Origin: Megasphaera coli
Lineage (GTDB): Bacteria; Bacillota; Negativicutes; Veillonellales; Megasphaeraceae
Direction: 5' to 3'
DNA: 64,000 bases
Assembly (NCBI RefSeq): GCF_900095855.1
Contig: NZ_FMIY01000002.1
Location: 673,322 to 737,321, forward strand
A model generated the notes under the pieces. That model was not told where the DNA came from. It saw only the letters and a program-made list of their open reading frames with translations, and did not search any database. The translations under genes were made by a program, and so were the position numbers. Within the stretch, counting starts at the first letter, position 1. Each line of letters opens with the position of its first letter. Of this stretch, positions 1 through 64,000 are shown piece by piece.

Positions 1-336
1 TTCTATTTTGAGCTGGCCCATAAGAGCGGGCATGTCTTTACTTATTTCATAGGTCAGACGAACCGTACCCTTACCGTTCTCGGGCACCGTAATGACACAG
101 CCGTTCATACTGTGATTCAGCGCTTCGCGCAGCGCCTCCCGGCCGGCACCGGTGAAATCGCCCAAATCGTCCAGGCCGTTGCCCCGATAAAAGGAGACCT
201 TTACGTCGCCTTCATGTGTTTCCTTTATGTCAACTGACGGAAGATACGGCACGTCGTACCCGTCCAGTTCCAAATGATTGACCTTCATCCAACGAAAGGT
301 GGGACGAGGAAGTTCGTTGTAATTTACCTTACGCAT
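1..336 (-). CDS. sufD: SufD-like Fe-S cluster assembly scaffold subunit, 3' end cut by window edge
   Basis: The first 112 codons can be read from ATG at 336, starting MRKVNYNELPRPTFRWMKVN. An AAGGAG ribosome site lies just upstream, 11 bases after the sufB stop. SufB, SufC and SufD form the SufBC2D scaffold that builds iron-sulfur clusters in the cytoplasm. The call rests on position directly after sufC and sufB and on a general match to the short N-terminal part of Firmicutes SufD proteins. The C-terminal beta-helix, where the family signature lies, is outside the window. It is probably the third gene of the operon, with sufS and sufU possibly beyond the edge. Confidence 0.75.
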   Translation of the reverse strand, partial: MRKVNYNELPRPTFRWMKVNHLELDGYDVPYLPSVDIKETHEGDVKVSFYRGNGLDDLGDFTGAGREALREALNHSMNGCVITVPENGKGTVRLTYEISKDMPALMGQLKIE

Positions 337-347
337 CGTGCCACTCC

Positions 348-1778
348 TTATTTCAGGGAACCTTTCAGTTCCAAATTAATCAAATTATTCATTTCTACGG
401 CATATTCCAAGGGCAGGGCCTTGGAGACCGGTTCGACAAAGCCGCGTACCAGCATGGCTCTCGCTTCGTCCTCACTGAGGCCGCGGCTCATGAGATAATA
501 AACGGCTTCGTCCGAAATACGGCCGATTTTCGCTTCGTGCCCCAAGTCAATGTTGTCGTTGCGCACGTCGATGACGGGAATTGTATCGGACTGGGAAATT
601 TCATCCAACATGAGCGATTCGCAGCTGACGTTGGATTTGGCGCCTTCCGCCTTTTCACCGATGACGACGGCACCGCGGTAGATACAGACACCGCCGCCCT
701 TGGAAAGAGATTTGGAATCGATATTGCTCGTCGTATTCGGCGCATTGTGGACAACCTTGGAGCCGGTGTCGAGAAACTGACCTGCCCCGGCAAAGGTAAC
801 GCCCGTAAATTCGCAGTGTGCCCCTTCCCCCTGGAGGATAGTCATGGGATAGAGGCAGGACGTATGTGAGCCGAAGGAACCCGTGACCCAGTTCATAGTC
901 CCGTTTTTGCCGACAATGGAGCGTTTTGTGTTCATGTTATACATATTCTTCGACCAGTTCTCAATGGTCGAATACGTCAAGGTCGCGTCGTCGCCGATGA
1001 AGAGTTCTACAGCGCCGGCATGCAGGTTGGCCACGTTGTATTTCGGTGCCGAACAGCCTTCGATAAAGTGCACCTTCGCACCCTTTTCAACAATGATCAG
1101 CGTGTGCTCGAACTGGCCCGCACCGGGAGCATTGAGGCGAAAATAGCTTTGCAGCGGAATTTCCACATTTACACCTTCAGGCACGTAAACGAAAGATCCG
1201 CCCGACCAGACGGCGCCGTGCAGGGCTGCGAATTTGTGGTCCGTCGGCGGAATAAGCTTCATAAAATGCTTGCGCACAATGTCTTCGTATTCCCTCAAAG
1301 CCGCATCAAAGTCCGTATATATGACGCCCTGCCTGACCAGCTCTTCTTGAATGCTGTGGTAGACCACTTCCGAGTCGTACTGGGCACCGACGCCGGCAAG
1401 GGACGTCTTTTCCGCTTCGGGAATGCCCAGGCGGTCGAAGGTATCGCGAATATCTTCGGGCACGTCTTCCCATCTGGCTTTCATATCCGAGTTGGGGCGC
1501 ACATAGGTAACGATATTGTCCATTTCGAGTTCGCTGATGTCCGGCCCCCATTCGGGATAGTCAATTTTATAGAAAAGTTCCAGCGACTGAAGGCGCTTTT
1601 GCAGCATCCAGTCTGGCTCGTCTTTTTGGGCCGATATTTCCCGCACGATTTTTTCGGTCAAACCGGCCTGCGTTTTATAGGAATAGTTGAAGTCTTTTTT
1701 AAAGTTATACACATTGCCGAAGTCGGAAAAAGCCTCTACTTTTTCCCGTGCCTTCGCAAATCGCTTTTCTTCCGCCAT
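348..1778 (-). CDS. sufB: Fe-S cluster assembly scaffold protein SufB
   Basis: This 476-residue protein has the usual SufB length. The C-terminal part carries the hallmark GHEAKIGRISDEAVYYLMSRG-type segment near residue 415 and a conserved cysteine in VSCESLML (about C386), equivalent to the cysteine proposed to take part in cluster assembly on SufB. An acidic, charged N-terminal region precedes the right-handed beta-helix. The start ATG at 1778 lies 3 bases after the sufC stop, so the two are almost certainly co-translated. SufB works with SufC (ATPase) and SufD. In this anaerobe the suf set probably serves iron-sulfur enzymes such as pyruvate:ferredoxin oxidoreductase and the radical SAM proteins encoded nearby. 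Confidence 0.97.
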   Translation of the reverse strand: MAEEKRFAKAREKVEAFSDFGNVYNFKKDFNYSYKTQAGLTEKIVREISAQKDEPDWMLQKRLQSLELFYKIDYPEWGPDISELEMDNIVTYVRPNSDMKARWEDVPEDIRDTFDRLGIPEAEKTSLAGVGAQYDSEVVYHSIQEELVRQGVIYTDFDAALREYEDIVRKHFMKLIPPTDHKFAALHGAVWSGGSFVYVPEGVNVEIPLQSYFRLNAPGAGQFEHTLIIVEKGAKVHFIEGCSAPKYNVANLHAGAVELFIGDDATLTYSTIENWSKNMYNMNTKRSIVGKNGTMNWVTGSFGSHTSCLYPMTILQGEGAHCEFTGVTFAGAGQFLDTGSKVVHNAPNTTSNIDSKSLSKGGGVCIYRGAVVIGEKAEGAKSNVSCESLMLDEISQSDTIPVIDVRNDNIDLGHEAKIGRISDEAVYYLMSRGLSEDEARAMLVRGFVEPVSKALPLEYAVEMNNLINLELKGSLK

Positions 1779-1781
1779 CGC

Positions 1782-2537
1782 CTACGCCCCCCGGTTCACT
1801 TGCGCTCTGAAGCCGTCGTACCCGTTCGCTTCAATAGCCGCGATGAGAGACGCATCACCGGTCTTGACGATCTTGCCGTCAATGAGAATGTGGACGAAGT
1901 CGGGATGCAGTCGCTGCAGGATTTCGCTGTGATGCGTGATGACCATAACGGCGTTGTCGGCGTTATGATACTTCGACACGGTTTCCGATACGATGCGAAC
2001 GGCGTCCACGTCGAGACCCGAATCAATTTCGTCCAGCATAGTCAGCTTCGGTTCAAGCATGCACATCTGGAGAATTTCGGATTTTTTTCGTTCACCGCCG
2101 GAAAAACCGTCGTTTACATAACGGTCCGCATAATCCCGGTCCATAGCAAGCTGATCCATTTGGGCCCGCAGCTTTTTGCGGAAAGGCATAATGCGCTGTG
2201 CTTCACCGGCAACAGTACTCTTGGCGTTGCGAATAAAATTCTCTATGCTGATGCCCTGGACGGCAATGGGATTTTGAAAAGCCATGAAAATACCGAGCTT
2301 CGCCCGTTCATTAACAGGCATATCCGTAATATCCGTACCTTCAAAATAAATTTTGCCGCTCGTCACCTTGTAAGCAGGGTTGCCCATGACGGCATGGAAA
2401 AGTGTCGATTTTCCGGCACCGTTGGAACCCATAATGACATGCGTTTCGCCTTTATTGATAACCAAATCGAGTCCCTTAAGAATTTCCTTGCCTTCAACGG
2501 CAACCTTGAGGTTCTCTACTCGTAATAATTCACTCAT
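1782..2537 (-). CDS. sufC: Fe-S cluster assembly ATPase SufC
   Basis: This 251-residue ABC-type ATPase has a Walker A motif GSNGAGKST at residues 37-45, an ABC signature FSGGERKK and a Walker B LTMLDEIDSGLD, the last in the form typical of SufC. There are no membrane segments, as expected for a soluble ABC ATPase that drives shape change in the SufBC2D scaffold. It is the first gene of the suf operon. A GGGAGTG ribosome site precedes the ATG at 2537 and a good sigma-70-type promoter lies about 50 bases upstream. Confidence 0.97.
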   Translation of the reverse strand: MSELLRVENLKVAVEGKEILKGLDLVINKGETHVIMGSNGAGKSTLFHAVMGNPAYKVTSGKIYFEGTDITDMPVNERAKLGIFMAFQNPIAVQGISIENFIRNAKSTVAGEAQRIMPFRKKLRAQMDQLAMDRDYADRYVNDGFSGGERKKSEILQMCMLEPKLTMLDEIDSGLDVDAVRIVSETVSKYHNADNAVMVITHHSEILQRLHPDFVHILIDGKIVKTGDASLIAAIEANGYDGFRAQVNRGA

Positions 2538-2589
2538 TGCTGTATCACTCCCGTAGAAACTTTGAAATCATACTTTTTTGCTACACATA

Positions 2590-2618
2590 AGATTACTCTA
2601 TCAAAAATATAAAGTCAA
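2590..2618 (-). promoter_or_regulatory. Promoter of the suf operon
   Basis: On the minus strand TTGACT (2613-2618) and TAATCT (2590-2595) are separated by 17 bases, in an AT-rich stretch just upstream of sufC. No operator was recognised. Confidence 0.65.
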
Positions 2619-2642
2619 CCTTTTTAGTGTATTTTAAGAATA

Positions 2643-2843
2643 CTACTCATTTGTATCGTCTTTTTTCGCGTATTTCGCCCGTAAATCGCGCCGTTTATTG
2701 CTGTGCAGCCAGACCTGCATGACCGCCGTGAAGACGGCAGCCCCAAAGAGACCGATAAGAAAGGGCGTCGGGCCGTCTATCCAGATGGCATAGACGAGGT
2801 AAAAAAAGACGACAACCCAAAGAAAGAAGCGCACCTTACGCAT
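2643..2843 (-). CDS. Small two-helix membrane protein coupled to the SCIFF maturase gene
   Basis: This 66-residue protein starts MRKVRFFLWVVVFFYLVYAI. It has two hydrophobic segments (about 5-20 and 27-45) joined by IDGPTP, then a strongly charged tail rich in Lys, Arg and Asp. I do not recognise a family. The start ATG at 2843 overlaps the last 8 bases of the radical SAM maturase gene, so translation is probably coupled. That placement makes a role in the same pathway possible, for example export or anchoring of the modified peptide, but this is inference only. The predicted topology is a hairpin with both ends in the cytoplasm by the positive-inside rule. Confidence 0.75.
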   Translation of the reverse strand: MRKVRFFLWVVVFFYLVYAIWIDGPTPFLIGLFGAAVFTAVMQVWLHSNKRRDLRAKYAKKDDTNE

Positions 2844-4245
2844 GGGCCGCCGCCCTTTCGCCCGCTTCGGCCCGCTTCACGGCAAGGACCGCCTGAATAT
2901 ACATGGCGCATTCAATGCGCTTCTTTTGGATACGGCAACCCAGGTCGTAGGGCTTATCGATGTTGCCGCCGTATTTAATGTTGTTGGCATGACAGCCTCC
3001 GCTGCAGAAGAACTTTGCCCAACAGCCGCAGCATTCGGGCTTGTTGAGGACGTGCATGTCCCGGAAGAGGCGCGGCAGAACCGTATCGGTAATACCGTCT
3101 TTCACATTGCCGATGCAGTACTCTTCCTGTCCGACAAACTGATGGCACGGGTAAATTTCACCGTTCGGCACGACGCACATATACTCGTGGCCGGCACCGC
3201 AGCCGCGCAAGCGCTTGGCAATACAGGGCCCTCTATATAAATCCATAATGAAATGATAGTAAATAATCGGATTGCCGGCAAGATACCGTTCCAAATAAAT
3301 ATCCGTCAGGTTGTCATATTCTTTGTAAATACGCTGTAAATCGTGCTCGTCAATGGCATAGGACAAGTCGTCGCCGACGACGGGCTCCATGGAAAGTCCC
3401 TGAAACCCGAGATCCGCCATATGAGCCACGTCGGCCGCAAAGTCCAGATTATACTTCGTATACGTACCGCGCACATAGTATTCTTCACCGTTGCGCCGCT
3501 CTACGGCACGGCGCAGATTCTTTACGATTTTGTCGTACGTCCCCCTGCCGCCGGCATCGGGCCGCATGCGATCGTGCACATCGCGGCGCCCGTCAAGGCT
3601 GAGGATGAGACCGATGTGATTATCCGTCAAATACTTTATCTTCTCGTCGTTCAAAAGCATGCCGTTCGTCGTGAGGGAAAGCTTAAAAACCTTGTCATGA
3701 AGCTTTTCCTGAGCACGAATATACGAAACGGTCTTTTTTACGACATCAAAATTCATGAGCGGTTCACCGCCGAAGAAATCCACCTCGCAGTGCTTACGCT
3801 TGCCGGCAGAACTCCTGATGAGCAAATCAATGGCCGCCCTGGCGACATCAAAGCTCATGAGTTCGCGCTTGTTCGTGTCGTAGTCTCCTTGAGAGGCAAA
3901 ACAATATCTGCAGCGCAGATTGCAATCGTGAGCAATGTTGAGACAGAGCGATTTCACGACGGGACGTTCGTCAGCGACGACTTGGAAGGACTCGCACATA
4001 GGCGCAAAGAGGAGTTCCCGTTCAATGAGTCCGTCCAATTCGTCCATGGCTTCGGTCAATTCCCGGCGGCCGTACTGTCCGGCAAGAACAGCGTACACGT
4101 CGTCTCTGTTGTCGCCTTTATATGTGTCGAGGACGTCGTACGTAACGGCGTCAATGACGTTAATAATACCGCTGTTCACATCCAACAGCATGCGGACTCC
4201 GTTTTGAATATACTTATGAATCATAGGTTTGATTTTCTTTGCCAT
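2836..4245 (-). CDS. scfB: Radical SAM SCIFF (ranthipeptide) maturase with SPASM domain
   Basis: This 469-residue protein carries the radical SAM motif CNLRCRYC (Cys 108, 112, 115), an FFGGEP segment and a Cys-rich SPASM region near the C-terminus (CGAGHEYMC, YPC, ECCGCWAKFFCSGGC). An N-terminal stretch of about 90 residues (IHKYIQNGVRMLLDVNSG) fits the precursor-binding domain of SCIFF maturases such as CteB. The family forms thioether links from cysteine sulfur to the side-chain carbon of an acceptor residue, using S-adenosylmethionine and auxiliary [4Fe-4S] clusters. The gene follows the six-cysteine precursor gene. I chose ATG at 4245, which has GGGGGA upstream; a TTG five codons earlier has no ribosome site. 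Confidence 0.93.
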   Translation of the reverse strand: MAKKIKPMIHKYIQNGVRMLLDVNSGIINVIDAVTYDVLDTYKGDNRDDVYAVLAGQYGRRELTEAMDELDGLIERELLFAPMCESFQVVADERPVVKSLCLNIAHDCNLRCRYCFASQGDYDTNKRELMSFDVARAAIDLLIRSSAGKRKHCEVDFFGGEPLMNFDVVKKTVSYIRAQEKLHDKVFKLSLTTNGMLLNDEKIKYLTDNHIGLILSLDGRRDVHDRMRPDAGGRGTYDKIVKNLRRAVERRNGEEYYVRGTYTKYNLDFAADVAHMADLGFQGLSMEPVVGDDLSYAIDEHDLQRIYKEYDNLTDIYLERYLAGNPIIYYHFIMDLYRGPCIAKRLRGCGAGHEYMCVVPNGEIYPCHQFVGQEEYCIGNVKDGITDTVLPRLFRDMHVLNKPECCGCWAKFFCSGGCHANNIKYGGNIDKPYDLGCRIQKKRIECAMYIQAVLAVKRAEAGERAAAHA

Positions 4246-4267
4246 GTTTCCCCCATGCAAAAAGAAT

Positions 4268-4293
4268 ACCCTTTACCGAAAGTGGTAAAGGGT
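4268..4293 (-). terminator. Hairpin between precursor and maturase genes, likely partial terminator
   Basis: Perfect 10-bp arms (4268-4277 and 4284-4293) enclose a 6-base loop. On the minus strand they are followed by ATTCTTTTT before the maturase start. The position suggests an attenuator that lets the short peptide gene be transcribed more than the enzyme gene. It may also stabilise the 3' end of the peptide message. Confidence 0.7.
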
Positions 4294-4309
4294 GTCCCCT
4301 CGCAACAAC

Positions 4310-4450
4310 TTATTTTGTGCAAACCTGATTGCCTACCGTACAAGAAGTCTTGCAGGCGGATTGACAGGACGTCTGGCATTCGCTGCAGCCCGCATGCTGA
4401 ACCGTCTTTTGGATAGATTCGGTGTTGATCGTAATAATGTGCTTAGCCAT
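4310..4450 (-). CDS. scfA: SCIFF six-cysteine ranthipeptide precursor
   Basis: This 46-residue peptide starts MAKHIITINTESIQKT. Its C-terminal half holds six cysteines at 22, 25, 29, 33, 37 and 44, with threonines at 27, 35, 38 and 45 as possible acceptors. The core CQSACKTSCTVGNQVC matches what I recall of the SCIFF family (six cysteines in forty-five residues), which is usually found next to its radical SAM maturase, as here. An AGGTG ribosome site and a strong promoter precede it. The N-terminal 20 residues would be the leader recognised by the maturase. The spacing between the first two cysteines is two residues; I recall three in clostridial members. The role of the mature product is not known to me. 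Confidence 0.93.
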   Translation of the reverse strand: MAKHIITINTESIQKTVQHAGCSECQTSCQSACKTSCTVGNQVCTK

Positions 4451-4482
4451 TTCGGTTCACCTCGCTGTTCAATATCAAAGGT

Positions 4483-4511
4483 ATTATAGCACAGAAAAAA
4501 GGATTCTACAA
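4483..4511 (-). promoter_or_regulatory. Promoter of the SCIFF locus
   Basis: A consensus TATAAT (4483-4488) and TTGTAG (4506-4511) lie 17 bases apart on the minus strand. They lie just after the stop of the upstream hypothetical gene and 33 bases before the peptide start. Confidence 0.75.
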
Positions 4512-4514
4512 TCA

Positions 4515-4910
4515 TTACAAAAGCCGCAAGCCTTTAAACTGAAAATCCCTGCTCATGGAGATGACAACAGCGTAATCGTCGAAGATTTCATTCGTAGCGA
4601 AAAAAACGTCGAAATCGCCGTCATACGTAATATGGACGGAACTGATGCGTTCAAGGTAGGCGCGAATCTGCTCGGGCGTCACTTCCGGATCGCCGTCATT
4701 GCGCCAGCGCTCGTTTTTAAACTTCGCAATGAGGGGAGAGTGTGTCAAGACACGCATACGGTGAGCTAAAACCCAATCCCAAACCTTTTCGCCGTAGGCC
4801 TGCGCTTCTTCGTCCCGCCCTTCGGGCAATCCTTCGAGGACGACGAGGACAGGCTTGCCTTCCACTATAATCTCATCAATATAGTTGCCTTTGACATAGC
4901 GTAAATTCAT
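4515..4910 (-). CDS. Conserved hypothetical protein, possibly DUF2262-like
   Basis: This 131-residue soluble acidic protein starts MNLRYVKGNYIDEIIVEGKP. There is no signal peptide or membrane segment. The C-terminal part (ITYDGDFDVFFATNEIFDDYAVVISMS) has the pattern of an alternating beta sheet and loosely recalls DUF2262 proteins; I am not certain of that match. It has its own ribosome site (GGCGGAGG, 10 bases from the ATG) and promoter. It lies immediately upstream of the SCIFF promoter with no room for a strong terminator, so read-through into the SCIFF locus is possible. No function can be assigned. Confidence 0.7.
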   Translation of the reverse strand: MNLRYVKGNYIDEIIVEGKPVLVVLEGLPEGRDEEAQAYGEKVWDWVLAHRMRVLTHSPLIAKFKNERWRNDGDPEVTPEQIRAYLERISSVHITYDGDFDVFFATNEIFDDYAVVISMSRDFQFKGLRLL

Positions 4911-4967
4911 GATTATAAACCTCCGCCGAAGAATTTTTTATTTCTCTCTTCCGCCTTAGCCATCTTT

Positions 4968-4997
4968 ATCTTACTCTATGAACTTTTCCTTTGTCAA
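4968..4997 (-). promoter_or_regulatory. Promoter of the hypothetical gene at 4515-4910
   Basis: TTGACA (4992-4997) and TAAGAT (4968-4973) lie on the minus strand with an 18-base spacer. Confidence 0.6.
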
Positions 4998-5060
4998 TGA
5001 GAGTATTTCTTATTACTCATTATCAAATAGCAATTACCGCATCAAAACGGTTCCCATCAA

Positions 5061-5702
5061 TTATTTATTTCCCACCGTACTGCTCGGACAGAGATCATTT
5101 TGAAAACATTCGGCACACAAAGGCTTACGGGCCTTGCAAATACGCCGTCCGTGCCAAATAAGCCAATGATGAGCGCGGCTCCACCATTTCACGGGAATGG
5201 CCGCCTGAAGTCCTTTTTCCACTGCTTCCGGCGTCGTCCCTACAGCCAGCTGCAAGCGATTGGAGACTCGAAAGACGTGTGTGTCCACGGCAATGGCCGG
5301 CGTATCAAAAAGAACGCTGACCAGAACGTTTGCCGTCTTACGGCCTACGCCGGGAAGCTTGACAAGTTCATCAAAGGTCCGCGGCACTTCACCCTTATAA
5401 TTTTCACATAAGACGGCACACGTGGCCATAAGGTTTTTCGCCTTGCCGTGATAAAGACCGCATGTGCGAATTTTCTCTTCCAGTCCCTGCAGGCCCAAGC
5501 GCAACATCTTTTCGGGACTGTTATATTCCGGAAAAAGGCCGGCCGTGACGATGTTGACCCGTTCGTCCGTGCACTGCGCCGACAAGACGACGGCCACGAG
5601 AAGCTCGAAATCGGACGCATAATGAAGAGCCGGCTTCAGAATACCGTATGTATCCTGAAAACGCTGCAGTATTGCCGCCTTTTTTTTCTTTGTCATGACC
5701 AT
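5061..5702 (-). CDS. nth: Endonuclease III, DNA glycosylase/AP lyase
   Basis: This 213-residue enzyme of base excision repair removes oxidised pyrimidines and nicks abasic sites. The helix-hairpin-helix LPGVGRKTA spans residues 116-124, with the catalytic lysine at 122. The catalytic aspartate is D140 in VDTHVFRVSNRL. Four cysteines at 189, 196, 199 and 205 follow the C-x6-C-x2-C-x5-C pattern that binds a [4Fe-4S] cluster. I chose ATG at 5702, one base after the larE stop and preceded by AGGGAG; longer in-frame readings run into larE. It is the last gene of fhs-fchA-larE-nth. Confidence 0.96.
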   Translation of the reverse strand: MVMTKKKKAAILQRFQDTYGILKPALHYASDFELLVAVVLSAQCTDERVNIVTAGLFPEYNSPEKMLRLGLQGLEEKIRTCGLYHGKAKNLMATCAVLCENYKGEVPRTFDELVKLPGVGRKTANVLVSVLFDTPAIAVDTHVFRVSNRLQLAVGTTPEAVEKGLQAAIPVKWWSRAHHWLIWHGRRICKARKPLCAECFQNDLCPSSTVGNK

Positions 5703-5703
5703 C

Positions 5704-6534
5704 TTATTCTCCCTCTTTTTCCGGCAGCAGTTCATTGAGGCTGCCCGTTTCATAACCGCCCAGGTCGAGGGCGACGAAGGCAAAGCCGCAATCCCGAACG
5801 GCCTTCACAATTTCTTCCCGATGGGCAAGAACGGCGGCGAACTCTTCTACGGCCACTTCAATACGGGCCGTGTCGCCGTGCCAACGGACACGCAGTGAGC
5901 CTTTAACATAGGGTGCCAATACCCGTTCGGCCCTGTCTATCTGTGCGAGCCGTTCCGGCAAGAGGGCCATGCCGTAAGGAATGCGGCTGGCCAGGCAGGC
6001 GGCACTCTGTTTATTCCACGTGGGCAAGCCGAAGTGGGCTGACAGAGCGCGAATATCCGCCTTACGAAGCCCCGCCTCGATCATGGGACTGCGCACGGCA
6101 GCAGACAATTCCGCCAAAGCGCGCATACCCGGCCGGTAGTCGTCGAAGTCGTCCAAATTACCTCCGTCCGCAACCCAAGCACAGCCATGTTCTTTCGCAT
6201 ACGCAACGAGCTCCAGAAAACGGATTTTTTTGCAAATATAGCACCTGTCGGGCCCGTTTTTCACAAATTCCCCGTCATCAAATTCGGACGACGGCACGGC
6301 GACGTGATGAATACCGATGCGCGCCGACAAATCATCAGCCGCCCGCTCTTCTCCGGCCGGCAGTGTCGGCGACACGGCCGTCACGGCAAGGGCCTTATTC
6401 CCCAAAACCGCCCGGGCCGCAAAAGCGAGGAAAGTACTGTCCACGCCGCCGGAAAAAGCGACGGCGACGGACTCCATTTCTTTTAAAATATCACAAAGTT
6501 TATCGTATTTTTGCCGTAATTCCGCCGTCAACAT
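5704..6534 (-). CDS. larE: LarE-like ATP-dependent sulfur transferase (PP-loop)
   Basis: This 276-residue protein has a PP-loop SGGVDST at 28-34 and the family segments DRCYICKK and SAACLASRIPYG. LarE adenylates and sulfurates the pyridinium precursor of the nickel-pincer cofactor used by lactate racemase. Some LarE proteins give up their own cysteine sulfur; others carry an iron-sulfur cluster held by three cysteines. Here C98, C101 and C180 give a three-cysteine set, so the cluster type is possible (inference). No larB, larC or larA is seen in the window, but an L-lactate permease lies at 56.8-58.3 kb. ATG at 6534 is chosen because it starts MLTAELRQ and follows an AAGAAAG site. It overlaps the end of fchA by no bases. 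Confidence 0.85.
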   Translation of the reverse strand: MLTAELRQKYDKLCDILKEMESVAVAFSGGVDSTFLAFAARAVLGNKALAVTAVSPTLPAGEERAADDLSARIGIHHVAVPSSEFDDGEFVKNGPDRCYICKKIRFLELVAYAKEHGCAWVADGGNLDDFDDYRPGMRALAELSAAVRSPMIEAGLRKADIRALSAHFGLPTWNKQSAACLASRIPYGMALLPERLAQIDRAERVLAPYVKGSLRVRWHGDTARIEVAVEEFAAVLAHREEIVKAVRDCGFAFVALDLGGYETGSLNELLPEKEGE

Positions 6535-6550
6535 AAAGTCAGCTTCTTTC

Positions 6551-7168
6551 TTACTGTCTGTTTTTATAGATCGACTCAATGAGCCGTTCTTCGTAGTCCG
6601 CCCGCTCTTCGTAATCCTTGACGGCAGCCAGCATGGCGTAAACATAAGCCGCATCCGTTACAGACCGGAGATTCACGCGAACGCTGTAAAAAGCGGAACG
6701 CATAGCGGCACGGGCATTCATAGCGGCAATAACACCGTCCGTAATGGCCCAGACATTGCCGTCGGACACGACGGCGCGGGCCATGGCAAAGAGGGGGAAG
6801 ACAGACTTACCCAGTTCGAGGGGCACTTCGGCGGCGCGGCGAAAGGCGGTCTGCACGGTCTCCTGCCGGTCCGTTTTTTCCTTAGGCAGGCGCAGGGCCG
6901 TCATGAGGTCCGAAAAGGCCTCGGCGTCGGCGTCAACGGCATCCAGATAAATCCGCCGCAGTTCCGGGATCTGCGCTTTAATCGTCGCCATTTGAGGCCG
7001 CACGTCTTCATAGCCCTTTTTGTCGATCGTCAGGTTGACGACCATCTCGATGAGTGCCGCAGCGGACGCCGCCGTCATGGCGGCAATGCTGCCGCCGCCG
7101 GGAGCCGGCGCCGCCGAAGCGGCCGCTTCGAGGAACTCGCCGAGAGGCAATTCTTCCCATGACGCCAT
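6551..7168 (-). CDS. fchA: Methenyltetrahydrofolate cyclohydrolase / formimino-THF cyclodeaminase family (FchA)
   Basis: This 205-residue protein contains the family hallmark SAAPAPGGGSIAAM near residue 20, then an all-helical body. FchA-type proteins convert 5,10-methenyl-THF to 10-formyl-THF, or release ammonia from formimino-THF. The neighbour fhs makes 10-formyl-THF, so the pair works in the same folate one-carbon steps. I chose the ATG at 7168 (MASWEELPLGEF), immediately after the fhs stop, because it matches the usual N-terminus. An ATG eleven codons earlier would overlap fhs. Which of the two activities dominates cannot be read from the sequence. Confidence 0.9.
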   Translation of the reverse strand: MASWEELPLGEFLEAAASAAPAPGGGSIAAMTAASAAALIEMVVNLTIDKKGYEDVRPQMATIKAQIPELRRIYLDAVDADAEAFSDLMTALRLPKEKTDRQETVQTAFRRAAEVPLELGKSVFPLFAMARAVVSDGNVWAITDGVIAAMNARAAMRSAFYSVRVNLRSVTDAAYVYAMLAAVKDYEERADYEERLIESIYKNRQ

Positions 7169-7169
7169 A

Positions 7170-8849
7170 TTAGAAGAGTCCCGTAATTGTTCCGTTTTCA
7201 TCTATATCCATCCTGTTCGCAGCCGGTACTTTCGGTAAGCCCGGCATGGTCATAATATTTCCCGTTTCACAGACGATAAAGCCCGCACCCGTGCAAACGC
7301 GCACATCCCTGACAGTTATCGTAAATCCCTGCGGTGCACCGGGAAGGTCCGCATTGTCCGACAGAGAATACTGCGTTTTGGCGACGCAGACGGGCATTTT
7401 ATCAAGGCCCAAAGCTTCCAGTTCCCGGACCTGCTTTGCCGCCTTGGGCTCAAAGATGAGCTCCTTGCCGCCGTAAATTTCCGTGACGATTTTCTTGAGC
7501 TTTGCCGCAATAGATTCATCCAATTCGTATAAAGGTTTATACGGTGTCTTTTCACCGCTCATAAGGCGTAAAGCGAGGTTTGCCATTTCCGTACCGCCGG
7601 CGCCGCCTTCGGCCCAGCAGTCGTTTAAAGCCACGTCGACGCCGTAACCTTCACACAGCTCGCGAAGGCAGGCAAGTTCACTGTCCGTATCCGTAAGGAA
7701 GCGGTTTATAGCTACGAAGACGGGCACGTCGAACTTGCGCATGTTCTCAACGTGCTTCGCCAGGTTGGCAAAGCCCGCCTTGAGGGCATCTATATTTTCC
7801 GTCTGTAAATCCGCCTTCTTTACGCCGCCGTGCATCTTGAGGGCACGAACGGTGGCGACAATGACGACGACGTCCGGTTTGAGACCGGCAAAACGGCACT
7901 TAATATTCATGAATTTTTCAGCGCCCAGGTCGGCACCGAAGCCCGCTTCCGTGACGGCAATATCGCCAAGCTTGAGAGCCAATTTTGTGGCGATGACGGA
8001 ATTACAGCCGTGAGCTATATTGGCAAAGGGGCCGCCGTGAACAAGGGCCGCCGTATTTTCCGTCGTCTGCACCAAATTCGGCTTAACGGCATCTTTCATG
8101 AGAACGGCCATGGCTCCGGCAACGCCGAGCCGTCCCGCCGTGACGGGCTTTCCGTCCAGGTCGTAAGCCACCGTAACGGCGGCCATACGGCGCTTTAAGT
8201 CGGGCAAATCGCCGGCAAGGCAGAGAATGGCCATGATTTCCGAGGCGACGGTGATCATGAAGTGATCTTCCCGCGGAAAGCCGCAAACCTTGCCGCCCAG
8301 ACCGACGGTCACGTTGCGCAGGGCCCGGTCGTTCATATCCATGACGCGCTTCCAAATGACGCGGCGCACGTCTATGCGCAGGGTATTCCCCTGGTGCACA
8401 TGGTTGTCCACAGCCGCAGCAAGGAGATTGTTTGCCGCCGTAACGGCATGCATGTCGCCTGTGAAATGAAGGTTAATATCTTCCATAGGCAGCACCTGTG
8501 AGTAACCGCCGCCGGCGGCACCGCCTTTAATACCGAATACGGGGCCCAGGGAGGGCTCGCGCATAGCGACGATCGCTTTATGCCCCATGCGGTTGAAGGC
8601 CTGGGCAAGACCGATGGTGGTCATGGACTTCCCTTCACCTGCAGGCGTCGGATTGACGGCCGTAACGAGAATCAGTTTGCCGTCTGCACGGCTCTGCACC
8701 CTTTTTATGGCCTCGAAGGATATTTTCGCCTTGTACTTACCGTATACTTCGAGGTCGTCTTCCGTAAGACCTATTTGCGCCGCAATGTCCGTAATCTTCT
8801 TCAGCCGTGTACGCTGCGCAATTTCGATGTCGCTTAATACATGAGTCAT
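7170..8849 (-). CDS. fhs: Formate-tetrahydrofolate ligase
   Basis: This 559-residue protein has the usual family length. It uses ATP to join formate and tetrahydrofolate into 10-formyl-THF. The P-loop-like [14 protein letters not shown] and the segment [18 protein letters not shown] are diagnostic. ATG at 8849 ([12 protein letters not shown]) follows GGGAGAG; an in-frame extension upstream lies in the riboswitch and has no support. The gene heads fhs-fchA-larE-nth and is preceded by a ZTP riboswitch, so expression should rise when 10-formyl-THF is short and the purine intermediate ZMP/ZTP accumulates. Confidence 0.97.
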
Positions 8850-8891
8850 AAGGCATCTTCTCTCCCATTCAGTACGAGGACGGGAAGGCAT

Positions 8892-8993
8892 AAAAAACAC
8901 CGACCCTATCCGGAATCGTTGCCCAGACGGTCGGCGCCAAAACTGATTATGCTCCCCCGTGGTTCTTCCACTTCCGTCAGTTACATAACCTGC
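8892..8993 (-). ncRNA. ZTP (pfl) riboswitch with intrinsic terminator upstream of fhs
   Basis: Read on the minus strand, an 8-bp stem P1 (8983-8990 with 8945-8952) closes a domain containing the hairpin GTGG-AAGA-ACCAC (8959-8971) and the stretch CGGGGGAGCA. A second stem (8929-8934 with 8901-8906) encloses CTGGGCAACG and CCGGATAGGG and is followed by six T residues (8892-8897). This two-domain layout, with the 3' stem doubling as terminator and fhs downstream, fits the pfl/ZTP class. Family assignment is from memory of the consensus. Confidence 0.87.
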
Positions 8994-8998
8994 ATTGT

Positions 8999-9028
8999 AT
9001 TATACCGTTCCCCCGTCGGCCTTGTCAA
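8999..9028 (-). promoter_or_regulatory. Promoter of the ZTP riboswitch-fhs operon
   Basis: Consensus TTGACA (9023-9028) and TATAAT (8999-9004) lie on the minus strand with an 18-base spacer. Transcription would start just before the riboswitch P1 stem. Confidence 0.8.
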
Positions 9029-9063
9029 TCAGCGGAGACTTCCGGACCATCGGCTCTACATAT

Positions 9064-9097
9064 AAACGGAGAAAAGCCGTGCGGCCTTTCCCCGTTT
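9064..9097 (-). terminator. Terminator-like hairpin after the autotransporter gene
   Basis: Arms of 15 bases (9064-9078 and 9083-9097) pair with few mismatches around a short loop. They lie 36 bases beyond the stop codon. The following T tract is weak (GTTTATAT). Confidence 0.6.
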
Positions 9098-9132
9098 TCC
9101 GCTTTCTATAAATTTGTCCTTTATATAACCGC

Positions 9133-10494
9133 CTATTTACGCACTTCGCCTTTGAGAGCTTCCAATTCCTGCCGGAGCTGATTGATAAGAGCATCCTGTG
9201 CGTCGTCACGCGCCTTGAGCGCGTTGTTTTCAGCAGTCAGGTCCTGTACCTGTGCCATGAGGCGCGAACGGGCAGTACCGCCGTTTGCACCGGAGCCGAG
9301 TTTGAGGGAAATGCCGGCATTTACCATACCGCTGCCGTTGCCCATGGAGGCGCCCAAGCTGATCATGGTCACTTCGTTGGGGCGGTAGAAAGCACCGAGT
9401 GCTACGGCGTTGGCATCGCGGTAATTGCCCATACCTGCGGCAAAATCCCACTTGTAAGCCGGATCGTAGTCGAGGGGATGGAGGGCGGCCAAGGCGGCCG
9501 CACCGGCACCGACTTTGTTGATCTTGTTGTCCAATTGATTGACACGGCCCGTTACGCCGTCAATACGCGTATTCAAACTGCCGATCTGCGCATCAACGCT
9601 GCTTGCGTGAGTATTCAAGGCGGCAACACGTGTATCAAGTGTTCCTACACGGCCGTCAAGAACGCCGACTGTTCCTCCCAAAGCATCTACCTTATTATCT
9701 ACCGCAGTTACTCTATTATCTACTATATTCACTTTATTATCCACTGCCGTTACCTTGCCGTCCAATGCAGTTACCTTACCGGCCACTCCGTCCACTTTAC
9801 TGCCTACCGTTTTCAGCTGTTTTTCCGTTGCCGCACGGCCGGTCATCCCGAAGTCGGCCGAATCAACGTCAATATCTTTCAGGCCCGTAATGGTGGCTCC
9901 GCCTGCTTTACCGTCAATGACAACGTCGCCGGCAGTGATTTTGTTGCCGTGAATGGTCGTTTCCGTTGCGGCCTCTACGCCGTGAGCACCGCTGCGAAAT
10001 ACGGTTGCGTCCTTTTGTACTTTTACATAGTTGAATTCAGCTCCCGAATTTCCGCTGTCGACAGACATTTTCACGCCGTTTGTTTTGTCGACTGAAACGG
10101 CCGTATCACCGACATTACCAGTCAAGCCGCTTTTATCGAATTTCAAGCTGCTGTTCGTATCGGGATTTACTTTTAGAATTTCCGTCTGTACTGTGCCGCC
10201 GTCGATCTCAGTATAATGTTCGGTAGCGTATTGGGCATTGCTGACACGAATACCGCCGTCCGTAACGGTAGTCGTTTTGCCGCTATCTCTACCTATTCCG
10301 TCTGTTCCGCTTACAACCAAACCGTTCTTGTCAAAGTCCATATTCCGTGATGGCTGAAACGTACCGCCTTGCCCTGTAACGGAAAGACCGTTGCCGGTTA
10401 CATCGGCAGCTCCTACAGTCGATACGGCACTGAACCCGGCCGTACAAGCGCAGACCGTCAAGGCTGCAAGCACTATTTTCGAATATTTCTTCAC
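9133..10494 (-). CDS. Trimeric autotransporter (YadA-like) with C-terminal coiled-coil tail
   Basis: This 453-residue surface protein has a signal peptide at 1-30 ending near STVGAA and a beta-rich passenger to about 215. A YadA stalk motif GRAATEKQL at 220-228 follows. Residues 234-324 form an unbroken series of thirteen heptads (VTAVDNK, VNIVDNR, VGTLDTR and the like). The YadA anchor (about 330-401, with LHPLDYDP and ISLKLGSG) would form the outer-membrane barrel. Unlike classical YadA, which ends at the last barrel strand, about 50 more residues form a second coiled coil (AQVQDLTAENNALK, LINQLRQELEALKGEV), presumably in the periplasm. Start is GTG with AGGAGG 8 bases upstream. Likely an adhesin. 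Confidence 0.92.
   Translation of the reverse strand: MKKYSKIVLAALTVCACTAGFSAVSTVGAADVTGNGLSVTGQGGTFQPSRNMDFDKNGLVVSGTDGIGRDSGKTTTVTDGGIRVSNAQYATEHYTEIDGGTVQTEILKVNPDTNSSLKFDKSGLTGNVGDTAVSVDKTNGVKMSVDSGNSGAEFNYVKVQKDATVFRSGAHGVEAATETTIHGNKITAGDVVIDGKAGGATITGLKDIDVDSADFGMTGRAATEKQLKTVGSKVDGVAGKVTALDGKVTAVDNKVNIVDNRVTAVDNKVDALGGTVGVLDGRVGTLDTRVAALNTHASSVDAQIGSLNTRIDGVTGRVNQLDNKINKVGAGAAALAALHPLDYDPAYKWDFAAGMGNYRDANAVALGAFYRPNEVTMISLGASMGNGSGMVNAGISLKLGSGANGGTARSRLMAQVQDLTAENNALKARDDAQDALINQLRQELEALKGEVRK
9523..9795 (-). repeat. 21-base repeats encoding thirteen stalk heptads
   Basis: This coding stretch is built of thirteen consecutive 7-codon units with Val or Ile at position 1 and mostly Leu or Val at position 4. 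Such runs can grow or shrink by slippage or recombination, changing stalk length. Confidence 0.85.
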
Positions 10495-10538
10495 TTGTTA
10501 TTCCTCCTAATTAATAATGATTAATACGCAACGCTATT

Positions 10539-10567
10539 ACTATAATATAAGTTCTTATTTGTGTCAA
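10539..10567 (-). promoter_or_regulatory. Promoter of the autotransporter gene
   Basis: TTGACA (10562-10567) and TATAGT (10539-10544) lie on the minus strand with a 17-base spacer. A run of nearly pure A/T upstream (10568-10600) could act as an UP element. Confidence 0.7.
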
Positions 10568-10675
10568 TATTGAAATATTTAATATTTTTAAAATATTTTT
10601 TCCTGTGACGGCGTTGTTCCGTCAAGAGAGATACACAAAGCCGTTTCTATTGCCGTTTACCCTTGTTTTAACAAT

Positions 10676-10717
10676 AAAAAAAGGCGGAGCCGAATGTCTC
10701 TTTTCGGTCACACCTTT
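10676..10717 (-). terminator. Terminator of the recJ-aspS operon
   Basis: Just past the aspS stop the minus strand reads AAGGTG-ACCGAA, a loop, then TTCGG-CGCCTT and a run of six T. This is a good intrinsic terminator. Confidence 0.8.
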
Positions 10718-10739
10718 TTGGGAAGTTATAAAAAAGCCG

Positions 10740-12530
10740 TTATTTTTTTACCAATTCTTCTTCTACTTGTATATGCAGTTCATGCAACTGTTTGAGCGCA
10801 ACCGGTGACGGCGCTTCGCTCATGGGGTCGATGGCGTTTTGCGTCTTCGGGAAGGCGATGACGTCGCGAATGGACTTGCGCTTGAGCATAAGCATGATCA
10901 TACGGTCCAAACCGAATGCCAGTCCGCCGTGAGGCGGTGCGCCGTATTCAAAGGCTCTGAGCAGAAAGCCGAATTTCTGTTCCGCTTCTTCCGCCGTAAG
11001 GCCGATGGCCTTAAAGACGCGCTGTTGAATGTCAGGACGGTAAATTCGCAGAGAACCGCCGCCCAGTTCGACGCCGTTCAGAACGAGGTCATAGGCTTTT
11101 GCATAAACGCTGCCCGGATCCGATTCGAGCTTATCCAAGTCTTCGTCGCACAGGGCCGTAAAGGGATGATGCATAGCCGTAAAGCGCTTTTCTTCTTCAC
11201 TGTATTCAAACATGGGAAAATCGACGACCCACGTAAACGCGAATGCGTCGGCATCAATAATGTTCGTGCGGCGGGCCATTTCCTTGCGCAGCTCGCCGAG
11301 AGAGGCAGCCACTACGGCCGGTTTGTCGGCGATCATGAGAACCAGGTCGCCCGTTTCGCTGCCGCACTCTTTGCCGACAGCCTCAAGCGTTTCTTCACCG
11401 AGGAATTTCTTTACCTGTGATTTCAGGCCGTCCGGCGTGAAGCAAATCCAGGCCAGCCCCTTTGCACCGTACGCAGAAACATATTCGACGAGATCATCCA
11501 ACTCGCGGCGGGGAATGTGGGAGTAACCTTTGACGTTAATGGCCTTAACCTGTCCGCCCGCTTCGACAACGCTGCGGAAAACCTTAAATTCCGTGTCTTT
11601 CACAAGGTCCGTAATATCATGAAACTTCATGTCAAAACGTAAGTCCGGTTTATCGGAGCCGTAGTTTTCCATGGCATAATCCCAAGTCATGCGCCGGATG
11701 GGGCCGCCAATATCATAGCCGAGAGCTTCTTTAAACACGTAGCCGATCATTTCTTCCGTCAAGGTCAGAATGTCCTCCTGATCCATAAAGGACATTTCCA
11801 TATCGAGCTGTGTAAATTCGGGCTGCCTGTCGGCACGTAAGTCTTCGTCGCGGAAACAGCGGGCAATCTGGTAATACCGGTCCATGCCGGAGATCATGAG
11901 CAGCTGTTTAAAAATCTGCGGCGATTGAGGCAAAGCGTAAAACTTGCCTTCGTTGACGCGGCTCGGCACGAGGTAGTCGCGCGCTCCTTCGGGCGTACTC
12001 TTGCAGAGCTCGGGCGTTTCAATGTCGATGAAGCCGCGGCTGTTCAAAAATTCGCGCATGGCATGTTTTACCTTGTGCCGCATAATGAGGTTGTTCTGCA
12101 TTTCCGGGCGGCGCAAGTCGAGATACCTGTACTTGAGACGAATTTTTTCATCTACGTCTATATTATCTTCAATGTAGAAGGGCGGTGTCTTGGATGTATT
12201 CAAAATACGCAGTTCTTCACAACGGATTTCGATTTTACCGGTCTTCATCTTTTCGTTGATCGTCGCTTCATCGCGCAGACGGACGATGCCGCGCACGGCG
12301 AGGACGTATTCATTGCGCACTTCCTCGGCCTTCTTAAAGGCCGTTTCCGCGTAGTCCGGCGAAGCCACGACCTGAACAATGCCCGTACGGTCACGCAAGT
12401 CGATAAAAATAAGACCGCCGTGGTCGCGGCGCCGTTCCACCCAGCCGCACAAGACGACTTCCTTATCCGTATCGCCCTCCGTCACTGCGGCGCAGTATTG
12501 AGAACGGCCTAACCCTGTCATTGTATCCAT
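10740..12530 (-). CDS. aspS: Aspartate-tRNA ligase
   Basis: This class II synthetase is about 596 residues long, the bacterial AspRS length. It has an N-terminal OB fold (CGWVERRRDHGGLIFIDLRD), motif 2 (FRDEDLRADRQPEF), a bacterial GAD insertion domain in the middle and motif 3 (GLAFGLDRMIM). It charges tRNA-Asp. The window also holds gatCAB, so this enzyme may be non-discriminating and also make Asp-tRNA-Asn for amidation; that depends on whether asnS exists elsewhere. Three ATG codons (12539, 12530, 12521) are possible; 12530 has AAGGG at 9 bases. It is the last gene of the nine-gene operon and follows hisS directly. Confidence 0.96.
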   Translation of the reverse strand: MDTMTGLGRSQYCAAVTEGDTDKEVVLCGWVERRRDHGGLIFIDLRDRTGIVQVVASPDYAETAFKKAEEVRNEYVLAVRGIVRLRDEATINEKMKTGKIEIRCEELRILNTSKTPPFYIEDNIDVDEKIRLKYRYLDLRRPEMQNNLIMRHKVKHAMREFLNSRGFIDIETPELCKSTPEGARDYLVPSRVNEGKFYALPQSPQIFKQLLMISGMDRYYQIARCFRDEDLRADRQPEFTQLDMEMSFMDQEDILTLTEEMIGYVFKEALGYDIGGPIRRMTWDYAMENYGSDKPDLRFDMKFHDITDLVKDTEFKVFRSVVEAGGQVKAINVKGYSHIPRRELDDLVEYVSAYGAKGLAWICFTPDGLKSQVKKFLGEETLEAVGKECGSETGDLVLMIADKPAVVAASLGELRKEMARRTNIIDADAFAFTWVVDFPMFEYSEEEKRFTAMHHPFTALCDEDLDKLESDPGSVYAKAYDLVLNGVELGGGSLRIYRPDIQQRVFKAIGLTAEEAEQKFGFLLRAFEYGAPPHGGLAFGLDRMIMLMLKRKSIRDVIAFPKTQNAIDPMSEAPSPVALKQLHELHIQVEEELVKK

Positions 12531-12535
12531 TCCGA

Positions 12536-13801
12536 TCATCCCTTCTTATGGCTTTCTATATATGAGACCAGAGCGGCAAACGGCACCGCTTCCTGTTCTT
12601 TCGTTTCCATATTGCGCACCTGAGCACACTGCGCCGCCAGTTCTTCGTCACCGATGATGACGGCAAAGACGGCAGCCAGCTTGTCGGCAGCCTTCATCTG
12701 CCCTTTCATGCTCCGGCCCATCATGTCGATTTCCGCGTATATACCCTTACCGCGCAGTGACTGCTGCAGCGTAAAGGCTTTCTCTTTGGCCGCGTCGCCC
12801 AAAGCGACAATAAAGACGGGACGTTCTTTCAGTACAGGCGGTAAAAGGCCCTGTTCCCGCAAAGTCAAAAGGAGTCGCTCCATGCCGACGGCAAAACCGA
12901 TACCGGGCGTCGACGGCCCGCCCACTTCTTCAATAAGGCCGTCATAGCGTCCGCCGCCGCAGATCGTGCTCTGAGCACCCAAAGGGGCGTACATGATTTC
13001 AAAGGCCGTCTTCGTATAGTAGTCGAGGCCGCGCACGAGGCGCGGATCGAGCTCAAACTCAATACCTGCGGCAGTCAAATAGGACTGCACCTTGTGGAAA
13101 TGGTCTTTACATTCCTCGCAGAGGCAGTCCGTAATGAGCGGTACCCCGGCAGTTATCATGCGCTCACCGTCTTCTTTGCAGTCGAGGACGCGAAGCGGAT
13201 TTTTGTCGAGACGCGCACGGCAGTCTTCACAAAGGGAATCGTGCTTATCCGCAAAGAAGTCGAGCAGCTTTTGCCGATATACGGGGCGGCACGCGGGACA
13301 GCCGACGGAGTTTAAGTGCAGAACCAAATCGGTCAGTCCGAGCTCCCGGAAGAGCTGAAAAGCCATGGCAATGATTTCCGCATCTACTGCCGGATCCCGG
13401 GATCCGATTTCTTCGACACCGAACTGATTGAATTGACGGTACCGTCCGGCTTGAGGCCGGTCGTGACGGAACATGGGACCCATATAGTAAAATTTGTGCA
13501 CCTTCCGCTCCGCATAGAGTTTGTGCTCCAAAAAAGCGCGCACGACGGAAGCCGTATTTTCCGGGCGCAGTGTCATACTGCGCCCGCCTCTGTCCGCAAA
13601 TGTATACATTTCTTTCGAGACGACGTCCGTCGTCTCGCCGATGCCGCGCCGAAACAGTTCCGTACTCTCAAATATAGGCGTACGCACTTCACCGAAACCG
13701 TAGAGAACACAAATTTCTCTGATTTTTTTCTCCAGATTTTGCCAATCTCCCGATCGGTCCGGCAGAATGTCCTGCGTTCCCCGCGGTGCCGTAATTGACA
13801 T
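12536..13801 (-). CDS. hisS: Histidine-tRNA ligase
   Basis: This 421-residue class II synthetase starts MSITAPRGTQDILPD, the typical HisRS N-terminus. It contains motif 2 (MFRHDRPQAGRYRQF), the histidine-binding RGLDYYTKTAFEI and GGGRYDGL, and the C-terminal anticodon-binding domain. Its ATG overlaps the hemZ stop by one base (TAATG) and its stop touches the start of aspS, so translation is coupled on both sides. hisS-aspS pairs are common in Firmicutes. Confidence 0.97.
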   Translation of the reverse strand: MSITAPRGTQDILPDRSGDWQNLEKKIREICVLYGFGEVRTPIFESTELFRRGIGETTDVVSKEMYTFADRGGRSMTLRPENTASVVRAFLEHKLYAERKVHKFYYMGPMFRHDRPQAGRYRQFNQFGVEEIGSRDPAVDAEIIAMAFQLFRELGLTDLVLHLNSVGCPACRPVYRQKLLDFFADKHDSLCEDCRARLDKNPLRVLDCKEDGERMITAGVPLITDCLCEECKDHFHKVQSYLTAAGIEFELDPRLVRGLDYYTKTAFEIMYAPLGAQSTICGGGRYDGLIEEVGGPSTPGIGFAVGMERLLLTLREQGLLPPVLKERPVFIVALGDAAKEKAFTLQQSLRGKGIYAEIDMMGRSMKGQMKAADKLAAVFAVIIGDEELAAQCAQVRNMETKEQEAVPFAALVSYIESHKKG

Positions 13802-15246
13802 TATTCATCCACTCCTTCGTATATAGAAGCGCATAAGCTGCGGCGCCGCACCAATCGTTCGGGCAGGGCCGCCACGTATTGCCCTATATCTTTAGGCATA
13901 TATAGCTTCTTCATTTCTCTTCCTGCGACGATAAATTTCGTCGCGCTTCCCGGACCGATACCGAGGACGGTCTGCCGTTCTTCCATCATCTCTATGTTGT
14001 AGGCACAAATCTCCCCCGGTAAAGCGTAGCCTATATTAGCAAAGGATGCCGCCATATAGGTCTGTCTGTAAAGATAATAAGGGACATATTCTTTTTCAGC
14101 CAAGCGGCGCCGCACCTCGTTCAGCATGGCTTCTACAAGATGTGCCGCCGGTATTTCGTCGCGCAAAGAATGGCGAAATAAAGGAGCACCCTTTTTTAAG
14201 GCTAACGTATGAATTGTAACATTTTCGGGGCGCAGTTGGCAAACGACATCCATATTTTCTGCCATGTCCGCTTCCGTCTGTCCGGGCAACCCGGCAATAA
14301 AATCCATATTGATAACGTCATAGTCCAAGGCACGGCAAGTATCGAACATGGCGTAAATGTCTTTTACACCGTGGCGACGCGAGAGTTTTTCCAAGATATG
14401 CCGCTGCATGGTCTGCGGGTTAATGCTGACGCGAGTGACACCGGCCTGCCGCAGCAGGGTGAGCTTTTCGGCCGTCGCCGTGTCGGGCCTGCCCGCTTCA
14501 ACGGTCCATTCGGCGCCGCCTGCCGCAAAAGGCCTGACGGCATCTATTATCCGTGCAAGCAGGGCCGCAGGCAGAGCCGTCGGCGTGCCGCCGCCGACAT
14601 AAACGGACGTTATCCGCAAGCCCATGTCCCGGCAAAGAACATAGGCATCGCGCGCGTCGGCAACAACGGCACGGACAAAATCCTGCAAATTCCCTTTCCC
14701 TTCATTGCCGATGAGGCGGGACGGAAAGGAACAGTACAGGCAATGACTGGCACAGTAAGGAATGCCCACGTAAAGAGCCGCATCTCTGCCCTGCCCTATT
14801 ACATACGGACGCTGCCGGGCGGCGACGTCCGCAAGGAGATTCGCCAAGTCCTCCGCCACACCGTAGCGGTCATGCAAGTAACCGGGTGTCGCTTCAGGCC
14901 TCAGCCCGTTATCCCAAAGGCGGTGAACGAGCTTTGTCGGCCGCACTCCCGTGAGAACACCCCATTGAGACGGCACGCTATTAAAGGCCTTGCCGTACAT
15001 GACGAGGAGCAACTCCTTGAGCCGGCCCTTATGGGCAAACCGCTCCGGACCGAAGGACCGCTCCGCCCCGTCATCTCGCATGAAGCGGCACATAAGAGCC
15101 GGGCCGTCCGCATTTATACGGACACAGACGTCTGCCGCCTCGGCATCTGCGGCGCGGCTATAGCCCAGGCAGGCCAGTGTCTGACCGATAAAGGCACGGT
15201 ACCCGTCCGGACCGGCGTAAGTGTAGACGCGCCGTCTATCAGGCAC
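13801..15246 (-). CDS. hemZ: HemZ-like coproporphyrinogen dehydrogenase / radical SAM protein
   Basis: This radical SAM protein of about 481 residues has the cluster motif CASHCLYCSF and the segments VYVGGGTPTAL and SINPQTMQ typical of the HemN/HemZ group. An N-terminal domain (RRVYTYAGPDGYRAFIGQTL onward) is specific to HemZ. Family members are linked to oxygen-independent oxidation of coproporphyrinogen III, but several HemN/HemW-like proteins turned out to have other roles, so the substrate is uncertain, and no other haem biosynthesis gene lies here. Starts are ambiguous: GTG at 15246 overlaps fur by 8 bases and matches the family N-terminus, whereas GTG at 15312 would overlap fur by 74. 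Neither has a clear ribosome site. It follows fur in the operon. Confidence 0.85.
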   Translation of the reverse strand: MPDRRRVYTYAGPDGYRAFIGQTLACLGYSRAADAEAADVCVRINADGPALMCRFMRDDGAERSFGPERFAHKGRLKELLLVMYGKAFNSVPSQWGVLTGVRPTKLVHRLWDNGLRPEATPGYLHDRYGVAEDLANLLADVAARQRPYVIGQGRDAALYVGIPYCASHCLYCSFPSRLIGNEGKGNLQDFVRAVVADARDAYVLCRDMGLRITSVYVGGGTPTALPAALLARIIDAVRPFAAGGAEWTVEAGRPDTATAEKLTLLRQAGVTRVSINPQTMQRHILEKLSRRHGVKDIYAMFDTCRALDYDVINMDFIAGLPGQTEADMAENMDVVCQLRPENVTIHTLALKKGAPLFRHSLRDEIPAAHLVEAMLNEVRRRLAEKEYVPYYLYRQTYMAASFANIGYALPGEICAYNIEMMEERQTVLGIGPGSATKFIVAGREMKKLYMPKDIGQYVAALPERLVRRRSLCASIYEGVDE

Positions 15247-15757
15247 GGGCAGTATCTTGCGGCAGTCCGCCGTCAAGACCGGCAGCCTTGCGCTTCGCTT
15301 CGCATGCTTCACAGTAGCCGTACACTTTCAGCTGATGGTCTACCGTGTGAAAATGGAGGCGTTTTTCCAAAATCGTTTCCAACGTTTCCAGGAGGTCGTC
15401 CTTGCATTCCCATACTTTACCGCAGTCGAGGCAAATCAGGTGATGATGAAAGTGTCCATCTTCTTCGCAATCGTTCAATTCATAACGGCTGCAGCCGTCG
15501 TCAAAATCGAGCTTCTTCAAGAGATTCATTTGCGTGAACAAGTCAAGCGTTCTGTATACGGTGGCCAGACCGATATCGGGAGCGGCGACTTTGACGAGCT
15601 CGAATACGTCTTCGGCGCTTAAATGACGAGCCGTACTTTCTACAAAAGCACGGAGCACGACCTGACGCTGTGACGTCATTTTGTACTTCTTGTCTTTAAT
15701 TTTTTCTTTCATGCGCTTCATCATCAGTTCCAATACATCTTCTTTAGTCTTTTCCAT
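15239..15757 (-). CDS. fur: Fur-family metal-responsive repressor
   Basis: This 172-residue protein has an N-terminal winged helix (MTSQRQVVLRAF, LSAEDVFELV, GLATVYRTLDLF) and a C-terminal dimer domain with HFHHHLICLDCGKV. The CxxC pairs CLDC and CEAC should hold the structural zinc. The family includes Fur, Zur and PerR; the HHHLICLDCG pattern and length best suit Fur itself, but sensing of zinc or peroxide cannot be excluded. The first 14 bases overlap the upstream transporter gene. Being just before hemZ, it may link iron status with tetrapyrrole chemistry. AAAGGA lies 10 bases upstream of the ATG. No clear Fur box was found in this operon. Confidence 0.93.
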   Translation of the reverse strand: MEKTKEDVLELMMKRMKEKIKDKKYKMTSQRQVVLRAFVESTARHLSAEDVFELVKVAAPDIGLATVYRTLDLFTQMNLLKKLDFDDGCSRYELNDCEEDGHFHHHLICLDCGKVWECKDDLLETLETILEKRLHFHTVDHQLKVYGYCEACEAKRKAAGLDGGLPQDTARA

Positions 15758-16823
15758 TTTCTTTTAACATCCTTTCTCTATAGGCGCTGAAAAACCATAA
15801 ATGCCTACATGTAACTTGAAGGACCGCAACTAAAGGTACGGTCAATATCATACCGGCCACACCGAGTAAGGTACCGCCGATTAATAACGCAATTACAATG
15901 ACGACAGGGTGAATACTGATAACCTTTCCCATGACCTGCGGCATAATAAAGTGACCGTCCAGCTGCTGTATGACCACATAGAAAACGAGGACTTTCAAGG
16001 CCAGGGCGGTACTCACCGCAGCACCCAGAAGAATAGCCGGCACGGCGCCGACAATGGGGCCGATGATAGGAATCCATTCGGTCACGGCCGCGATTAAGGC
16101 GATGACCAGGGGGTAGGGTACGTTCATGAGCCACATGCCGAGGAAGGTCAGCGTCGCAATGATGCAGCTCATGAGGAGCTGGCCGCGGATGTAGCGGCTC
16201 AGGACACGGTGCACTTCCCTAAAATATGTATATAAGTGATTGCGATAATTTTCGGGATATAAGTCGATGAAGGACGTGAGCATCTTAGAGCCGTCCTTCA
16301 TAAAATAGAAGGTTATGAAGGGAACGACGAAAAACTCGACGACCGTACCGGCAATGGCAAAGACCGACTTGACGAGGTTCGTCACGCCGTCAATACCGTA
16401 GTTGCTGATTTTGACAAAAGTCTCGTTAATAATCGCCTTGACCTGATCGGGTATGTAAAAAGGCGTCCGGTCACTTTCGAGAAGGATGACGAGGTCGTAC
16501 GTCCGCTCGACGATGGTACCGAAGTTATTGGCCAATAAATTCAGCTGGCCGATAAGGGGTTTAACGATGCTGTTCGTCATAATGACGAGGATGCCGATGA
16601 GGACGACAAAGGACAAAAGAATGGATATGTCCTTGGGCACGTGCCGGTGCAGGCAAGACTCCAAGCCCCTTTGTATACCGTCCCGCAAGGGTGCCAGAAT
16701 AAAGGTGATGATCAGGGAAATGATAACGGGCCAGTAAACCGCCTGAACGGCAAAAAAGAGGCATACTGCCAAAGCCGAAAGGACGACACGCAACCAAAAT
16801 TCTATTTTCTTATTGGTCGCCAC
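15744..16823 (-). CDS. AI-2E family transporter (PerM/YdiK-like membrane protein)
   Basis: This membrane protein of about 359 residues has paired hydrophobic segments at the N-terminus (VVLSALAVCLFFAVQAVYW, IISLIITFILAPL), a long amphipathic middle part and a C-terminal block of helices. The latter contains the family motif PIIGPIVGAVPAILLG and the segment HFIMPQVMGKVISIHPVVI. Members of the family are varied exporters or antiporters; transport of autoinducer-2 is proven only for a few, so the cargo is unknown. GTG at 16823 is chosen: GGAGG lies 8 bases upstream, and it follows the hydrolase stop by two bases. A GTG three codons earlier would abut the ribosome site. Confidence 0.9.
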   Translation of the reverse strand: MATNKKIEFWLRVVLSALAVCLFFAVQAVYWPVIISLIITFILAPLRDGIQRGLESCLHRHVPKDISILLSFVVLIGILVIMTNSIVKPLIGQLNLLANNFGTIVERTYDLVILLESDRTPFYIPDQVKAIINETFVKISNYGIDGVTNLVKSVFAIAGTVVEFFVVPFITFYFMKDGSKMLTSFIDLYPENYRNHLYTYFREVHRVLSRYIRGQLLMSCIIATLTFLGMWLMNVPYPLVIALIAAVTEWIPIIGPIVGAVPAILLGAAVSTALALKVLVFYVVIQQLDGHFIMPQVMGKVISIHPVVIVIALLIGGTLLGVAGMILTVPLVAVLQVTCRHLWFFSAYRERMLKENGKD

Positions 16824-16825
16824 AG

Positions 16826-17461
16826 TTACCACCCTCCATCAAGAAACGGGTTGTTCATCCGTTCTTTACCGATTTGCGTTGCCGGCCCGTGACCGGGCAG
16901 GACGCTCGTGTCGTCCGGCAAAGGCAGGAGCTTCGCCTTAATGCTGTTAATGAGCGTCTGCATATTGCCGCCGTAAAAATCCGTCCTGCCGACGGAGTAC
17001 TGAAAGAGCGTATCTCCCGAAAAAACAAGGCCTTCGCCGTAAAGAGACACGCCGCCCGGAGTGTGTCCCGGCGTTTCGAGAACCGTAAAGGTCAGCGTGC
17101 CGAGGGTAATTTTATCGCCTTCGGCAACAATATGCTCCGGTGAATCGCAAATGATTTCCTTACCTAAAAAAGCGGATAAATTATAGTGCGAATTGGAGAT
17201 AAAGTCCACGTCGCCCTTGCCGATGTAGACGGGCACTTTTTTATAATTCCGCACTTCCTGCAAGGCGCCGATGTGGTCCGCATGGCCATGTGTCAAGAAA
17301 ACAAAGCGCAGTGTAACTCCCAGGTCGGTGATCGTCTTGTCGATTTGCTTATAATCCCATGCCGGGTCGATAACCATGGCATCCATGGTGGCGTCATCGT
17401 AGACAATGTAGCAGTTTGTCATTAAATCGCCCAAAACGAGGGTTTTATATTGCACAGCCAT
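16826..17461 (-). CDS. MBL-fold hydrolase, glyoxalase II-like
   Basis: This 211-residue metallo-beta-lactamase-fold protein has the metal-binding motif THGHADHIG and downstream ligands in TPGHTPGG, FSGDTL and LPGHGP. The short length, with no C-terminal substrate domain, places it with the YcbL-like group of small glyoxalase II relatives, which may hydrolyse thioesters such as S-lactoylglutathione or other thiol esters. It begins 11 bases after dtd with AGGAGG upstream and ends two bases before the AI-2E family gene. The true substrate is unknown. Confidence 0.9.
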   Translation of the reverse strand: MAVQYKTLVLGDLMTNCYIVYDDATMDAMVIDPAWDYKQIDKTITDLGVTLRFVFLTHGHADHIGALQEVRNYKKVPVYIGKGDVDFISNSHYNLSAFLGKEIICDSPEHIVAEGDKITLGTLTFTVLETPGHTPGGVSLYGEGLVFSGDTLFQYSVGRTDFYGGNMQTLINSIKAKLLPLPDDTSVLPGHGPATQIGKERMNNPFLDGGW

Positions 17462-17472
17462 CAGGTAACCTC

Positions 17473-17922
17473 CTAAAATACTTTCTTACTGTCCAATAAA
17501 ATAGTAACAGGGCCGTGGTTGTCCAAGGAGACGACCATTTCCGTGCGAAATACGCCCGTACCGACGGAGATGCCCTGAGCCCTGACAGCGGCAACGAAGT
17601 CGTCGTAGAGGCGCACCGCCATTTCCGGCGGTGCCGCCCCCGTAAAGCCCGGCCGTCTGCCCCGGCGGGCATCGCCGTAGAGGGTGAACTGGGAAACGAC
17701 GAGCATATCGCCGCCCATGTCGAGCAGGGAGCGATTCATCTTGCCCACATCGTCTTCAAAGATGCGCAAGTTCATGATTTTGTCAGCCATATAAACGACG
17801 TCGTCTTTCGTGTCATCCGAGCCGACACCGAGAAGAACCGTCAGGCCGTGACCGGCACGGCCGCATTCATGCCCTTCGGACGTAACTGCCGAACGCAAAG
17901 TCCGTTGTATAACTGCCCGCAT
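17473..17922 (-). CDS. dtd: D-aminoacyl-tRNA deacylase
   Basis: This 149-residue enzyme removes D-amino acids (and glycine) wrongly attached to tRNA. It has the two signature motifs SQFTLYGD and NHGPVTI; the latter holds the Gly-cis-Pro selectivity loop. Its ATG overlaps the relA stop by one base (TAATG). The relA-dtd pair is a long-standing Firmicutes arrangement. Confidence 0.97.
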
Positions 17923-20123
17923 TATGTCTGTCCTCCCGTGTATCGCTGCACCTTATAAACGTCTTTTAGGCGGCGTAATTTCGTAGCAATAAATTCAAAT
18001 TGAGCCAGATCTTTTATGTTGATACCCATGTGAATAGTGGCGTTCTTGTTTTCATTAATCTTTGCGTTAACGGACAGAATGGAAATTTTCATTTCCGCCA
18101 GGACTGCCATGATTTCCGCCATAATGCCCGTCCGATCATAGGCGACGATTTCCATATTCACTTCAAAAGCATCATTGCTCACATAATCCCATTCGACGTC
18201 AATGAGGCGTTCCATATCTTCACCGTCAAGCTTGATATTGGGGCAATCGGCACGATGAACGGAAACACCGCGGCCACGCGTAATAAAGCCTACAATGGGA
18301 TCACCCGGAACGGGACTGCAGCATTTGGCGAGGCGCACGAGAATTCCCGGCTCGCCTTTGACGAGAATGCCCGAGTTGTTGCGGCTCGTGCCGCTTTTGC
18401 GGGCGCGCAGTTTTTCAACAAATTTCAGCTCGTTTGCAGGCTCGTCTTTGTGTTCTTGACGGCGCTGCAGTTCGAGGAGCTTAATGAGGACCGTGTTGAC
18501 GGCAAAGCCGCCGTACCCGACAGCGGCGAGGAGATCGTCTTCGGAACCGGCGTTCATCTGCTTGGCCACCTTGGCGATACGTCCGGAGCGGCTCACTTCC
18601 TTCCAATCGTGACCGAGTCGCTTGCATTCCCGCTCAAGTGCTTCCAATCCTTTTTCGATATTCTCGCTTCTATTTTCTTTTTTGAACCAACTGCGGATCT
18701 TCGAGCGGCTCTCGGAACTGCCTACAATTTTCAGCCAATCCAGACTGGGCCTGCCTGTCTTGGACGTAATAATTTCAACAATATCGCCGTTCTTAAGCTC
18801 ATAATCAAGAGGTACGATTTTACTGTTTACCTTGGCACCGACGCAGCGATGGCCCACGTCCGTATGAATGCGGTAAGCAAAGTCGATGGGAATAGCCCCC
18901 TGCGGCAAGTCGATAACGTCGCCGCGAGGTGTAAAGACGAAAACTTCATCCGAGAAAGCATCCAGTTTCAAGGCATTTACAAATTCCTGAGGGTTGCTCG
19001 TGTCCTGCCATTCGAGAAGGTTGCGGAGCCAGCCCATTTTTTCGTCAAACGACGATTTGGGAGCGTTCGCGTTTCCTTCCTTATAGCGCCAGTGGGCGGC
19101 AACGCCGTATTCGGCAATGTGGTGCATTTCCCACGTACGTATCTGTATTTCCACGGGCTGTCCGCGCGTGCCGATAACCGTCGTATGCAGAGATTGGTAG
19201 TTGTTGGACTTGGGCATGGCAATATAGTCCTTGAACCGGTAAGGCAGGGGCTTCCACAGGCTGTGCACGATGCCGAGAACGCCGTAACAGTCCTGAACGG
19301 TGTCGACAATAACGCGAATGGCATACAGATCGTAGACCTGGCTGAGATCGCGGTTATCTTTCTTCATTTTTTTGTAAATGCTGTAAAAATGTTTGGGCCT
19401 GCCGTTGATTTCAAAGGAAATGCCCGTTTCGGATAACGTTTTTTTCAAGACGTCAATAGCTTCGTTGACGATTTCTTCGCGCACCTTGCGCTTTTCCTTC
19501 ATCTGATCTACGAGGTCGTAGTACTTGTCCGGCTCCATATAGCGGAAAGACAGATCTTCCAATTCCCATTTGATATTGAAAATACCGAGACGGTGCGCAA
19601 GTGGTGCGAATATTTCCAATGTTTCCCGGGAAATGCGCTTCTGTTTTTCGCCGTTCATGTACTTCAAGGTGCGCATGTTATGCAGTCTGTCGGCAAGCTT
19701 AATGACGACGACACGCACGTCCTTGGCCATGGCGAGAAACATCTTGCGCATACTGTCGACCTGCTGGTCTTCTTTCGTCCTGTAATCGAGGCGGTTCAAT
19801 TTGGTAACGCCGTCGACCAGAAAGGCCACTTCTTTACCGAAAATTTCTTCTATATCTTCAAGCGTATAATCCGTATCCTCGACGACATCGTGCAGCAGCG
19901 ACGCCGTAACGGTCGTCGTATCAATGCCCATATCCGCCAGAATTTGAGCAACCGCCAAGGGATGGAGGATATAGGGATCGCCGCTGACACGTTTTTGATC
20001 CTTATGTGCCTCGCCGGCCAGTTCATAGGCCTTGCGCACGCTTTCACAGTCCGCTTGGGGCCAATATTCTTTTATTGTTTTCACTAAATGCCCGAACGCT
20101 TCGCCCGGCTCCGTAAAGGTCAT
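17922..20123 (-). CDS. relA: Bifunctional (p)ppGpp synthetase/hydrolase of the RelA/SpoT type
   Basis: This 733-residue long RSH protein has an HD hydrolase domain with the intact metal motif [13 protein letters not shown] synthetase domain follows with [11 protein letters not shown] and [20 protein letters not shown], then TGS ([18 protein letters not shown]), a zinc/helical region with [12 protein letters not shown], and a C-terminal ACT domain. An active-looking HD motif argues for both making and breaking ppGpp. It senses uncharged tRNA on the ribosome, which suits its operon with hisS, aspS and dtd. It starts 12 bases after recJ. Confidence 0.97.
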
Positions 20124-20135
20124 GGCAAATTCCTC

Positions 20136-22115
20136 CTATTTCCCGCCGCAGGCGACATACGTGGCCGAATCGCTCAGGGAAAGTTTCACCGCCTGTACAG
20201 GCATTTCATAATATATGTCATCTTCGGCGGTACGGCTTGTAAGGATTCCCAGTTCCCTGCAAACCTGCAGGGCCGCCAACAGAGTATGTCTTTCTTTTTG
20301 CGGCAAAGCGCCGCAAAGGTACTCCCGCACGTCATAAGCCGCTTTGGGCTTCCCTTCCATATACGCCCTGAGGGCCTTGTAGACGGCCACCATAAAATCT
20401 CTGTTCAGGCAAACGGGAGCTGCCGTCGTGAGGCGCGCATCCTTTAAGACGAGCCGGGCCGATTCGTTGCCGCGGAACGAATTGATATCGAGCTGAAAAG
20501 CCAGGTCAACTTCATCACCGGGAAGAAATTCTTCTGTAAGTTCCGCCATGGACCAGCCGACAGCACTCACTTCACTGCCGTCGGCAGCCTTTGCGGCCAG
20601 GCGCAGATGCGTCTTGTCGCGGCCGATTTCTTTCAGTGAGTCCACCGTTGCACCGGTCAGAACGAAAACGGGGCGGCCGTTGCCCATGCCGTAGGGTTCA
20701 AGACGGCTTAATTCACGTATACCGTCAAGTGTAATATCCGCACCTGTGAGAGCGGCGTCGACGGCAAGGGTAGGCACGTAATCCTCAGGTGTAAGCGTTT
20801 GAGCGGCAAACTCCTTAAGGCGCTGCCGCAGGGCGTCAATATTCCCGGCGGCTACGGAAAAGCCTGCAGCCATGGCATGACCGCCATACTGAATGAGTAA
20901 ATCGCTGCAATATGACAGGGCCTCATACATGTGAAATCCTGCAATGCTGCGGCATGATCCCTTGCCGACGCCGTCGGCGACGGCAATGACGAGAGCCGGT
21001 TTATAATATTTTTCGACAAGGCGAGACGCGGCAATACCGATAACACCGCTGTGCCAACCGTCGCCGGCGGCTACGAGGACATTGTCCCGCTCGCAACCGC
21101 CGGCCTTAATTTCGTCGATGGCTGCGCGGGTTATACTCCTCTCTATATCCTGCCGTTCTCTGTTCAATTCATTTAAGTCGACTGCCGTCTTCCGCGCCTT
21201 CTCTCCGTCTTTTTCAAGAAGGAGAAAAACGCTTTTTTCGGCATGACTGATACGGCCGGCAGCATTCAGGCGCGGTGCCAGGGAAAAGGCAACGTTGCCG
21301 GCGTTGACATGATCAATGTCAATGGACGCGGCTTCCGCCAGGGCGCTTATACCCGCATTGTGACCGACAGCCATACGTGCCAACCCGTGAGCCGTAAGAA
21401 TACGGTTCTCCCCCATGAGCGGCACGAGATCAGCTATCGTGCCCAAGGCGACAAGCTCCGTATACTCCTGCAGGGATTCATGAAAACGGCGCCGCCACAA
21501 AACGCGGCAGAGTGCATAAGCCACACCGACACCGGCCAAATCCTTATACGGATAGGGGCAGCCGGGCTGTTTCGGATTGACGACGGCAAAAGCATCGGGA
21601 ATCTTTTCCGGCGGCTCGTGGTGATCCGTAATGACAATACAGACCTTATCTTTAAATTCTTCTACCAAATCATACGACGAAATGCCGCAGTCTACAGTGA
21701 TGATGAGATCCGTGCCGCGCTCGGCCAATTCCTCCAGAGCCTCCCGGTTCAAGCCGTACCCTTCAGATTGGCGTTCGGGAATATAAAAAGCCGGATCGCC
21801 GCCCATACGGACCAGAACCTCATAAACGAGAGACGTCGAGGTAATGCCGTCCACGTCATAGTCACCATAGACGACGATACTTTCCTTGCCGGCCAAAGCA
21901 GTCTCAATACGCTCTGCGGCCTTCTCCGCTCCTTTTAAGAGGAGCGCATCGGCCAGACTGTCCATATCGTCCCGGAGAAAATGAGCGCCCGCTTCCGCAT
22001 CCGCAATGCCGCGGTTTATCATAACGGCGGCGAGGACGGGCGATATATTAAGCTGCCGAGAAAGGGTCTCTGCCCTTTCGATTGACGGCTCCTTAAAGAG
22101 CCAACGTTTCTTCAT
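20136..22115 (-). CDS. recJ: Single-stranded-DNA-specific exonuclease RecJ
   Basis: This 659-residue protein belongs to the DHH phosphoesterases. It shows YGDYDVDGITS and ITDHHEPPE, which carry metal-binding aspartates and histidines, then the DHHA1 region with GHAMAAGFS and a C-terminal OB domain. RecJ degrades single-stranded DNA 5' to 3' in recombination and repair. A further C-terminal part after the OB fold (about 100 residues) is often seen in Firmicutes RecJ. It is the first gene of the nine-gene operon. No convincing promoter with both boxes could be pinned down in the 170 AT-rich bases upstream. Confidence 0.96.
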   Translation of the reverse strand: MKKRWLFKEPSIERAETLSRQLNISPVLAAVMINRGIADAEAGAHFLRDDMDSLADALLLKGAEKAAERIETALAGKESIVVYGDYDVDGITSTSLVYEVLVRMGGDPAFYIPERQSEGYGLNREALEELAERGTDLIITVDCGISSYDLVEEFKDKVCIVITDHHEPPEKIPDAFAVVNPKQPGCPYPYKDLAGVGVAYALCRVLWRRRFHESLQEYTELVALGTIADLVPLMGENRILTAHGLARMAVGHNAGISALAEAASIDIDHVNAGNVAFSLAPRLNAAGRISHAEKSVFLLLEKDGEKARKTAVDLNELNRERQDIERSITRAAIDEIKAGGCERDNVLVAAGDGWHSGVIGIAASRLVEKYYKPALVIAVADGVGKGSCRSIAGFHMYEALSYCSDLLIQYGGHAMAAGFSVAAGNIDALRQRLKEFAAQTLTPEDYVPTLAVDAALTGADITLDGIRELSRLEPYGMGNGRPVFVLTGATVDSLKEIGRDKTHLRLAAKAADGSEVSAVGWSMAELTEEFLPGDEVDLAFQLDINSFRGNESARLVLKDARLTTAAPVCLNRDFMVAVYKALRAYMEGKPKAAYDVREYLCGALPQKERHTLLAALQVCRELGILTSRTAEDDIYYEMPVQAVKLSLSDSATYVACGGK

Positions 22116-22287
22116 TATCCGTGGTTACCCTGCAAAATAAATAATTTCTATCAATTAGGCCTTTTCATTCTATCACATTTTCATTCTCAAATAAAGAGTT
22201 AATTTTGCGAATGGCCAAAATAAGCTATATCATTTATACACCCAAAGCTGTCAGAATTATGTTTTTATTATATATGGTCTCCAATGC

Positions 22288-22317
22288 AAAAATGCCCCTC
22301 CGTGCGGAGAGGCATTT
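22288..22317 (-). terminator. Terminator of the pyruvate:ferredoxin oxidoreductase gene
   Basis: Arms AAATGCCTCTCCG and CGGAGGGGCATTT lie on the minus strand with a two-base loop and T-rich end, 22 bases after the stop codon. The remaining bases from 22116 to 22287 show no gene. Confidence 0.8.
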
Positions 22318-22338
22318 CTGCAAATAATCTATGCGATT

Positions 22339-25300
22339 TTACTGAGCGAGCTGAGCTTCGAAGCCGCTTTCCAAACGGACATACGATTCACGCCGCGCTT
22401 TTGCATCGGCAACAGTCTTGTCGTAGAGAGACTGCGCCAATTCGGGGAATCCCTTTGCCAGGGATGCATACCGTACTTCGCCTTCAAGGAATTCCTGGAA
22501 CTTCGTGTAATCCGGCATCTTGGAATCAAGCTTGAACGGATTCTTACCCTGTTCCTTGAGTTCCGGGTTATAACGGTAGAGGTCCCAGTAACCGCATGCA
22601 ACGGCAAGCTTTTCTTCTTCCTGGCTCTTGCCCATGCCCTTGCGAATACCGTGGTTGATGCACGGGCAGTAGGCAATGACTACAGACGGGCCGTGGTAGG
22701 CTTCCGCTTCGGTCATGGCCTTCATGAGCTGATTCTTATCGGAACCCATAGCAACCTGTGCTACATATACATAGCCGTAGGAAATAGCCATCATGCCGAG
22801 GTCTTTCTTCTTCGTACGTTTACCGGATGCGGCGAACTGTGCGATTGCTGCCGTCGGCGTTGCCTTGGAAGACTGACCGCCCGTGTTGGAATATACTTCC
22901 GTATCAAGAATGAGGATGTTAATATCCTGATCCTGCGCGAGTACATGGTCTACGCCGCCGAAGCCGATATCATACGCCCAGCCGTCGCCGCCGAAGATCC
23001 AGTGCGAACGCTTAACGAGATATTGCTTGTTTTCAAGGAACTCTTCGAGAACAGGCTTGCCTGCCGCTTCTTTTTCGAGGAGAGCCGTAACCTTATCAGC
23101 CCGTTCACGCGTGCCTTCGCCTTCATTTATATTGGCGAGCCAATCACTGAGAGCTTCCTGCAATTCAGGCGACGCAACAGCCTTGGCCGCTTCCACCTTG
23201 AGTGCCAAGTCCTTACGGATCTTGTCGACGCCCGTGAACATACCGAAACCGTATTCAGCGGCATCTTCGAAGAGGCTGTTTGCCCAGGCCGGGCCGTGAC
23301 CCTTTTCGTTCATCGTGTACGGAGCAACCGGAGCGGAACCGCCGTAAATGGATGAGCAGCCCGTTGCGTTGGCAATCATCATGCGGTCGCCGAAGAGCTG
23401 TGTTGCAAGCTTAACATACGGTGTTTCACCGCAGCCCGCGCAGGCGCCGGAGAATTCAAAGAGAGGTGTTTCAAACTGAGAGCCGATAACGGTCTTCTTG
23501 TTCTGCGGATTCTGTTTGGGAGCCACTTTTTCGATACCGTAGTACCAGAGATCCATCTTCTCCCGTTCTTCGTCCGTATTCGGTACCATCGTGAGTGCCT
23601 TTGTCGGGCAAACGTTGGCACAACTGCCGCATTCGAGGCAGTCGAGCTGGTCAACTACAATAGTATAACCGTATTCTTTACCGGATTTGGCCTTAGGAGC
23701 CGTCTTGAAGCCTGCAGGAGCTGCAGCCCGTTCTTCTTCCGTCGTGAGGACGGGGCGAATCGTTGCATGCGGGCAGACGAAGGAGCATTGTACGCAGCCG
23801 ATACATTTTTCACTGTCCCACGAAGGAACATAGAGAGCCGGGCCGGCTTTTTCGAACTTAGCCGTACCTGACGGCATAGTGCCGTCTTCGCGGCCGGTGA
23901 AGTCCGATACCTTCAAATCGTCGCCTATTTGACCGAGAACAGGTGTTGCTACCTTTTCAAAGTATTCCGTCGCCGGACGGCCTGCCGCAACTTCATCCAC
24001 CGCGTCGGCCCACGATGCGGGATACTTGACTTCATGGAATTCACCTACGCCGGCATCAACGGCAGCCCAGTTCATATCGACAACCTTCTGCCCCTTCTTA
24101 CCGTAGCTCTTGACGATGGAGTCTTTCAAATATTTAACGGCGTCATCCAGGGGGATAACCTTGGCAAGCGCAAAGAACGCCGCCTGCATAACCATATTGA
24201 TACGCGTGCCGAGGCCGAGTTTCTGGCCGATAGCGTCACCGTTCAAGGTGTAGAATTTAACGTGATGCTTAGCGATGGCCCGCTTGATACGTGCCGGCAA
24301 TTCGTAATCCAGTTCTTCATCGGACCAGGTACAGTTCAGCATAAACGTGCCGCCGTCCTTAATGCCGCGGAGCAGGTCGAAGCGTCTTACGTAAGACTGT
24401 CTGTGACAGGCAATGTAATCTGCAGCGTCAATGAGGTACGGCATGTCGATAGGCTGTGTGCCGAAACGCAAATGCGAAATCGTTACGCCGCCGGATTTCT
24501 TGGAATCATATGCAAAGTAAGCCTGCGCATACATGTCCGTATGGTCACCGATGATCTTGATGGCCGACTTGTTGGCACCGACAGTACCGTCGGAACCGAA
24601 GCCCCAGAACTTGCACGCCGTAAGACCGGTCGTGTCGATAGGCATCTTATCCGCACGCGGCAGGGACAAATTGGTAACGTCGTCGACAATACCGAGGGTA
24701 AAGCCGTTCATGGGGTGCTCTTTCTTGAGTTCGTCGAATACGGGCAGGATGTCTTCCGGCAAAACGTCCTTCGAGCCGAGACCTGCGCGGCCGCCGATGA
24801 TGTCCGCATCAAGGCCGACTTCCTTGGCAAAGTTGACAACGTCGAGGTAGAGCGGTTCGCCCATAGCACCCGGTTCTTTCGTACGGTCGATAACGGCAAT
24901 TTTCTTAACCGACTTCGGCAATACGGCCTGCAGATGTTTTGCGGAGAAAGGACGATAAAGGTGAACATTAATAAGGCCGACTTTTTCGCCCTTGCCGTTC
25001 AAATATTTAACGGCCTGCTTTACAACGTCCGACAGGGAACCCATAGCTACGACGACGTATTCCGCATCGGCTGCGCCGTAGTAATTAAAGAGTTTATAAT
25101 CACGGCCCGTGATTTCGGAAATCTTGGCCATGTAATCGGCTACGATATCAGGCATGGCGTCATAGTATTTATTGTTTGCTTCGCAGTGCTGGAAGTAAAT
25201 ATCCGGATTTTCGGCAGTACCGCGGATTTCCGGCACATCCGGGTTGAGAGCATGCTGGCGGAATCTCTTAAGTGCATCCCAATCGAGGAGGTCACGGAAT

Positions 25301-25866
25301 TTCTCAAACTCCATGACTTCAACTTTTTGAATTTCGTGAGACGTGCGGAATCCGTCGAAGAAGTTAATGAACGGCAAAGATCCTTTCAACGCTGCCAAGT
25401 GGGCGACACCGGCAATATCCATAACTTCCTGTACATTCGATTCCGCCAAAAGACAGCAGCCTGTAGCACGAGCGGACATAACGTCCTGATGGTCGCCGAA
25501 GATGCTGAGCGCATGGTTTGCCAAGGCACGAGCGGCTACGTGAAATACACCGGGCAGCAATTCGCCGGCAACCTTATACATCGTCGGAATCATGAGAAGG
25601 AAGCCCTGAGACGCCGTATAGGTCGTCGTCAGCGCCCCCGCCTGGAGAGAACCGTGGTATGCACCTGCGGCGCCCGCTTCGGACTGCATTTCAACGACCT
25701 TGACGGTGTTGCCGAACAAGTTCTTGAGGCCCGCTGCGGACCAGTCGTCAACGTGTTCCGCCATCGGTGAAGACGGAGTGATCGGGTAAATGGCGGCAAC
25801 TTCGGTGAAGGCGTAGGACACCCAGCCGGCAGCCTCATTCCCATCCATGGTTTTGAATTTACTCAT
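22339..25866 (-). CDS. nifJ: Pyruvate:ferredoxin (flavodoxin) oxidoreductase, single-chain
   Basis: This 1175-residue protein is the homodimeric single-chain type. It converts pyruvate and CoA to acetyl-CoA, CO2 and reduced ferredoxin, the central step of pyruvate fermentation. N-terminal domains contain YPITPSSPMAE. A ferredoxin-like insert has two [4Fe-4S] motifs (CIGCVQCSFVCP and CLECGSCANVCP). The C-terminal thiamine diphosphate domain has CAGCGETPY with a cluster cysteine, GGDGWAYDIGFGG and TEVYSNTGGQSS. It is probably transcribed alone: a terminator follows, and a divergent LysR gene lies 434 bases upstream. AAGGAG precedes the ATG by 11 bases. Confidence 0.98.
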   Translation of the reverse strand: MSKFKTMDGNEAAGWVSYAFTEVAAIYPITPSSPMAEHVDDWSAAGLKNLFGNTVKVVEMQSEAGAAGAYHGSLQAGALTTTYTASQGFLLMIPTMYKVAGELLPGVFHVAARALANHALSIFGDHQDVMSARATGCCLLAESNVQEVMDIAGVAHLAALKGSLPFINFFDGFRTSHEIQKVEVMEFEKFRDLLDWDALKRFRQHALNPDVPEIRGTAENPDIYFQHCEANNKYYDAMPDIVADYMAKISEITGRDYKLFNYYGAADAEYVVVAMGSLSDVVKQAVKYLNGKGEKVGLINVHLYRPFSAKHLQAVLPKSVKKIAVIDRTKEPGAMGEPLYLDVVNFAKEVGLDADIIGGRAGLGSKDVLPEDILPVFDELKKEHPMNGFTLGIVDDVTNLSLPRADKMPIDTTGLTACKFWGFGSDGTVGANKSAIKIIGDHTDMYAQAYFAYDSKKSGGVTISHLRFGTQPIDMPYLIDAADYIACHRQSYVRRFDLLRGIKDGGTFMLNCTWSDEELDYELPARIKRAIAKHHVKFYTLNGDAIGQKLGLGTRINMVMQAAFFALAKVIPLDDAVKYLKDSIVKSYGKKGQKVVDMNWAAVDAGVGEFHEVKYPASWADAVDEVAAGRPATEYFEKVATPVLGQIGDDLKVSDFTGREDGTMPSGTAKFEKAGPALYVPSWDSEKCIGCVQCSFVCPHATIRPVLTTEEERAAAPAGFKTAPKAKSGKEYGYTIVVDQLDCLECGSCANVCPTKALTMVPNTDEEREKMDLWYYGIEKVAPKQNPQNKKTVIGSQFETPLFEFSGACAGCGETPYVKLATQLFGDRMMIANATGCSSIYGGSAPVAPYTMNEKGHGPAWANSLFEDAAEYGFGMFTGVDKIRKDLALKVEAAKAVASPELQEALSDWLANINEGEGTRERADKVTALLEKEAAGKPVLEEFLENKQYLVKRSHWIFGGDGWAYDIGFGGVDHVLAQDQDINILILDTEVYSNTGGQSSKATPTAAIAQFAASGKRTKKKDLGMMAISYGYVYVAQVAMGSDKNQLMKAMTEAEAYHGPSVVIAYCPCINHGIRKGMGKSQEEEKLAVACGYWDLYRYNPELKEQGKNPFKLDSKMPDYTKFQEFLEGEVRYASLAKGFPELAQSLYDKTVADAKARRESYVRLESGFEAQLAQ

Positions 25867-26057
25867 TACTGAAACACGCTCCTTTTGTTAATAACAACAA
25901 TACATCAATAAAAATATATTGAACTTTGAAAGTTAAAAACAAGCTAGTCCAGTCCACTCATATATACACCATAGTTTACATATTTTATACATACACGTCT
26001 CGACCATACCTTTTGGGTATATAGCGCGAGAAGGTGCAGAAATCCGCCAAAAAAATA

Positions 26058-26086
26058 TTGTCATCTAGGAATCCTTGTATTATACT
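26058..26086 (+). promoter_or_regulatory. Promoter of the LysR gene with a ~200-base leader
   Basis: TTGTCA (26058-26063) and TATACT (26081-26086) have a 17-base spacer. A transcript starting near 26093 would carry about 208 bases before the LysR start. Confidence 0.6.
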
Positions 26087-26120
26087 TAAACAATAAAGTA
26101 CTATACGGGCGTGATTCGGT

Positions 26121-26258
26121 ATGACAACTTCTCATGCGATTTCCGACCAGCACATGAACGGCTTTTCTAACTTTTTCACGTTCATTATATTCTTTGCAAA
26201 TTTGAAATTCAATAGTCCGGGCATGCTGTTTTCACTATTAAAATGTGCAAATTTGTAA
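26121..26258 (+). CDS. Possible 45-residue leader ORF upstream of the LysR gene
   Basis: ATG at 26121 opens a 45-codon frame (start MTTSHAISDQHMNGFSN, hydrophobic middle FFTFIIFFANL) that ends in TAA 42 bases before the LysR ATG. Its ribosome site (GGCGTGA) is weak. Both TGCAAATTTG repeats lie in it in the same frame, encoding FANL and CANL. It may be a chance frame in AT-rich leader DNA or a real regulatory or small membrane peptide. No family is recognised. Confidence 0.25.
   Translation: MTTSHAISDQHMNGFSNFFTFIIFFANLKFNSPGMLFSLLKCANL
26195..26255 (+). repeat. Two copies of TGCAAATTTG 51 bases apart
   Basis: Identical 10-base copies lie at 26195-26204 and 26246-26255. Each contains the perfect 8-base palindrome CAAATTTG. 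The 51-base distance is close to five helical turns, as expected for sites bound by one multimeric regulator. Confidence 0.5.
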
Positions 26259-26300
26259 ACATATACCTATTCAGTGCACTATATTCCAGGAGGTATTGAG

Positions 26301-27212
26301 ATGGATTTTCACCACTTAAAATATTTTACAGAAGTCGCCGATAAAAAATCATTCAGCAAGGCTGCCCGGACATTACACATCTCTCAATCTGCCATCAGCC
26401 GTACTATTAAAGCCCTGGAAGAAGAGCTGGGCGTCGTTCTCTTCATGCGCAACGCAAAGGCTGTAGAACTCACGGACGCAGGTGCCATCTTCCTGACACA
26501 CGCGAAACGCGTGGTCTTTATGTTTGAACATTTGAAAACAGATTTTGAGAATGAATTTAAACTGGAACAGGGCACGGTTCTCATCGGTTTACCTCCTATT
26601 ACGGGCGCACCCGTCTTTGCAAATTTATTAGGCGCATTCAAGCAGGAGTATCCTCAGATTGAATTGGATCTTTACGAACACGGTTCCAAAAAAGTCGGCC
26701 TCAGCGTTCAGGAAGGACTGATCGACTTGGGCATTATTTGCACACAGCCGAAGGAAAAAGACTTTGATTCGTTCTTCCTGGATCAGGATCCGATGAATGT
26801 CATCATCCACCGGGACAACCCGCTCAGCAAGGAAGCGACGATTCCCCTGAAAAAGCTTGCCAACGAATCGCTCGTTCTCTACCGCGACGACTTCAACTTA
26901 CACGACGAAATCATTACGAATTGTAAAAAAATCGGTTTTCAGCCGAAAATAGTATTTGAAACGAGCCAGCGTGATTTAATGATTCAGACGGTCGTCGCCA
27001 ATTTGGGCATCGCCCTTTTGCCGAGCCGCCTCTGCCCGACTAAAGAAACGTCGCCGCGCGTATACGAATCCGTTATCGTCCGCCCTTTGGTAGAGCCGAA
27101 AATTCTCCATGTCCTCTACGTTATTTGGAAGCGGGGTCATTATCTGTCTCACGCAGCTCAGTTGTGGCTTGACTTCGTAAGGAGCAGAACACGTATTTCC
27201 TCTAATGTATAG
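26301..27212 (+). CDS. LysR-family transcriptional regulator
   Basis: This 303-residue protein has an N-terminal winged helix-turn-helix (MDFHHLKYFTEVADKKSFSK, then AARTLHISQSAISR) and a C-terminal effector-binding domain (VLIGLPPITG, LDLYEHGSKKV, LIDLGIICT). The start at 26301 has AGGAGG at the right distance. It lies divergent from pyruvate:ferredoxin oxidoreductase, its likely target; the ligand is unknown. The last 8 bases overlap a small membrane protein gene, so the two are translated together. Confidence 0.93.
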   Translation: MDFHHLKYFTEVADKKSFSKAARTLHISQSAISRTIKALEEELGVVLFMRNAKAVELTDAGAIFLTHAKRVVFMFEHLKTDFENEFKLEQGTVLIGLPPITGAPVFANLLGAFKQEYPQIELDLYEHGSKKVGLSVQEGLIDLGIICTQPKEKDFDSFFLDQDPMNVIIHRDNPLSKEATIPLKKLANESLVLYRDDFNLHDEIITNCKKIGFQPKIVFETSQRDLMIQTVVANLGIALLPSRLCPTKETSPRVYESVIVRPLVEPKILHVLYVIWKRGHYLSHAAQLWLDFVRSRTRISSNV

Positions 27213-27576
27213 TATAAGTAAAAACCTGCAGACTCTGCGCAACTTCATAAAGGCCTTTCTCGAGGGCGAGGAAATTTCTCTTGTCCGCTTACGTCGGATG
27301 GCCTTTGCCGCGGTTCTTCTCATCTGTATAGAAACGGCATATATTATTTTCCTGCAAATACAAATAGCCGCATTGACGGCAAAGGTTGAGACACAAGAAA
27401 CGCGGATTGCACAAACCGAGCAGGATTATGACAAGCATAATCACCTGTTGTACAGTCTGAATGAAACCATTACGTCTATACAACGACAATGGTCGGCATT
27501 AAATTTCAGAGTTCTCGAAAACTCGTGGAAGCTGGACGAGGCGGCATCGGCTAATCCGCCGCAGGATGCACGCTAA
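27205..27576 (+). CDS. Small membrane protein with one helix and a coiled coil
   Basis: This 123-residue protein has a basic N-terminus (KNLQTLRNFIKAF), one membrane segment at about 32-55 (MAFAAVLLICIETAYIIFLQI) and an outer coiled coil of about 45 residues (ALTAKVETQETRIAQTEQDY). The layout recalls FtsL/DivIC-type bitopic proteins, but I see no specific family match. It starts inside the last codons of the LysR gene and is followed by a terminator, so the two form a two-gene unit. It may sense or report to the regulator, or be an unrelated hitch-hiker; function unknown. Confidence 0.75.
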   Translation: MYSISKNLQTLRNFIKAFLEGEEISLVRLRRMAFAAVLLICIETAYIIFLQIQIAALTAKVETQETRIAQTEQDYDKHNHLLYSLNETITSIQRQWSALNFRVLENSWKLDEAASANPPQDAR

Positions 27577-27594
27577 AGACGGTGTAGAAATTAC

Positions 27595-27624
27595 AAAACC
27601 CCGGAGCAATTCGCTCCGGGGTTT
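27595..27624. terminator. Bidirectional terminator between converging units
   Basis: Perfect arms (AAAACCCCGGAGC and GCTCCGGGGTTT) serve both the plus-strand LysR unit and the minus-strand alaS operon. A and T runs lie on either side. Confidence 0.8.
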
Positions 27625-27640
27625 CCTGTCTTTTCTCGAC

Positions 27641-27931
27641 TTACTCTTCCTCGACTTCTTCGGCCAGGAGTTGTTCATACTCTTTAAGGACGCCGTCAAA
27701 TTCTTCATCTGTCGGCGCGAGAAAAACGAGTTCTCCGTCTTCCGTTTCAACACGGGCTATGATAGCTTCGCCATCTTCCATTTCTTCACCCGTTTCCGTG
27801 ACCTGTGTGAGAAATGCAAACCTCTTACCGTCAAATTCAATTTCTCCGTCTTCGAGATAGTATTCCTCCGTTCCGTCTTCGCCGGTAATCGTAATTATAC
27901 TTACTTCTTCCAACATTTCTTCATCAGCCAT
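27641..27931 (-). CDS. DUF1292 family protein (YrzB-like)
   Basis: This very acidic 96-residue soluble protein starts MADEEMLEEVSIITITGEDG. It has the alternating beta-strand pattern of DUF1292 (segments EYYLEDGEIEFDGKRFAFL and IIARVETEDGELVFL). The function of the family is unknown. It ends the conserved Firmicutes operon alaS-ireB-ruvX-DUF1292. Its ATG lies 8 bases inside ruvX, preceded by GGAGGATCTC, so it is translationally coupled. Confidence 0.9.
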   Translation of the reverse strand: MADEEMLEEVSIITITGEDGTEEYYLEDGEIEFDGKRFAFLTQVTETGEEMEDGEAIIARVETEDGELVFLAPTDEEFDGVLKEYEQLLAEEVEEE

Positions 27932-28349
27932 GAGATCCTCCTTGGGCGTCTAAATAATTTTGTAATATAAACACGGCCGCAATGGTGTCGACCATAGCTT
28001 TGCGCTTTTCTCCGCGCACGCCGGCAGCCGTCAGTTGCCGCTGTGCCATAACCGTAGTCAACCGTTCATCGCGATAGACCATCTCCGTCTCGGGCAATTT
28101 TTTTTGCAAGGCTGCCACGAGTTCTTCAATACCGTCCATATTGGTGCTTCTGTCACCGTTCATGTGAAGCGGTTTTCCCACGACGACACGGTGTACCTCT
28201 CGCTCTTTGCAGATGGCGGCCAGTTCGGCCACATCATCCTTCAAGGTCCTTCGCTTGACCGTCCTGACGGCCTGTGCCGTCAAGAGAAGGGCGTCGCTGC
28301 AGGCGACGCCGATTGTTTTGGAGCCCACGTCCAATCCCAGTACACGCAT
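27924..28349 (-). CDS. yqgF: RuvX/YqgF putative pre-16S rRNA nuclease
   Basis: This 141-residue RNase H-fold protein has LGLDVGSKTIGVA at the N-terminus (first catalytic Asp), VVVGKPLHMNGD, and YRDERLTTVMA and DTIAAVFILQNYL with further acidic residues. YqgF helps mature the 5' end of 16S rRNA in E. coli; it was earlier named as a Holliday junction resolvase. It lies between ireB and the DUF1292 gene in the order usual in Firmicutes. Confidence 0.95.
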   Translation of the reverse strand: MRVLGLDVGSKTIGVACSDALLLTAQAVRTVKRRTLKDDVAELAAICKEREVHRVVVGKPLHMNGDRSTNMDGIEELVAALQKKLPETEMVYRDERLTTVMAQRQLTAAGVRGEKRKAMVDTIAAVFILQNYLDAQGGSHG

Positions 28350-28351
28350 AC

Positions 28352-28612
28352 TTATAAATCCCGCTGTTTTACATATGAACTGAGCAGTTCCTCCACCAAT
28401 TCGTCCCGTTCGATTCGGCGAATATTGCCGCGCGCATTATTGTGGCTTGTAATATACGTGGGATCACCGGAAAGAAGATATCCGGCTATCTGGCTGATCG
28501 GATTGTATCCCTTTTCTTTCAATGCGTGGTATACATCTTCCAAAATCATGGAAGCCACGGTTTGATCGTCATCCCGCTTCTTGACAATCATGGTTTCATC
28601 ATTTACTGCCAC
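28352..28612 (-). CDS. ireB: IreB family regulatory phosphoprotein (UPF0297)
   Basis: This small protein of about 86 residues contains [20 protein letters not shown] and [15 protein letters not shown], the UPF0297 hallmarks. In Enterococcus IreB is phosphorylated by the PASTA kinase IreK and affects cephalosporin resistance. The threonine next to the acidic N-terminus (ETM or DQT) may be the target here (inference). GTG at 28612 has AGGGAG at 10 bases; a GTG at 28621 would sit too close to it. The gene lies between alaS and ruvX as in most Firmicutes. Confidence 0.9.
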
Positions 28613-28646
28613 TATACTCACACTCCCTTATTGCCCGTGCGGACAT

Positions 28647-31256
28647 TTACGAGATTATTTCTTCAACTGCTTTCTTGCCTGCTGCCAAAGCGGCATCCAA
28701 TTTTTGCGGCTCCTTACCGCCCGCCTGGGCCATATCGGGACGACCGCCGCCGCCGCCGCCTACCGTTACGGCTGCGGCTTTGACGATCCGACCTGCATGA
28801 AAGCCCTTCTGTACGGTGTCCTTCGCCACTTTACAGACAAAGTTCACTTTATCTCCCTGCACGGCACCCAAAAGGACGATGCCGGTGCCGAGTTTATTGA
28901 GGACCATGTCAGCCATGTCACGCAGGCCTTCCATGGATTCGGCCTGTACAGCTGCCGCCACGACGGACACGCCGCCTACATCCGTTTCGGCCGCCAAGAT
29001 TTTGTCGAGTGAAGAGGTCGCAAGTTTGCGCTGCAGCTGCTGCAGTTCCCGTTCACTCTCCTTAAAGCCGGCCAAAACCTGTTCGACTTTGGCAGGTATT
29101 TCCTCTTCCTTTGTCTTTAAGAGGGCTGCCGTCCGTGCCAAAAGGAGCGAGTCATGTGCAGCCGTTTCGTAAGCGGCCTGTCCCGTTACTGCTTCAATAC
29201 GGCGAATCCCCGTACCCGTACCCGATTCGCCGACAATACGAAAGAATCCGATGACGGACGTGTTCGTCACGTGTGAGCCGCCGCAGAGCTCGCAGCTGAA
29301 GCCGGGAACCGTAACAACGCGAACGATATGGCCGTACTTTTCGCCGAAGAGGGCCATGGCACCCTTCTTTTTCGCTTCATCTATAGGCATCTCTTCAATT
29401 TCAAGAGAAATATTCTTCCAAATCTGTGTATTCACTTCCCGTTCAACAGCGGCAATTTCATCAGCCGTAAGCGGCGAGAAGTGAGTAAAGTCAAAGCGCA
29501 GCCTGTCCGGGGCCACTAAAGAGCCGGCCTGATTGACGTGACTGCCCAGAACCTTGCGCAGGGCCGCCTGCAAAAGATGCGTTGCCGTATGGTTGCGGGC
29601 AATGGCGAGGTTGCGCACCTTGTCAACCGAAAAAGTGACGTCGTCACCCTTCTTGAGACTGCCTTTCGTGACGATGGCAATGACGTAACTGAGGCCGTTG
29701 GGAAGGCATTTCGTGTCGGTTACCTCGGCCGTACCGTTTGCGCTCATCACGAAGCCCGTATCGCCCACTTGACCGCCGCCTTCGGCGTGGAAGGGCGTTT
29801 TGTCGAAAATAATCGTTACGGCTTCGTCTTTTTCCGCTTCATTCACGGCGACACCGTCGTTGCCGAGGATGACAATCTTCCCTGCCGCCGCGCTCTCGTC
29901 AATGACAACGTGAGACCGGTCAAGGCCCGTCGTATCGGGAACGGCAACGGTGGCGGATACTTTTGCCCGCGCCGTACGCGCCCGTTCCTGCTGGGCTTTC
30001 ATCGCTTCGTCGAAGCCGGCCTGATCGAGTGCAAGGCCGTGCTCCCGGGCAATTTCTTCGGTCAGTTCCAAGGGGAACCCGAAGGTATCGTAAAGGCGGA
30101 AGACCTGCCTGCCTTCCAGGATCTTCTTGTCACCGACTGCCGCTATCATTTCATTTAAAAGTTCCAATCCCTGCGCCAGGGTTGCACCGAATTGAGCCTC
30201 TTCCGTGTCGATGACGGTCTTGATCAGTTCTTTGCGTTCCAGAAGCTCGGGATACGCTTCCTTGTACATGTCGACAACGATGTCGACAAGATCGGCGAGA
30301 AACGCTTTTTCTATACCGAGGACTCGGCCGAAGCGGACGGCACGGCGCAAAATACGGCGCAGCACGTAGCCCCGGCCTTCGTTACCGGGCAAAATACCGT
30401 CGCCGATCATCATGGTCACGGCGCGAATGTGGTCGCCAATGACCTTCATGGCGATCTTTTGCTGCGGATCCGCATAGTTACCGTGACATATATCGATTAC
30501 TCTTTCCATGAGCGGAAAGAGCAAGTCCGTTTCAAAGTTCGAATCTTTTTGCTGAATAACCGAAGCCAACCGTTCCAATCCGGCTCCCGTATCAATATTC
30601 TTCTTTTCGAGCGGTTCGTATTTGCCGTCCTTCGTACGATCGAACTGCGTAAAGACGAGGTTCCAAATTTCCAAGTACCGATCGCAGTCACAGCCGACCG
30701 TACAGGTAGGTTGCCCACATCCCCGTTCGGGACCGAGGTCGTAAAAGATTTCCGAGTCCGGACCGCAAGGCCCTTCACCGATTTCCCAAAAGTTGTCTTC
30801 CAGTTTAAATATCCGTTCGTCTGCAAGACCGATCATATTGTGCCACAGATCGTAGGCTTCTTCGTCATCCGGATAAACGGTGACGTACAGCTTGTCCGCA
30901 TCAAGTTCCAAAACTTCCGTCAAAAACTCCCAAGCCCATGCGATGGCATCCTTTTTGAAATAATCACCGAAGGAAAAATTGCCGAGCATTTCGAAGAATG
31001 TATGATGCCGCGCCGTACGGCCTACATTGTCCAGGTCGCCCGTGCGAATACACTTCTGGCTGGTCGTTACACGATACGAAGGAGGGACGAGTTTACCCGT
31101 AAAATAGGGCTTGAGCGGCGCCATACCGGCACCGATAAGCAAAAGGCTCGGATCGTCTTCCGGCACGAGAGAAAAACTGTGCAGCTTTAAATGTTTCTTG
31201 CTTTCAAAAAAATCCAGAAACGCCTTGCGAATTTCATTGCCCGTCATGTACTTCAT
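28647..31256 (-). CDS. alaS: Alanine-tRNA ligase
   Basis: This 869-residue protein is full-length. The class II aminoacylation core (FLDFFESKKHLKLHS, MAPLKPYFTG) is followed by an editing domain with the metal motif HTATHLLQAALR and SCELCGGSHV. The C-Ala domain carries the glycine-rich GGGGGGRPDMAQAGG. The first convincing start is ATG at 31256 (MKYMTGNEIRKAFL). GAGGAG lies 15 bases upstream, a long spacing, and a second ATG at 31247 is possible. Firmicutes alaS genes often carry a T-box; the leader here is too short for one but holds two hairpins. It heads alaS-ireB-ruvX-DUF1292. Confidence 0.97.
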   Translation of the reverse strand: MKYMTGNEIRKAFLDFFESKKHLKLHSFSLVPEDDPSLLLIGAGMAPLKPYFTGKLVPPSYRVTTSQKCIRTGDLDNVGRTARHHTFFEMLGNFSFGDYFKKDAIAWAWEFLTEVLELDADKLYVTVYPDDEEAYDLWHNMIGLADERIFKLEDNFWEIGEGPCGPDSEIFYDLGPERGCGQPTCTVGCDCDRYLEIWNLVFTQFDRTKDGKYEPLEKKNIDTGAGLERLASVIQQKDSNFETDLLFPLMERVIDICHGNYADPQQKIAMKVIGDHIRAVTMMIGDGILPGNEGRGYVLRRILRRAVRFGRVLGIEKAFLADLVDIVVDMYKEAYPELLERKELIKTVIDTEEAQFGATLAQGLELLNEMIAAVGDKKILEGRQVFRLYDTFGFPLELTEEIAREHGLALDQAGFDEAMKAQQERARTARAKVSATVAVPDTTGLDRSHVVIDESAAAGKIVILGNDGVAVNEAEKDEAVTIIFDKTPFHAEGGGQVGDTGFVMSANGTAEVTDTKCLPNGLSYVIAIVTKGSLKKGDDVTFSVDKVRNLAIARNHTATHLLQAALRKVLGSHVNQAGSLVAPDRLRFDFTHFSPLTADEIAAVEREVNTQIWKNISLEIEEMPIDEAKKKGAMALFGEKYGHIVRVVTVPGFSCELCGGSHVTNTSVIGFFRIVGESGTGTGIRRIEAVTGQAAYETAAHDSLLLARTAALLKTKEEEIPAKVEQVLAGFKESERELQQLQRKLATSSLDKILAAETDVGGVSVVAAAVQAESMEGLRDMADMVLNKLGTGIVLLGAVQGDKVNFVCKVAKDTVQKGFHAGRIVKAAAVTVGGGGGGRPDMAQAGGKEPQKLDAALAAGKKAVEEIIS

Positions 31257-31281
31257 AATCGTGGTAACACTCCTCATAGTT

Positions 31282-31341
31282 CGACTGCCATTCCCCGGAG
31301 TCGTTATTTTTTTCGTGCCCCGTACTCCCTCGGTACGGCAC
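31282..31341 (-). promoter_or_regulatory. alaS leader with two hairpins
   Basis: One strong stem-loop (31315-31341, GTGCCGTAC paired with GTACGGGGCAC) and one short one (CGACT with AGTCG, 31282-31303) lie between the likely promoter and alaS. The first has no T run on the minus strand, so simple termination is unlikely. It could influence alaS translation or message stability. Confidence 0.4.
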
Positions 31342-31353
31342 ATGAACGCTATA

Positions 31354-31381
31354 TTTATATACGGCAATTTCTATTTCTTAA
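31354..31381 (-). promoter_or_regulatory. Probable alaS promoter
   Basis: TTAAGA (31376-31381) and TATAAA (31354-31359) are 16 bases apart on the minus strand. They overlap the last codons of the NlpC/P60 gene. Confidence 0.45.
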
Positions 31382-32117
31382 TCCGTTTGGCACCGACGTA
31401 GCGGGAACGCCAATATTCGCTGTTCAGGCTGTCCACGTGAATGCCGCTGCTCGACGTGGCACTGATGAACTGGTTATTGCCGACATAAATCCCCGTATGC
31501 GATATGCCCGATTCATAGGTCGTAAAAAAGACCAGATCGCCGGGAATGAGATCCCGCTTGGAGACGGACGCTCCCAGACGGTACTGCTCGTCGGCCATGC
31601 GCGGCAAAGTAACGCCGCTGTGGGCGAAGACGTACCTGGTAAAACCCGAGCAGTCAAAACCGCTCGGCGTGTTGCCGCCGAATACATAGGGAACGCCAAG
31701 GTACTGATAAGCCTGCGAAACGACCTTATTACCGAAGACGTTGTGCTTGATATCGTCTTTGCCGGCCTTGCCTTTGCCGTAATCCTGGATAGTAACGGCT
31801 TTTTTCTTGTTTTTTCCGCCGGAAACCGCCTTTTTCTCCGCTTTCGGCATAGTCTTTCCGGTCAAAAGTTTATAGGTCTTCGCATCAACGTTACCGCTGA
31901 TATCAAGGCCCTTGTCGGCCTGAAAACGTCCGACGGCGCGGCTTGTCTCGCTGCCGTAAATGCCGTCGGCGGAAATTTTATAGCCCCGCTTGACGAGCTG
32001 CTTTTGAATCAACAGCACGTCCGCTCCCTGCGAACCGACGGAATAGGCACCGACGGGTAAAACCGCAAGTGCGGCAACGGCGCATGCAATAACGGTTTTA
32101 GAAATCGCTCTCCACAT
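31371..32117 (-). CDS. Secreted NlpC/P60 peptidoglycan endopeptidase with a PG-binding domain
   Basis: This 248-residue protein has a signal peptide (MWRAISKTVIACAVAALAVL, cut near GAYS). A PG_binding_1 domain follows at about 28-92 (VLLIQKQLVKRGYKISADGIYG), then a Lys-rich linker and a C-terminal NlpC/P60 cysteine peptidase. The catalytic pair is visible: Cys in GFDCSGFTRYVF and His in SHTGIYVGNNQF. Such enzymes cut the D-Glu to diamino acid bond in stem peptides during wall growth. A c-di-AMP riboswitch directly upstream fits the known link of this messenger with wall hydrolases and turgor. Confidence 0.95.
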   Translation of the reverse strand: MWRAISKTVIACAVAALAVLPVGAYSVGSQGADVLLIQKQLVKRGYKISADGIYGSETSRAVGRFQADKGLDISGNVDAKTYKLLTGKTMPKAEKKAVSGGKNKKKAVTIQDYGKGKAGKDDIKHNVFGNKVVSQAYQYLGVPYVFGGNTPSGFDCSGFTRYVFAHSGVTLPRMADEQYRLGASVSKRDLIPGDLVFFTTYESGISHTGIYVGNNQFISATSSSGIHVDSLNSEYWRSRYVGAKRIKK

Positions 32118-32128
32118 AAAAACTCCTC

Positions 32129-32238
32129 TCCGCCTCCGAGGTTAACTGACGGGTTAGGCTTGAAGGCAGCCCGCCGCGGAGCGGCTTCACCCCAAAAACA
32201 TGGTTCCCCCGTACCTGTCAGACAGGATTCGGCACTAC
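32129..32238 (-). ncRNA. c-di-AMP riboswitch (ydaO-yuaA class)
   Basis: Read on the minus strand it shows the conserved blocks in order: GCCGAATCCTG, ACAGGTACGGGGGAACC, TTGGGGTGAAG, a GC-rich variable hairpin, CTTCAAGCCTAACCCGTCAG and TTAACCTCGGAGGCGG. These match the ydaO consensus as I recall it. The class usually turns the gene off when c-di-AMP binds and is typically found before wall hydrolase and ion transport genes. It ends 11 bases before the ATG. There is no room for a classic terminator, so control of translation or an overlapping structure is possible. Confidence 0.9.
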
Positions 32239-32242
32239 ATCT

Positions 32243-33214
32243 TTACCATGGAGCATCGTCGTCACGATGATGTCCCAGTTCGGCCTTTATCCAATATAAG
32301 GGCCGTCCCTTTACTTCTTCAAATATTCTGCCTATATATTCTCCGATAATACCGAGAAATGTAAGCTGCAGGCCGCCGACAAGGCAAACGACAATCATTG
32401 TTGTCGTCCAGCCCGGCGTAGTGCGGCCGGTCAAATCACAATACAGAACGTGAACAATCATGAGAATACTGAGGAGTCCGCTCAGTAAACCCGTATAAAA
32501 GGATATGCGCAAGGGCACTTTGGAATAGGCCATAATGCCGTCCAAGGCAAAACTCAGCATCTTGTGCAGGGAAAACTTCGATTCCCCCGCATAACGCTTG
32601 GGCGCTACGAATTCGACGGTCGTCTGCCTGTAGCCTATATCGGCGATAAGACCGCGAATAAACCGGTCATGTTCGCGAAAGAGCTTGAACGTCTTGAGGA
32701 CGCGCTTGTCAAGAAGGCGAAAATCGGAGCCGCCCGGCCTGATATGGACAGGTGAGATGACGTTCAAAACAGTATAATACAATTTTGACGTAAGCCGTTT
32801 AAAAACCCCCGCATCATCCGTCGCCAGCCGAATGGTCTGCACGACGTCATAGCCTTCGCGCCACCGCTGCAGAAGATCGGGAATCATTTCCGGCGGATGC
32901 TGCAGGTCACCGTCCATCGTAATAACGGCATCGCCTGCGGCGTGGTCCATACCGCACGTAAGGGCCGACTGATGGCCGAAGTTCCTCGCGAAAATGAGGG
33001 CGCGGACACGCTCGTCGCGCTGTGTCAACCTGCTGAGAACGAGAGGCGTGGCATCTCGCGATCCGTCATCGACAAAAATGATTTCATAATCATAGTCGAG
33101 ATCCGCCATGGCCGTCGTCACTTCTTCATAAAACTTTTCAATATTCAAATGCTCGTTATACACGGGTGCAACGATAGAGACCGTCTTTTTCGCCTGATTT
33201 TCTAAAAAGGTCAT
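32243..33214 (-). CDS. GT2 glycosyltransferase of the polyprenyl-phosphate (GtrB/DPM1) type
   Basis: This 323-residue protein has a cytosolic GT-A domain with SIVAPVYNE, the nucleotide-sugar motif VDDGSRD, the metal motif DGDLQHPPE and FRLLDKRV. Two C-terminal membrane helices follow (about 235-255 and 268-290). The family moves a sugar from a nucleotide donor to undecaprenyl phosphate for surface glycan building; the sugar is unknown. The ATG at 33214 lies only 5 bases after the TATAAT box of a consensus promoter and has no ribosome site, so the message may be leaderless. Its stop codon sits about 5 bases before the c-di-AMP riboswitch. Confidence 0.93.
   Translation of the reverse strand: MTFLENQAKKTVSIVAPVYNEHLNIEKFYEEVTTAMADLDYDYEIIFVDDGSRDATPLVLSRLTQRDERVRALIFARNFGHQSALTCGMDHAAGDAVITMDGDLQHPPEMIPDLLQRWREGYDVVQTIRLATDDAGVFKRLTSKLYYTVLNVISPVHIRPGGSDFRLLDKRVLKTFKLFREHDRFIRGLIADIGYRQTTVEFVAPKRYAGESKFSLHKMLSFALDGIMAYSKVPLRISFYTGLLSGLLSILMIVHVLYCDLTGRTTPGWTTTMIVVCLVGGLQLTFLGIIGEYIGRIFEEVKGRPLYWIKAELGHHRDDDAPW
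32293..32322 (-). promoter_or_regulatory. Candidate internal promoter for the c-di-AMP riboswitch
   Basis: TTGAAG (32317-32322) and TATATT (32293-32298) lie with an 18-base spacer within the 3' part of the glycosyltransferase gene. It would give a transcript starting some 45 bases before the riboswitch. Confidence 0.35.
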
Positions 33215-33219
33215 TTTTA

Positions 33220-33249
33220 ATTATACCATTCACATAAAATCACTGTCAA
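33220..33249 (-). promoter_or_regulatory. Consensus promoter almost touching the glycosyltransferase start
   Basis: TTGACA (33244-33249), an 18-base spacer and TATAAT (33220-33225) form a full-consensus pair. The start codon begins at 33214, so the predicted start point falls on or next to it. A second, extended -10 (TGGTATAAT, 33301-33309) lies upstream, next to the dyad GCGTG-CACGC (33316-33329). Confidence 0.7.
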
Positions 33250-33431
33250 AACAAGGTGCATGCCCAATCGGCACGTCATATTGCGCCAAACGGTTTTATT
33301 ATTATACCACTTTGCGTGAAAACACGCCAATTACGGTCAATCTGACCAACCGGAATCCCGTCAATCAGTAAATTCGCAAAATAACATCCGGAAAAATCCG
33401 CCTACAGGAAGTTATTCTAAGAAGTCTGTAT

Positions 33432-34391
33432 ACCGGAAGTTCCCCTGAGAAGGGGGCTTGTCGGAAGGATGATTTTATGCATACCAACACGACTTGAAAC
33501 TATGCGCATTTAACCTTAGCGGATCAAACCACCATTGAGCAATTCTTGCAAGAAGGTCTTTGTTTTGCTCACATTGCTGCCAAACTCCACAAAGATCCAT
33601 CCACTGTTTCCCTCTCACCAAAGAATCGTTCTATGAAATGGCTGCACTTGTTACACAAGGCTTGGAAAAAAGGCAACATCTGTACCAAATTCATTGTGCA
33701 GACACATCAGCTGTCCCATCATGTATGGATACGGTCATCGGTCGAATCGGCGGCAAAGCACTGCTTACCCTAACCTTTACGCGCTATAATTTCATGATAG
33801 GCAATTATATTACCAGATAAATCGGCAACTTCCGTTTCTACTGCCATTCTTACGTTGAAAAACTGACTGCTGCGTTCGGGCACTACGTTTGGACACTATG
33901 TCCCGGTCCTTCTGACCGATAACGGCAGTGAGTTTTCTTACGTTCACGTCCCGTAACAAGGACCGGACCGGCAACAAGAATCGCACGTATTTTTCTGCCA
34001 CCCCGGGCGCCCTGATGAAAAAACGCATGTCGAGAAGATGTATGCATTAGAAATATCTGCCCGAAAGGAACTTCGTTCGTTTACGCAAGATGCGGTAAAT
34101 GAAATCGTTTCCCATATCAACTCAACTACCCGCAAATCGCTTCACGGAAAGGCCCCCGTATGAGATGTTTTCGTTTCTGTATGGGGAAGAGGCGACTCAT
34201 CTTTCTCCATAGCAGACAAGCAGTTCCTTCTCATACAAACATCATAGTAATCGGAACTTACCGTAAGAAATTCCTGCTTACGGTCTGTCTGCTATGCCCA
34301 AAAACGGAAATTTCTCACGTGCGTATGCCATTTTTCAGCTCATTTCCCACGCTTACTTCCGGTAACAGCCGCAATAAGACTAACTTCCGGT
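33432..34391. mobile_element. Decayed IS30-family insertion sequence
   Basis: A 960-base segment is bounded by the inverted repeat ACCGGAAGTT (33432-33441) and AACTTCCGGT (34382-34391) and contains a broken IS30-type transposase. The length is a little below that of intact IS30 elements. Another AACTTCCGGT-like copy (CTTCCGGT) lies at about 34354, so the exact right end is uncertain. The rest of the 33215-34471 gap holds only promoter and terminator signals. Confidence 0.7.
33477..34212 (+). pseudogene. Broken IS30-family transposase
   Basis: Fragments in different frames on the plus strand spell out the family in order. They are the N-terminal helix-turn-helix (LTLADQTTIEQFLQEGL, HIAAKLHKDPSTVS), then DTVIGRIGGKALLTL, then LTDNGSEFS, which holds the second catalytic Asp, then a piece with KKRMSRRCMH, and SPYEMFSFLYGEE at the end. 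There is a stop six codons after the start and several frameshifts. An internal deletion removes the region between the helix-turn-helix and the catalytic core. The product cannot be active. Confidence 0.85.
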
Positions 34392-34414
34392 TTACCTAGA
34401 ACTTACTTACAGCT

Positions 34415-34460
34415 AAAAAAACTCTCTGCGCCTGCATAATCGCAAACACAGAGAGTTTTT
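34415..34460 (-). terminator. Terminator of the glnS-radC operon
   Basis: On the minus strand AAAACTCTCTG and CAGAGAGTTTTTTT form a stem closing an AT-mixed loop, 12 bases beyond the radC stop. Confidence 0.75.
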
Positions 34461-34471
34461 CCCGTATTAAA

Positions 34472-35161
34472 CTATATAAGCCCTCTTTCGCAGAGACTGA
34501 CGTAAATGCCGTCGCCGATGATGATATGGTCGAGGACGGGTATTTCCATAATGCGCCCGGCCTCGGCGATGTAGCGGGTTACGGCAATATCGTCGCGCGA
34601 CGGTTCCGGATCACCTGACGGATGATTGTGCGCCAGAACGATAGCCGCCGCATTATATTGCAGAGCGTAGCGAAAGACTTCGCGTGCCTTGGCAAGACTG
34701 GCATTAATCGTACCGACCGTCAGTTCCCGAACGGCAATAAGCTTGTTTTTGGACGACAGGTAAATGGCCGAAAAACGCTCCTGCTTAAGACAGCGCATGT
34801 CTTCCATGACATAGGCCGCAATCGTTTCGGGCCTGCTGAAATCGGGCGCATTCTTTTTGACGCGCTGCCGCGCTATGCGTCGTCCCAGCTCAACGGCCGC
34901 ACAAATAGTGACGGCTTTATCCCGACCGATACCGCGGTGGGCGCAAAGACCGGCGATGTCCGTCTCACCGAGGTAGTAAACATTTTCTTCCGGCAGGGAC
35001 TGTAAGATGCGGCGCGACACGTCCAAGGCGGACGCGCCCTTCGTGCCCGTACGCAATAAAATGGCCAGTAAATCCTGATCCGTCACGGCCTGCGGACCGA
35101 CGTGCAGGAATTTTTCCCGCGGCTTTTCGCACGTCGACATTTCTTTTACGATTGTCGTCAT
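34472..35161 (-). CDS. radC: RadC-like JAB-domain protein
   Basis: This 229-residue protein has an N-terminal helix-hairpin-helix region (ALSD-type LLAILLRTGTKG, LCAHRGIGRDKA) and a C-terminal JAB/MPN metal-binding domain with HNHPSGDPEPSRDD. Despite the name, a DNA repair role has been questioned and the biochemical role is unclear. It starts inside the last codons of maf (four-base overlap) and ends the glnS-DUF4321-maf-radC run. Confidence 0.94.
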   Translation of the reverse strand: MTTIVKEMSTCEKPREKFLHVGPQAVTDQDLLAILLRTGTKGASALDVSRRILQSLPEENVYYLGETDIAGLCAHRGIGRDKAVTICAAVELGRRIARQRVKKNAPDFSRPETIAAYVMEDMRCLKQERFSAIYLSSKNKLIAVRELTVGTINASLAKAREVFRYALQYNAAAIVLAHNHPSGDPEPSRDDIAVTRYIAEAGRIMEIPVLDHIIIGDGIYVSLCERGLI

Positions 35162-35724
35162 AGGCGTATACCCGCTTTATGCATGAGCATGCAAAGGGCA
35201 CACAAGGGAAGACCTACGACATTTGTGTAATCGCCGACAATTTTCTCGACGAAAACGGCACCCCTGCCTTGGATGCCGTAAGAGCCCGCCTTATCCATGG
35301 GTTCACCGGTCGCCACGTAAGCCGCAATTTCCGCTTCCTCAAGGGGGCGGAAAAAGACGCTCGTCTTCTCTACATGGCTGTATACGCTTTCGCCACACTG
35401 CAGAGCAATACCCGTATATACGTCATGACCCTTGCCGGAAAGATTCCGCAACATTTGTACCGCTTCGGCCTCGCTGCCCGGCTTTCCTAAAATCTTCCCG
35501 TTCGCCGCCACAATCGTATCGGCACCGACCACCCACGCATGAGGATACAGGGCGGCAACGGAGGCAGCCTTGCCGACTGCCTGTGTATGTACAAACTTCT
35601 CGGGATTATCACGTCCCGGCACATCTTCGTCATACGTTCCGGGGCATACAGTAAAGTCCGCGCCTATTTGCTGCAGGAGTTCCCTGCGGCGCGGCGAGCT
35701 TGATGCCAGAATAAGCATAGACAT
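35158..35724 (-). CDS. maf: Maf-like nucleoside triphosphate pyrophosphatase
   Basis: This 188-residue protein starts LILASSSPRRRELLQQIG after a short lead, the hallmark of Maf. It has further family segments VVGADTIVAANG, KGHDVYTG and YGIQGRGAVFVE. Maf proteins hydrolyse dTTP, UTP or modified nucleotides and are linked to septum control. AGGAGG is 4 bases before ATG 35724; ATG at 35718 is also possible. In many Firmicutes maf and radC sit beside mreBCD; here the partners are a DUF4321 gene and glnS. Confidence 0.95.
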   Translation of the reverse strand: MSMLILASSSPRRRELLQQIGADFTVCPGTYDEDVPGRDNPEKFVHTQAVGKAASVAALYPHAWVVGADTIVAANGKILGKPGSEAEAVQMLRNLSGKGHDVYTGIALQCGESVYSHVEKTSVFFRPLEEAEIAAYVATGEPMDKAGSYGIQGRGAVFVEKIVGDYTNVVGLPLCALCMLMHKAGIRL

Positions 35725-35732
35725 GAGACCTC

Positions 35733-36002
35733 CTATAGGCGTCTATAAATGAATAAGGCAATCAAGATACCGATAATACTGAGAAGATTCGGGGCAAAAT
35801 GAATACCGAAACTCAGTTGCATCACGTATAAGTTTAATTGTACATTCTGAATATTAAAAATTTCGTAGTGTTTAATGAGCGTCGGCATAATACTGCCTAT
35901 ATTTAAGCCGGACAAGGCGTCACCGACAATGCCGCCTAAAATACCGCCGGCGACAAGCAGTAAAACGAGAAATAAAACGCCTTTGCTTCCTACCGCTTTC
36001 AT
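35733..36002 (-). CDS. DUF4321 family small membrane protein
   Basis: This 89-residue protein has two hydrophobic helices, one at 8-30 (VLFLVLLLVAGGILGGIVGD) and one at the C-terminus (FAPNLLSIIGILIALFIYRR), separated by a polar loop with GLNIGSIMP. This matches DUF4321 proteins that lie next to maf and radC in clostridia. The function is unknown; the neighbourhood suggests envelope or division. It starts 21 bases after glnS. Confidence 0.85.
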   Translation of the reverse strand: MKAVGSKGVLFLVLLLVAGGILGGIVGDALSGLNIGSIMPTLIKHYEIFNIQNVQLNLYVMQLSFGIHFAPNLLSIIGILIALFIYRRL

Positions 36003-36023
36003 ACTTCGTCCCCCTGTATAACG

Positions 36024-37700
36024 TCAACTCTTTTTCTGCAGCTTCGCCCACGTATCGCGCAGACCGACGATACGGTTTACGACGAGTACATCCGCCGTCG
36101 AATCTTCGTCGATAATAAAGTAGCCCCGGCGGAGAAACTGGAATCGGTCGCCTGCCTTAAAAGCTGCCAAACCCGCTTCGCCCTTACCTTCGGTCACGAT
36201 TAGGCTGTCCGGATTTATTTGACTGAGGAAGTCGCCGTCATCTCCTTCACTGTCCATGCGCAGGAGCGAATCATAGAGGCGGCATTCCATATTGACGGCA
36301 TCCTTCGCGTTTACCCAGTGAAGAGTCCCCTTTACTTTGCGGTCCGCATTGACGCCGCTGCCGCTCTTGCTTTCCAAGTCACAGGAGCAGTGAAGTTCTT
36401 TAATTTCGCCGTTTTCGTCTTTTATCACTTCATCACACTTAATGATATACGCGTACTTCAGGCGTACTTCCTTGCCCGGCGCAAGGCGGAAGAACTTCTT
36501 CACCGGTTCTTCCATAAAGTCTCCCCGTTCGATGTACAATTCATTGCTGAAGGTCATGCCGCGCCTGCCCATAGCTTCGTTTTCCTGATTATTGTCAGCC
36601 TGAAGAACTTCCGTCCTGTCGGCCGGATAGTTCGTCAAAACGACCTTAATCGGATCGATGACGGTCATGTAGCGCGGCGCTTTTAATTTCAAATCTTCGC
36701 GAATGCACGCTTCCAGGAAGGCCGGTTCCACCGTGCTGTCCGCCTTGGCTACGCCGATGCGCTCACAAAAATCGCGAATCGCTTCAGGCGTATAACCGCG
36801 GCGCCGTATACCTGCAATAGTGGGCATGCGCGGATCGTCCCAACCGCTGACCAGTCCCTTTTCCACGAGAAGCCGTAACTTCCGCTTGCTCATGACCATG
36901 TGGGCCACGTTGAGACGGGCAAACTCGATCTGCTGCGGCTTCTGTCCTTCCGGATCCTCCCATTCGGCAACGACCCAATTGTACAGAGGCCGGTGATCTT
37001 CAAACTCCAGTGTGCAGATGGAGTGCGTAATCCGTTCGATTGCGTCTTCCAACGGATGAGCATAGTCATAGACCGGATAAATGCACCACTTGTCACCCGT
37101 ACGGTGATGGGATGCGTGTACGATGCGATATAAAACGGGGTCACGCATATTGATATTCGGACTGGCCATGTCGATTTTTGCGCGCAGCACTTTTTTGCCG
37201 TCTGCATATTTGCCGTCCTTCATTTCTTCAAAGAGATTCAAATTTTCTTCTACGGATCGATTGCGATAGGGACTTTCTTTACCGGGTTCATTGAAAGTGC
37301 CTCTGTATTCACGAATTTCGTCACCCGTCAAATCATCCACATAGGCCAGCCCCTTGCGGATGAGTTTCAAAGCGTGTTCATAAAAAATGTCGAAGTAGTC
37401 GGAAGCGAAATAGAGGCGTTCTTCCCAGGAAAATCCGAGCCAGGCGACGTCACGCTTAATGGACTCCACGTATTCCACGTCTTCCCTGGACGGGTTCGTG
37501 TCGTCAAAACGCAGGTTTGTGAGGCCCTTGTATTTTTTGCCGATGCCGAAGTTCAAACAAATGGACTTGGCATGCCCCAAGTGCAGATAACCGTTCGGCT
37601 CGGGCGGAAAACGTGTATGAACGCGGTTACCGTAGGTCCCGGCTTCATTATCCTTATCAATAATGGTTTCAATAAAATTTCTCGTATTTTCCTGATCCAT
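36024..37700 (-). CDS. glnS: Glutamine-tRNA ligase
   Basis: This 558-residue class I synthetase carries [15 protein letters not shown] (HIGH motif as HLGH) and the KMSKS variant VMSKRK. It has the two-part beta-barrel anticodon domain of GlnRS, with [10 protein letters not shown] in that domain. It charges tRNA-Gln directly. Many Firmicutes lack GlnRS and rely on GatCAB; here both occur in one window. The ATG at 37700 has AGGGAG 12 bases upstream, a long spacing. It is the first gene of glnS-DUF4321-maf-radC. Confidence 0.97.
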
Positions 37701-37737
37701 AATGTAGGCAAACTCCCTCTCATCAAATATTGCTTAA

Positions 37738-37746
37738 ATTGTAACA
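37738..37746 (-). promoter_or_regulatory. Extended -10 promoter of glnS
   Basis: TGTTACAAT on the minus strand is an extended -10 box (TG-n-TACAAT), 38 bases before the start codon. The -35 region (TGGTAG, 17 bases upstream) is weak. Confidence 0.5.
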
Positions 37747-37804
37747 TAAACGCCCGCCACCTACCAGTAATACAACAATTTATAACCTTGACCCGCCATT
37801 TCTA

Positions 37805-37813
37805 TGATATAAT
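37805..37813 (+). promoter_or_regulatory. Extended -10 promoter of the FAH-family gene
   Basis: TGATATAAT is an extended -10 with a perfect hexamer. A TTGACC lies only 14 bases upstream, too close for a normal -35. Confidence 0.6.
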
Positions 37814-37845
37814 TTAGACATCATACATTTCGGGAGTGAATATAC

Positions 37846-38748
37846 ATGGAAATAAAAAAGCTTATTACCTTTGAAGATGCGGGCTTTGAGCAGTGGGGCG
37901 TCATTTCCGAAGACGGCAAGAGCGTATACGGCGCCATTGCCCTGGAAGAAGCGTTCTTTACACCCCTGCCGGAAAAGCTCGTCGAATTTATTGCCCAAGG
38001 AAGCGAAGGGCTTTTAGCCTTGGCGGACAGCTTGGAACAAAATGAAAAGACCGGCGCCGTCGCGGCCCGCCCCTTGGATACGCTGCACATTCTTACGCCG
38101 CTGCGCGGTATGAGCCGCAATATATTCTGCGTCGGCAAAAATTACGGCGACCACATTGTGGAATTTGACAAAGTCACGACACCGGACTTGCCGCAGTACC
38201 CTATTTTCTTTACCAAGGCCGCAACCTCCGTCATCGGCCCGAATGATATGATCGACAGTCATCCGGATGTAACGGCACAGCTTGATTACGAAGGTGAGCT
38301 GGCGGTCATTCTCGGCAAGACGGGTGCGGATATTCCGGAAAGCGAAGCCATGGACTATGTCTACGGCTATACGATTCTTAACGACGTAACGGCCCGCGAC
38401 TTACAGCGCAACCATGTACAATGGTTCCACGGCAAAAGCCTCGACACGTTCTGCCCTATCGGTCCGTCCATCCTCCTGCGTGATGCCGCTCCTCCCTCAT
38501 TCGACGTGGTGACCAAGATAAACGGCGAAGTGCGACAGGACGGTTCGACAGGAGAGTTTATCTTCTCCATTCCCCGCCTTATTGCGGAGCTCTCCAAAGG
38601 AACTACTCTCCTTTGCGGCGATATTATCGCCACGGGAACACCGGCAGGCGTAGGCGTCGGCTTTAATCCGCCGAAATTTCTGAAAAAAGGAGATGTTGTG
38701 GAAATCACGATTTCCCACATCGGTACCTTAACCAATACGGTAAAATAG
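37846..38748 (+). CDS. Fumarylacetoacetate hydrolase family protein
   Basis: This 300-residue protein has a short N-terminal domain and the FAH fold. Metal-binding acidic residues lie in LDYEGELAVILG and the loop NDVTARDLQ. The segments FCVGKNYGDH, KSLDTFCPIGP and GDIIATGTPAGVG are typical of the group of acylpyruvate hydrolases and 2-hydroxyhepta-2,4-diene-1,7-dioate isomerases. The exact substrate cannot be told; acylpyruvases and oxaloacetate decarboxylases share these motifs. It is one of the few plus-strand genes, with its own promoter, GGGAGTG ribosome site and terminator. Confidence 0.93.
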   Translation: MEIKKLITFEDAGFEQWGVISEDGKSVYGAIALEEAFFTPLPEKLVEFIAQGSEGLLALADSLEQNEKTGAVAARPLDTLHILTPLRGMSRNIFCVGKNYGDHIVEFDKVTTPDLPQYPIFFTKAATSVIGPNDMIDSHPDVTAQLDYEGELAVILGKTGADIPESEAMDYVYGYTILNDVTARDLQRNHVQWFHGKSLDTFCPIGPSILLRDAAPPSFDVVTKINGEVRQDGSTGEFIFSIPRLIAELSKGTTLLCGDIIATGTPAGVGVGFNPPKFLKKGDVVEITISHIGTLTNTVK

Positions 38749-38778
38749 CCATCTGCCTGCATAGCAGACGGCTTTCTT
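38747..38778 (+). terminator. Terminator of the FAH-family gene
   Basis: AGCCATCTGC and GCAGACGGCT pair around a 7-base loop and are followed by TTCTT. The stem begins in the stop codon. Confidence 0.65.
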
Positions 38779-38860
38779 CCAACTATATCAAAATGAACGA
38801 AAAGTTCTGTCACACGTATGCTCATTATGTCGAACGTACTGACAGGTGATAATCATACAT

Positions 38861-38899
38861 AAAAATCGGGCAACGGTATTAGGCCGCTTGCCCGATTTT
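38861..38899 (-). terminator. Terminator of the amino acid permease gene
   Basis: AAAATCGGGCAA and TTGCCCGATTTTT form a perfect stem on the minus strand, 27 bases past the stop. Confidence 0.8.
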
Positions 38900-38926
38900 C
38901 GTAACAGTTATTAAAGGTTAGAACTT

Positions 38927-40333
38927 TTATTCCTGTGTTTCTTCCTGAACTTGAACGCCCTTTTGCAGCAAACTGTGACGATAGCCGTAGACGCCGTAAA
39001 GGACGGCGCCCAAAACGGACCAGCCTACAAAGAGCTCCAATGTATGTGGCGATAAATGAGCGAATACAAAAGCACAGAAGACGAAGCCCAGCGGTGCAAT
39101 AAGATATACTGCAGGGCAACGGAAACCGCGCTTAATATTCGGGTAGAGTTTACGTAATACGAGAATGCCTACGCACGAGCAGAGGAAGGCAAAAATCGTG
39201 CCGGCGCTGCATGCTTCCGCAACGACCTGGATAGGCGTAAAGCCCGAAACGAAAGCAACGATAATGCCGACAATAATTTGTACGCGGTACGGCGTTTTAT
39301 ACTTTTCGTGAACCTTGTACAGTCCCTGCGGCAGAAGGCCGTCGCGGCTCATGGAATAGAGGGCACGGCTCTGTGCAAAAAGCATATTCAGGACAACCGT
39401 GGATAAACCGCAGAGAGCGCCTGTACCGACCAAGGCCGAACCGGCACGCATGCCTATGTATTCGAGAACATACGAGGCGGGCGCTGCCGTATTGAGTTCT
39501 TCATAAGGAACTACCCCCGTCATGGTGGCACAAACGGCAATATACAAAATCGTACAAATCGTTAACGCCGAAATAATGCCGATAGGCATATCACGGGTAG
39601 GATTCTTCGTTTCTTCCGCAGCCGTCGATAAAGCGTCAAAGCCGAGGTATGCAAAGAAGAGTACCGCCGTCCCTGCCGTCACGCCTTCCCAGCCGAAGGG
39701 AAGGAAAGGTTCCCAGTTCGACGGTTCAATGTGAGGGCCGGCGAAGAAGAGGAAGACAAAAATCGTGACAATTTTTACAACGACGAGTATCTTATTGACC
39801 CTGGCTCCTTCGCGAACACCGATAATAAGACAAAGTGTCGCAAGAAGCACTATGATAAAGGCAGGCAAATTGATGATACCGCCGTCGGCCGGCACGGCCG
39901 TCAAAGCCTTCGGCAAATCAATGCCGCATGAATGAAGGAGGCCGACGAAGTACGCCGACCAGCCGCCGGCAACGGCACTGGCGCCGACGGAGTATTCCAA
40001 AATAAGGCTCCAGCCTACCCACCAGCCGAAAAATTCACCGAGAGACGCGTATGCGTACGTATAAGAACTGCCTGAAACGGGCAGGAACGTGGCCAATTCG
40101 GAATAAGCCATACATACGAAAGCACACGTAACGGCCGCCAGAACAAAGGATAACATCAGACCGGGACCGGCATACTTTGCCGCGCCGATACCGGTGAGTA
40201 CGAATATGCCCGTACCGATGATAATACCCAGACCCATTAACGTAATATCAAAAGCCCCGAGAGCTCTGTCCAATTTTTTATCCTGTGCATTACGCATGAG
40301 ATCTTCATACGGCTTCCGTCGCAGAATATCCAC
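38927..40333 (-). CDS. APC-family amino acid permease
   Basis: This transporter of about 468 residues has roughly 12 membrane helices. The first carries the substrate-binding GIIIGTGIFVLTG; later segments include EYSVGASAVAGGW and FFAYLGFDALSTAAEE, both typical of the cationic amino acid transporter (YfnA/CAT) branch of the APC family. The C-terminus is a charged tail. GTG at 40333 is preferred because AGGAG lies 8 bases upstream; a GTG three codons earlier would overlap that site. It starts about 90 bases after brnQ on the same strand and ends in a strong terminator. The substrate is not known. Confidence 0.93.
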   Translation of the reverse strand: MDILRRKPYEDLMRNAQDKKLDRALGAFDITLMGLGIIIGTGIFVLTGIGAAKYAGPGLMLSFVLAAVTCAFVCMAYSELATFLPVSGSSYTYAYASLGEFFGWWVGWSLILEYSVGASAVAGGWSAYFVGLLHSCGIDLPKALTAVPADGGIINLPAFIIVLLATLCLIIGVREGARVNKILVVVKIVTIFVFLFFAGPHIEPSNWEPFLPFGWEGVTAGTAVLFFAYLGFDALSTAAEETKNPTRDMPIGIISALTICTILYIAVCATMTGVVPYEELNTAAPASYVLEYIGMRAGSALVGTGALCGLSTVVLNMLFAQSRALYSMSRDGLLPQGLYKVHEKYKTPYRVQIIVGIIVAFVSGFTPIQVVAEACSAGTIFAFLCSCVGILVLRKLYPNIKRGFRCPAVYLIAPLGFVFCAFVFAHLSPHTLELFVGWSVLGAVLYGVYGYRHSLLQKGVQVQEETQE

Positions 40334-40423
40334 AAGAATCACTCCTTTATTATTTCGTATCGGATGACGAAATTCTCCTCCCGGAACGCAAAGATATTGC
40401 GATTTCTCAGTAAAATTTCGTAC

Positions 40424-41761
40424 TTATGCGGCCGTTTTAGAATTGACCGCCGCCTTCCATGCAAGGCCGATGACAAAACCGACAACGGCAAAGCAGAGCC
40501 AGCTCATACCCAGGGAATGGAGAGGCACGGTCATACTGAAGAACGTATCAACGGCACCCAAGGGAATTTTGGCCGTCTGCAGACCCGTAACAAAGGCGGG
40601 AATAAGCGTCAGGCCGATAGTCCAGGCATATACACATTGCCGTCCGCCGAAGAGCTTGTGCAGGAAGGTCAAAATAACGAGAGCCACGACGATAGGATAA
40701 ATAAACATCAATACGGGAATAGCGGCGGTGATGATTGTCTTCAAGCCGAACATTGCGACGGCAAAAGAAATGACGGAGAAAATAGCTGCATACGTCTTGT
40801 AGCCGAAGCCGCCCAAAATCTGCTGGAAGTACGTTGCGCAAGACGTAATAAGGCCGATACTCGTCGACAGGCAGGCAAGCAGCACGATAACCGCCAAAAG
40901 CATGGCCCCCGCTTCACCGAAGAGAATCTTTGCACACAAGGAAAGGACGGGAGCGCCCGTTTCCTGCATACCGATAGCCGTTACGCTGTCCGCACCGATT
41001 TTAGCAATAAAAATATATACGAAAGCCAAACAGGAAACGGCAACAACACCGGATTTGAATACGTCGAACGTGATTTCGCTCGGTGTGGAAGCACCCGCTT
41101 CAACGACAAATTCAACGACAAGAATGGCAAATACGAGAGAAGCGATGGCGTCCATCGTATTATAACCGTCGAGAAAGCCCTGTACGGCAGCCAAGGTAGC
41201 CGTACCGTATTCCGGCGTCGCACTCAAGGGATCCCCTAAGGGCGAAATGAACGACTTGACGATCAGGGCCAAAATGGCAATCAGAAGACAAGGCGTCAAA
41301 ATTTTGCCGATACGGTCAACCAGTTTGGACGGCGATGCCGAAAGCCAATAGGAAATGATGAAGAAGATAACGAGGAATATAGTCATATTCATGTCGGTAC
41401 CGCCGTTTTCCAAAAAGGGACGGACTGCGATTTCATAAGATACGCTGCCCGTACGGGGAGTTGCAAAGAACGGTCCGATTGTTAAATATGATAACACCGT
41501 AAAGAAAAGACCGAATTTGGGATGGACGCGGCCGGCCAATTCTTCCAAATTCTTACACCCGGAATAACCGATAGCCAATACGCCTGCCAAGGGCAGCCCT
41601 ACACCTGTAACGATGAAGCCCAGGACAGACCACCATACGTTGACCCCTGCATGCTGCCCCATGGCCGCCGGGAAGATAAGATTCCCTGCGCCGAAAAAAA
41701 GCGCGAACAGCATAAGACCGACTGCAATAAATCGTTTTCCGTTTTTCTGATTCTCATTCAT
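40424..41761 (-). CDS. brnQ: Branched-chain amino acid:cation symporter (BrnQ/LIVCS family)
   Basis: This 445-residue transporter has about 12 helices and opens with the family hallmark FALFFGAGNLIFPAAMG. Conserved parts include YLTIGPFFATPRTGSVSYE and GFLDGYNTMDAIASLVFA. It imports leucine, isoleucine and valine with sodium or protons. GGAGTG precedes the ATG at 41761. A 130-base leader with two hairpins lies between the likely promoter and the start. An APC-type permease follows, so the pair may form an amino acid uptake unit. Confidence 0.95.
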   Translation of the reverse strand: MNENQKNGKRFIAVGLMLFALFFGAGNLIFPAAMGQHAGVNVWWSVLGFIVTGVGLPLAGVLAIGYSGCKNLEELAGRVHPKFGLFFTVLSYLTIGPFFATPRTGSVSYEIAVRPFLENGGTDMNMTIFLVIFFIISYWLSASPSKLVDRIGKILTPCLLIAILALIVKSFISPLGDPLSATPEYGTATLAAVQGFLDGYNTMDAIASLVFAILVVEFVVEAGASTPSEITFDVFKSGVVAVSCLAFVYIFIAKIGADSVTAIGMQETGAPVLSLCAKILFGEAGAMLLAVIVLLACLSTSIGLITSCATYFQQILGGFGYKTYAAIFSVISFAVAMFGLKTIITAAIPVLMFIYPIVVALVILTFLHKLFGGRQCVYAWTIGLTLIPAFVTGLQTAKIPLGAVDTFFSMTVPLHSLGMSWLCFAVVGFVIGLAWKAAVNSKTAA

Positions 41762-41790
41762 TTTCGATCACACTCCGTTCTAAAAAATTT

Positions 41791-41878
41791 ATGCCGCCCT
41801 TTCGCCGTTTCCGCAAAGGCGCGGCATATTTACAAAGCATCTCTTATAAACTATTACTTTTCCGCAAGCAGATGCTTT
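41791..41878 (-). promoter_or_regulatory. brnQ leader with two stem-loops
   Basis: The arms AAAGCATCT and AGATGCTTT (41834-41842, 41870-41878) and, nearer the gene, an imperfect hairpin from ATGCCG to CGGCAT (41791-41827) lie between promoter and start. Neither is followed by a T run. No known riboswitch class was recognised. Confidence 0.45.
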
Positions 41879-41890
41879 AACTTTGATGAT

Positions 41891-41899
41891 ATTGTATCA
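41891..41899 (-). promoter_or_regulatory. Extended -10 promoter of brnQ
   Basis: TGATACAAT on the minus strand is an extended -10 box in AT-rich DNA. No good -35 box is seen. Confidence 0.45.
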
Positions 41900-41953
41900 T
41901 AATAGTATTTTTAAATCATCACTTTTCTCCTGTTTTTTTTAATATATCCGTTT

Positions 41954-43060
41954 TTAATCTAATAAACGTTTAACCTTTGCGTTTTTCTCACTAATGATAT
42001 AGTTATGTATCTCTTTTATTACGGTTTCATTATCTCTTTCATTTTTTACGGCAAGGCGCATAAATTGAGCGTTTAAGCCTTCATACATATGACAGGGCCG
42101 GACCAATATGCCCCTTTCACGCAAATAGGCGACGCAGTCCGTGCCGCTGCCGAATGAGGGCTTTATTTTTACAAGCAAAAAATTAACGGTCCCGCCGAAG
42201 ACCGTAAGACCTGTCAGAGAACGCAGTTTCTCAGCCATAGCGTACGGTTCTTTTTTTATAAAGGCCAAGGTCTTTTCACGATAGGCCTCATCTTTTAATG
42301 CCGCCGCGCCTGCATACTGCGCCAAGGTATTGACATTCCAACAATCCTTATGCGCTTCAAGTTGTTTGCAGACGTTTTTATGCGTAACACCGAACCCGAG
42401 GCGCAGTCCCGGCAAGGCGTAAAATTTCGTAAGTGAACGCAAAACGAAGAGCCCCTCATTGCGGGATGCCAAGTCCATTACCGAATAGAGAGCCTCATCT
42501 TCACGAAAATCAAGAAAAGACTCATCCACGACAAACTGAACGTCTCGCGCCGCTCCCGCTTTCAAGCAGCGTTCCAGAGTTTCGCGACCGATTAAGTTGC
42601 CTGTCGGATTATTGGGATTGCACAATACAATACAGGCTTTTGCGGGACAGCTATCTATGACGGCTTCCCAATCGGCCGCAAAATCGTCTTCTTCTTTCAA
42701 GCGGACATGGTGAATGACCGAACCGGCCGCGCAGGCGGCTTTTTCATACTCACTGAACGTCGGCACGGGCAAGATAACCGTCTTCGGCTTTTTCGCATGA
42801 AAATAGACATATAAAAGTTCGGCCGCGCCGTTACCGGCAACAACGGCATCCGCATCTATACCGTAACGGGCGGTAACGGCAGCCTTAAAGGCCTTCGCTT
42901 TCGGGTCGGGATAATGGACAATATCGTCTATGTGCTCCGTCACGGCACGACGAACCGATTCGGAAATGCCGAAGGGATTTATATTGGCACTCATGTCGAG
43001 CCACTTTCCCTTTGTTCCGTCCGCATTATAGACGTTGCCGCCGTGGACGAATTCTTTCAT
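41954..43060 (-). CDS. cobD: Threonine-phosphate decarboxylase (CobD-like PLP enzyme)
   Basis: This 368-residue class I/II aminotransferase-fold protein has the PLP lysine in SLTKFYALPGLRLGFG. Substrate and cofactor residues lie in CNPNNPTGN, VVDESFLDF and GNGAAELLY. The N-terminus FVHGGNVYNA followed by LDMSANINPFG is the CobD signature separating it from HisC. It turns L-threonine phosphate into (R)-1-amino-2-propanol phosphate for the cobalamin lower loop. ATG at 43060 has GGAGGG six bases away. It follows the threonine kinase and CbiB genes, which supply its substrate and use its product. Confidence 0.93.
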   Translation of the reverse strand: MKEFVHGGNVYNADGTKGKWLDMSANINPFGISESVRRAVTEHIDDIVHYPDPKAKAFKAAVTARYGIDADAVVAGNGAAELLYVYFHAKKPKTVILPVPTFSEYEKAACAAGSVIHHVRLKEEDDFAADWEAVIDSCPAKACIVLCNPNNPTGNLIGRETLERCLKAGAARDVQFVVDESFLDFREDEALYSVMDLASRNEGLFVLRSLTKFYALPGLRLGFGVTHKNVCKQLEAHKDCWNVNTLAQYAGAAALKDEAYREKTLAFIKKEPYAMAEKLRSLTGLTVFGGTVNFLLVKIKPSFGSGTDCVAYLRERGILVRPCHMYEGLNAQFMRLAVKNERDNETVIKEIHNYIISEKNAKVKRLLD

Positions 43061-43061
43061 C

Positions 43062-43919
43062 TCATTCCCTCCGTTCAATCGTATAGCCGCCTGAAGAAAA
43101 TCTGTATGTTCCTACGTAGCGCAGGCTCGGCAAGGTTCGGCTCACGGCCGCAACAAAATCCCTGCCGGCGGCAGACGCCGCCTTTTCGGGCAGCAGCATG
43201 TTGAGAAGTGTTCCCGTATGGGCCGTGCCGACGCCGACGGCACCGCAGTTTTCGGCCAGGCGGATAAATTCAATAAGCTCCGGCTTGTAAAGGACTTTTT
43301 GATTCAGCAAGGCGCTTCCCGTCGCCGCCCTGCCCCAAACACGGGAATCCGTCGGCCTGCGAAGCAGCGCTTCATAAAATTCACTTACGTCGGTATTTTG
43401 ACCGGAACCGCTTTTGCGGCCATAAAAAGCCAGTGTATCAACAATACCGCCCCTGTCAAAGCAAAGAACGGCAAGAGGCGGTACATGCGTGAATGTATGT
43501 ATAATTTCGCCGCTGAGCCTGTTCATAACGGCAAGACCCGTACAAAAGACGGGATTTGTCGGCTCAACGGTCAAGGCAATTGCGCAAATCTCCCGCTCCG
43601 ACAGGGTCACGCCGAACGCTGCGGCGACGGCGACGATGAGAGCGCCCACGTCGGCACTGCTTGACGACATCCCCTTCCCCTGCGGCACGGTTGACAAGAG
43701 TTTGATATCGTAAGGAAACCGCTTTTCACCCAAATAAGCGAGCGTCGCAGCAACGGCACGACGCGATTTTTCCTGAAGGCCCGTCTCCTCATAGACGCCG
43801 TCCGAGACGACAGCCTGCACGCAGAGGTTAATCGGGCAGGTCACAATGGCGGATATCGTTTCTATATTTCCCTGTAATATCTCACCGCACCCTGCCGGTA
43901 CGGTAACGGTCATTTCCAT
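43062..43919 (-). CDS. pduX: GHMP-family L-threonine kinase (PduX-like)
   Basis: This 285-residue GHMP kinase has the ATP-binding glycine/serine loop VPQGKGMSSSSADVG and an N-terminal VPAGCGEILQG, as in PduX. It makes L-threonine-O-3-phosphate for cobalamin side-chain synthesis. The call over other GHMP kinases rests on its place between cbiB and cobD. ATG at 43919 follows GGGAG and lies 2 bases after the cbiB stop. Only two bases part it from cobD. Confidence 0.88.
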   Translation of the reverse strand: MEMTVTVPAGCGEILQGNIETISAIVTCPINLCVQAVVSDGVYEETGLQEKSRRAVAATLAYLGEKRFPYDIKLLSTVPQGKGMSSSSADVGALIVAVAAAFGVTLSEREICAIALTVEPTNPVFCTGLAVMNRLSGEIIHTFTHVPPLAVLCFDRGGIVDTLAFYGRKSGSGQNTDVSEFYEALLRRPTDSRVWGRAATGSALLNQKVLYKPELIEFIRLAENCGAVGVGTAHTGTLLNMLLPEKAASAAGRDFVAAVSRTLPSLRYVGTYRFSSGGYTIERRE

Positions 43920-43921
43920 AC

Positions 43922-44866
43922 TTACTCCCAATAGCGGCACAAGGCCGCCACAATAACGGCGCCTATACTTGCCGTGTACATGAGCTGCACGGCACGAAGA
44001 ATCGTCTTTTCCGTAAGATCCCGCAAGGGATCACCCATGTAAGCGCGAAAAGACATTTTGCCGAAGTACGAGTTATAGCCGCCTAAACGCACGCCCAAGG
44101 CCCCGGCTGCGGCCGCTTCGGCCCAACCGCCGTTCGGGCTGGGATGCTTGTGCGCATCACGCCGTATGATACGCACGGCATTACGGTAATCAAAGTGCCG
44201 AAGAAAAGCCGCCCCTACGAGAAGAATCGCCGTAATGCGGGCGGGAATAAAGTTGCATACATCGTCCAGGCGCGCCGCAAAACGGCCGTAATAGAAATAC
44301 CTGCCGTTTTTATAGCCCATCATCGAGTCAAGCGTATTGACGGCCTTATAGACGGCCGCCAAGGGCAGGCCGCCGAGAGCATAAAAAAAAAGGGGCGAAA
44401 CGATGCCGTCCGTCGTATTTTCCGCCACTGTTTCCACGACGGCCCGGCAAATTTCGGAAACGTCCAAATTTTCCGTATCTCTGCCGACGATATACCCTAC
44501 TTTTTTACGGGCCTCCGCCAAATTGCCGTTTACGATTTCCCGTCTGACGGCAAGGGCCGCGGCAGCAAGACTGCGCGGGCAAATGAGAAAAGCGAGGATA
44601 ACGCCCTTGACAATATAAACACCGTAAAGCGGCAAGGTCATATGAAGAAGCATTACCATACTCCGCATCAGAGCAAAGGTGAGGGCCGTTACGGCGACGG
44701 CAATACCCGCACCGGCAATCAGATAATAGGCCGGCGATTTTCCCGGTTTATAGAAAAACTTATCCGCCGCTCCGATGAAGCGTCCCAAGAGGGAAACAGG
44801 ATGGTATTTTGTCTGCGGATCACCCAGGATGCAGTCCGTAATAAATGCGATAAACGTCGTGATCAT
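43922..44866 (-). CDS. cbiB: Adenosylcobinamide-phosphate synthase CbiB
   Basis: This 314-residue membrane protein with several helices shows family segments CILGDPQTKYHPVSLLGRFI, VETVAENTTDGIVSP, NTLDSMMGYKNGRY and PNGGWAEAAAAGALG. It attaches aminopropanol phosphate to adenosylcobyric acid. The ATG overlaps the cobyric acid synthase stop (ATGA), so the two are coupled. Its substrates come from the neighbouring CobQ and CobD proteins. Confidence 0.95.
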   Translation of the reverse strand: MITTFIAFITDCILGDPQTKYHPVSLLGRFIGAADKFFYKPGKSPAYYLIAGAGIAVAVTALTFALMRSMVMLLHMTLPLYGVYIVKGVILAFLICPRSLAAAALAVRREIVNGNLAEARKKVGYIVGRDTENLDVSEICRAVVETVAENTTDGIVSPLFFYALGGLPLAAVYKAVNTLDSMMGYKNGRYFYYGRFAARLDDVCNFIPARITAILLVGAAFLRHFDYRNAVRIIRRDAHKHPSPNGGWAEAAAAGALGVRLGGYNSYFGKMSFRAYMGDPLRDLTEKTILRAVQLMYTASIGAVIVAALCRYWE

Positions 44867-46392
44867 GAGCTCTGTTCACCTAATACCGCATAGACCGCAT
44901 CCATGTCGAGGCTTGCTTCGGTCAGGTCGGCCAATCTGTCGTAACACTCGTCCTTTTTTTGTCTATAGTTTCCGCGGTTTGTAAGAGGCGCTAACCCCTT
45001 ATGCCGGCGAAGGGCATTTAAAAAGGCATTGCGAAACTCGTCGTTATCAAAAAGGCCGTGTACGTACGTGCCGAATATCATTGCGTTTACAGATGCGGCG
45101 CCGACAATTTCATTACAGGGCCTTCCCTTCCGCTCCGTCAGCTCAAATACGAGCATGACGTCGTCAGTAAACGTTGTTTGTCCCATATGAATTTCGTAGC
45201 CGAGCATACGGGTAACCGTGATTTTTTGCCCGAATACGTCAAGGCCGTTACATGCACAGCACACTTGTGCCGTCAATTTTGTGCCGGTAAAGACCGTTTC
45301 CATAGGTAATAAACCCATGCCCTGCACGAGTTCACGGTCGGACTCGACGCGGTGCGGATCGGCAAGGCTCCGCCCGAGCATTTGATAACCGCCGCATATA
45401 CCGACAATGGGAATGCCGCGGCGCTGCACACTTTTGACGGCCTCTTCCAAACCGGACCGGCGCAAATAAAGGAGGTCTTCCGTCGTATTTTTGCTGCCCG
45501 GTAATATAAGAACGTCCGCTTCAGCCAGAGCCGCCGCATCTTTAACGTAATAGAGGCTTACGTCTCTTTCAGATGCAAGGGCGTCAAAATCGGTAAAGTT
45601 TGATATCCTCGGCGTCAAAAGGACACCTATTTTTATATCCGCCTCTTCCGGCCGCAGCGGTTTTTCCGCAAGAGACACGGAGTCTTCCTCATCGATGCCG
45701 AGGTCGTCTATATAAGGCATGACACCGATAACAGGCTTACCCGTCTTTTCTTCCAAAAAGGTGACGGCCGGTTCAAAAAGATGCGGATCGCCGCGAAATT
45801 TGTTGATAATAAGGCCTTTCACCAAATCCCGCTCTTCCGGTTCCAGGAGTTCCAGTGTGCCGACGAGGGCAGCTAAAGAGCCGCCGCGGTCAATGTCCGC
45901 AACGAGAAAAACGGGAGCGTTCAGATATTTGGCAACGCGCATATTGACGATGTCCGTGTCCTTCAGGTTAACTTCAGCCGGGCTGCCGGCCCCTTCAAGG
46001 ACGATGAGTTCATATTCTTCATCAAGGCGCTGCAAAGCTTCTTTGACGGCCTCAAAGGCTTTTACGGAATATGACAGGTGATATTCACTTGCCGACATGG
46101 TGCCGACGGGAACGCCCCTGATAATAACTTGTGAACGGCTGTTGCCGACGGGCTTGAGGAGAACCGGATTCATGTCCGTTTCCGGCACGAGCATGGCCGC
46201 TTCGGCTTGGGCAACCTGCGCTCTGCCCATTTCCCCGCCATCCGGCGTAACAAAGGAGTTGAGCGCCATGTTCTGCGCTTTAAAAGGGACGACTTTGCAC
46301 CCTTTGCGCGCAAAAGTCCGGCAAAAGGCGGCGGTTAAAATGCTTTTGCCCACATGGGAGCTCGTACCTTGGAACATAATGTATTTCGCCAT
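44863..46392 (-). CDS. cobQ: Cobyric acid synthase (glutamine-dependent)
   Basis: This 509-residue amidotransferase has an N-terminal dethiobiotin-synthetase-like domain with MFQGTSSHVGKSILTAAFCR and FVTPDGGEMGRAQ. The C-terminal class I glutaminase domain carries the nucleophile cysteine in GICGGYQMLG and the His in YVHGLFDN. It amidates four side chains of adenosylcobyrinic diamide using glutamine and ATP. The early corrin genes are not here, so this may be a salvage or split pathway. It starts 35 bases after topB; no cobalamin riboswitch was seen in front. Confidence 0.96.
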   Translation of the reverse strand: MAKYIMFQGTSSHVGKSILTAAFCRTFARKGCKVVPFKAQNMALNSFVTPDGGEMGRAQVAQAEAAMLVPETDMNPVLLKPVGNSRSQVIIRGVPVGTMSASEYHLSYSVKAFEAVKEALQRLDEEYELIVLEGAGSPAEVNLKDTDIVNMRVAKYLNAPVFLVADIDRGGSLAALVGTLELLEPEERDLVKGLIINKFRGDPHLFEPAVTFLEEKTGKPVIGVMPYIDDLGIDEEDSVSLAEKPLRPEEADIKIGVLLTPRISNFTDFDALASERDVSLYYVKDAAALAEADVLILPGSKNTTEDLLYLRRSGLEEAVKSVQRRGIPIVGICGGYQMLGRSLADPHRVESDRELVQGMGLLPMETVFTGTKLTAQVCCACNGLDVFGQKITVTRMLGYEIHMGQTTFTDDVMLVFELTERKGRPCNEIVGAASVNAMIFGTYVHGLFDNDEFRNAFLNALRRHKGLAPLTNRGNYRQKKDECYDRLADLTEASLDMDAVYAVLGEQSS

Positions 46393-46427
46393 GGTTTTCC
46401 CCTTCCCTTCGCCAATGCATAAGAGAT

Positions 46428-48557
46428 TTATTCCGATTTTACGTAAATACTGGGTACACCGCCCACGTCGGCACAGCGCGTGCGGCAGTTTCCGTTACTG
46501 CAGAGCCAGTAGTCGCCGTAGAGTCCTTTGCGTTTTATAAAACGGCCTGTCCTGCAGCGCGGGCAGGTATATTCCGATACCTCCCGCGATGCCGATTCAA
46601 CCGCTTCCGTGTGCCTGCACTCGGGATAACCCGTACAGCCGTAGAATTCTCCGAATTTACCGTTTCGTTTGATCATCATTTTGCCGCAGTCGGGACAACG
46701 TTTCCCTGCCGCTTTGTCGGCAGCCGCGACGGAGGCTGCAGCCGCTCTCCCGATGAGGCGCTTCAAAAACTCTATTTGGTCCGCCAGAAAAGACTGCAGA
46801 TCATCCTTGCCGAGACTCATCTGATGAAGCCGCTCTTCCCAGATTGCCGTTTCGTCGGGATAAGAAAGCTCGTCAGGTAAAGAGTCTATGAGTACATAGG
46901 CCGAATCGGCCGGCACGAGATATTTCTTTTTGCCCTCTTCGAGGAGAAATTTACGCGCAATAAGCTCGTTAATGATCGTCGCCCGCGTCGCTTCCGTACC
47001 GATACCCTGCACTTCCTTCAGCTTTTTCTTCAAACCGTCGTCCTTGACATACTTGTATATTTCTTTCATCGCCGCCAAAAGGGTCGACGCCGTAAAGCGC
47101 GGCGGCGGTTTTGTCTCTTTTTCGTCAATAAGGCCGGCTCTATACGTCACGGCCATTCCCTTGCGCAGAGCCAGCAGCTCTCCTTTTTCTTCTTCCCTGT
47201 CGTCCGCCTTGTCGCGTCCGTAAAGACTTTTCCAGCCCGGCACGGTAACGGTCTTTCCGTAAGCAATAAAATTTTCCTCCGCCGCGCGAACGGTAATGCG
47301 CTGACTGTCATATTCATGAACATCGTAAAACTGAGCTATATATGCGAGCGCAATAAGAAAATATATATTGCGTTGTATCTCCGACAGTTTATCGTACGGG
47401 CATATGACGGTTGTCGGAATAATGGCGTGATGAGCCGTGATTTTACTGTCATTCCAGGCCCGGCTTTTCACGGTGCAGTCGGCTTCCCCGGCCCAATTCG
47501 CCAACGAATCGCCGGCAAGTCCGCTCAAGTTCTCCAAAATTTTCGCCGCGTCACGACGCTGATTGAGGGGCAAATATTCACAGTCCGAACGGGGATAAGT
47601 CGTCAATTTCCGTTCATAGAGCTGTTGTGCCGTATCCAGTACCTGCTGCGGACTGTAACCGTATTTTTTCCCCGCCTCCACTTGCAGGGATGACAGGGAA
47701 TGCGGCAAACGCTGCGGTTCCTTCTTATGTATGACACGACGTTCCGTTACGAGGCCGTCGGGCTTGCCTTCCAATTTGCGCAGAATTTCTTCGGCAACAT
47801 CCTTGTCTACGCAGCGGTTTTCCGCGTCAATACCGCCCTGTGTATCCTGCGGCTGCCACTGCGCACGCAGACAGCCGTCACCGTAATCAAAATCCGCCTT
47901 GACAAGGTAGTAGGTGACGGGCCTGAAATTATCCAGCTCCCTCTGCCGCCTTACGACAAGTGCCAAGGTCGGCGTCTTGACACGGCCGACGGGAAATACG
48001 CCCTTGTGCCCCTGTCGCCTCGCAGCCAACGTATAGGCACGGGACAAGTTCATGCCCATAAGCCAGTCGGCACGGCTTCTCGCCAAGGCGGAGTCTTTTA
48101 AGGGCCGAAAATCTTTATTATCGCGCAAATCCGCCAAAGACTCATGAATGCTTTTTTCGTCGAGCGCATTGAGGAGAATCCGCTCGACGGGCTTCGTCGT
48201 ACCTACGTAATCGAGAATTTCGTCGATGAGGAGCTGCCCCTCCCTGTCCGGGTCACCTGCGTTGACGATGGAATCCGCTTCGTCGATGAGACTGCGAATA
48301 ATTTCAAATTGCTCCCTTGCCGCCGATGAAACGAGAAGCTGCCACTTTTCGGGAATAATGGGCAGGTCCTGGGCACGCCATTTCTTAAAGGCCGCATCGT
48401 ATACTTCCGGCTCGGCCTGCTGCAGAACGTGGCCGTACGCCCACGTAACGATACCGCCGCCCGTATAAATACAGCCGTTTCCCCGCCGCTGCGGACCGGG
48501 GAGGCACTTGGCCAGCTCCCGGGCCATGCTCGGTTTTTCGGCTATGAATACCTTCAT
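46428..48557 (-). CDS. topB: DNA topoisomerase III (type IA)
   Basis: This 709-residue protein has an N-terminal TOPRIM domain (MKVFIAEKPSMARELAKCL, NAGDPDREGQLL), SRADWLMGMNLSRAYT and the active-site tyrosine in TTYPRSDCEYL. Two C-terminal zinc-ribbon units (CPDCGKMM..FYGCTGYPEC and CPRC..LCSNGNC) are present. It unlinks single-stranded DNA and helps separate daughter chromosomes; TopB is also common on integrative elements. ATG at 48557 is chosen as the family start; the longer reading frame upstream overlaps the OLD nuclease gene. It lies 16 bases after that gene and 35 before cobQ. Confidence 0.96.
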   Translation of the reverse strand: MKVFIAEKPSMARELAKCLPGPQRRGNGCIYTGGGIVTWAYGHVLQQAEPEVYDAAFKKWRAQDLPIIPEKWQLLVSSAAREQFEIIRSLIDEADSIVNAGDPDREGQLLIDEILDYVGTTKPVERILLNALDEKSIHESLADLRDNKDFRPLKDSALARSRADWLMGMNLSRAYTLAARRQGHKGVFPVGRVKTPTLALVVRRQRELDNFRPVTYYLVKADFDYGDGCLRAQWQPQDTQGGIDAENRCVDKDVAEEILRKLEGKPDGLVTERRVIHKKEPQRLPHSLSSLQVEAGKKYGYSPQQVLDTAQQLYERKLTTYPRSDCEYLPLNQRRDAAKILENLSGLAGDSLANWAGEADCTVKSRAWNDSKITAHHAIIPTTVICPYDKLSEIQRNIYFLIALAYIAQFYDVHEYDSQRITVRAAEENFIAYGKTVTVPGWKSLYGRDKADDREEEKGELLALRKGMAVTYRAGLIDEKETKPPPRFTASTLLAAMKEIYKYVKDDGLKKKLKEVQGIGTEATRATIINELIARKFLLEEGKKKYLVPADSAYVLIDSLPDELSYPDETAIWEERLHQMSLGKDDLQSFLADQIEFLKRLIGRAAAASVAAADKAAGKRCPDCGKMMIKRNGKFGEFYGCTGYPECRHTEAVESASREVSEYTCPRCRTGRFIKRKGLYGDYWLCSNGNCRTRCADVGGVPSIYVKSE

Positions 48558-48573
48558 ACTTACCACACTTTCA

Positions 48574-50241
48574 TCAGAAAAAAACGCTGTTTCTGTCCTT
48601 TGCCATTTCCGCCGCCGCCTTAATAACTCTTGCAAAAGAGGGCGGGATCCAGTCTTTTTGTAAATACAGGCCCAAATACCGTCCCAAAATAACGCCTTTA
48701 TTACTGTACATCCAGGCAAAATAATACAGCTCCAGTTCCGCCGTATTGCGAGGGTTGACGTTGCATAAAAGGCGCGGTTTGTAATCGTGATAATCCAGAT
48801 CCAATTTGCGGCACACTTTTTTCAGCATATCCGAAGTCACGCGGGAATGTTCTCCGCCGACCATATCGAAAATACGGTTCAGCTCCCGTTTTTTGCCGCA
48901 AGACAGCATCGTCTTGACCAAATCCATTTCAAAGCAGATTTCTTCCGTAAAATAAGTGTTTTCTTCGCCGCGGCGAAGCCTTTTGACGTCCGCATCATAG
49001 AGAGAAACGGTCGGGATTTTAAAGTACTGCAGCAACTTTCTGATCTTATCGATTGAGCTTTCGCCTCTCGCATTGATCAACGTAATGCCGTAATAATCAA
49101 AAGGAATCCCCATAGTTTTGCCGAAGAGGCCGAAGCACCCGTACTCCGTCTCCCCTTCGACGATAATCACGCTGCGTGAATATAAAGCCGCCTTTACTTC
49201 CGGAAAATGCATGATCAAATGTTTTTCTATTTCTCCGTTAAAATAAGCGACAGCACCGCAGGCAGCACAAACCTCATCTTTTCCGTTCCTGTAAAAGCGG
49301 ATGATATTGCGATAGTCATCCACCAGCGAATCCGTCGAATGCGTAACGACTATCAACTGCCCGCGCAGGCCGTCGAGATCGAACAGCTTTTTCAAAATGT
49401 GAGAAAATGCGGGTTCCTCATTCCGCAGCAAGCGCTTGATATAATCCAAAACGGCGCGCTGCATATAGGGATGCAAATGGATCTCCGGCTCGTCGAAAGA
49501 AATAATAAGAGGTAAGAGCCGGCGTCCCTGCCCATCTACGATAACGGTCTGTTCAGTCCGTACATTCTGCCGATTCATCATATGGTAGATACGGCTGAGC
49601 AAATGCAGTGCGACAAGAGAAATGAATTTCACATTATCGGCCCGCGCTCTGTCCTGTCGCCCCAGCAGCTTTGATAAAAGCAAAATATTGATATAGTATG
49701 AGGAATCATAAACGCTTATCTGCTCTTCATGCTCGATAAACGCCTTAGCCGCTCCTATAATAGCCGGTTTATTTTCTCCTAAAACGGCGTACAGCTCTTC
49801 TTCCAGGGAACGATAGACATATGTCGGAACGGTATCATGTTCGGGATATAAAGCGGAATGACCGATATAGCGTACATGCCGTACTAAATGGAGCGGCAGC
49901 TCCGCGCCGCTCTCATCATCGAATAACCGAGGGTAAATATCCTCTATGTGCTGCTCCAGTCTGACGCGTATATACGAGCTGCGATCATCCGGCGTATCTT
50001 CATAAAATTCCTTTTCATTATTGAGCAGATTTATATCCAGCGTAATAATAACAGGCAATAAAGGATTGCGAAAATCCTTTTCATCCACTCCCGCACCGCT
50101 GCTGACGGAGCCGAGAAGATGCAGAAAGCCGCTCTTGCCTATATTATTCTCACCGACAAGATAATTGGCCACATGGTGGAATTTTATTTCAATATCACTG
50201 AAACTTCGGTAATTCCGGATCCTCATATAACGGATATACAA
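48574..50241 (-). CDS. OLD-family ATP-dependent endonuclease
   Basis: This 555-residue protein has an N-terminal ABC/SMC-type ATPase with Walker A GENNIGKSG at about 30-38 and Walker B LIISFDEPEIHLHP near 250. The C-terminal TOPRIM nuclease domain has VIIVEGETEYGCF and YDADVKR as metal ligands. This is the OLD architecture; such nucleases act in phage defence (P2 OLD, Gabija GajA) or DNA processing. No UvrD-like GajB partner or retron is adjacent, so it would be a stand-alone (class 1) OLD. TTG at 50241 has AGGTG at 7 bases; the ATG five codons later has none. It sits between a tRNA modification group and topB. Confidence 0.88.
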   Translation of the reverse strand: MYIRYMRIRNYRSFSDIEIKFHHVANYLVGENNIGKSGFLHLLGSVSSGAGVDEKDFRNPLLPVIITLDINLLNNEKEFYEDTPDDRSSYIRVRLEQHIEDIYPRLFDDESGAELPLHLVRHVRYIGHSALYPEHDTVPTYVYRSLEEELYAVLGENKPAIIGAAKAFIEHEEQISVYDSSYYINILLLSKLLGRQDRARADNVKFISLVALHLLSRIYHMMNRQNVRTEQTVIVDGQGRRLLPLIISFDEPEIHLHPYMQRAVLDYIKRLLRNEEPAFSHILKKLFDLDGLRGQLIVVTHSTDSLVDDYRNIIRFYRNGKDEVCAACGAVAYFNGEIEKHLIMHFPEVKAALYSRSVIIVEGETEYGCFGLFGKTMGIPFDYYGITLINARGESSIDKIRKLLQYFKIPTVSLYDADVKRLRRGEENTYFTEEICFEMDLVKTMLSCGKKRELNRIFDMVGGEHSRVTSDMLKKVCRKLDLDYHDYKPRLLCNVNPRNTAELELYYFAWMYSNKGVILGRYLGLYLQKDWIPPSFARVIKAAAEMAKDRNSVFF

Positions 50242-50313
50242 AATTAATCACCTGCTTATCGCACGTTCACACGGGCTGAACCGATTTCCCCGTCCTTATC
50301 ATAACATGTTCCT

Positions 50314-50562
50314 TCATCTAAGCGTATCCCGTTTCTCCGCCAATGCTTCTTTATAGGTGAGAAAGCGTACGGAGATCGGCAAATCTCGAAGCAATTCCCG
50401 CACTTCCGCCGCCGTATCGGCAGTAGTCCGTAAAAAAGCAATTCCCCGTTTGCCGTCAAGGGCAGTCAGTACGCCTATATGATCAACGCCCTCCACAATC
50501 CTGTTGACAAAAGTCATCTGCGACGGCTCTATCTGAAAATAAACGTATTCTTCATATAACAT
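50314..50562 (-). CDS. DUF4911 family small protein
   Basis: This 82-residue soluble protein has a ferredoxin-like alpha-beta pattern (EYVYFQIEPSQMTFVNRIVE, GVLTALDGKRGIAFLRTT, then DTAAEVRELLRDLP). This matches DUF4911, often found next to U32 peptidase-like genes. Function unknown; it might assist the tRNA hydroxylase, which ends 7 bases upstream. GTGAGG precedes the ATG. A 72-base gap with no recognisable feature separates it from the OLD gene. Confidence 0.75.
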   Translation of the reverse strand: MLYEEYVYFQIEPSQMTFVNRIVEGVDHIGVLTALDGKRGIAFLRTTADTAAEVRELLRDLPISVRFLTYKEALAEKRDTLR

Positions 50563-50569
50563 GCAAGCC

Positions 50570-51790
50570 TCACAGTTTCCGCCGCATCATACCGCCCGCT
50601 TCAAGAGCGGCGTCCGTCTTCATATAGACGAGCTGCCGCGGATGACGGGCTGCATCCAGCTCATTGCCTTCCGCATCGGCAAGTGCCGTAACAACCGTTT
50701 TGACGAGCGGAAGACGGGGCAGGAGGAATTCCACTTCCTCTCCGACTTTAAAATAGTTGCGCTGCTCTATACAGACGGTCTTCGTCTTTTCGTCATAAGA
50801 CTTGATGAAACCGATAAAATCATAGGTTTGTGTATTGCTCGACTTGCCGTATACCTGATCGTCCGCCGTGGGCTTGCCGAAATAAAAACCCGTTGTATAA
50901 GGACGATGGGAAATCTTTTCCAGTTCTTCCGTCCATTGCGGCCTGACCGTAAAATGTTCCGGATCCGCTTCATATGAATTCATCGCCTCACGGTAAACCT
51001 TGATGACCGTCGCCACGTAATGAAGGCTCTTCATGCGCCCTTCCACTTTGAGACTGGCAAAGCCGGCCCTATAGAGCTCCGGCAGATACGGCAAGAGACA
51101 GAGGTCTTTGGAATTAAATATATATGTCCCCCGTTCGTCTTCCATTACGGGAAAATACTCGCCCGGCCGCTTCTCTTCGACGAGATTGTATTTAAAACGG
51201 CAGCATTGAACACATTCACCGTGATTGGAGTCGCGCTCTTTTGTAAAATAATTGCTCAAAAGACATCGGCCCGAATAGGAAATGCACATGGCGCCATGGA
51301 CGAATCCTTCCAAGTCGACATCCGTCTTGGCACTGATTTCACGCACATCTGAAAGAGGCACTTCCCGCGCCAACACAACCCGTTCGGCGCCGCAGTCCTG
51401 CCAGAATTTGACGGCCGACCAATTTGTCGTATTGGCCTGCGTCGAAATATGAACGGGAAGGGCCGGTGCCACTTCGCGGCAAAGGCGGAATATGCCGGGG
51501 TCCGCAATAAGGACGGCATCGGCATGAATTTTTTCCAAATAACGCAAGTAATCGGGAAGCTCCTCAAAGTCCCTGTCCGACGGGAAAATATTAACAGTCA
51601 CATATATCTTTTTCCCCTGTATATGGGCATAGTCTATGGCCTCTTTCAGCTCGTCCGGCGAAAAATTATCACTGAAGGCCCGCAGGCTGAAGGACGTGCC
51701 GCCCAGGTAAGCCGCATCCGCACCGTAGAGAAAGGCGAGCTTTAATTTTTCCATATTGCCTGCAGGCGCAAGTAATTCCATTTTTTTCAT
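50570..51790 (-). CDS. trhP: U32-family tRNA uridine-34 hydroxylation protein (TrhP-like)
   Basis: This 406-residue U32 protein opens with MELLAPAGNMEKLKLAFLYG. It has the family signature EGFVHGAMCISYSGRC, then SNYFTKERDSNHGECVQCCR with cysteines likely to hold a cluster, and a C-terminal beta-barrel. In Bacillus two such proteins (YrrN, YrrO) make 5-hydroxyuridine at tRNA position 34 and the next enzyme, TrmR, methylates it. The same gene order mltG-trmR-trhP occurs here with a single U32 gene, nearest in length to YrrO. Start ATG 51790 overlaps the trmR stop (ATGA) with AAGGA upstream. Confidence 0.9.
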   Translation of the reverse strand: MKKMELLAPAGNMEKLKLAFLYGADAAYLGGTSFSLRAFSDNFSPDELKEAIDYAHIQGKKIYVTVNIFPSDRDFEELPDYLRYLEKIHADAVLIADPGIFRLCREVAPALPVHISTQANTTNWSAVKFWQDCGAERVVLAREVPLSDVREISAKTDVDLEGFVHGAMCISYSGRCLLSNYFTKERDSNHGECVQCCRFKYNLVEEKRPGEYFPVMEDERGTYIFNSKDLCLLPYLPELYRAGFASLKVEGRMKSLHYVATVIKVYREAMNSYEADPEHFTVRPQWTEELEKISHRPYTTGFYFGKPTADDQVYGKSSNTQTYDFIGFIKSYDEKTKTVCIEQRNYFKVGEEVEFLLPRLPLVKTVVTALADAEGNELDAARHPRQLVYMKTDAALEAGGMMRRKL

Positions 51791-52383
51791 ATCCAATCCT
51801 TCCGGCGGGAAACGGTCATTCCGTCCCCGTTTTCAAACACGACGGTTTCAAAAAGCGCCTTATTGCCAACGAGTTCCAAAAACTCGCGCAGCCGCCTTAC
51901 GGCCGTGCGGTGTTTATGAGGAAGCTCACCGTCCATATACATCATATCGTGATAACGCACATTGTCGGCGGCGATGACGGCACGCGCTGCCAAATGCGGC
52001 ATGAGCAGCTTAAGCTGCCGTCCGTACTGCCCCTTCGGACCGTCGAGAAAGACGAAATCCCAAGGACCGCTCAAATCTTTGATTATCTCCGTCGCATCGC
52101 CTTGAAGAAGCGTAATTTTTTCGATATAAGGCGAACGGCCGAGAAACGATTTTGCCCGCTCATAACGCGCCTCATCCAGCTCAATTGTCGTCAACGAGGC
52201 TTCGCCCTGCAAACACTCCAAGATGAGAAGTGCAGAGTAACCGATGCACGTCCCTATTTCCAAAATCCGCTGCGGCCGGGTTCGCCGTATAAGGTGCTGT
52301 AAAAGACTGACCTCTTCCGTGCGCAAAACGGGCAGCCCGTGAGCTGCCCCGTATGCTTTCATTTCTTCGCTTAACTTCGTCAT
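51787..52383 (-). CDS. trmR: tRNA 5-hydroxyuridine methyltransferase (TrmR/YrrM)
   Basis: This 198-residue O-methyltransferase of the catechol-type family has SAM motifs ILEIGTCIGYSALLI, TIELDEARYERAK and FVFLDGPKGQYGRQL. Metal-binding acidic residues lie in DGPKG and AADNV. The context, directly between mltG and a TrhP-like gene with four-base overlaps on both sides, points to TrmR, which methylates ho5U34 to mo5U34 and so widens wobble reading. Confidence 0.9.
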   Translation of the reverse strand: MTKLSEEMKAYGAAHGLPVLRTEEVSLLQHLIRRTRPQRILEIGTCIGYSALLILECLQGEASLTTIELDEARYERAKSFLGRSPYIEKITLLQGDATEIIKDLSGPWDFVFLDGPKGQYGRQLKLLMPHLAARAVIAADNVRYHDMMYMDGELPHKHRTAVRRLREFLELVGNKALFETVVFENGDGMTVSRRKDWI

Positions 52384-53465
52384 GGTATATACCGGTGAAC
52401 GTTGTTCATATGGTCTTCATAAGTCATAGCAAAATAATTATGACCTTCCTTATCGGCAACGAAATAAAAATAACTCGTCTCCGGCGCGTTCAGAACGGCT
52501 TCCATGCTCTTCAAACCGGGATTGCCGATAGGTCCCGGCGGCAGTCCCTCGTGGAGATACGTGTTGTACGGCGAATCGTAAGTGATTTCGTCGAGGTTGT
52601 ACGCGTACTTATGTGAACCCATAGCATAGGAAACGCTTGCGTCCGACTGAAGCTTCATATCCCGTTTTAAACGGTTCAGGAAAACCGATGCGATAAGCGC
52701 CCTGTCGTCATCATACTTCGCTTCCTTTTCCACGAGGGACGCGATGGTGGTAAATTGGTAAATCGAATAACCCGTGGCAGCAATTTGTTTTTTCATAACG
52801 TCCGTCAAATGATTGTCGTAGTTCTTAAGCATCATGCGTACCAAGTCATCTGCCGCCCCGCCATAATGGGGAAAATACGTATCCGGAAAGAGAAAGCCTT
52901 CCGTAATATACGTAGTCTTTCTATTTCCTTTCATATAAGGATAGAGAAGATCCGCCTTATTTGCAGCAGCCAGAAATTCTTCTTCCGTCACGTTCGTGTT
53001 CGCCGCGACGACTTTCGCGATTTGCCTCACCGTATAGCCTTCGGGAATGACCAGGCGATAAGCCTCGGACTGACCGCTCGTCAGCTTGGCAATGACGGCA
53101 TGCAGGCTCATGTCGGACTGAATCGTATATTCGCCGCGCTTCAAGTCGCCAGCCTGACCGGTCAGGAGCAGGGCAGCGCGGAAAAGCCCCGTACTCTCAA
53201 TAAGTCCCGCCTCGGAAAGCTCATCGGCGATTTCGGCACCCGACATGTCCGCTTTGACTTCTATATACGCCTCTTTTGAGGTCTTCCAAAAGGCCGGCAT
53301 GTAATATACGAGGGCCGCGCAAAGGACAATGAACGCAACCGCAGCACTTATAAATACGGCAGGACCGAGTTTGCCGCGCCCGCCTCCTTCACTGCCGGAA
53401 CCGGCCGCCTTCTCCGTGAGTTGACGTGCCTTCCCCTCTATGTGTACAATCGTCTTATTATCCAT
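52380..53465 (-). CDS. mltG: Endolytic murein transglycosylase MltG (YceG-like)
   Basis: This protein of about 361 residues has one membrane helix (PAVFISAAVAFIVLCAALVYY) after a cytosolic stretch. A LysM-like part follows (RLVIPEGYTVRQIAKVV), then the catalytic YceG domain with TIASLVEKEAKYDDDRALIA (catalytic Glu) and SPYNTYLHEGLPPGPIGNPG. It cuts growing glycan strands at the membrane. The start MDNKTIVHIEG (53465) has no ribosome site and lies 7 bases after a TATAAT box, while the terminator of the gene upstream occupies the DNA before it, so the message may be leaderless. Confidence 0.94.
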   Translation of the reverse strand: MDNKTIVHIEGKARQLTEKAAGSGSEGGGRGKLGPAVFISAAVAFIVLCAALVYYMPAFWKTSKEAYIEVKADMSGAEIADELSEAGLIESTGLFRAALLLTGQAGDLKRGEYTIQSDMSLHAVIAKLTSGQSEAYRLVIPEGYTVRQIAKVVAANTNVTEEEFLAAANKADLLYPYMKGNRKTTYITEGFLFPDTYFPHYGGAADDLVRMMLKNYDNHLTDVMKKQIAATGYSIYQFTTIASLVEKEAKYDDDRALIASVFLNRLKRDMKLQSDASVSYAMGSHKYAYNLDEITYDSPYNTYLHEGLPPGPIGNPGLKSMEAVLNAPETSYFYFVADKEGHNYFAMTYEDHMNNVHRYIP

Positions 53466-53472
53466 AAACGGT

Positions 53473-53478
53473 ATTATA
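53473..53478 (-). promoter_or_regulatory. -10 box of mltG, directly before the start codon
   Basis: TATAAT on the minus strand lies 7 bases from the ATG. A weak -35 candidate (TTTTAT, 17 bases upstream) lies inside the DUF4127 gene's terminator. Confidence 0.5.
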
Positions 53479-53482
53479 CATG

Positions 53483-53539
53483 AAAAACCTGCAGAATAAA
53501 AGGATACGCCTTCAGGCGCCCGTATTCTGCAGGCTTTTT
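53483..53539 (-). terminator. Terminator of the DUF4127 gene
   Basis: AAAGCCTGCAGAAT and ATTCTGCAGGTTTTT form a strong stem on the minus strand, with a small inner hairpin (GGCGCCTGAAGGCG) in the loop. Confidence 0.8.
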
Positions 53540-53558
53540 GCATTCATTTGGTTTTACA

Positions 53559-55391
53559 TTATCGTGAAGGCGACCATGTTCTGCTGCGCTGCGCAATCTG
53601 TTCGCTTTGTCTGTTCACTTCCTGCGTGCGTACTTCCGTGTCGTATTCGGCCTGGGCCGCATCTTTATCCGCCTTTAAGCGGGCCTCCGTTGCCGCGTCG
53701 AGTTTACCGTCTTTGCTTTCCTTTTTCGCCGTATCGTATGCCTTTACGGCCGTTTCCAGTTTTGCCGCCAACCGGGCAAGTCTTTCGGCGTCGGCCTTTT
53801 CGCGAACCTTTGATTCAAGCTGCACGTTCGGCATCGCGTGAACGTCCACGTACACTTCGAAGAGGCGGTTCCACGGCAAGGTGACTTCCACCGTCTGCGG
53901 GTCAACATCCAAATAAGTCTCGGCATAGCGCTGCAGTTCCAGTTTGGCAATGCCCTGAAGCTCACGCATGGTCGTCGGGTAATATCGTCTCAGTTTACCT
54001 GCTTCAATGGACTGCTGCATGCGGTAGAGGTAGCTGCGAATATTGGCCTGGTACACCCAGTTGTCGAGGTACTGCGTCGTCAGCATGCGCTTATGGGCAT
54101 CGGCGCTCATATACTTGGACAAAATGCCCTGAGAAAGACCGTAGCCTACGGAATTGCTGGCCGTATTCCAGCCGTTGTAAGCCGTAAGGCGATACATCAT
54201 CTTATCCTTGTAAAGGCCGTAAACGAGAGTATTGTCCGAGCCGTTGGAGAAAGCCATATCTACAATACTCACGGGAATGCCGTCATTGACGGCGCTTTCG
54301 ATTTGTCCCAAAAACTCGCGCGTCGAGTCGAGCATAATGGGAAAGTTTTCAAAGCTTCCCGATTCGGACGTCGTCGTCGAAAGGGGCGTATTCACGGCCA
54401 AAAGCAAATCGGGGCGGCCCGTATCGGTAACTTCCCCGCCGACAGCTTCAATGTGCTCGGCAATAGTCTTGCCGATGGCCTGCCCGTCATAGGCGGGCAC
54501 GGTTTTTTCACCGCCGCCGAGGGGGTAGATTATCGTAATCTTGGGATGATAATTATTGAAATCGTTGCTCGCCCGCGTAATCAACAGAAGACCGAGCTGA
54601 TCCGCACCGGGGAAGGAGCCGAAAGCCGTCTTCGGCACGTCGGCGCTGCGCATTTCCAGGTACTTCGCTTCCAGTGCCGACTGGGTATGAGCCGAATTGT
54701 CGTCATGACCCAGACTGAAATAGGTAAAAATGCCCTTCTTCGCATCGTCAATGAGACGGTAGTTGACGGACATATTCTTTTGCCGCCGTTCGTACCAGTC
54801 CTGCAGGTATTCAAGGGGTACACGGCGCATGAGGGCAAACCAGTTGGCCCGTTCTTCCGGCGTGAGAACATCCGTGTCCGCCTTGTTCTGCAAAGCCGCA
54901 AGCTCATAAATGTCGCTGCCGAATTTTAAATAATAGTCGGGTTCCACACCCTGACCGCCGGCCCAAGGACTGCGCATGACCGTGCTGAAAGCGTAAATGG
55001 GAACGTGCATATACTTGGAATGCAGTGCTTCGACGCTGCTCAGACGGCCCATAAGGGTATGCATATCCAAGTTGTGCTTGCGTGAATCGACAAGGCCGCC
55101 GTAAACGAGAGAGTCTACGGAAAGAACCATGGCATCCGCTTCGGCCGCATGCATTTCCACCCAGTCCATGAGCTGCTCCGGCGAGCCGCGGAAGTTGGCT
55201 CCCGACAAATACTGCTCCGGCGGCGTAAGGACCGTATAGCCCGCGTCCTGAGCTGCCTTCACCGTATAGGCGCAGTCGACGGGACGATTATCCTGCGGTA
55301 CATATAAAATAGTTTTGCCGTGTGAAAAAGCAGTTACGTTGGCCAATAAAACGGCGCAAACAACCGTTTTGAGCAAATTTGAAACCTTCAC
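53559..55391 (-). CDS. Secreted DUF4127 family protein
   Basis: This 610-residue protein has a signal peptide (start KVSNLLKTVVCAVLLANVTA, cut near AFSHG) and a large domain opening TILYVPQDNRPVDCAYTVK. The motifs LSVDSLVYGGLVDSR, SLGHDDNSAHTQS and FPGADQLGLLLITRA are diagnostic of DUF4127. The last 90 residues form a charged coiled coil (LAARLAAKLETAVKA and onward). GTG at 55391 has AGGAG 8 bases upstream; the longer frame reaches into the next gene. The family role is unknown; its acidic, His-containing motifs suggest a metal-dependent hydrolase outside the cytoplasm (inference). Confidence 0.85.
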   Translation of the reverse strand: MKVSNLLKTVVCAVLLANVTAFSHGKTILYVPQDNRPVDCAYTVKAAQDAGYTVLTPPEQYLSGANFRGSPEQLMDWVEMHAAEADAMVLSVDSLVYGGLVDSRKHNLDMHTLMGRLSSVEALHSKYMHVPIYAFSTVMRSPWAGGQGVEPDYYLKFGSDIYELAALQNKADTDVLTPEERANWFALMRRVPLEYLQDWYERRQKNMSVNYRLIDDAKKGIFTYFSLGHDDNSAHTQSALEAKYLEMRSADVPKTAFGSFPGADQLGLLLITRASNDFNNYHPKITIIYPLGGGEKTVPAYDGQAIGKTIAEHIEAVGGEVTDTGRPDLLLAVNTPLSTTTSESGSFENFPIMLDSTREFLGQIESAVNDGIPVSIVDMAFSNGSDNTLVYGLYKDKMMYRLTAYNGWNTASNSVGYGLSQGILSKYMSADAHKRMLTTQYLDNWVYQANIRSYLYRMQQSIEAGKLRRYYPTTMRELQGIAKLELQRYAETYLDVDPQTVEVTLPWNRLFEVYVDVHAMPNVQLESKVREKADAERLARLAAKLETAVKAYDTAKKESKDGKLDAATEARLKADKDAAQAEYDTEVRTQEVNRQSEQIAQRSRTWSPSR

Positions 55392-55428
55392 AATATCACT
55401 CCTGACTAGATGACGTACAAGTGTTCCC

Positions 55429-55437
55429 ATTATAGCA
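55429..55437 (-). promoter_or_regulatory. Extended -10 promoter of the DUF4127 gene
   Basis: TGCTATAAT on the minus strand is a perfect extended -10, 37 bases before the GTG start. Confidence 0.6.
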
Positions 55438-55458
55438 AATGCATGACAAAAGATGAAT

Positions 55459-56121
55459 TTACAAGAACTGGTCGTGCCGTTTCCGCTTGATATGCGGCAC
55501 GTCAAGTTTCGCCTTAATGGCGACGAACCGGCAGGAAACGGTAACGGCAAAGGATACGAGTGACGCAATTTCAAGCGGCCACTCAAAAGTATAAAGAATA
55601 TAAAGCGTGAAAGATCCTAAAATAGAAGCCGTCGCGTAAACTTCGTGAATCAGGACGGTCGGCACTTTGCCGGCCAGGACATCGCGAATGATGCCGCCGC
55701 CGACAGCCGTAATGACGCCGAGGGTAATGCAGAGAACCCACAAGTTCGGCGCGTAGTATATGCCCGACAGGGTACCCGTAATTGTAAAAGATGCGAGGCC
55801 GATCGTGTCGCCTGCCAAATAAAGGTACAAGGAGCGGTGCATAATCTGCAGGCGCAGGTCCATGTCAAAGTAGCGCAGAATTATGGTCGTCGCGACGATG
55901 GCGCCTACAATAAGAAAGAAGTACAGACCGCTCTGCAGCGCTATGGGCGGCGTATGGCCCAACATGGTGTCACGTATAATGCCGCCGCCGACGGCAGTTA
56001 CTGCGGCCAGAACAAATATACCGAATAAATCCATTCGCCTGGACACTGCCACCAGTATACCAGAAACGGAAAATGCCAGAGTTCCTAAAATATCAAAAAT
56101 CTGCCACCAAATAGCTTCCAT
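55459..56121 (-). CDS. Trimeric intracellular cation (TRIC) channel family protein (YicG-like)
   Basis: This 220-residue membrane protein has about seven helices. Two internal repeats each contain GGGIIRD (in TAVGGGIIRDTMLG and TAVGGGIIRDVLAG), the mark of the UPF0126/TRIC family. Bacterial members form potassium- or sodium-permeable trimers, or have been linked to glycine uptake. It has its own promoter, divergent from tadA. Its stop lies just upstream of the DUF4127 promoter. Confidence 0.93.
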   Translation of the reverse strand: MEAIWWQIFDILGTLAFSVSGILVAVSRRMDLFGIFVLAAVTAVGGGIIRDTMLGHTPPIALQSGLYFFLIVGAIVATTIILRYFDMDLRLQIMHRSLYLYLAGDTIGLASFTITGTLSGIYYAPNLWVLCITLGVITAVGGGIIRDVLAGKVPTVLIHEVYATASILGSFTLYILYTFEWPLEIASLVSFAVTVSCRFVAIKAKLDVPHIKRKRHDQFL

Positions 56122-56178
56122 GTACTCCTGAAATCCTTTCCGTTTATATAATGGCGAGTAACCGTGCCGCTGTTACGT

Positions 56179-56207
56179 ATTATACAATTCTTTTCGGTCT
56201 TTCGCAA
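56179..56207 (-). promoter_or_regulatory. Promoter of the TRIC-like gene
   Basis: TTGCGA (56202-56207) and TATAAT (56179-56184) have a 17-base spacer on the minus strand. Confidence 0.65.
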
Positions 56208-56228
56208 AATTTTACCGCCCCTATACAA

Positions 56229-56258
56229 TTGCCTTCTCCCCTTTTCGTCTTGTACAAT
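56229..56258 (+). promoter_or_regulatory. Promoter of tadA
   Basis: TTGCCT (56229-56234) and TACAAT (56253-56258) have an 18-base spacer. Confidence 0.6.
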
Positions 56259-56284
56259 GGATAGTACAGAACGGAGAGGATTGT

Positions 56285-56764
56285 ATGACAAAAGATGAAT
56301 TTTATATGGGAAAGGCCCTGGAAGAGGCAAAATCAGCCGCTGCCAAGGGCGAAGTCCCGATCGGCGCCGTCATTATTTATAAGAAGAAAACCGTTGCACA
56401 CGCCCACAACCTGCGCGAGACCATGCCTTCCGCCACGGCCCACGCGGAGCTCCTGGCCATCGAAGAGGCTTGCCGCGTCCTCGGCCGCTGGCGCCTTACG
56501 GGCTGCACGCTTTACGTCACGGCCGAACCCTGCCCCATGTGTGCCGGCGCCATAGTCAACAGCCGCTTGGACCGCGTCGTCTACGGTTGTGCCGACACAA
56601 AGGGCGGCGGTTGCCGCTCGCTTTTTACGATTGCCGACGATGAGCGCTTAAATCACAGAGCGGCAGTCACTGCAGGCGTCCGGGAAACGGAATGTGCCGC
56701 CTTATTAAAAAATTTTTTCAAGCAAAAACGTCTTGCCGATACGCAAAAACAGGGTCCGGAATAA
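56285..56764 (+). CDS. tadA: tRNA-specific adenosine deaminase
   Basis: This 159-residue zinc deaminase carries the catalytic motifs HAELLAIEEA (zinc His and proton-shuttling Glu) and PCPMCAGAI (two zinc cysteines). TadA turns A34 into inosine in tRNA-Arg(ACG). The N-terminus KDEFYMGKALEEAKSAAAKG is typical. GGAGAGG lies upstream of ATG 56285. It stands alone with its own promoter and a bidirectional terminator. Confidence 0.96.
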   Translation: MTKDEFYMGKALEEAKSAAAKGEVPIGAVIIYKKKTVAHAHNLRETMPSATAHAELLAIEEACRVLGRWRLTGCTLYVTAEPCPMCAGAIVNSRLDRVVYGCADTKGGGCRSLFTIADDERLNHRAAVTAGVRETECAALLKNFFKQKRLADTQKQGPE

Positions 56765-56778
56765 TTCCGGACCCTGTT
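56747..56778. terminator. Bidirectional terminator between tadA and the lactate permease gene
   Basis: AACAGGGTCCGGA and TCCGGACCCTGTT form a perfect stem around a short loop. A-rich and T-containing flanks allow use on both strands. Confidence 0.75.
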
Positions 56779-56788
56779 CCGATATAGT

Positions 56789-58321
56789 TTAGATAAGCAT
56801 TTGGCCGAAGTAAGTAATAAGACCGGCGAGAATAATGAAAGCAATGAGATACGGCAATGCAACTTTCATGATTTCGCTTTCCTTACCGTATATGTCTTTA
56901 TCGACAACGCCGACAGCACCGATGGCAATAGCGATACTCTGAGGCGACAGCATCTTGCCTATACCGGCACCGGCGGAGTTTGCCGCAGCGAGCCAAATCG
57001 GGCTGGCGCCGGGAATATCGGCAGCGGCAGCAGTCTGCAGCAGACCGAACAGCACATTACTGTTCGTACCGGAACCGGTAATGAAGGCGCCGAGAGCACC
57101 GGCAACAGGTGCAAAGGCGGGATATGCCGTTCCCGTCGCGGCAACGAGCGCTTTGGCGATACTGCCGGTCATACCGCTGTATGCCATGAGTTTTGCCGTA
57201 ATAACGACAGTAATAATCGTAAGGAACGTGTAGCGGAGATTCTTCATCGTTTCGCTGAATTTACCGAATATTTCACCGAAAGACGCGCCTTGATACTTAC
57301 CGCCGAGAATAGCCGCGAGAATAATCATGATACCCGGCGTTGCAATCCATACAAAAGTATACGGTTTCGCACCGACAGCGGAGTAAATTTGAACGGATGT
57401 TTTAATGGAGCTGAGCGGACCGTTAATAACCGGAACCAGTTTGGACGTGATAATGAGGAATACGAAAATCAGGATAAAAATCATGGCCGCTTTCACACCG
57501 GCAGAGAATGATACCGGCTGCGTCTGAATATCCATAGCATATTCGGGATCGTTTGTTTTAAAAATTTTCGAGTAAATAATGATAACGCCCATAATGATGA
57601 TGGACGGCAGCATAACGGCCAATTCAGGCCCGAGCGTTGCGGAAATCAAGTATTCCGGAACGACCAGTGCAAGGCCTGCCAGCAGGGTCACAAAGAAAAC
57701 GCCCTTCAGCGCACGTACGGAACCGCCTATAACGATTACCATGAAGAAAGGGCAAAGAATATCGAGAAGGCCGAGCTGAGTCGTAATATACGTTGCCAAT
57801 TGGATAGGATCGAGATCCGTAAGTGCCGCCAATGTCGTCGTCGGAATACCGATAGAACCGAATGTCGTCGGCACCGTGTTGGCAATAAGGCAGGCCAGAA
57901 TGGAACGAATCGGATTAAAACCCAAACCGACGAGTATGCTGGCAGGGATGGCAACCGCCGTTCCGAACCCCGCCATACCTTCCATGAAAGCGCCGAAGCC
58001 CCAGCCTATGAGGACGGCAAGGATACGTTTGTCATTGCTGACCGTCGTCAACATTTGTTTAATGACGTCCATACTCTTCGTATAAACGGTCAGATTATAC
58101 GCAAAAATTGCTGCCACGATAACCAATAAAATCGGCCATACTGCCAAGGCAACACCTTCCAGTGCGGCAGTTCCCGCATTCAGCGCAGGCATATCAAAGG
58201 CATATACGGCTATAACAGCCGCAATAACGGCTGCAATCGGGCAAGCCTTATAACCGGGAATCTTTAAAAATCCGAGACCGATAACCAGCCAAATTATCGG
58301 CAGCAATGCTAAAAACACCAT
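56789..58321 (-). CDS. lldP: L-lactate permease (LctP family)
   Basis: This 510-residue membrane protein with about 13 helices carries the family segments WGFGAFMEGMAGFGTAVAIP, ANTVPTTFGSIGIPTTTL and the C-terminal GSGTNSNVLFGLLQ and NSAGAGIGKMLSPQSIAIA. It imports lactate (or glycolate) with protons. An AAAGGG precedes the ATG. A leader of about 145 bases and a promoter with an operator-like inverted repeat lie upstream. With larE and pyruvate:ferredoxin oxidoreductase in the window, lactate use via pyruvate is plausible (inference); no lactate dehydrogenase gene is seen here. Confidence 0.96.
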   Translation of the reverse strand: MVFLALLPIIWLVIGLGFLKIPGYKACPIAAVIAAVIAVYAFDMPALNAGTAALEGVALAVWPILLVIVAAIFAYNLTVYTKSMDVIKQMLTTVSNDKRILAVLIGWGFGAFMEGMAGFGTAVAIPASILVGLGFNPIRSILACLIANTVPTTFGSIGIPTTTLAALTDLDPIQLATYITTQLGLLDILCPFFMVIVIGGSVRALKGVFFVTLLAGLALVVPEYLISATLGPELAVMLPSIIIMGVIIIYSKIFKTNDPEYAMDIQTQPVSFSAGVKAAMIFILIFVFLIITSKLVPVINGPLSSIKTSVQIYSAVGAKPYTFVWIATPGIMIILAAILGGKYQGASFGEIFGKFSETMKNLRYTFLTIITVVITAKLMAYSGMTGSIAKALVAATGTAYPAFAPVAGALGAFITGSGTNSNVLFGLLQTAAAADIPGASPIWLAAANSAGAGIGKMLSPQSIAIAIGAVGVVDKDIYGKESEIMKVALPYLIAFIILAGLITYFGQMLI

Positions 58322-58471
58322 TTCTTATCAACCCTTTCCCTGTGTAAGTTCGCGTGTTCGGAACGGGCAAGCAATTTTACGTAAAGCATAAAAACCGACT
58401 GAAAAATATTGTTCCCTGCCTGTTGTCACGCTTTTCTCAGTGTAGACCGTTCAAGTAATCAGTCCTATCAC

Positions 58472-58500
58472 ATTATAGTATAATAACTGCCGGGAATAAA
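58472..58500 (-). promoter_or_regulatory. lldP promoter
   Basis: TATAAT (58472-58477) and TTTATT (58495-58500) lie 17 bases apart on the minus strand, with 150 bases to the start codon. Confidence 0.5.
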
Positions 58501-58510
58501 GTATTATTCC
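58493..58510. promoter_or_regulatory. Operator-like inverted repeat over the lldP -35 box
   Basis: GGAATAA and TTATTCC form perfect 7-base arms with a 4-base centre, covering the -35 box. A repressor such as a GntR-type lactate regulator could bind here; no regulator gene is adjacent. Confidence 0.45.
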
Positions 58511-58557
58511 AAAAAACAGCATGTTTTTTGCAGTAATGACTTTCAGGGATAGGTTAA

Positions 58558-58594
58558 CAAAAAAAAGAGATGCAGGCCGCAAAAAACCTGCATC
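58558..58594 (-). terminator. Terminator of the gat operon
   Basis: GATGCAGG and CCTGCATC form a stem followed by TCTTTTTTT on the minus strand, just after gatB. Confidence 0.85.
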
Positions 58595-58600
58595 ATCTTC

Positions 58601-60043
58601 TCAGGCCTCCAAAGCCTTTATCAATAATTCATTAACCGCTGCCGGATTGGCCCGGCCCTTTGTCTCTTTCATGACCTGCCCGACAAGAAAACCGACGGCC
58701 TTCTTCTTGCCTGCCTTATAATCCGCTGCCGATTGAGGATTGGCAGCAACAATTTTTGTAATGATTTCTTCCAGTGCGCCTGTGTCGCTGATTTGGACGA
58801 GGCCCTGCTCTTCCACGACAACAGCGGCTTTTTTGCCGGACTGCCACATTTCGGTCAATATCTTCTTGGCAATTTTCCCGGAAATAGTGCCCTTGTTTAT
58901 GAGGATAATCAATTCCGCCAAATTTCCCGGCGGTATGGGCGATTGCTCTATGGGTACACCGCCTTCATTCCGGAGTTTGGCAAGGTCACCGAGCATCCAG
59001 TTGGACACGAGTTTCGCATCGGCACCGGCCGCAACGGCGGCTTCAAAGTAATCGGCCGTCCCTTTTTCGAGGGTCAGCAAGTCGGCGTCATACTCGGGCA
59101 GAGTCAGGTCCGTAACAAAACGCCGCTTCCGGGAATCGGGCATTTCCGGAAGTTCCCTGCGTACTTCTTCAATCCATTCTTGTGAAATATCGAGGGGAAT
59201 CAAATCCGGTTCAGGGAAGTAACGGTAGTCGTCGGAGCCTTCCTTAACGCGTTGGCTGAAGGTAACTCCCTTTGCTTCATCCCAACCGCGCGTTTCCTGC
59301 ACGATCGTGCCGCCCTCTTCCAAGACCCGTGCCTGGCGAACCGCTTCGTATTCGATGCCCTTTTGCACTCCCGTCAAGGAATTGATGTTTTTGATTTCCG
59401 CCTTCGTGCCGAGCTTGTCCGAGCCGACGGGGCGAACGGAGATGTTGGCATCACAACGCATGCTGCCTTCTTCAAGACGGCAATCGGAGACTTCCAGATA
59501 CTGAATGACGGAGCGTAATTTTTCCAGGTACGCCCGCGCTTCTTCGCCGCTGCGGATATCCGGTTCCGAAACGATTTCCAAGAGGGGCACGCCCGTCCGG
59601 TTGTAGTCGACGTTGGACGATTCGGACGTATTGATGGTGGCGCCGCTATGCACGAGTTTGCCCGCGTCCTCCTCCATATGGATACGCGTCAGGCGAATAC
59701 GGCGCTGCTCACCGTTTACTTCAATGTCCACATAGCCGTTCAAACAAATGGGCATGTCGAACTGAGACGTTTGGAAGTTCTTCGGCAAGTCCGGGTAATA
59801 ATAATTTTTCCGGTCAAATTTGTTGTGCAACAAAATATCACAGTGCAGAGCCAATCCGACTTTAATGGCGTAGTGTACCACCTCTTTGTTAAGGACGGGC
59901 AAACACCCCGGCAGACCGAGGCAAACCGGGCAGACATGCGTATTCGGTTCAGCGCCGAATGCGGTGCTGCAGCCGCAGAATATTTTTGTTTTCGTCTTTA
60001 ATTCCGTGTGGACTTCCAATCCGATGACTGCTTCATATTTCAT
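58601..60043 (-). CDS. gatB: Asp-tRNA(Asn)/Glu-tRNA(Gln) amidotransferase subunit B
   Basis: This 480-residue subunit starts [20 protein letters not shown]. It has the GatB cradle with zinc-site cysteines ([15 protein letters not shown]), the signature [17 protein letters not shown] and a C-terminal YqeY-like tail domain. GatB activates the tRNA-bound Asp or Glu with ATP and receives ammonia from GatA. Its ATG overlaps the gatA stop by one base. The tail region ending [10 protein letters not shown] is intact. Confidence 0.97.
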
Positions 60044-61506
60044 TAGATTTCCACCTCTCCCGTCGGAAAGGACCGGCACAAATCCGTCCGTTCCTGTTCA
60101 AATGTATATGCTGCGCGCAGCAGTGTTTCTTCATCAAGGGCCTTGCCTATGAGCTGCATGCCCACGGGCAGGCCGTTCTTGTAGCCGCAGGGAATGCTGA
60201 TCCCCGGCAGTCCGGCAAGGTTGACGGTGACCGTGCACACATCTCCCAGGTACATGGACAGGGGGTTTTCTTTGTTTTTGCCGATTTCAAAGGCCGTATC
60301 CGGTGCCGTCGGCGTAAGAAGAATATCGCATTGAGACAGGGCCTTGTCGTAGTCCTGCCTGACCAGCGTGCGTACCTTCATGGCGCGCAGATAATATGCG
60401 TCATAGTAGCCGGCACTGAGCACATACGTACCCAGGAGAATGCGCCGCTTGACTTCCGGCCCGAACCCTTCGGATCGGGTCTTGCAGTACATGTCGACAA
60501 TATCCTTGCCGGGCACGCGCATGCCGAAGCCGACGCCGTCATAACGGCCCAGGTTGGAACTCGCTTCGGCCGGGGCGATAATGTAGTAAGCCGCCAGGCC
60601 GTATTTCATATTCGGCATCTTAACGGTGATGATTTGCGCCCCCAATTTTTTATATGTCTCAATGGCGTCATCCAATATTTTACGGCATTCCGTATCGAGG
60701 CCTTCGCCGAAGAACTCTTCAGGTATACCGATTTTCATACCCTTCACATCATTGACAAGGGCTTTTTTATAATCCTTCGCCCCTTGCGGCACGGAGGTGG
60801 AGTCCTTTTTGTCGTAACCTGCAATAGCGTTCAACATGACGGCGCAATCCTCCACGTCGTTTGTAAAACAACCGATTTGGTCGAGAGATGACGCAAAGGC
60901 GATGAGACCGTAACGGGACACGAGACCGTACGTCGGCTTTAAGCCGACAACGCCGCAGTATGCCGCAGGCTGGCGCACGGAACCGCCCGTATCGGAACCG
61001 AGGCTCCAAACGACTTCTCCCGCCGCAACGGCAGCGGCCGAGCCGCCGGAAGAGCCGCCGGGGACGTATTTCGCGTTCCACGGATTCGTCGTCACCTGAA
61101 AAGCCGAGTTTTCCGTCGAGCTGCCCATGGCAAATTCGTCCATATTCGTCTTGCCCAGACTTACATAGTCAAGGGCATTCAGCTTTTCTATAACTGTCGC
61201 ATCATAAGGAGAACGGTAGGAAGCGAGCATTTTTGATGCACACGTAACCTGCTGCCCTTTGACGCAAATATTATCCTTTATAGCGCCGGGTATACCGGCG
61301 AGGTCGGCAATCGCTTCGCCGGCGGCGATTTTCTTATCTGTCAGTGCAGCCGCCTCCAAGGCAAAACCGCGATTATCCGAAAGAAACGCTTTGACAGTCG
61401 GCTCCAACCGATCTTTGCGGGCAATAAATTTTTCCGTCAGCTCGACTGCCGAAATTTCTCCCTTTACGAGTTTATCATGTAAGGAATGAATAGTAACGGG
61501 TTTCAC
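60043..61506 (-). CDS. gatA: Asp-tRNA(Asn)/Glu-tRNA(Gln) amidotransferase subunit A
   Basis: This 487-residue amidase-signature enzyme has the catalytic Lys in [11 protein letters not shown] and the serine-rich stretch [15 protein letters not shown] with [12 protein letters not shown]. It frees ammonia from glutamine and channels it to GatB. The GTG start at 61506 has AGGAGG in front. It sits 11 bases after gatC. Confidence 0.97.
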
Positions 61507-61517
61507 AATACTCCTCC

Positions 61518-61808
61518 TTAGTCCTGGATAACCTTAGGCACTTTAAAGTACCCGTTTTCCGCTTCCGGCGCATTTTGTAACGCTTTTTCATTAGATAAGG
61601 ATTCATGAGGCACATCGTCACGCATAACATTGGACAAAGCTACGGCATGTGCCGTCGGCTCAATATTTTCAATATTCGCCTGTTCGATAAGTTCCATGTA
61701 CGATAAAATATCACTCAGCTGTTTTTCTACGGCTTCCACTCGTTCCGGAGCAAATTCCAACCGCGATAATAAGGCGATTTTCTTTACTTCTTCCGCACTG
61801 ATTTTCAT
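61518..61808 (-). CDS. gatC: Asp-tRNA(Asn)/Glu-tRNA(Gln) amidotransferase subunit C
   Basis: This 96-residue subunit starts MKISAEEVKKIALLSRLEF. It has the conserved middle LSDILSYMELIEQANIENIE and the tail RDDVPHESLSNEKAL..APEAENGYFKVPKV. GatC braces the GatA-GatB interface. AAGGAG lies before the ATG, and the gatCAB promoter is just upstream. It is the first gene of gatCAB. Confidence 0.96.
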   Translation of the reverse strand: MKISAEEVKKIALLSRLEFAPERVEAVEKQLSDILSYMELIEQANIENIEPTAHAVALSNVMRDDVPHESLSNEKALQNAPEAENGYFKVPKVIQD

Positions 61809-61850
61809 GGGAACACTCCTTATTACTAGAAATATATATCATAATTGTTT

Positions 61851-61859
61851 ATTATATCA
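61851..61859 (-). promoter_or_regulatory. Extended -10 promoter of gatCAB
   Basis: TGATATAAT on the minus strand lies between ligA and gatC, 43 bases before gatC. No clear -35 box is seen. Read-through from ligA is also possible. Confidence 0.55.
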
Positions 61860-61882
61860 TAAAGCAGCCGGCCTATAAGAAT

Positions 61883-64000
<2,118 letters not shown>

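Follow-up and report, generated by a model that had tools for sequence, protein, structure and literature searches.

The SCIFF locus and its genes

The window, the whole stretch of 64,000 nt that was analysed, contains a SCIFF locus of three genes, which are all located on the minus strand in the order precursor, maturase and a gene for a 66-aa protein. The SCIFF ranthipeptide precursor (ScfA, 46 aa) is encoded at 4310–4450 (minus strand) and the radical SAM/SPASM maturase (ScfB, 469 aa counted from the ATG) at 2836–4245 (minus strand), with 64 bases between the precursor stop and the maturase ATG. The third gene (2643–2843, minus strand), for a small, putative inner-membrane protein, shares exactly 8 bases with the maturase gene (2836–2843). 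Two non-coding elements accompany these genes, namely a conserved promoter motif before the precursor gene (4483–4511, minus strand) and a terminator-like hairpin with a T-rich tail in the gap between precursor and maturase (4258–4293, minus strand). An earlier note had described a complete SCIFF locus in a Negativicute, with a 46-residue precursor carrying cysteines at positions 22, 25, 29, 33, 37 and 44, a radical SAM/SPASM maturase and a 66-residue gene with the 8-base overlap. All of this was borne out by the coordinates, the cysteine positions and the matches of precursor and maturase above the curated cut-offs. The locus is thus a standard SCIFF thioether-peptide locus of Negativicutes and belongs to an already known kind.

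Two riboswitches were found elsewhere in the window, both on the minus strand: a ZMP/ZTP riboswitch at 8914–8994 (RF01750, 62.5 bits) before a gene at 8900–7170 that looks like a formate-tetrahydrofolate ligase, and a c-di-AMP riboswitch at 32116–32244 (RF00379, 83.4 bits).

Precursor and maturase

The precursor exceeds the cut-offs of both TIGR03973 (78.1 bits, cut-off 50; ungapped) and PF13165 (80.3 bits, cut-off 27). Its six cysteines are spaced 2-3-3-3-6, an arrangement present in 121 of 129 loci from Negativicutes and clostridia, the first spacing being left free in the search of the clostridial loci; the remaining eight have the same six-cysteine core and one extra cysteine. The spacing of two residues between the first cysteines had been taken as a difference from clostridia. 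This remark was mistaken, since 2-3-3-3-6 is common to both groups and is the normal form. Cys33, Thr35 and Thr38 correspond to Cys32, Thr34 and Thr37 of CteA, in which the thioether links Cys32 to Thr34 or Thr37 (PMC8326336, PMC8172795), and the residues for a ranthipeptide-type thioether are therefore predicted to be in place. A match of the precursor to epoxyqueuosine reductase in the PDB was discarded as a chance match.

The maturase scores 587 bits against TIGR03974 (cut-off 425). Among solved structures, CteB of Clostridium thermocellum is the closest relative (5WGG, E 2.6e-149); the CxxxCxxC radical SAM motif and the SPASM/auxiliary-cluster-type cysteines align with it. The nearest named relatives are from Anaeroglobus geminatus (82%) and Megasphaera micronuciformis (81%). 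We infer Cys-Thr crosslink chemistry; a CteB-type radical SAM/SPASM maturase would make at least one Cys-Thr thioether in the precursor core.

Comparison with known systems and distribution

The best comparison is CteA/CteB (thermocellin) of C. thermocellum (structures 5WGG/5WHY), where the precursor belongs to the same family with the same cysteine spacing and acceptor threonines, and CteB is of the same family as the maturase of the window with the same cluster cysteines. Unlike CteA/CteB, the Megasphaeraceae locus has a membrane-protein gene that overlaps the maturase gene. The same pair of SCIFF precursor and maturase is known from Caldanaerobacter subterraneus, where Tte1186a and Tte1186 yield a Cys-Thr thioether, and the consulted parts of the two sources mention no gene for a small hairpin protein (PMC8326336, PMC8172795). 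Freyrasin (PapA/PapB, Paenibacillus polymyxa) is a ranthipeptide with a related maturase, characterised by Cys-x3-Asp motifs and six crosslinks (PMC8172795). Unlike the locus of the window it is not a SCIFF equivalog, and the match to NF047865 is below the cut-off.

SCIFF with membrane-protein neighbours is nothing new as such, because part of the clostridial SCIFF loci adjoin YajC-like, TIGR04086 and SecD genes. In the arrangement YajC - TIGR04086 - SCIFF - maturase - SecD, SCIFF likewise lies beside small membrane-protein genes; YajC and TIGR04086, however, are located upstream and match other models, unlike the 66-aa gene. By a simple motif test YajC-like genes were found in 10 and SecD-like genes in 15 of 70 short clostridial loci, whereas neither was found at 61 Negativicutes loci by the same test. 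Of two clostridial fragments tested with TIGR04086, one had a SCIFF neighbour above the cut-off (36.6 vs 30).

SCIFF peptides are among the most widespread RiPPs. Within the class Negativicutes SCIFF is nearly universal: it exceeds the cut-off in 231 of 250 genomes and is found at E 0.001 in 192 of the 196 genomes of good quality. In the order Veillonellales precursor and maturase are each above their cut-offs in 58 of 61 genomes. The setting in a Negativicute, which the earlier note had considered less familiar, is consequently an ordinary one, and rarity of SCIFF in this class is ruled out by the 231 genomes (see also PMC13289728). The operon of the window appears normal and would have been inherited vertically.

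Promoter and upstream gene

The putative promoter of the precursor gene has the form TTGTAGAA-N10-TGTGCTATAAT, with a −35 element TTGTAG, a spacer of 17 bases and an extended −10 element TATAAT. Its outer edge coincides with position 4511, where the span given in the earlier note ends. The motif TTGTAGAA-N10-TRTGNTANAAT stands before the precursor gene at the same place and with the same spacing in all 16 Megasphaeraceae loci, in four of them with one change. From this conservation we infer that the element functions as a promoter, and a vegetative promoter would then drive the precursor gene. Even with one mismatch allowed, the motif has a single site in the whole genome of the window, which speaks against its being the signature of a regulon.

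Directly upstream of SCIFF lies a gene for a 131-aa protein (4515–4910, minus strand) whose similarity to DUF2262 is weak and sub-threshold. It occupies this position in 16/16 Megasphaeraceae loci; in one Megasphaera genome it is split over two frames, by a frameshift or a sequencing error. Unlinked homologues exist in one other family. The gene is a conserved neighbour and probably forms a transcription unit separate from SCIFF.

The hairpin between precursor and maturase

The stem of the hairpin, ACCCTTTACC-ACTTTC-GGTAAAGGGT, spans 4293–4268 on the minus strand and is followed by a T-rich tail to 4258. By one fixed rule a hairpin was detected at this place in all 16 Megasphaeraceae loci, 17 of 23 other Veillonellales loci, 9 of 10 other Negativicutes loci and 28 of 48 clostridial loci, as compared with about 1.4 expected over all groups from dinucleotide shuffles, a weak null for terminators. 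Co-directional gene gaps of the same Negativicutes loci served as a second control: a hairpin occurs in 42 of 49 SCIFF-maturase gaps vs 13 of 68 control gaps, the latter limited to fetched loci and greedy ORF calls, and if only short gaps are considered in 30 of 32 vs 2 of 25. Sub-groups of the family have the hairpin at the same place but with wholly different sequences.

Only about 22 bases separate the hairpin from the maturase ATG in the window. This distance is too short for a promoter behind the hairpin and therefore suggests leaky termination: the terminator-like structure would let only part of the transcription through, and the precursor would be produced in excess of the maturase. 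Alternatively, the hairpin could be an ordinary full terminator or a structure stabilising the 3' end of the transcript, with the maturase transcribed from a promoter of its own. Stem and tail are indeed strong (about −16 kcal/mol), and gaps of 200–350 bases in some other families offer room for a promoter. In the window, however, a maturase promoter would have to sit inside or before the hairpin, and we regard this explanation as rather unlikely. The hairpin is accordingly best read as a candidate leaky terminator favouring precursor over enzyme. A literature search of incomplete coverage turned up no description of a terminator in SCIFF operons, which is weak evidence of novelty.

The small membrane protein in Megasphaeraceae

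The 66-aa protein is predicted to form a hairpin of two helices with a positive N-terminus and a positive C-terminal tail (topology read by eye). It matched no family model above the cut-off and had no match to TIGR04086; relationship to TIGR04086 or YajC was set aside after model and motif tests. The existence of homologues together with the low dN/dS of the closest pairs (about 0.09–0.22) argues that this is a real coding gene under purifying selection. A homologue is located directly behind the maturase in 16/16 Megasphaeraceae SCIFF loci, comprising the window and 15 other genomes. In most of them the 8-base overlap with the maturase gene recurs, and in a few the start is placed as far as about 24 bases downstream of the maturase stop; this is consistent with translational coupling: the 66-residue gene would be translated by coupling to the maturase stop.

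Probable relatives outside Megasphaeraceae

In other Negativicutes 45 SCIFF loci were read, including a few that stop shortly after the maturase, and the small gene is absent from this position at every one of them. The maturase is followed by hypF in the Veillonella-type and many other Negativicutes loci, and elsewhere by a gene for a secreted protein or by unrelated genes. Thus the claim that a coupled membrane gene co-occurs with SCIFF holds inside Megasphaeraceae (16/16) and fails outside (0/45), so that the small protein does not stand beside most SCIFF loci of the class. Co-transcription of the small gene with SCIFF is accordingly peculiar to Megasphaeraceae.

When searched with a profile of the Megasphaeraceae proteins, the three remaining families of the order nevertheless yield small two-helix proteins (E 1e-7 to 1e-3). 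In the reciprocal search with a profile of these relatives, the SCIFF-linked gene ranks first in 14 of 16 Megasphaeraceae genomes. Comparison of the two profiles gave a probability of 98%, a value that is not independent, the second set having been chosen through the Megasphaeraceae profile. The small protein is probably homologous across Veillonellales; the similarity concerns short membrane helices found by profile and could in part reflect convergence. The relatives have other neighbours, identified by visual inspection of the sequences: in Veillonella-type genomes xth, in one family sucD or a PAP2-like gene and a WYL-type regulator, and in another a downstream ahpC. In genome G022 (99% complete) a relative is present while neither SCIFF nor maturase was detected, and in one genus SCIFF is present and no relative of the small protein was detected.

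Possible roles of the small protein

Because its relatives occur elsewhere beside other genes and in G022 without SCIFF, the small protein most likely serves a function independent of SCIFF and joined the SCIFF operon in one family. An inner-membrane hairpin protein spread over the order would have come to lie in the operon in the ancestor of Megasphaeraceae, where it would serve a purpose of its own rather than act as an obligatory SCIFF exporter.

A dedicated SCIFF partner, with a role in exporting, anchoring or receiving the modified peptide or in tethering the maturase to the membrane, would agree with the adjacency at all 16 loci, the 8-base overlap in many of them and the apparent end of the operon behind the small gene in several. 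The small gene is also kept in two genera whose downstream genes differ: it stays at SCIFF in genus g2, where it is followed by a terminator-like sequence and not by the suf genes seen in genus g1. No other observation ties the small gene to SCIFF as strongly as this retention, which is what would be expected of a real partner. The membrane-protein genes beside some clostridial SCIFF (YajC, TIGR04086, SecD) point in the same direction. But the gene is lacking at the 45 other Negativicutes loci, its probable relatives are unlinked, have fixed neighbours of other kinds and occur without SCIFF in G022, only five residues of the protein are invariant, and the operon contains no ATPase or peptidase. 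Such a partner role is hence doubtful, and export or anchoring of the SCIFF product by the small protein is a conjecture that more probably fails than holds.

A reading in which the small gene is part of the downstream suf group for iron-sulfur assembly and simply borders SCIFF, as the sufC-like genes following on the same strand in g1 loci might suggest, is highly improbable, since genus g2 keeps it at SCIFF with suf not adjacent, most g1 loci have a conserved promoter-like block TTGACTTT ahead of suf, and several have terminator-like sequences there. In the window the block before sufC (AGGTTGACTTT ... GAGTAATCT; 2590–2642, minus strand), conserved in most g1 loci, could act as a regulated promoter of suf.

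Function and significance

In clostridia, sporulation genes and the agr locus were affected when SCIFF was disrupted, and for solventogenic species a role in quorum sensing has been proposed (Chen et al. 2020, as cited in PMC8102284). For Negativicutes a core physiological role would fit better than that of a bacteriocin, because SCIFF is near-universal, single-copy and almost unchanged in sequence throughout the class.

A further gene of the window (9133–10494, minus strand) encodes a 453-aa protein with a signal peptide and a YadA-like C-terminus, by eye a trimeric autotransporter; this putative assignment is in keeping with an outer membrane.

Taken as a whole, the locus is, with fairly good confidence, a normal and vertically inherited SCIFF operon composed of a promoter, a presumably leaky hairpin, a CteB-type enzyme and a small protein that most likely has its own function. 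The recurrent hairpin is the feature deserving follow-up, as it offers a testable rule for the balance between precursor and maturase. As a candidate partner of SCIFF, the small membrane gene is restricted to one lineage; should this role be true, the recruited hairpin protein would be the first dedicated membrane partner in a diderm SCIFF system.
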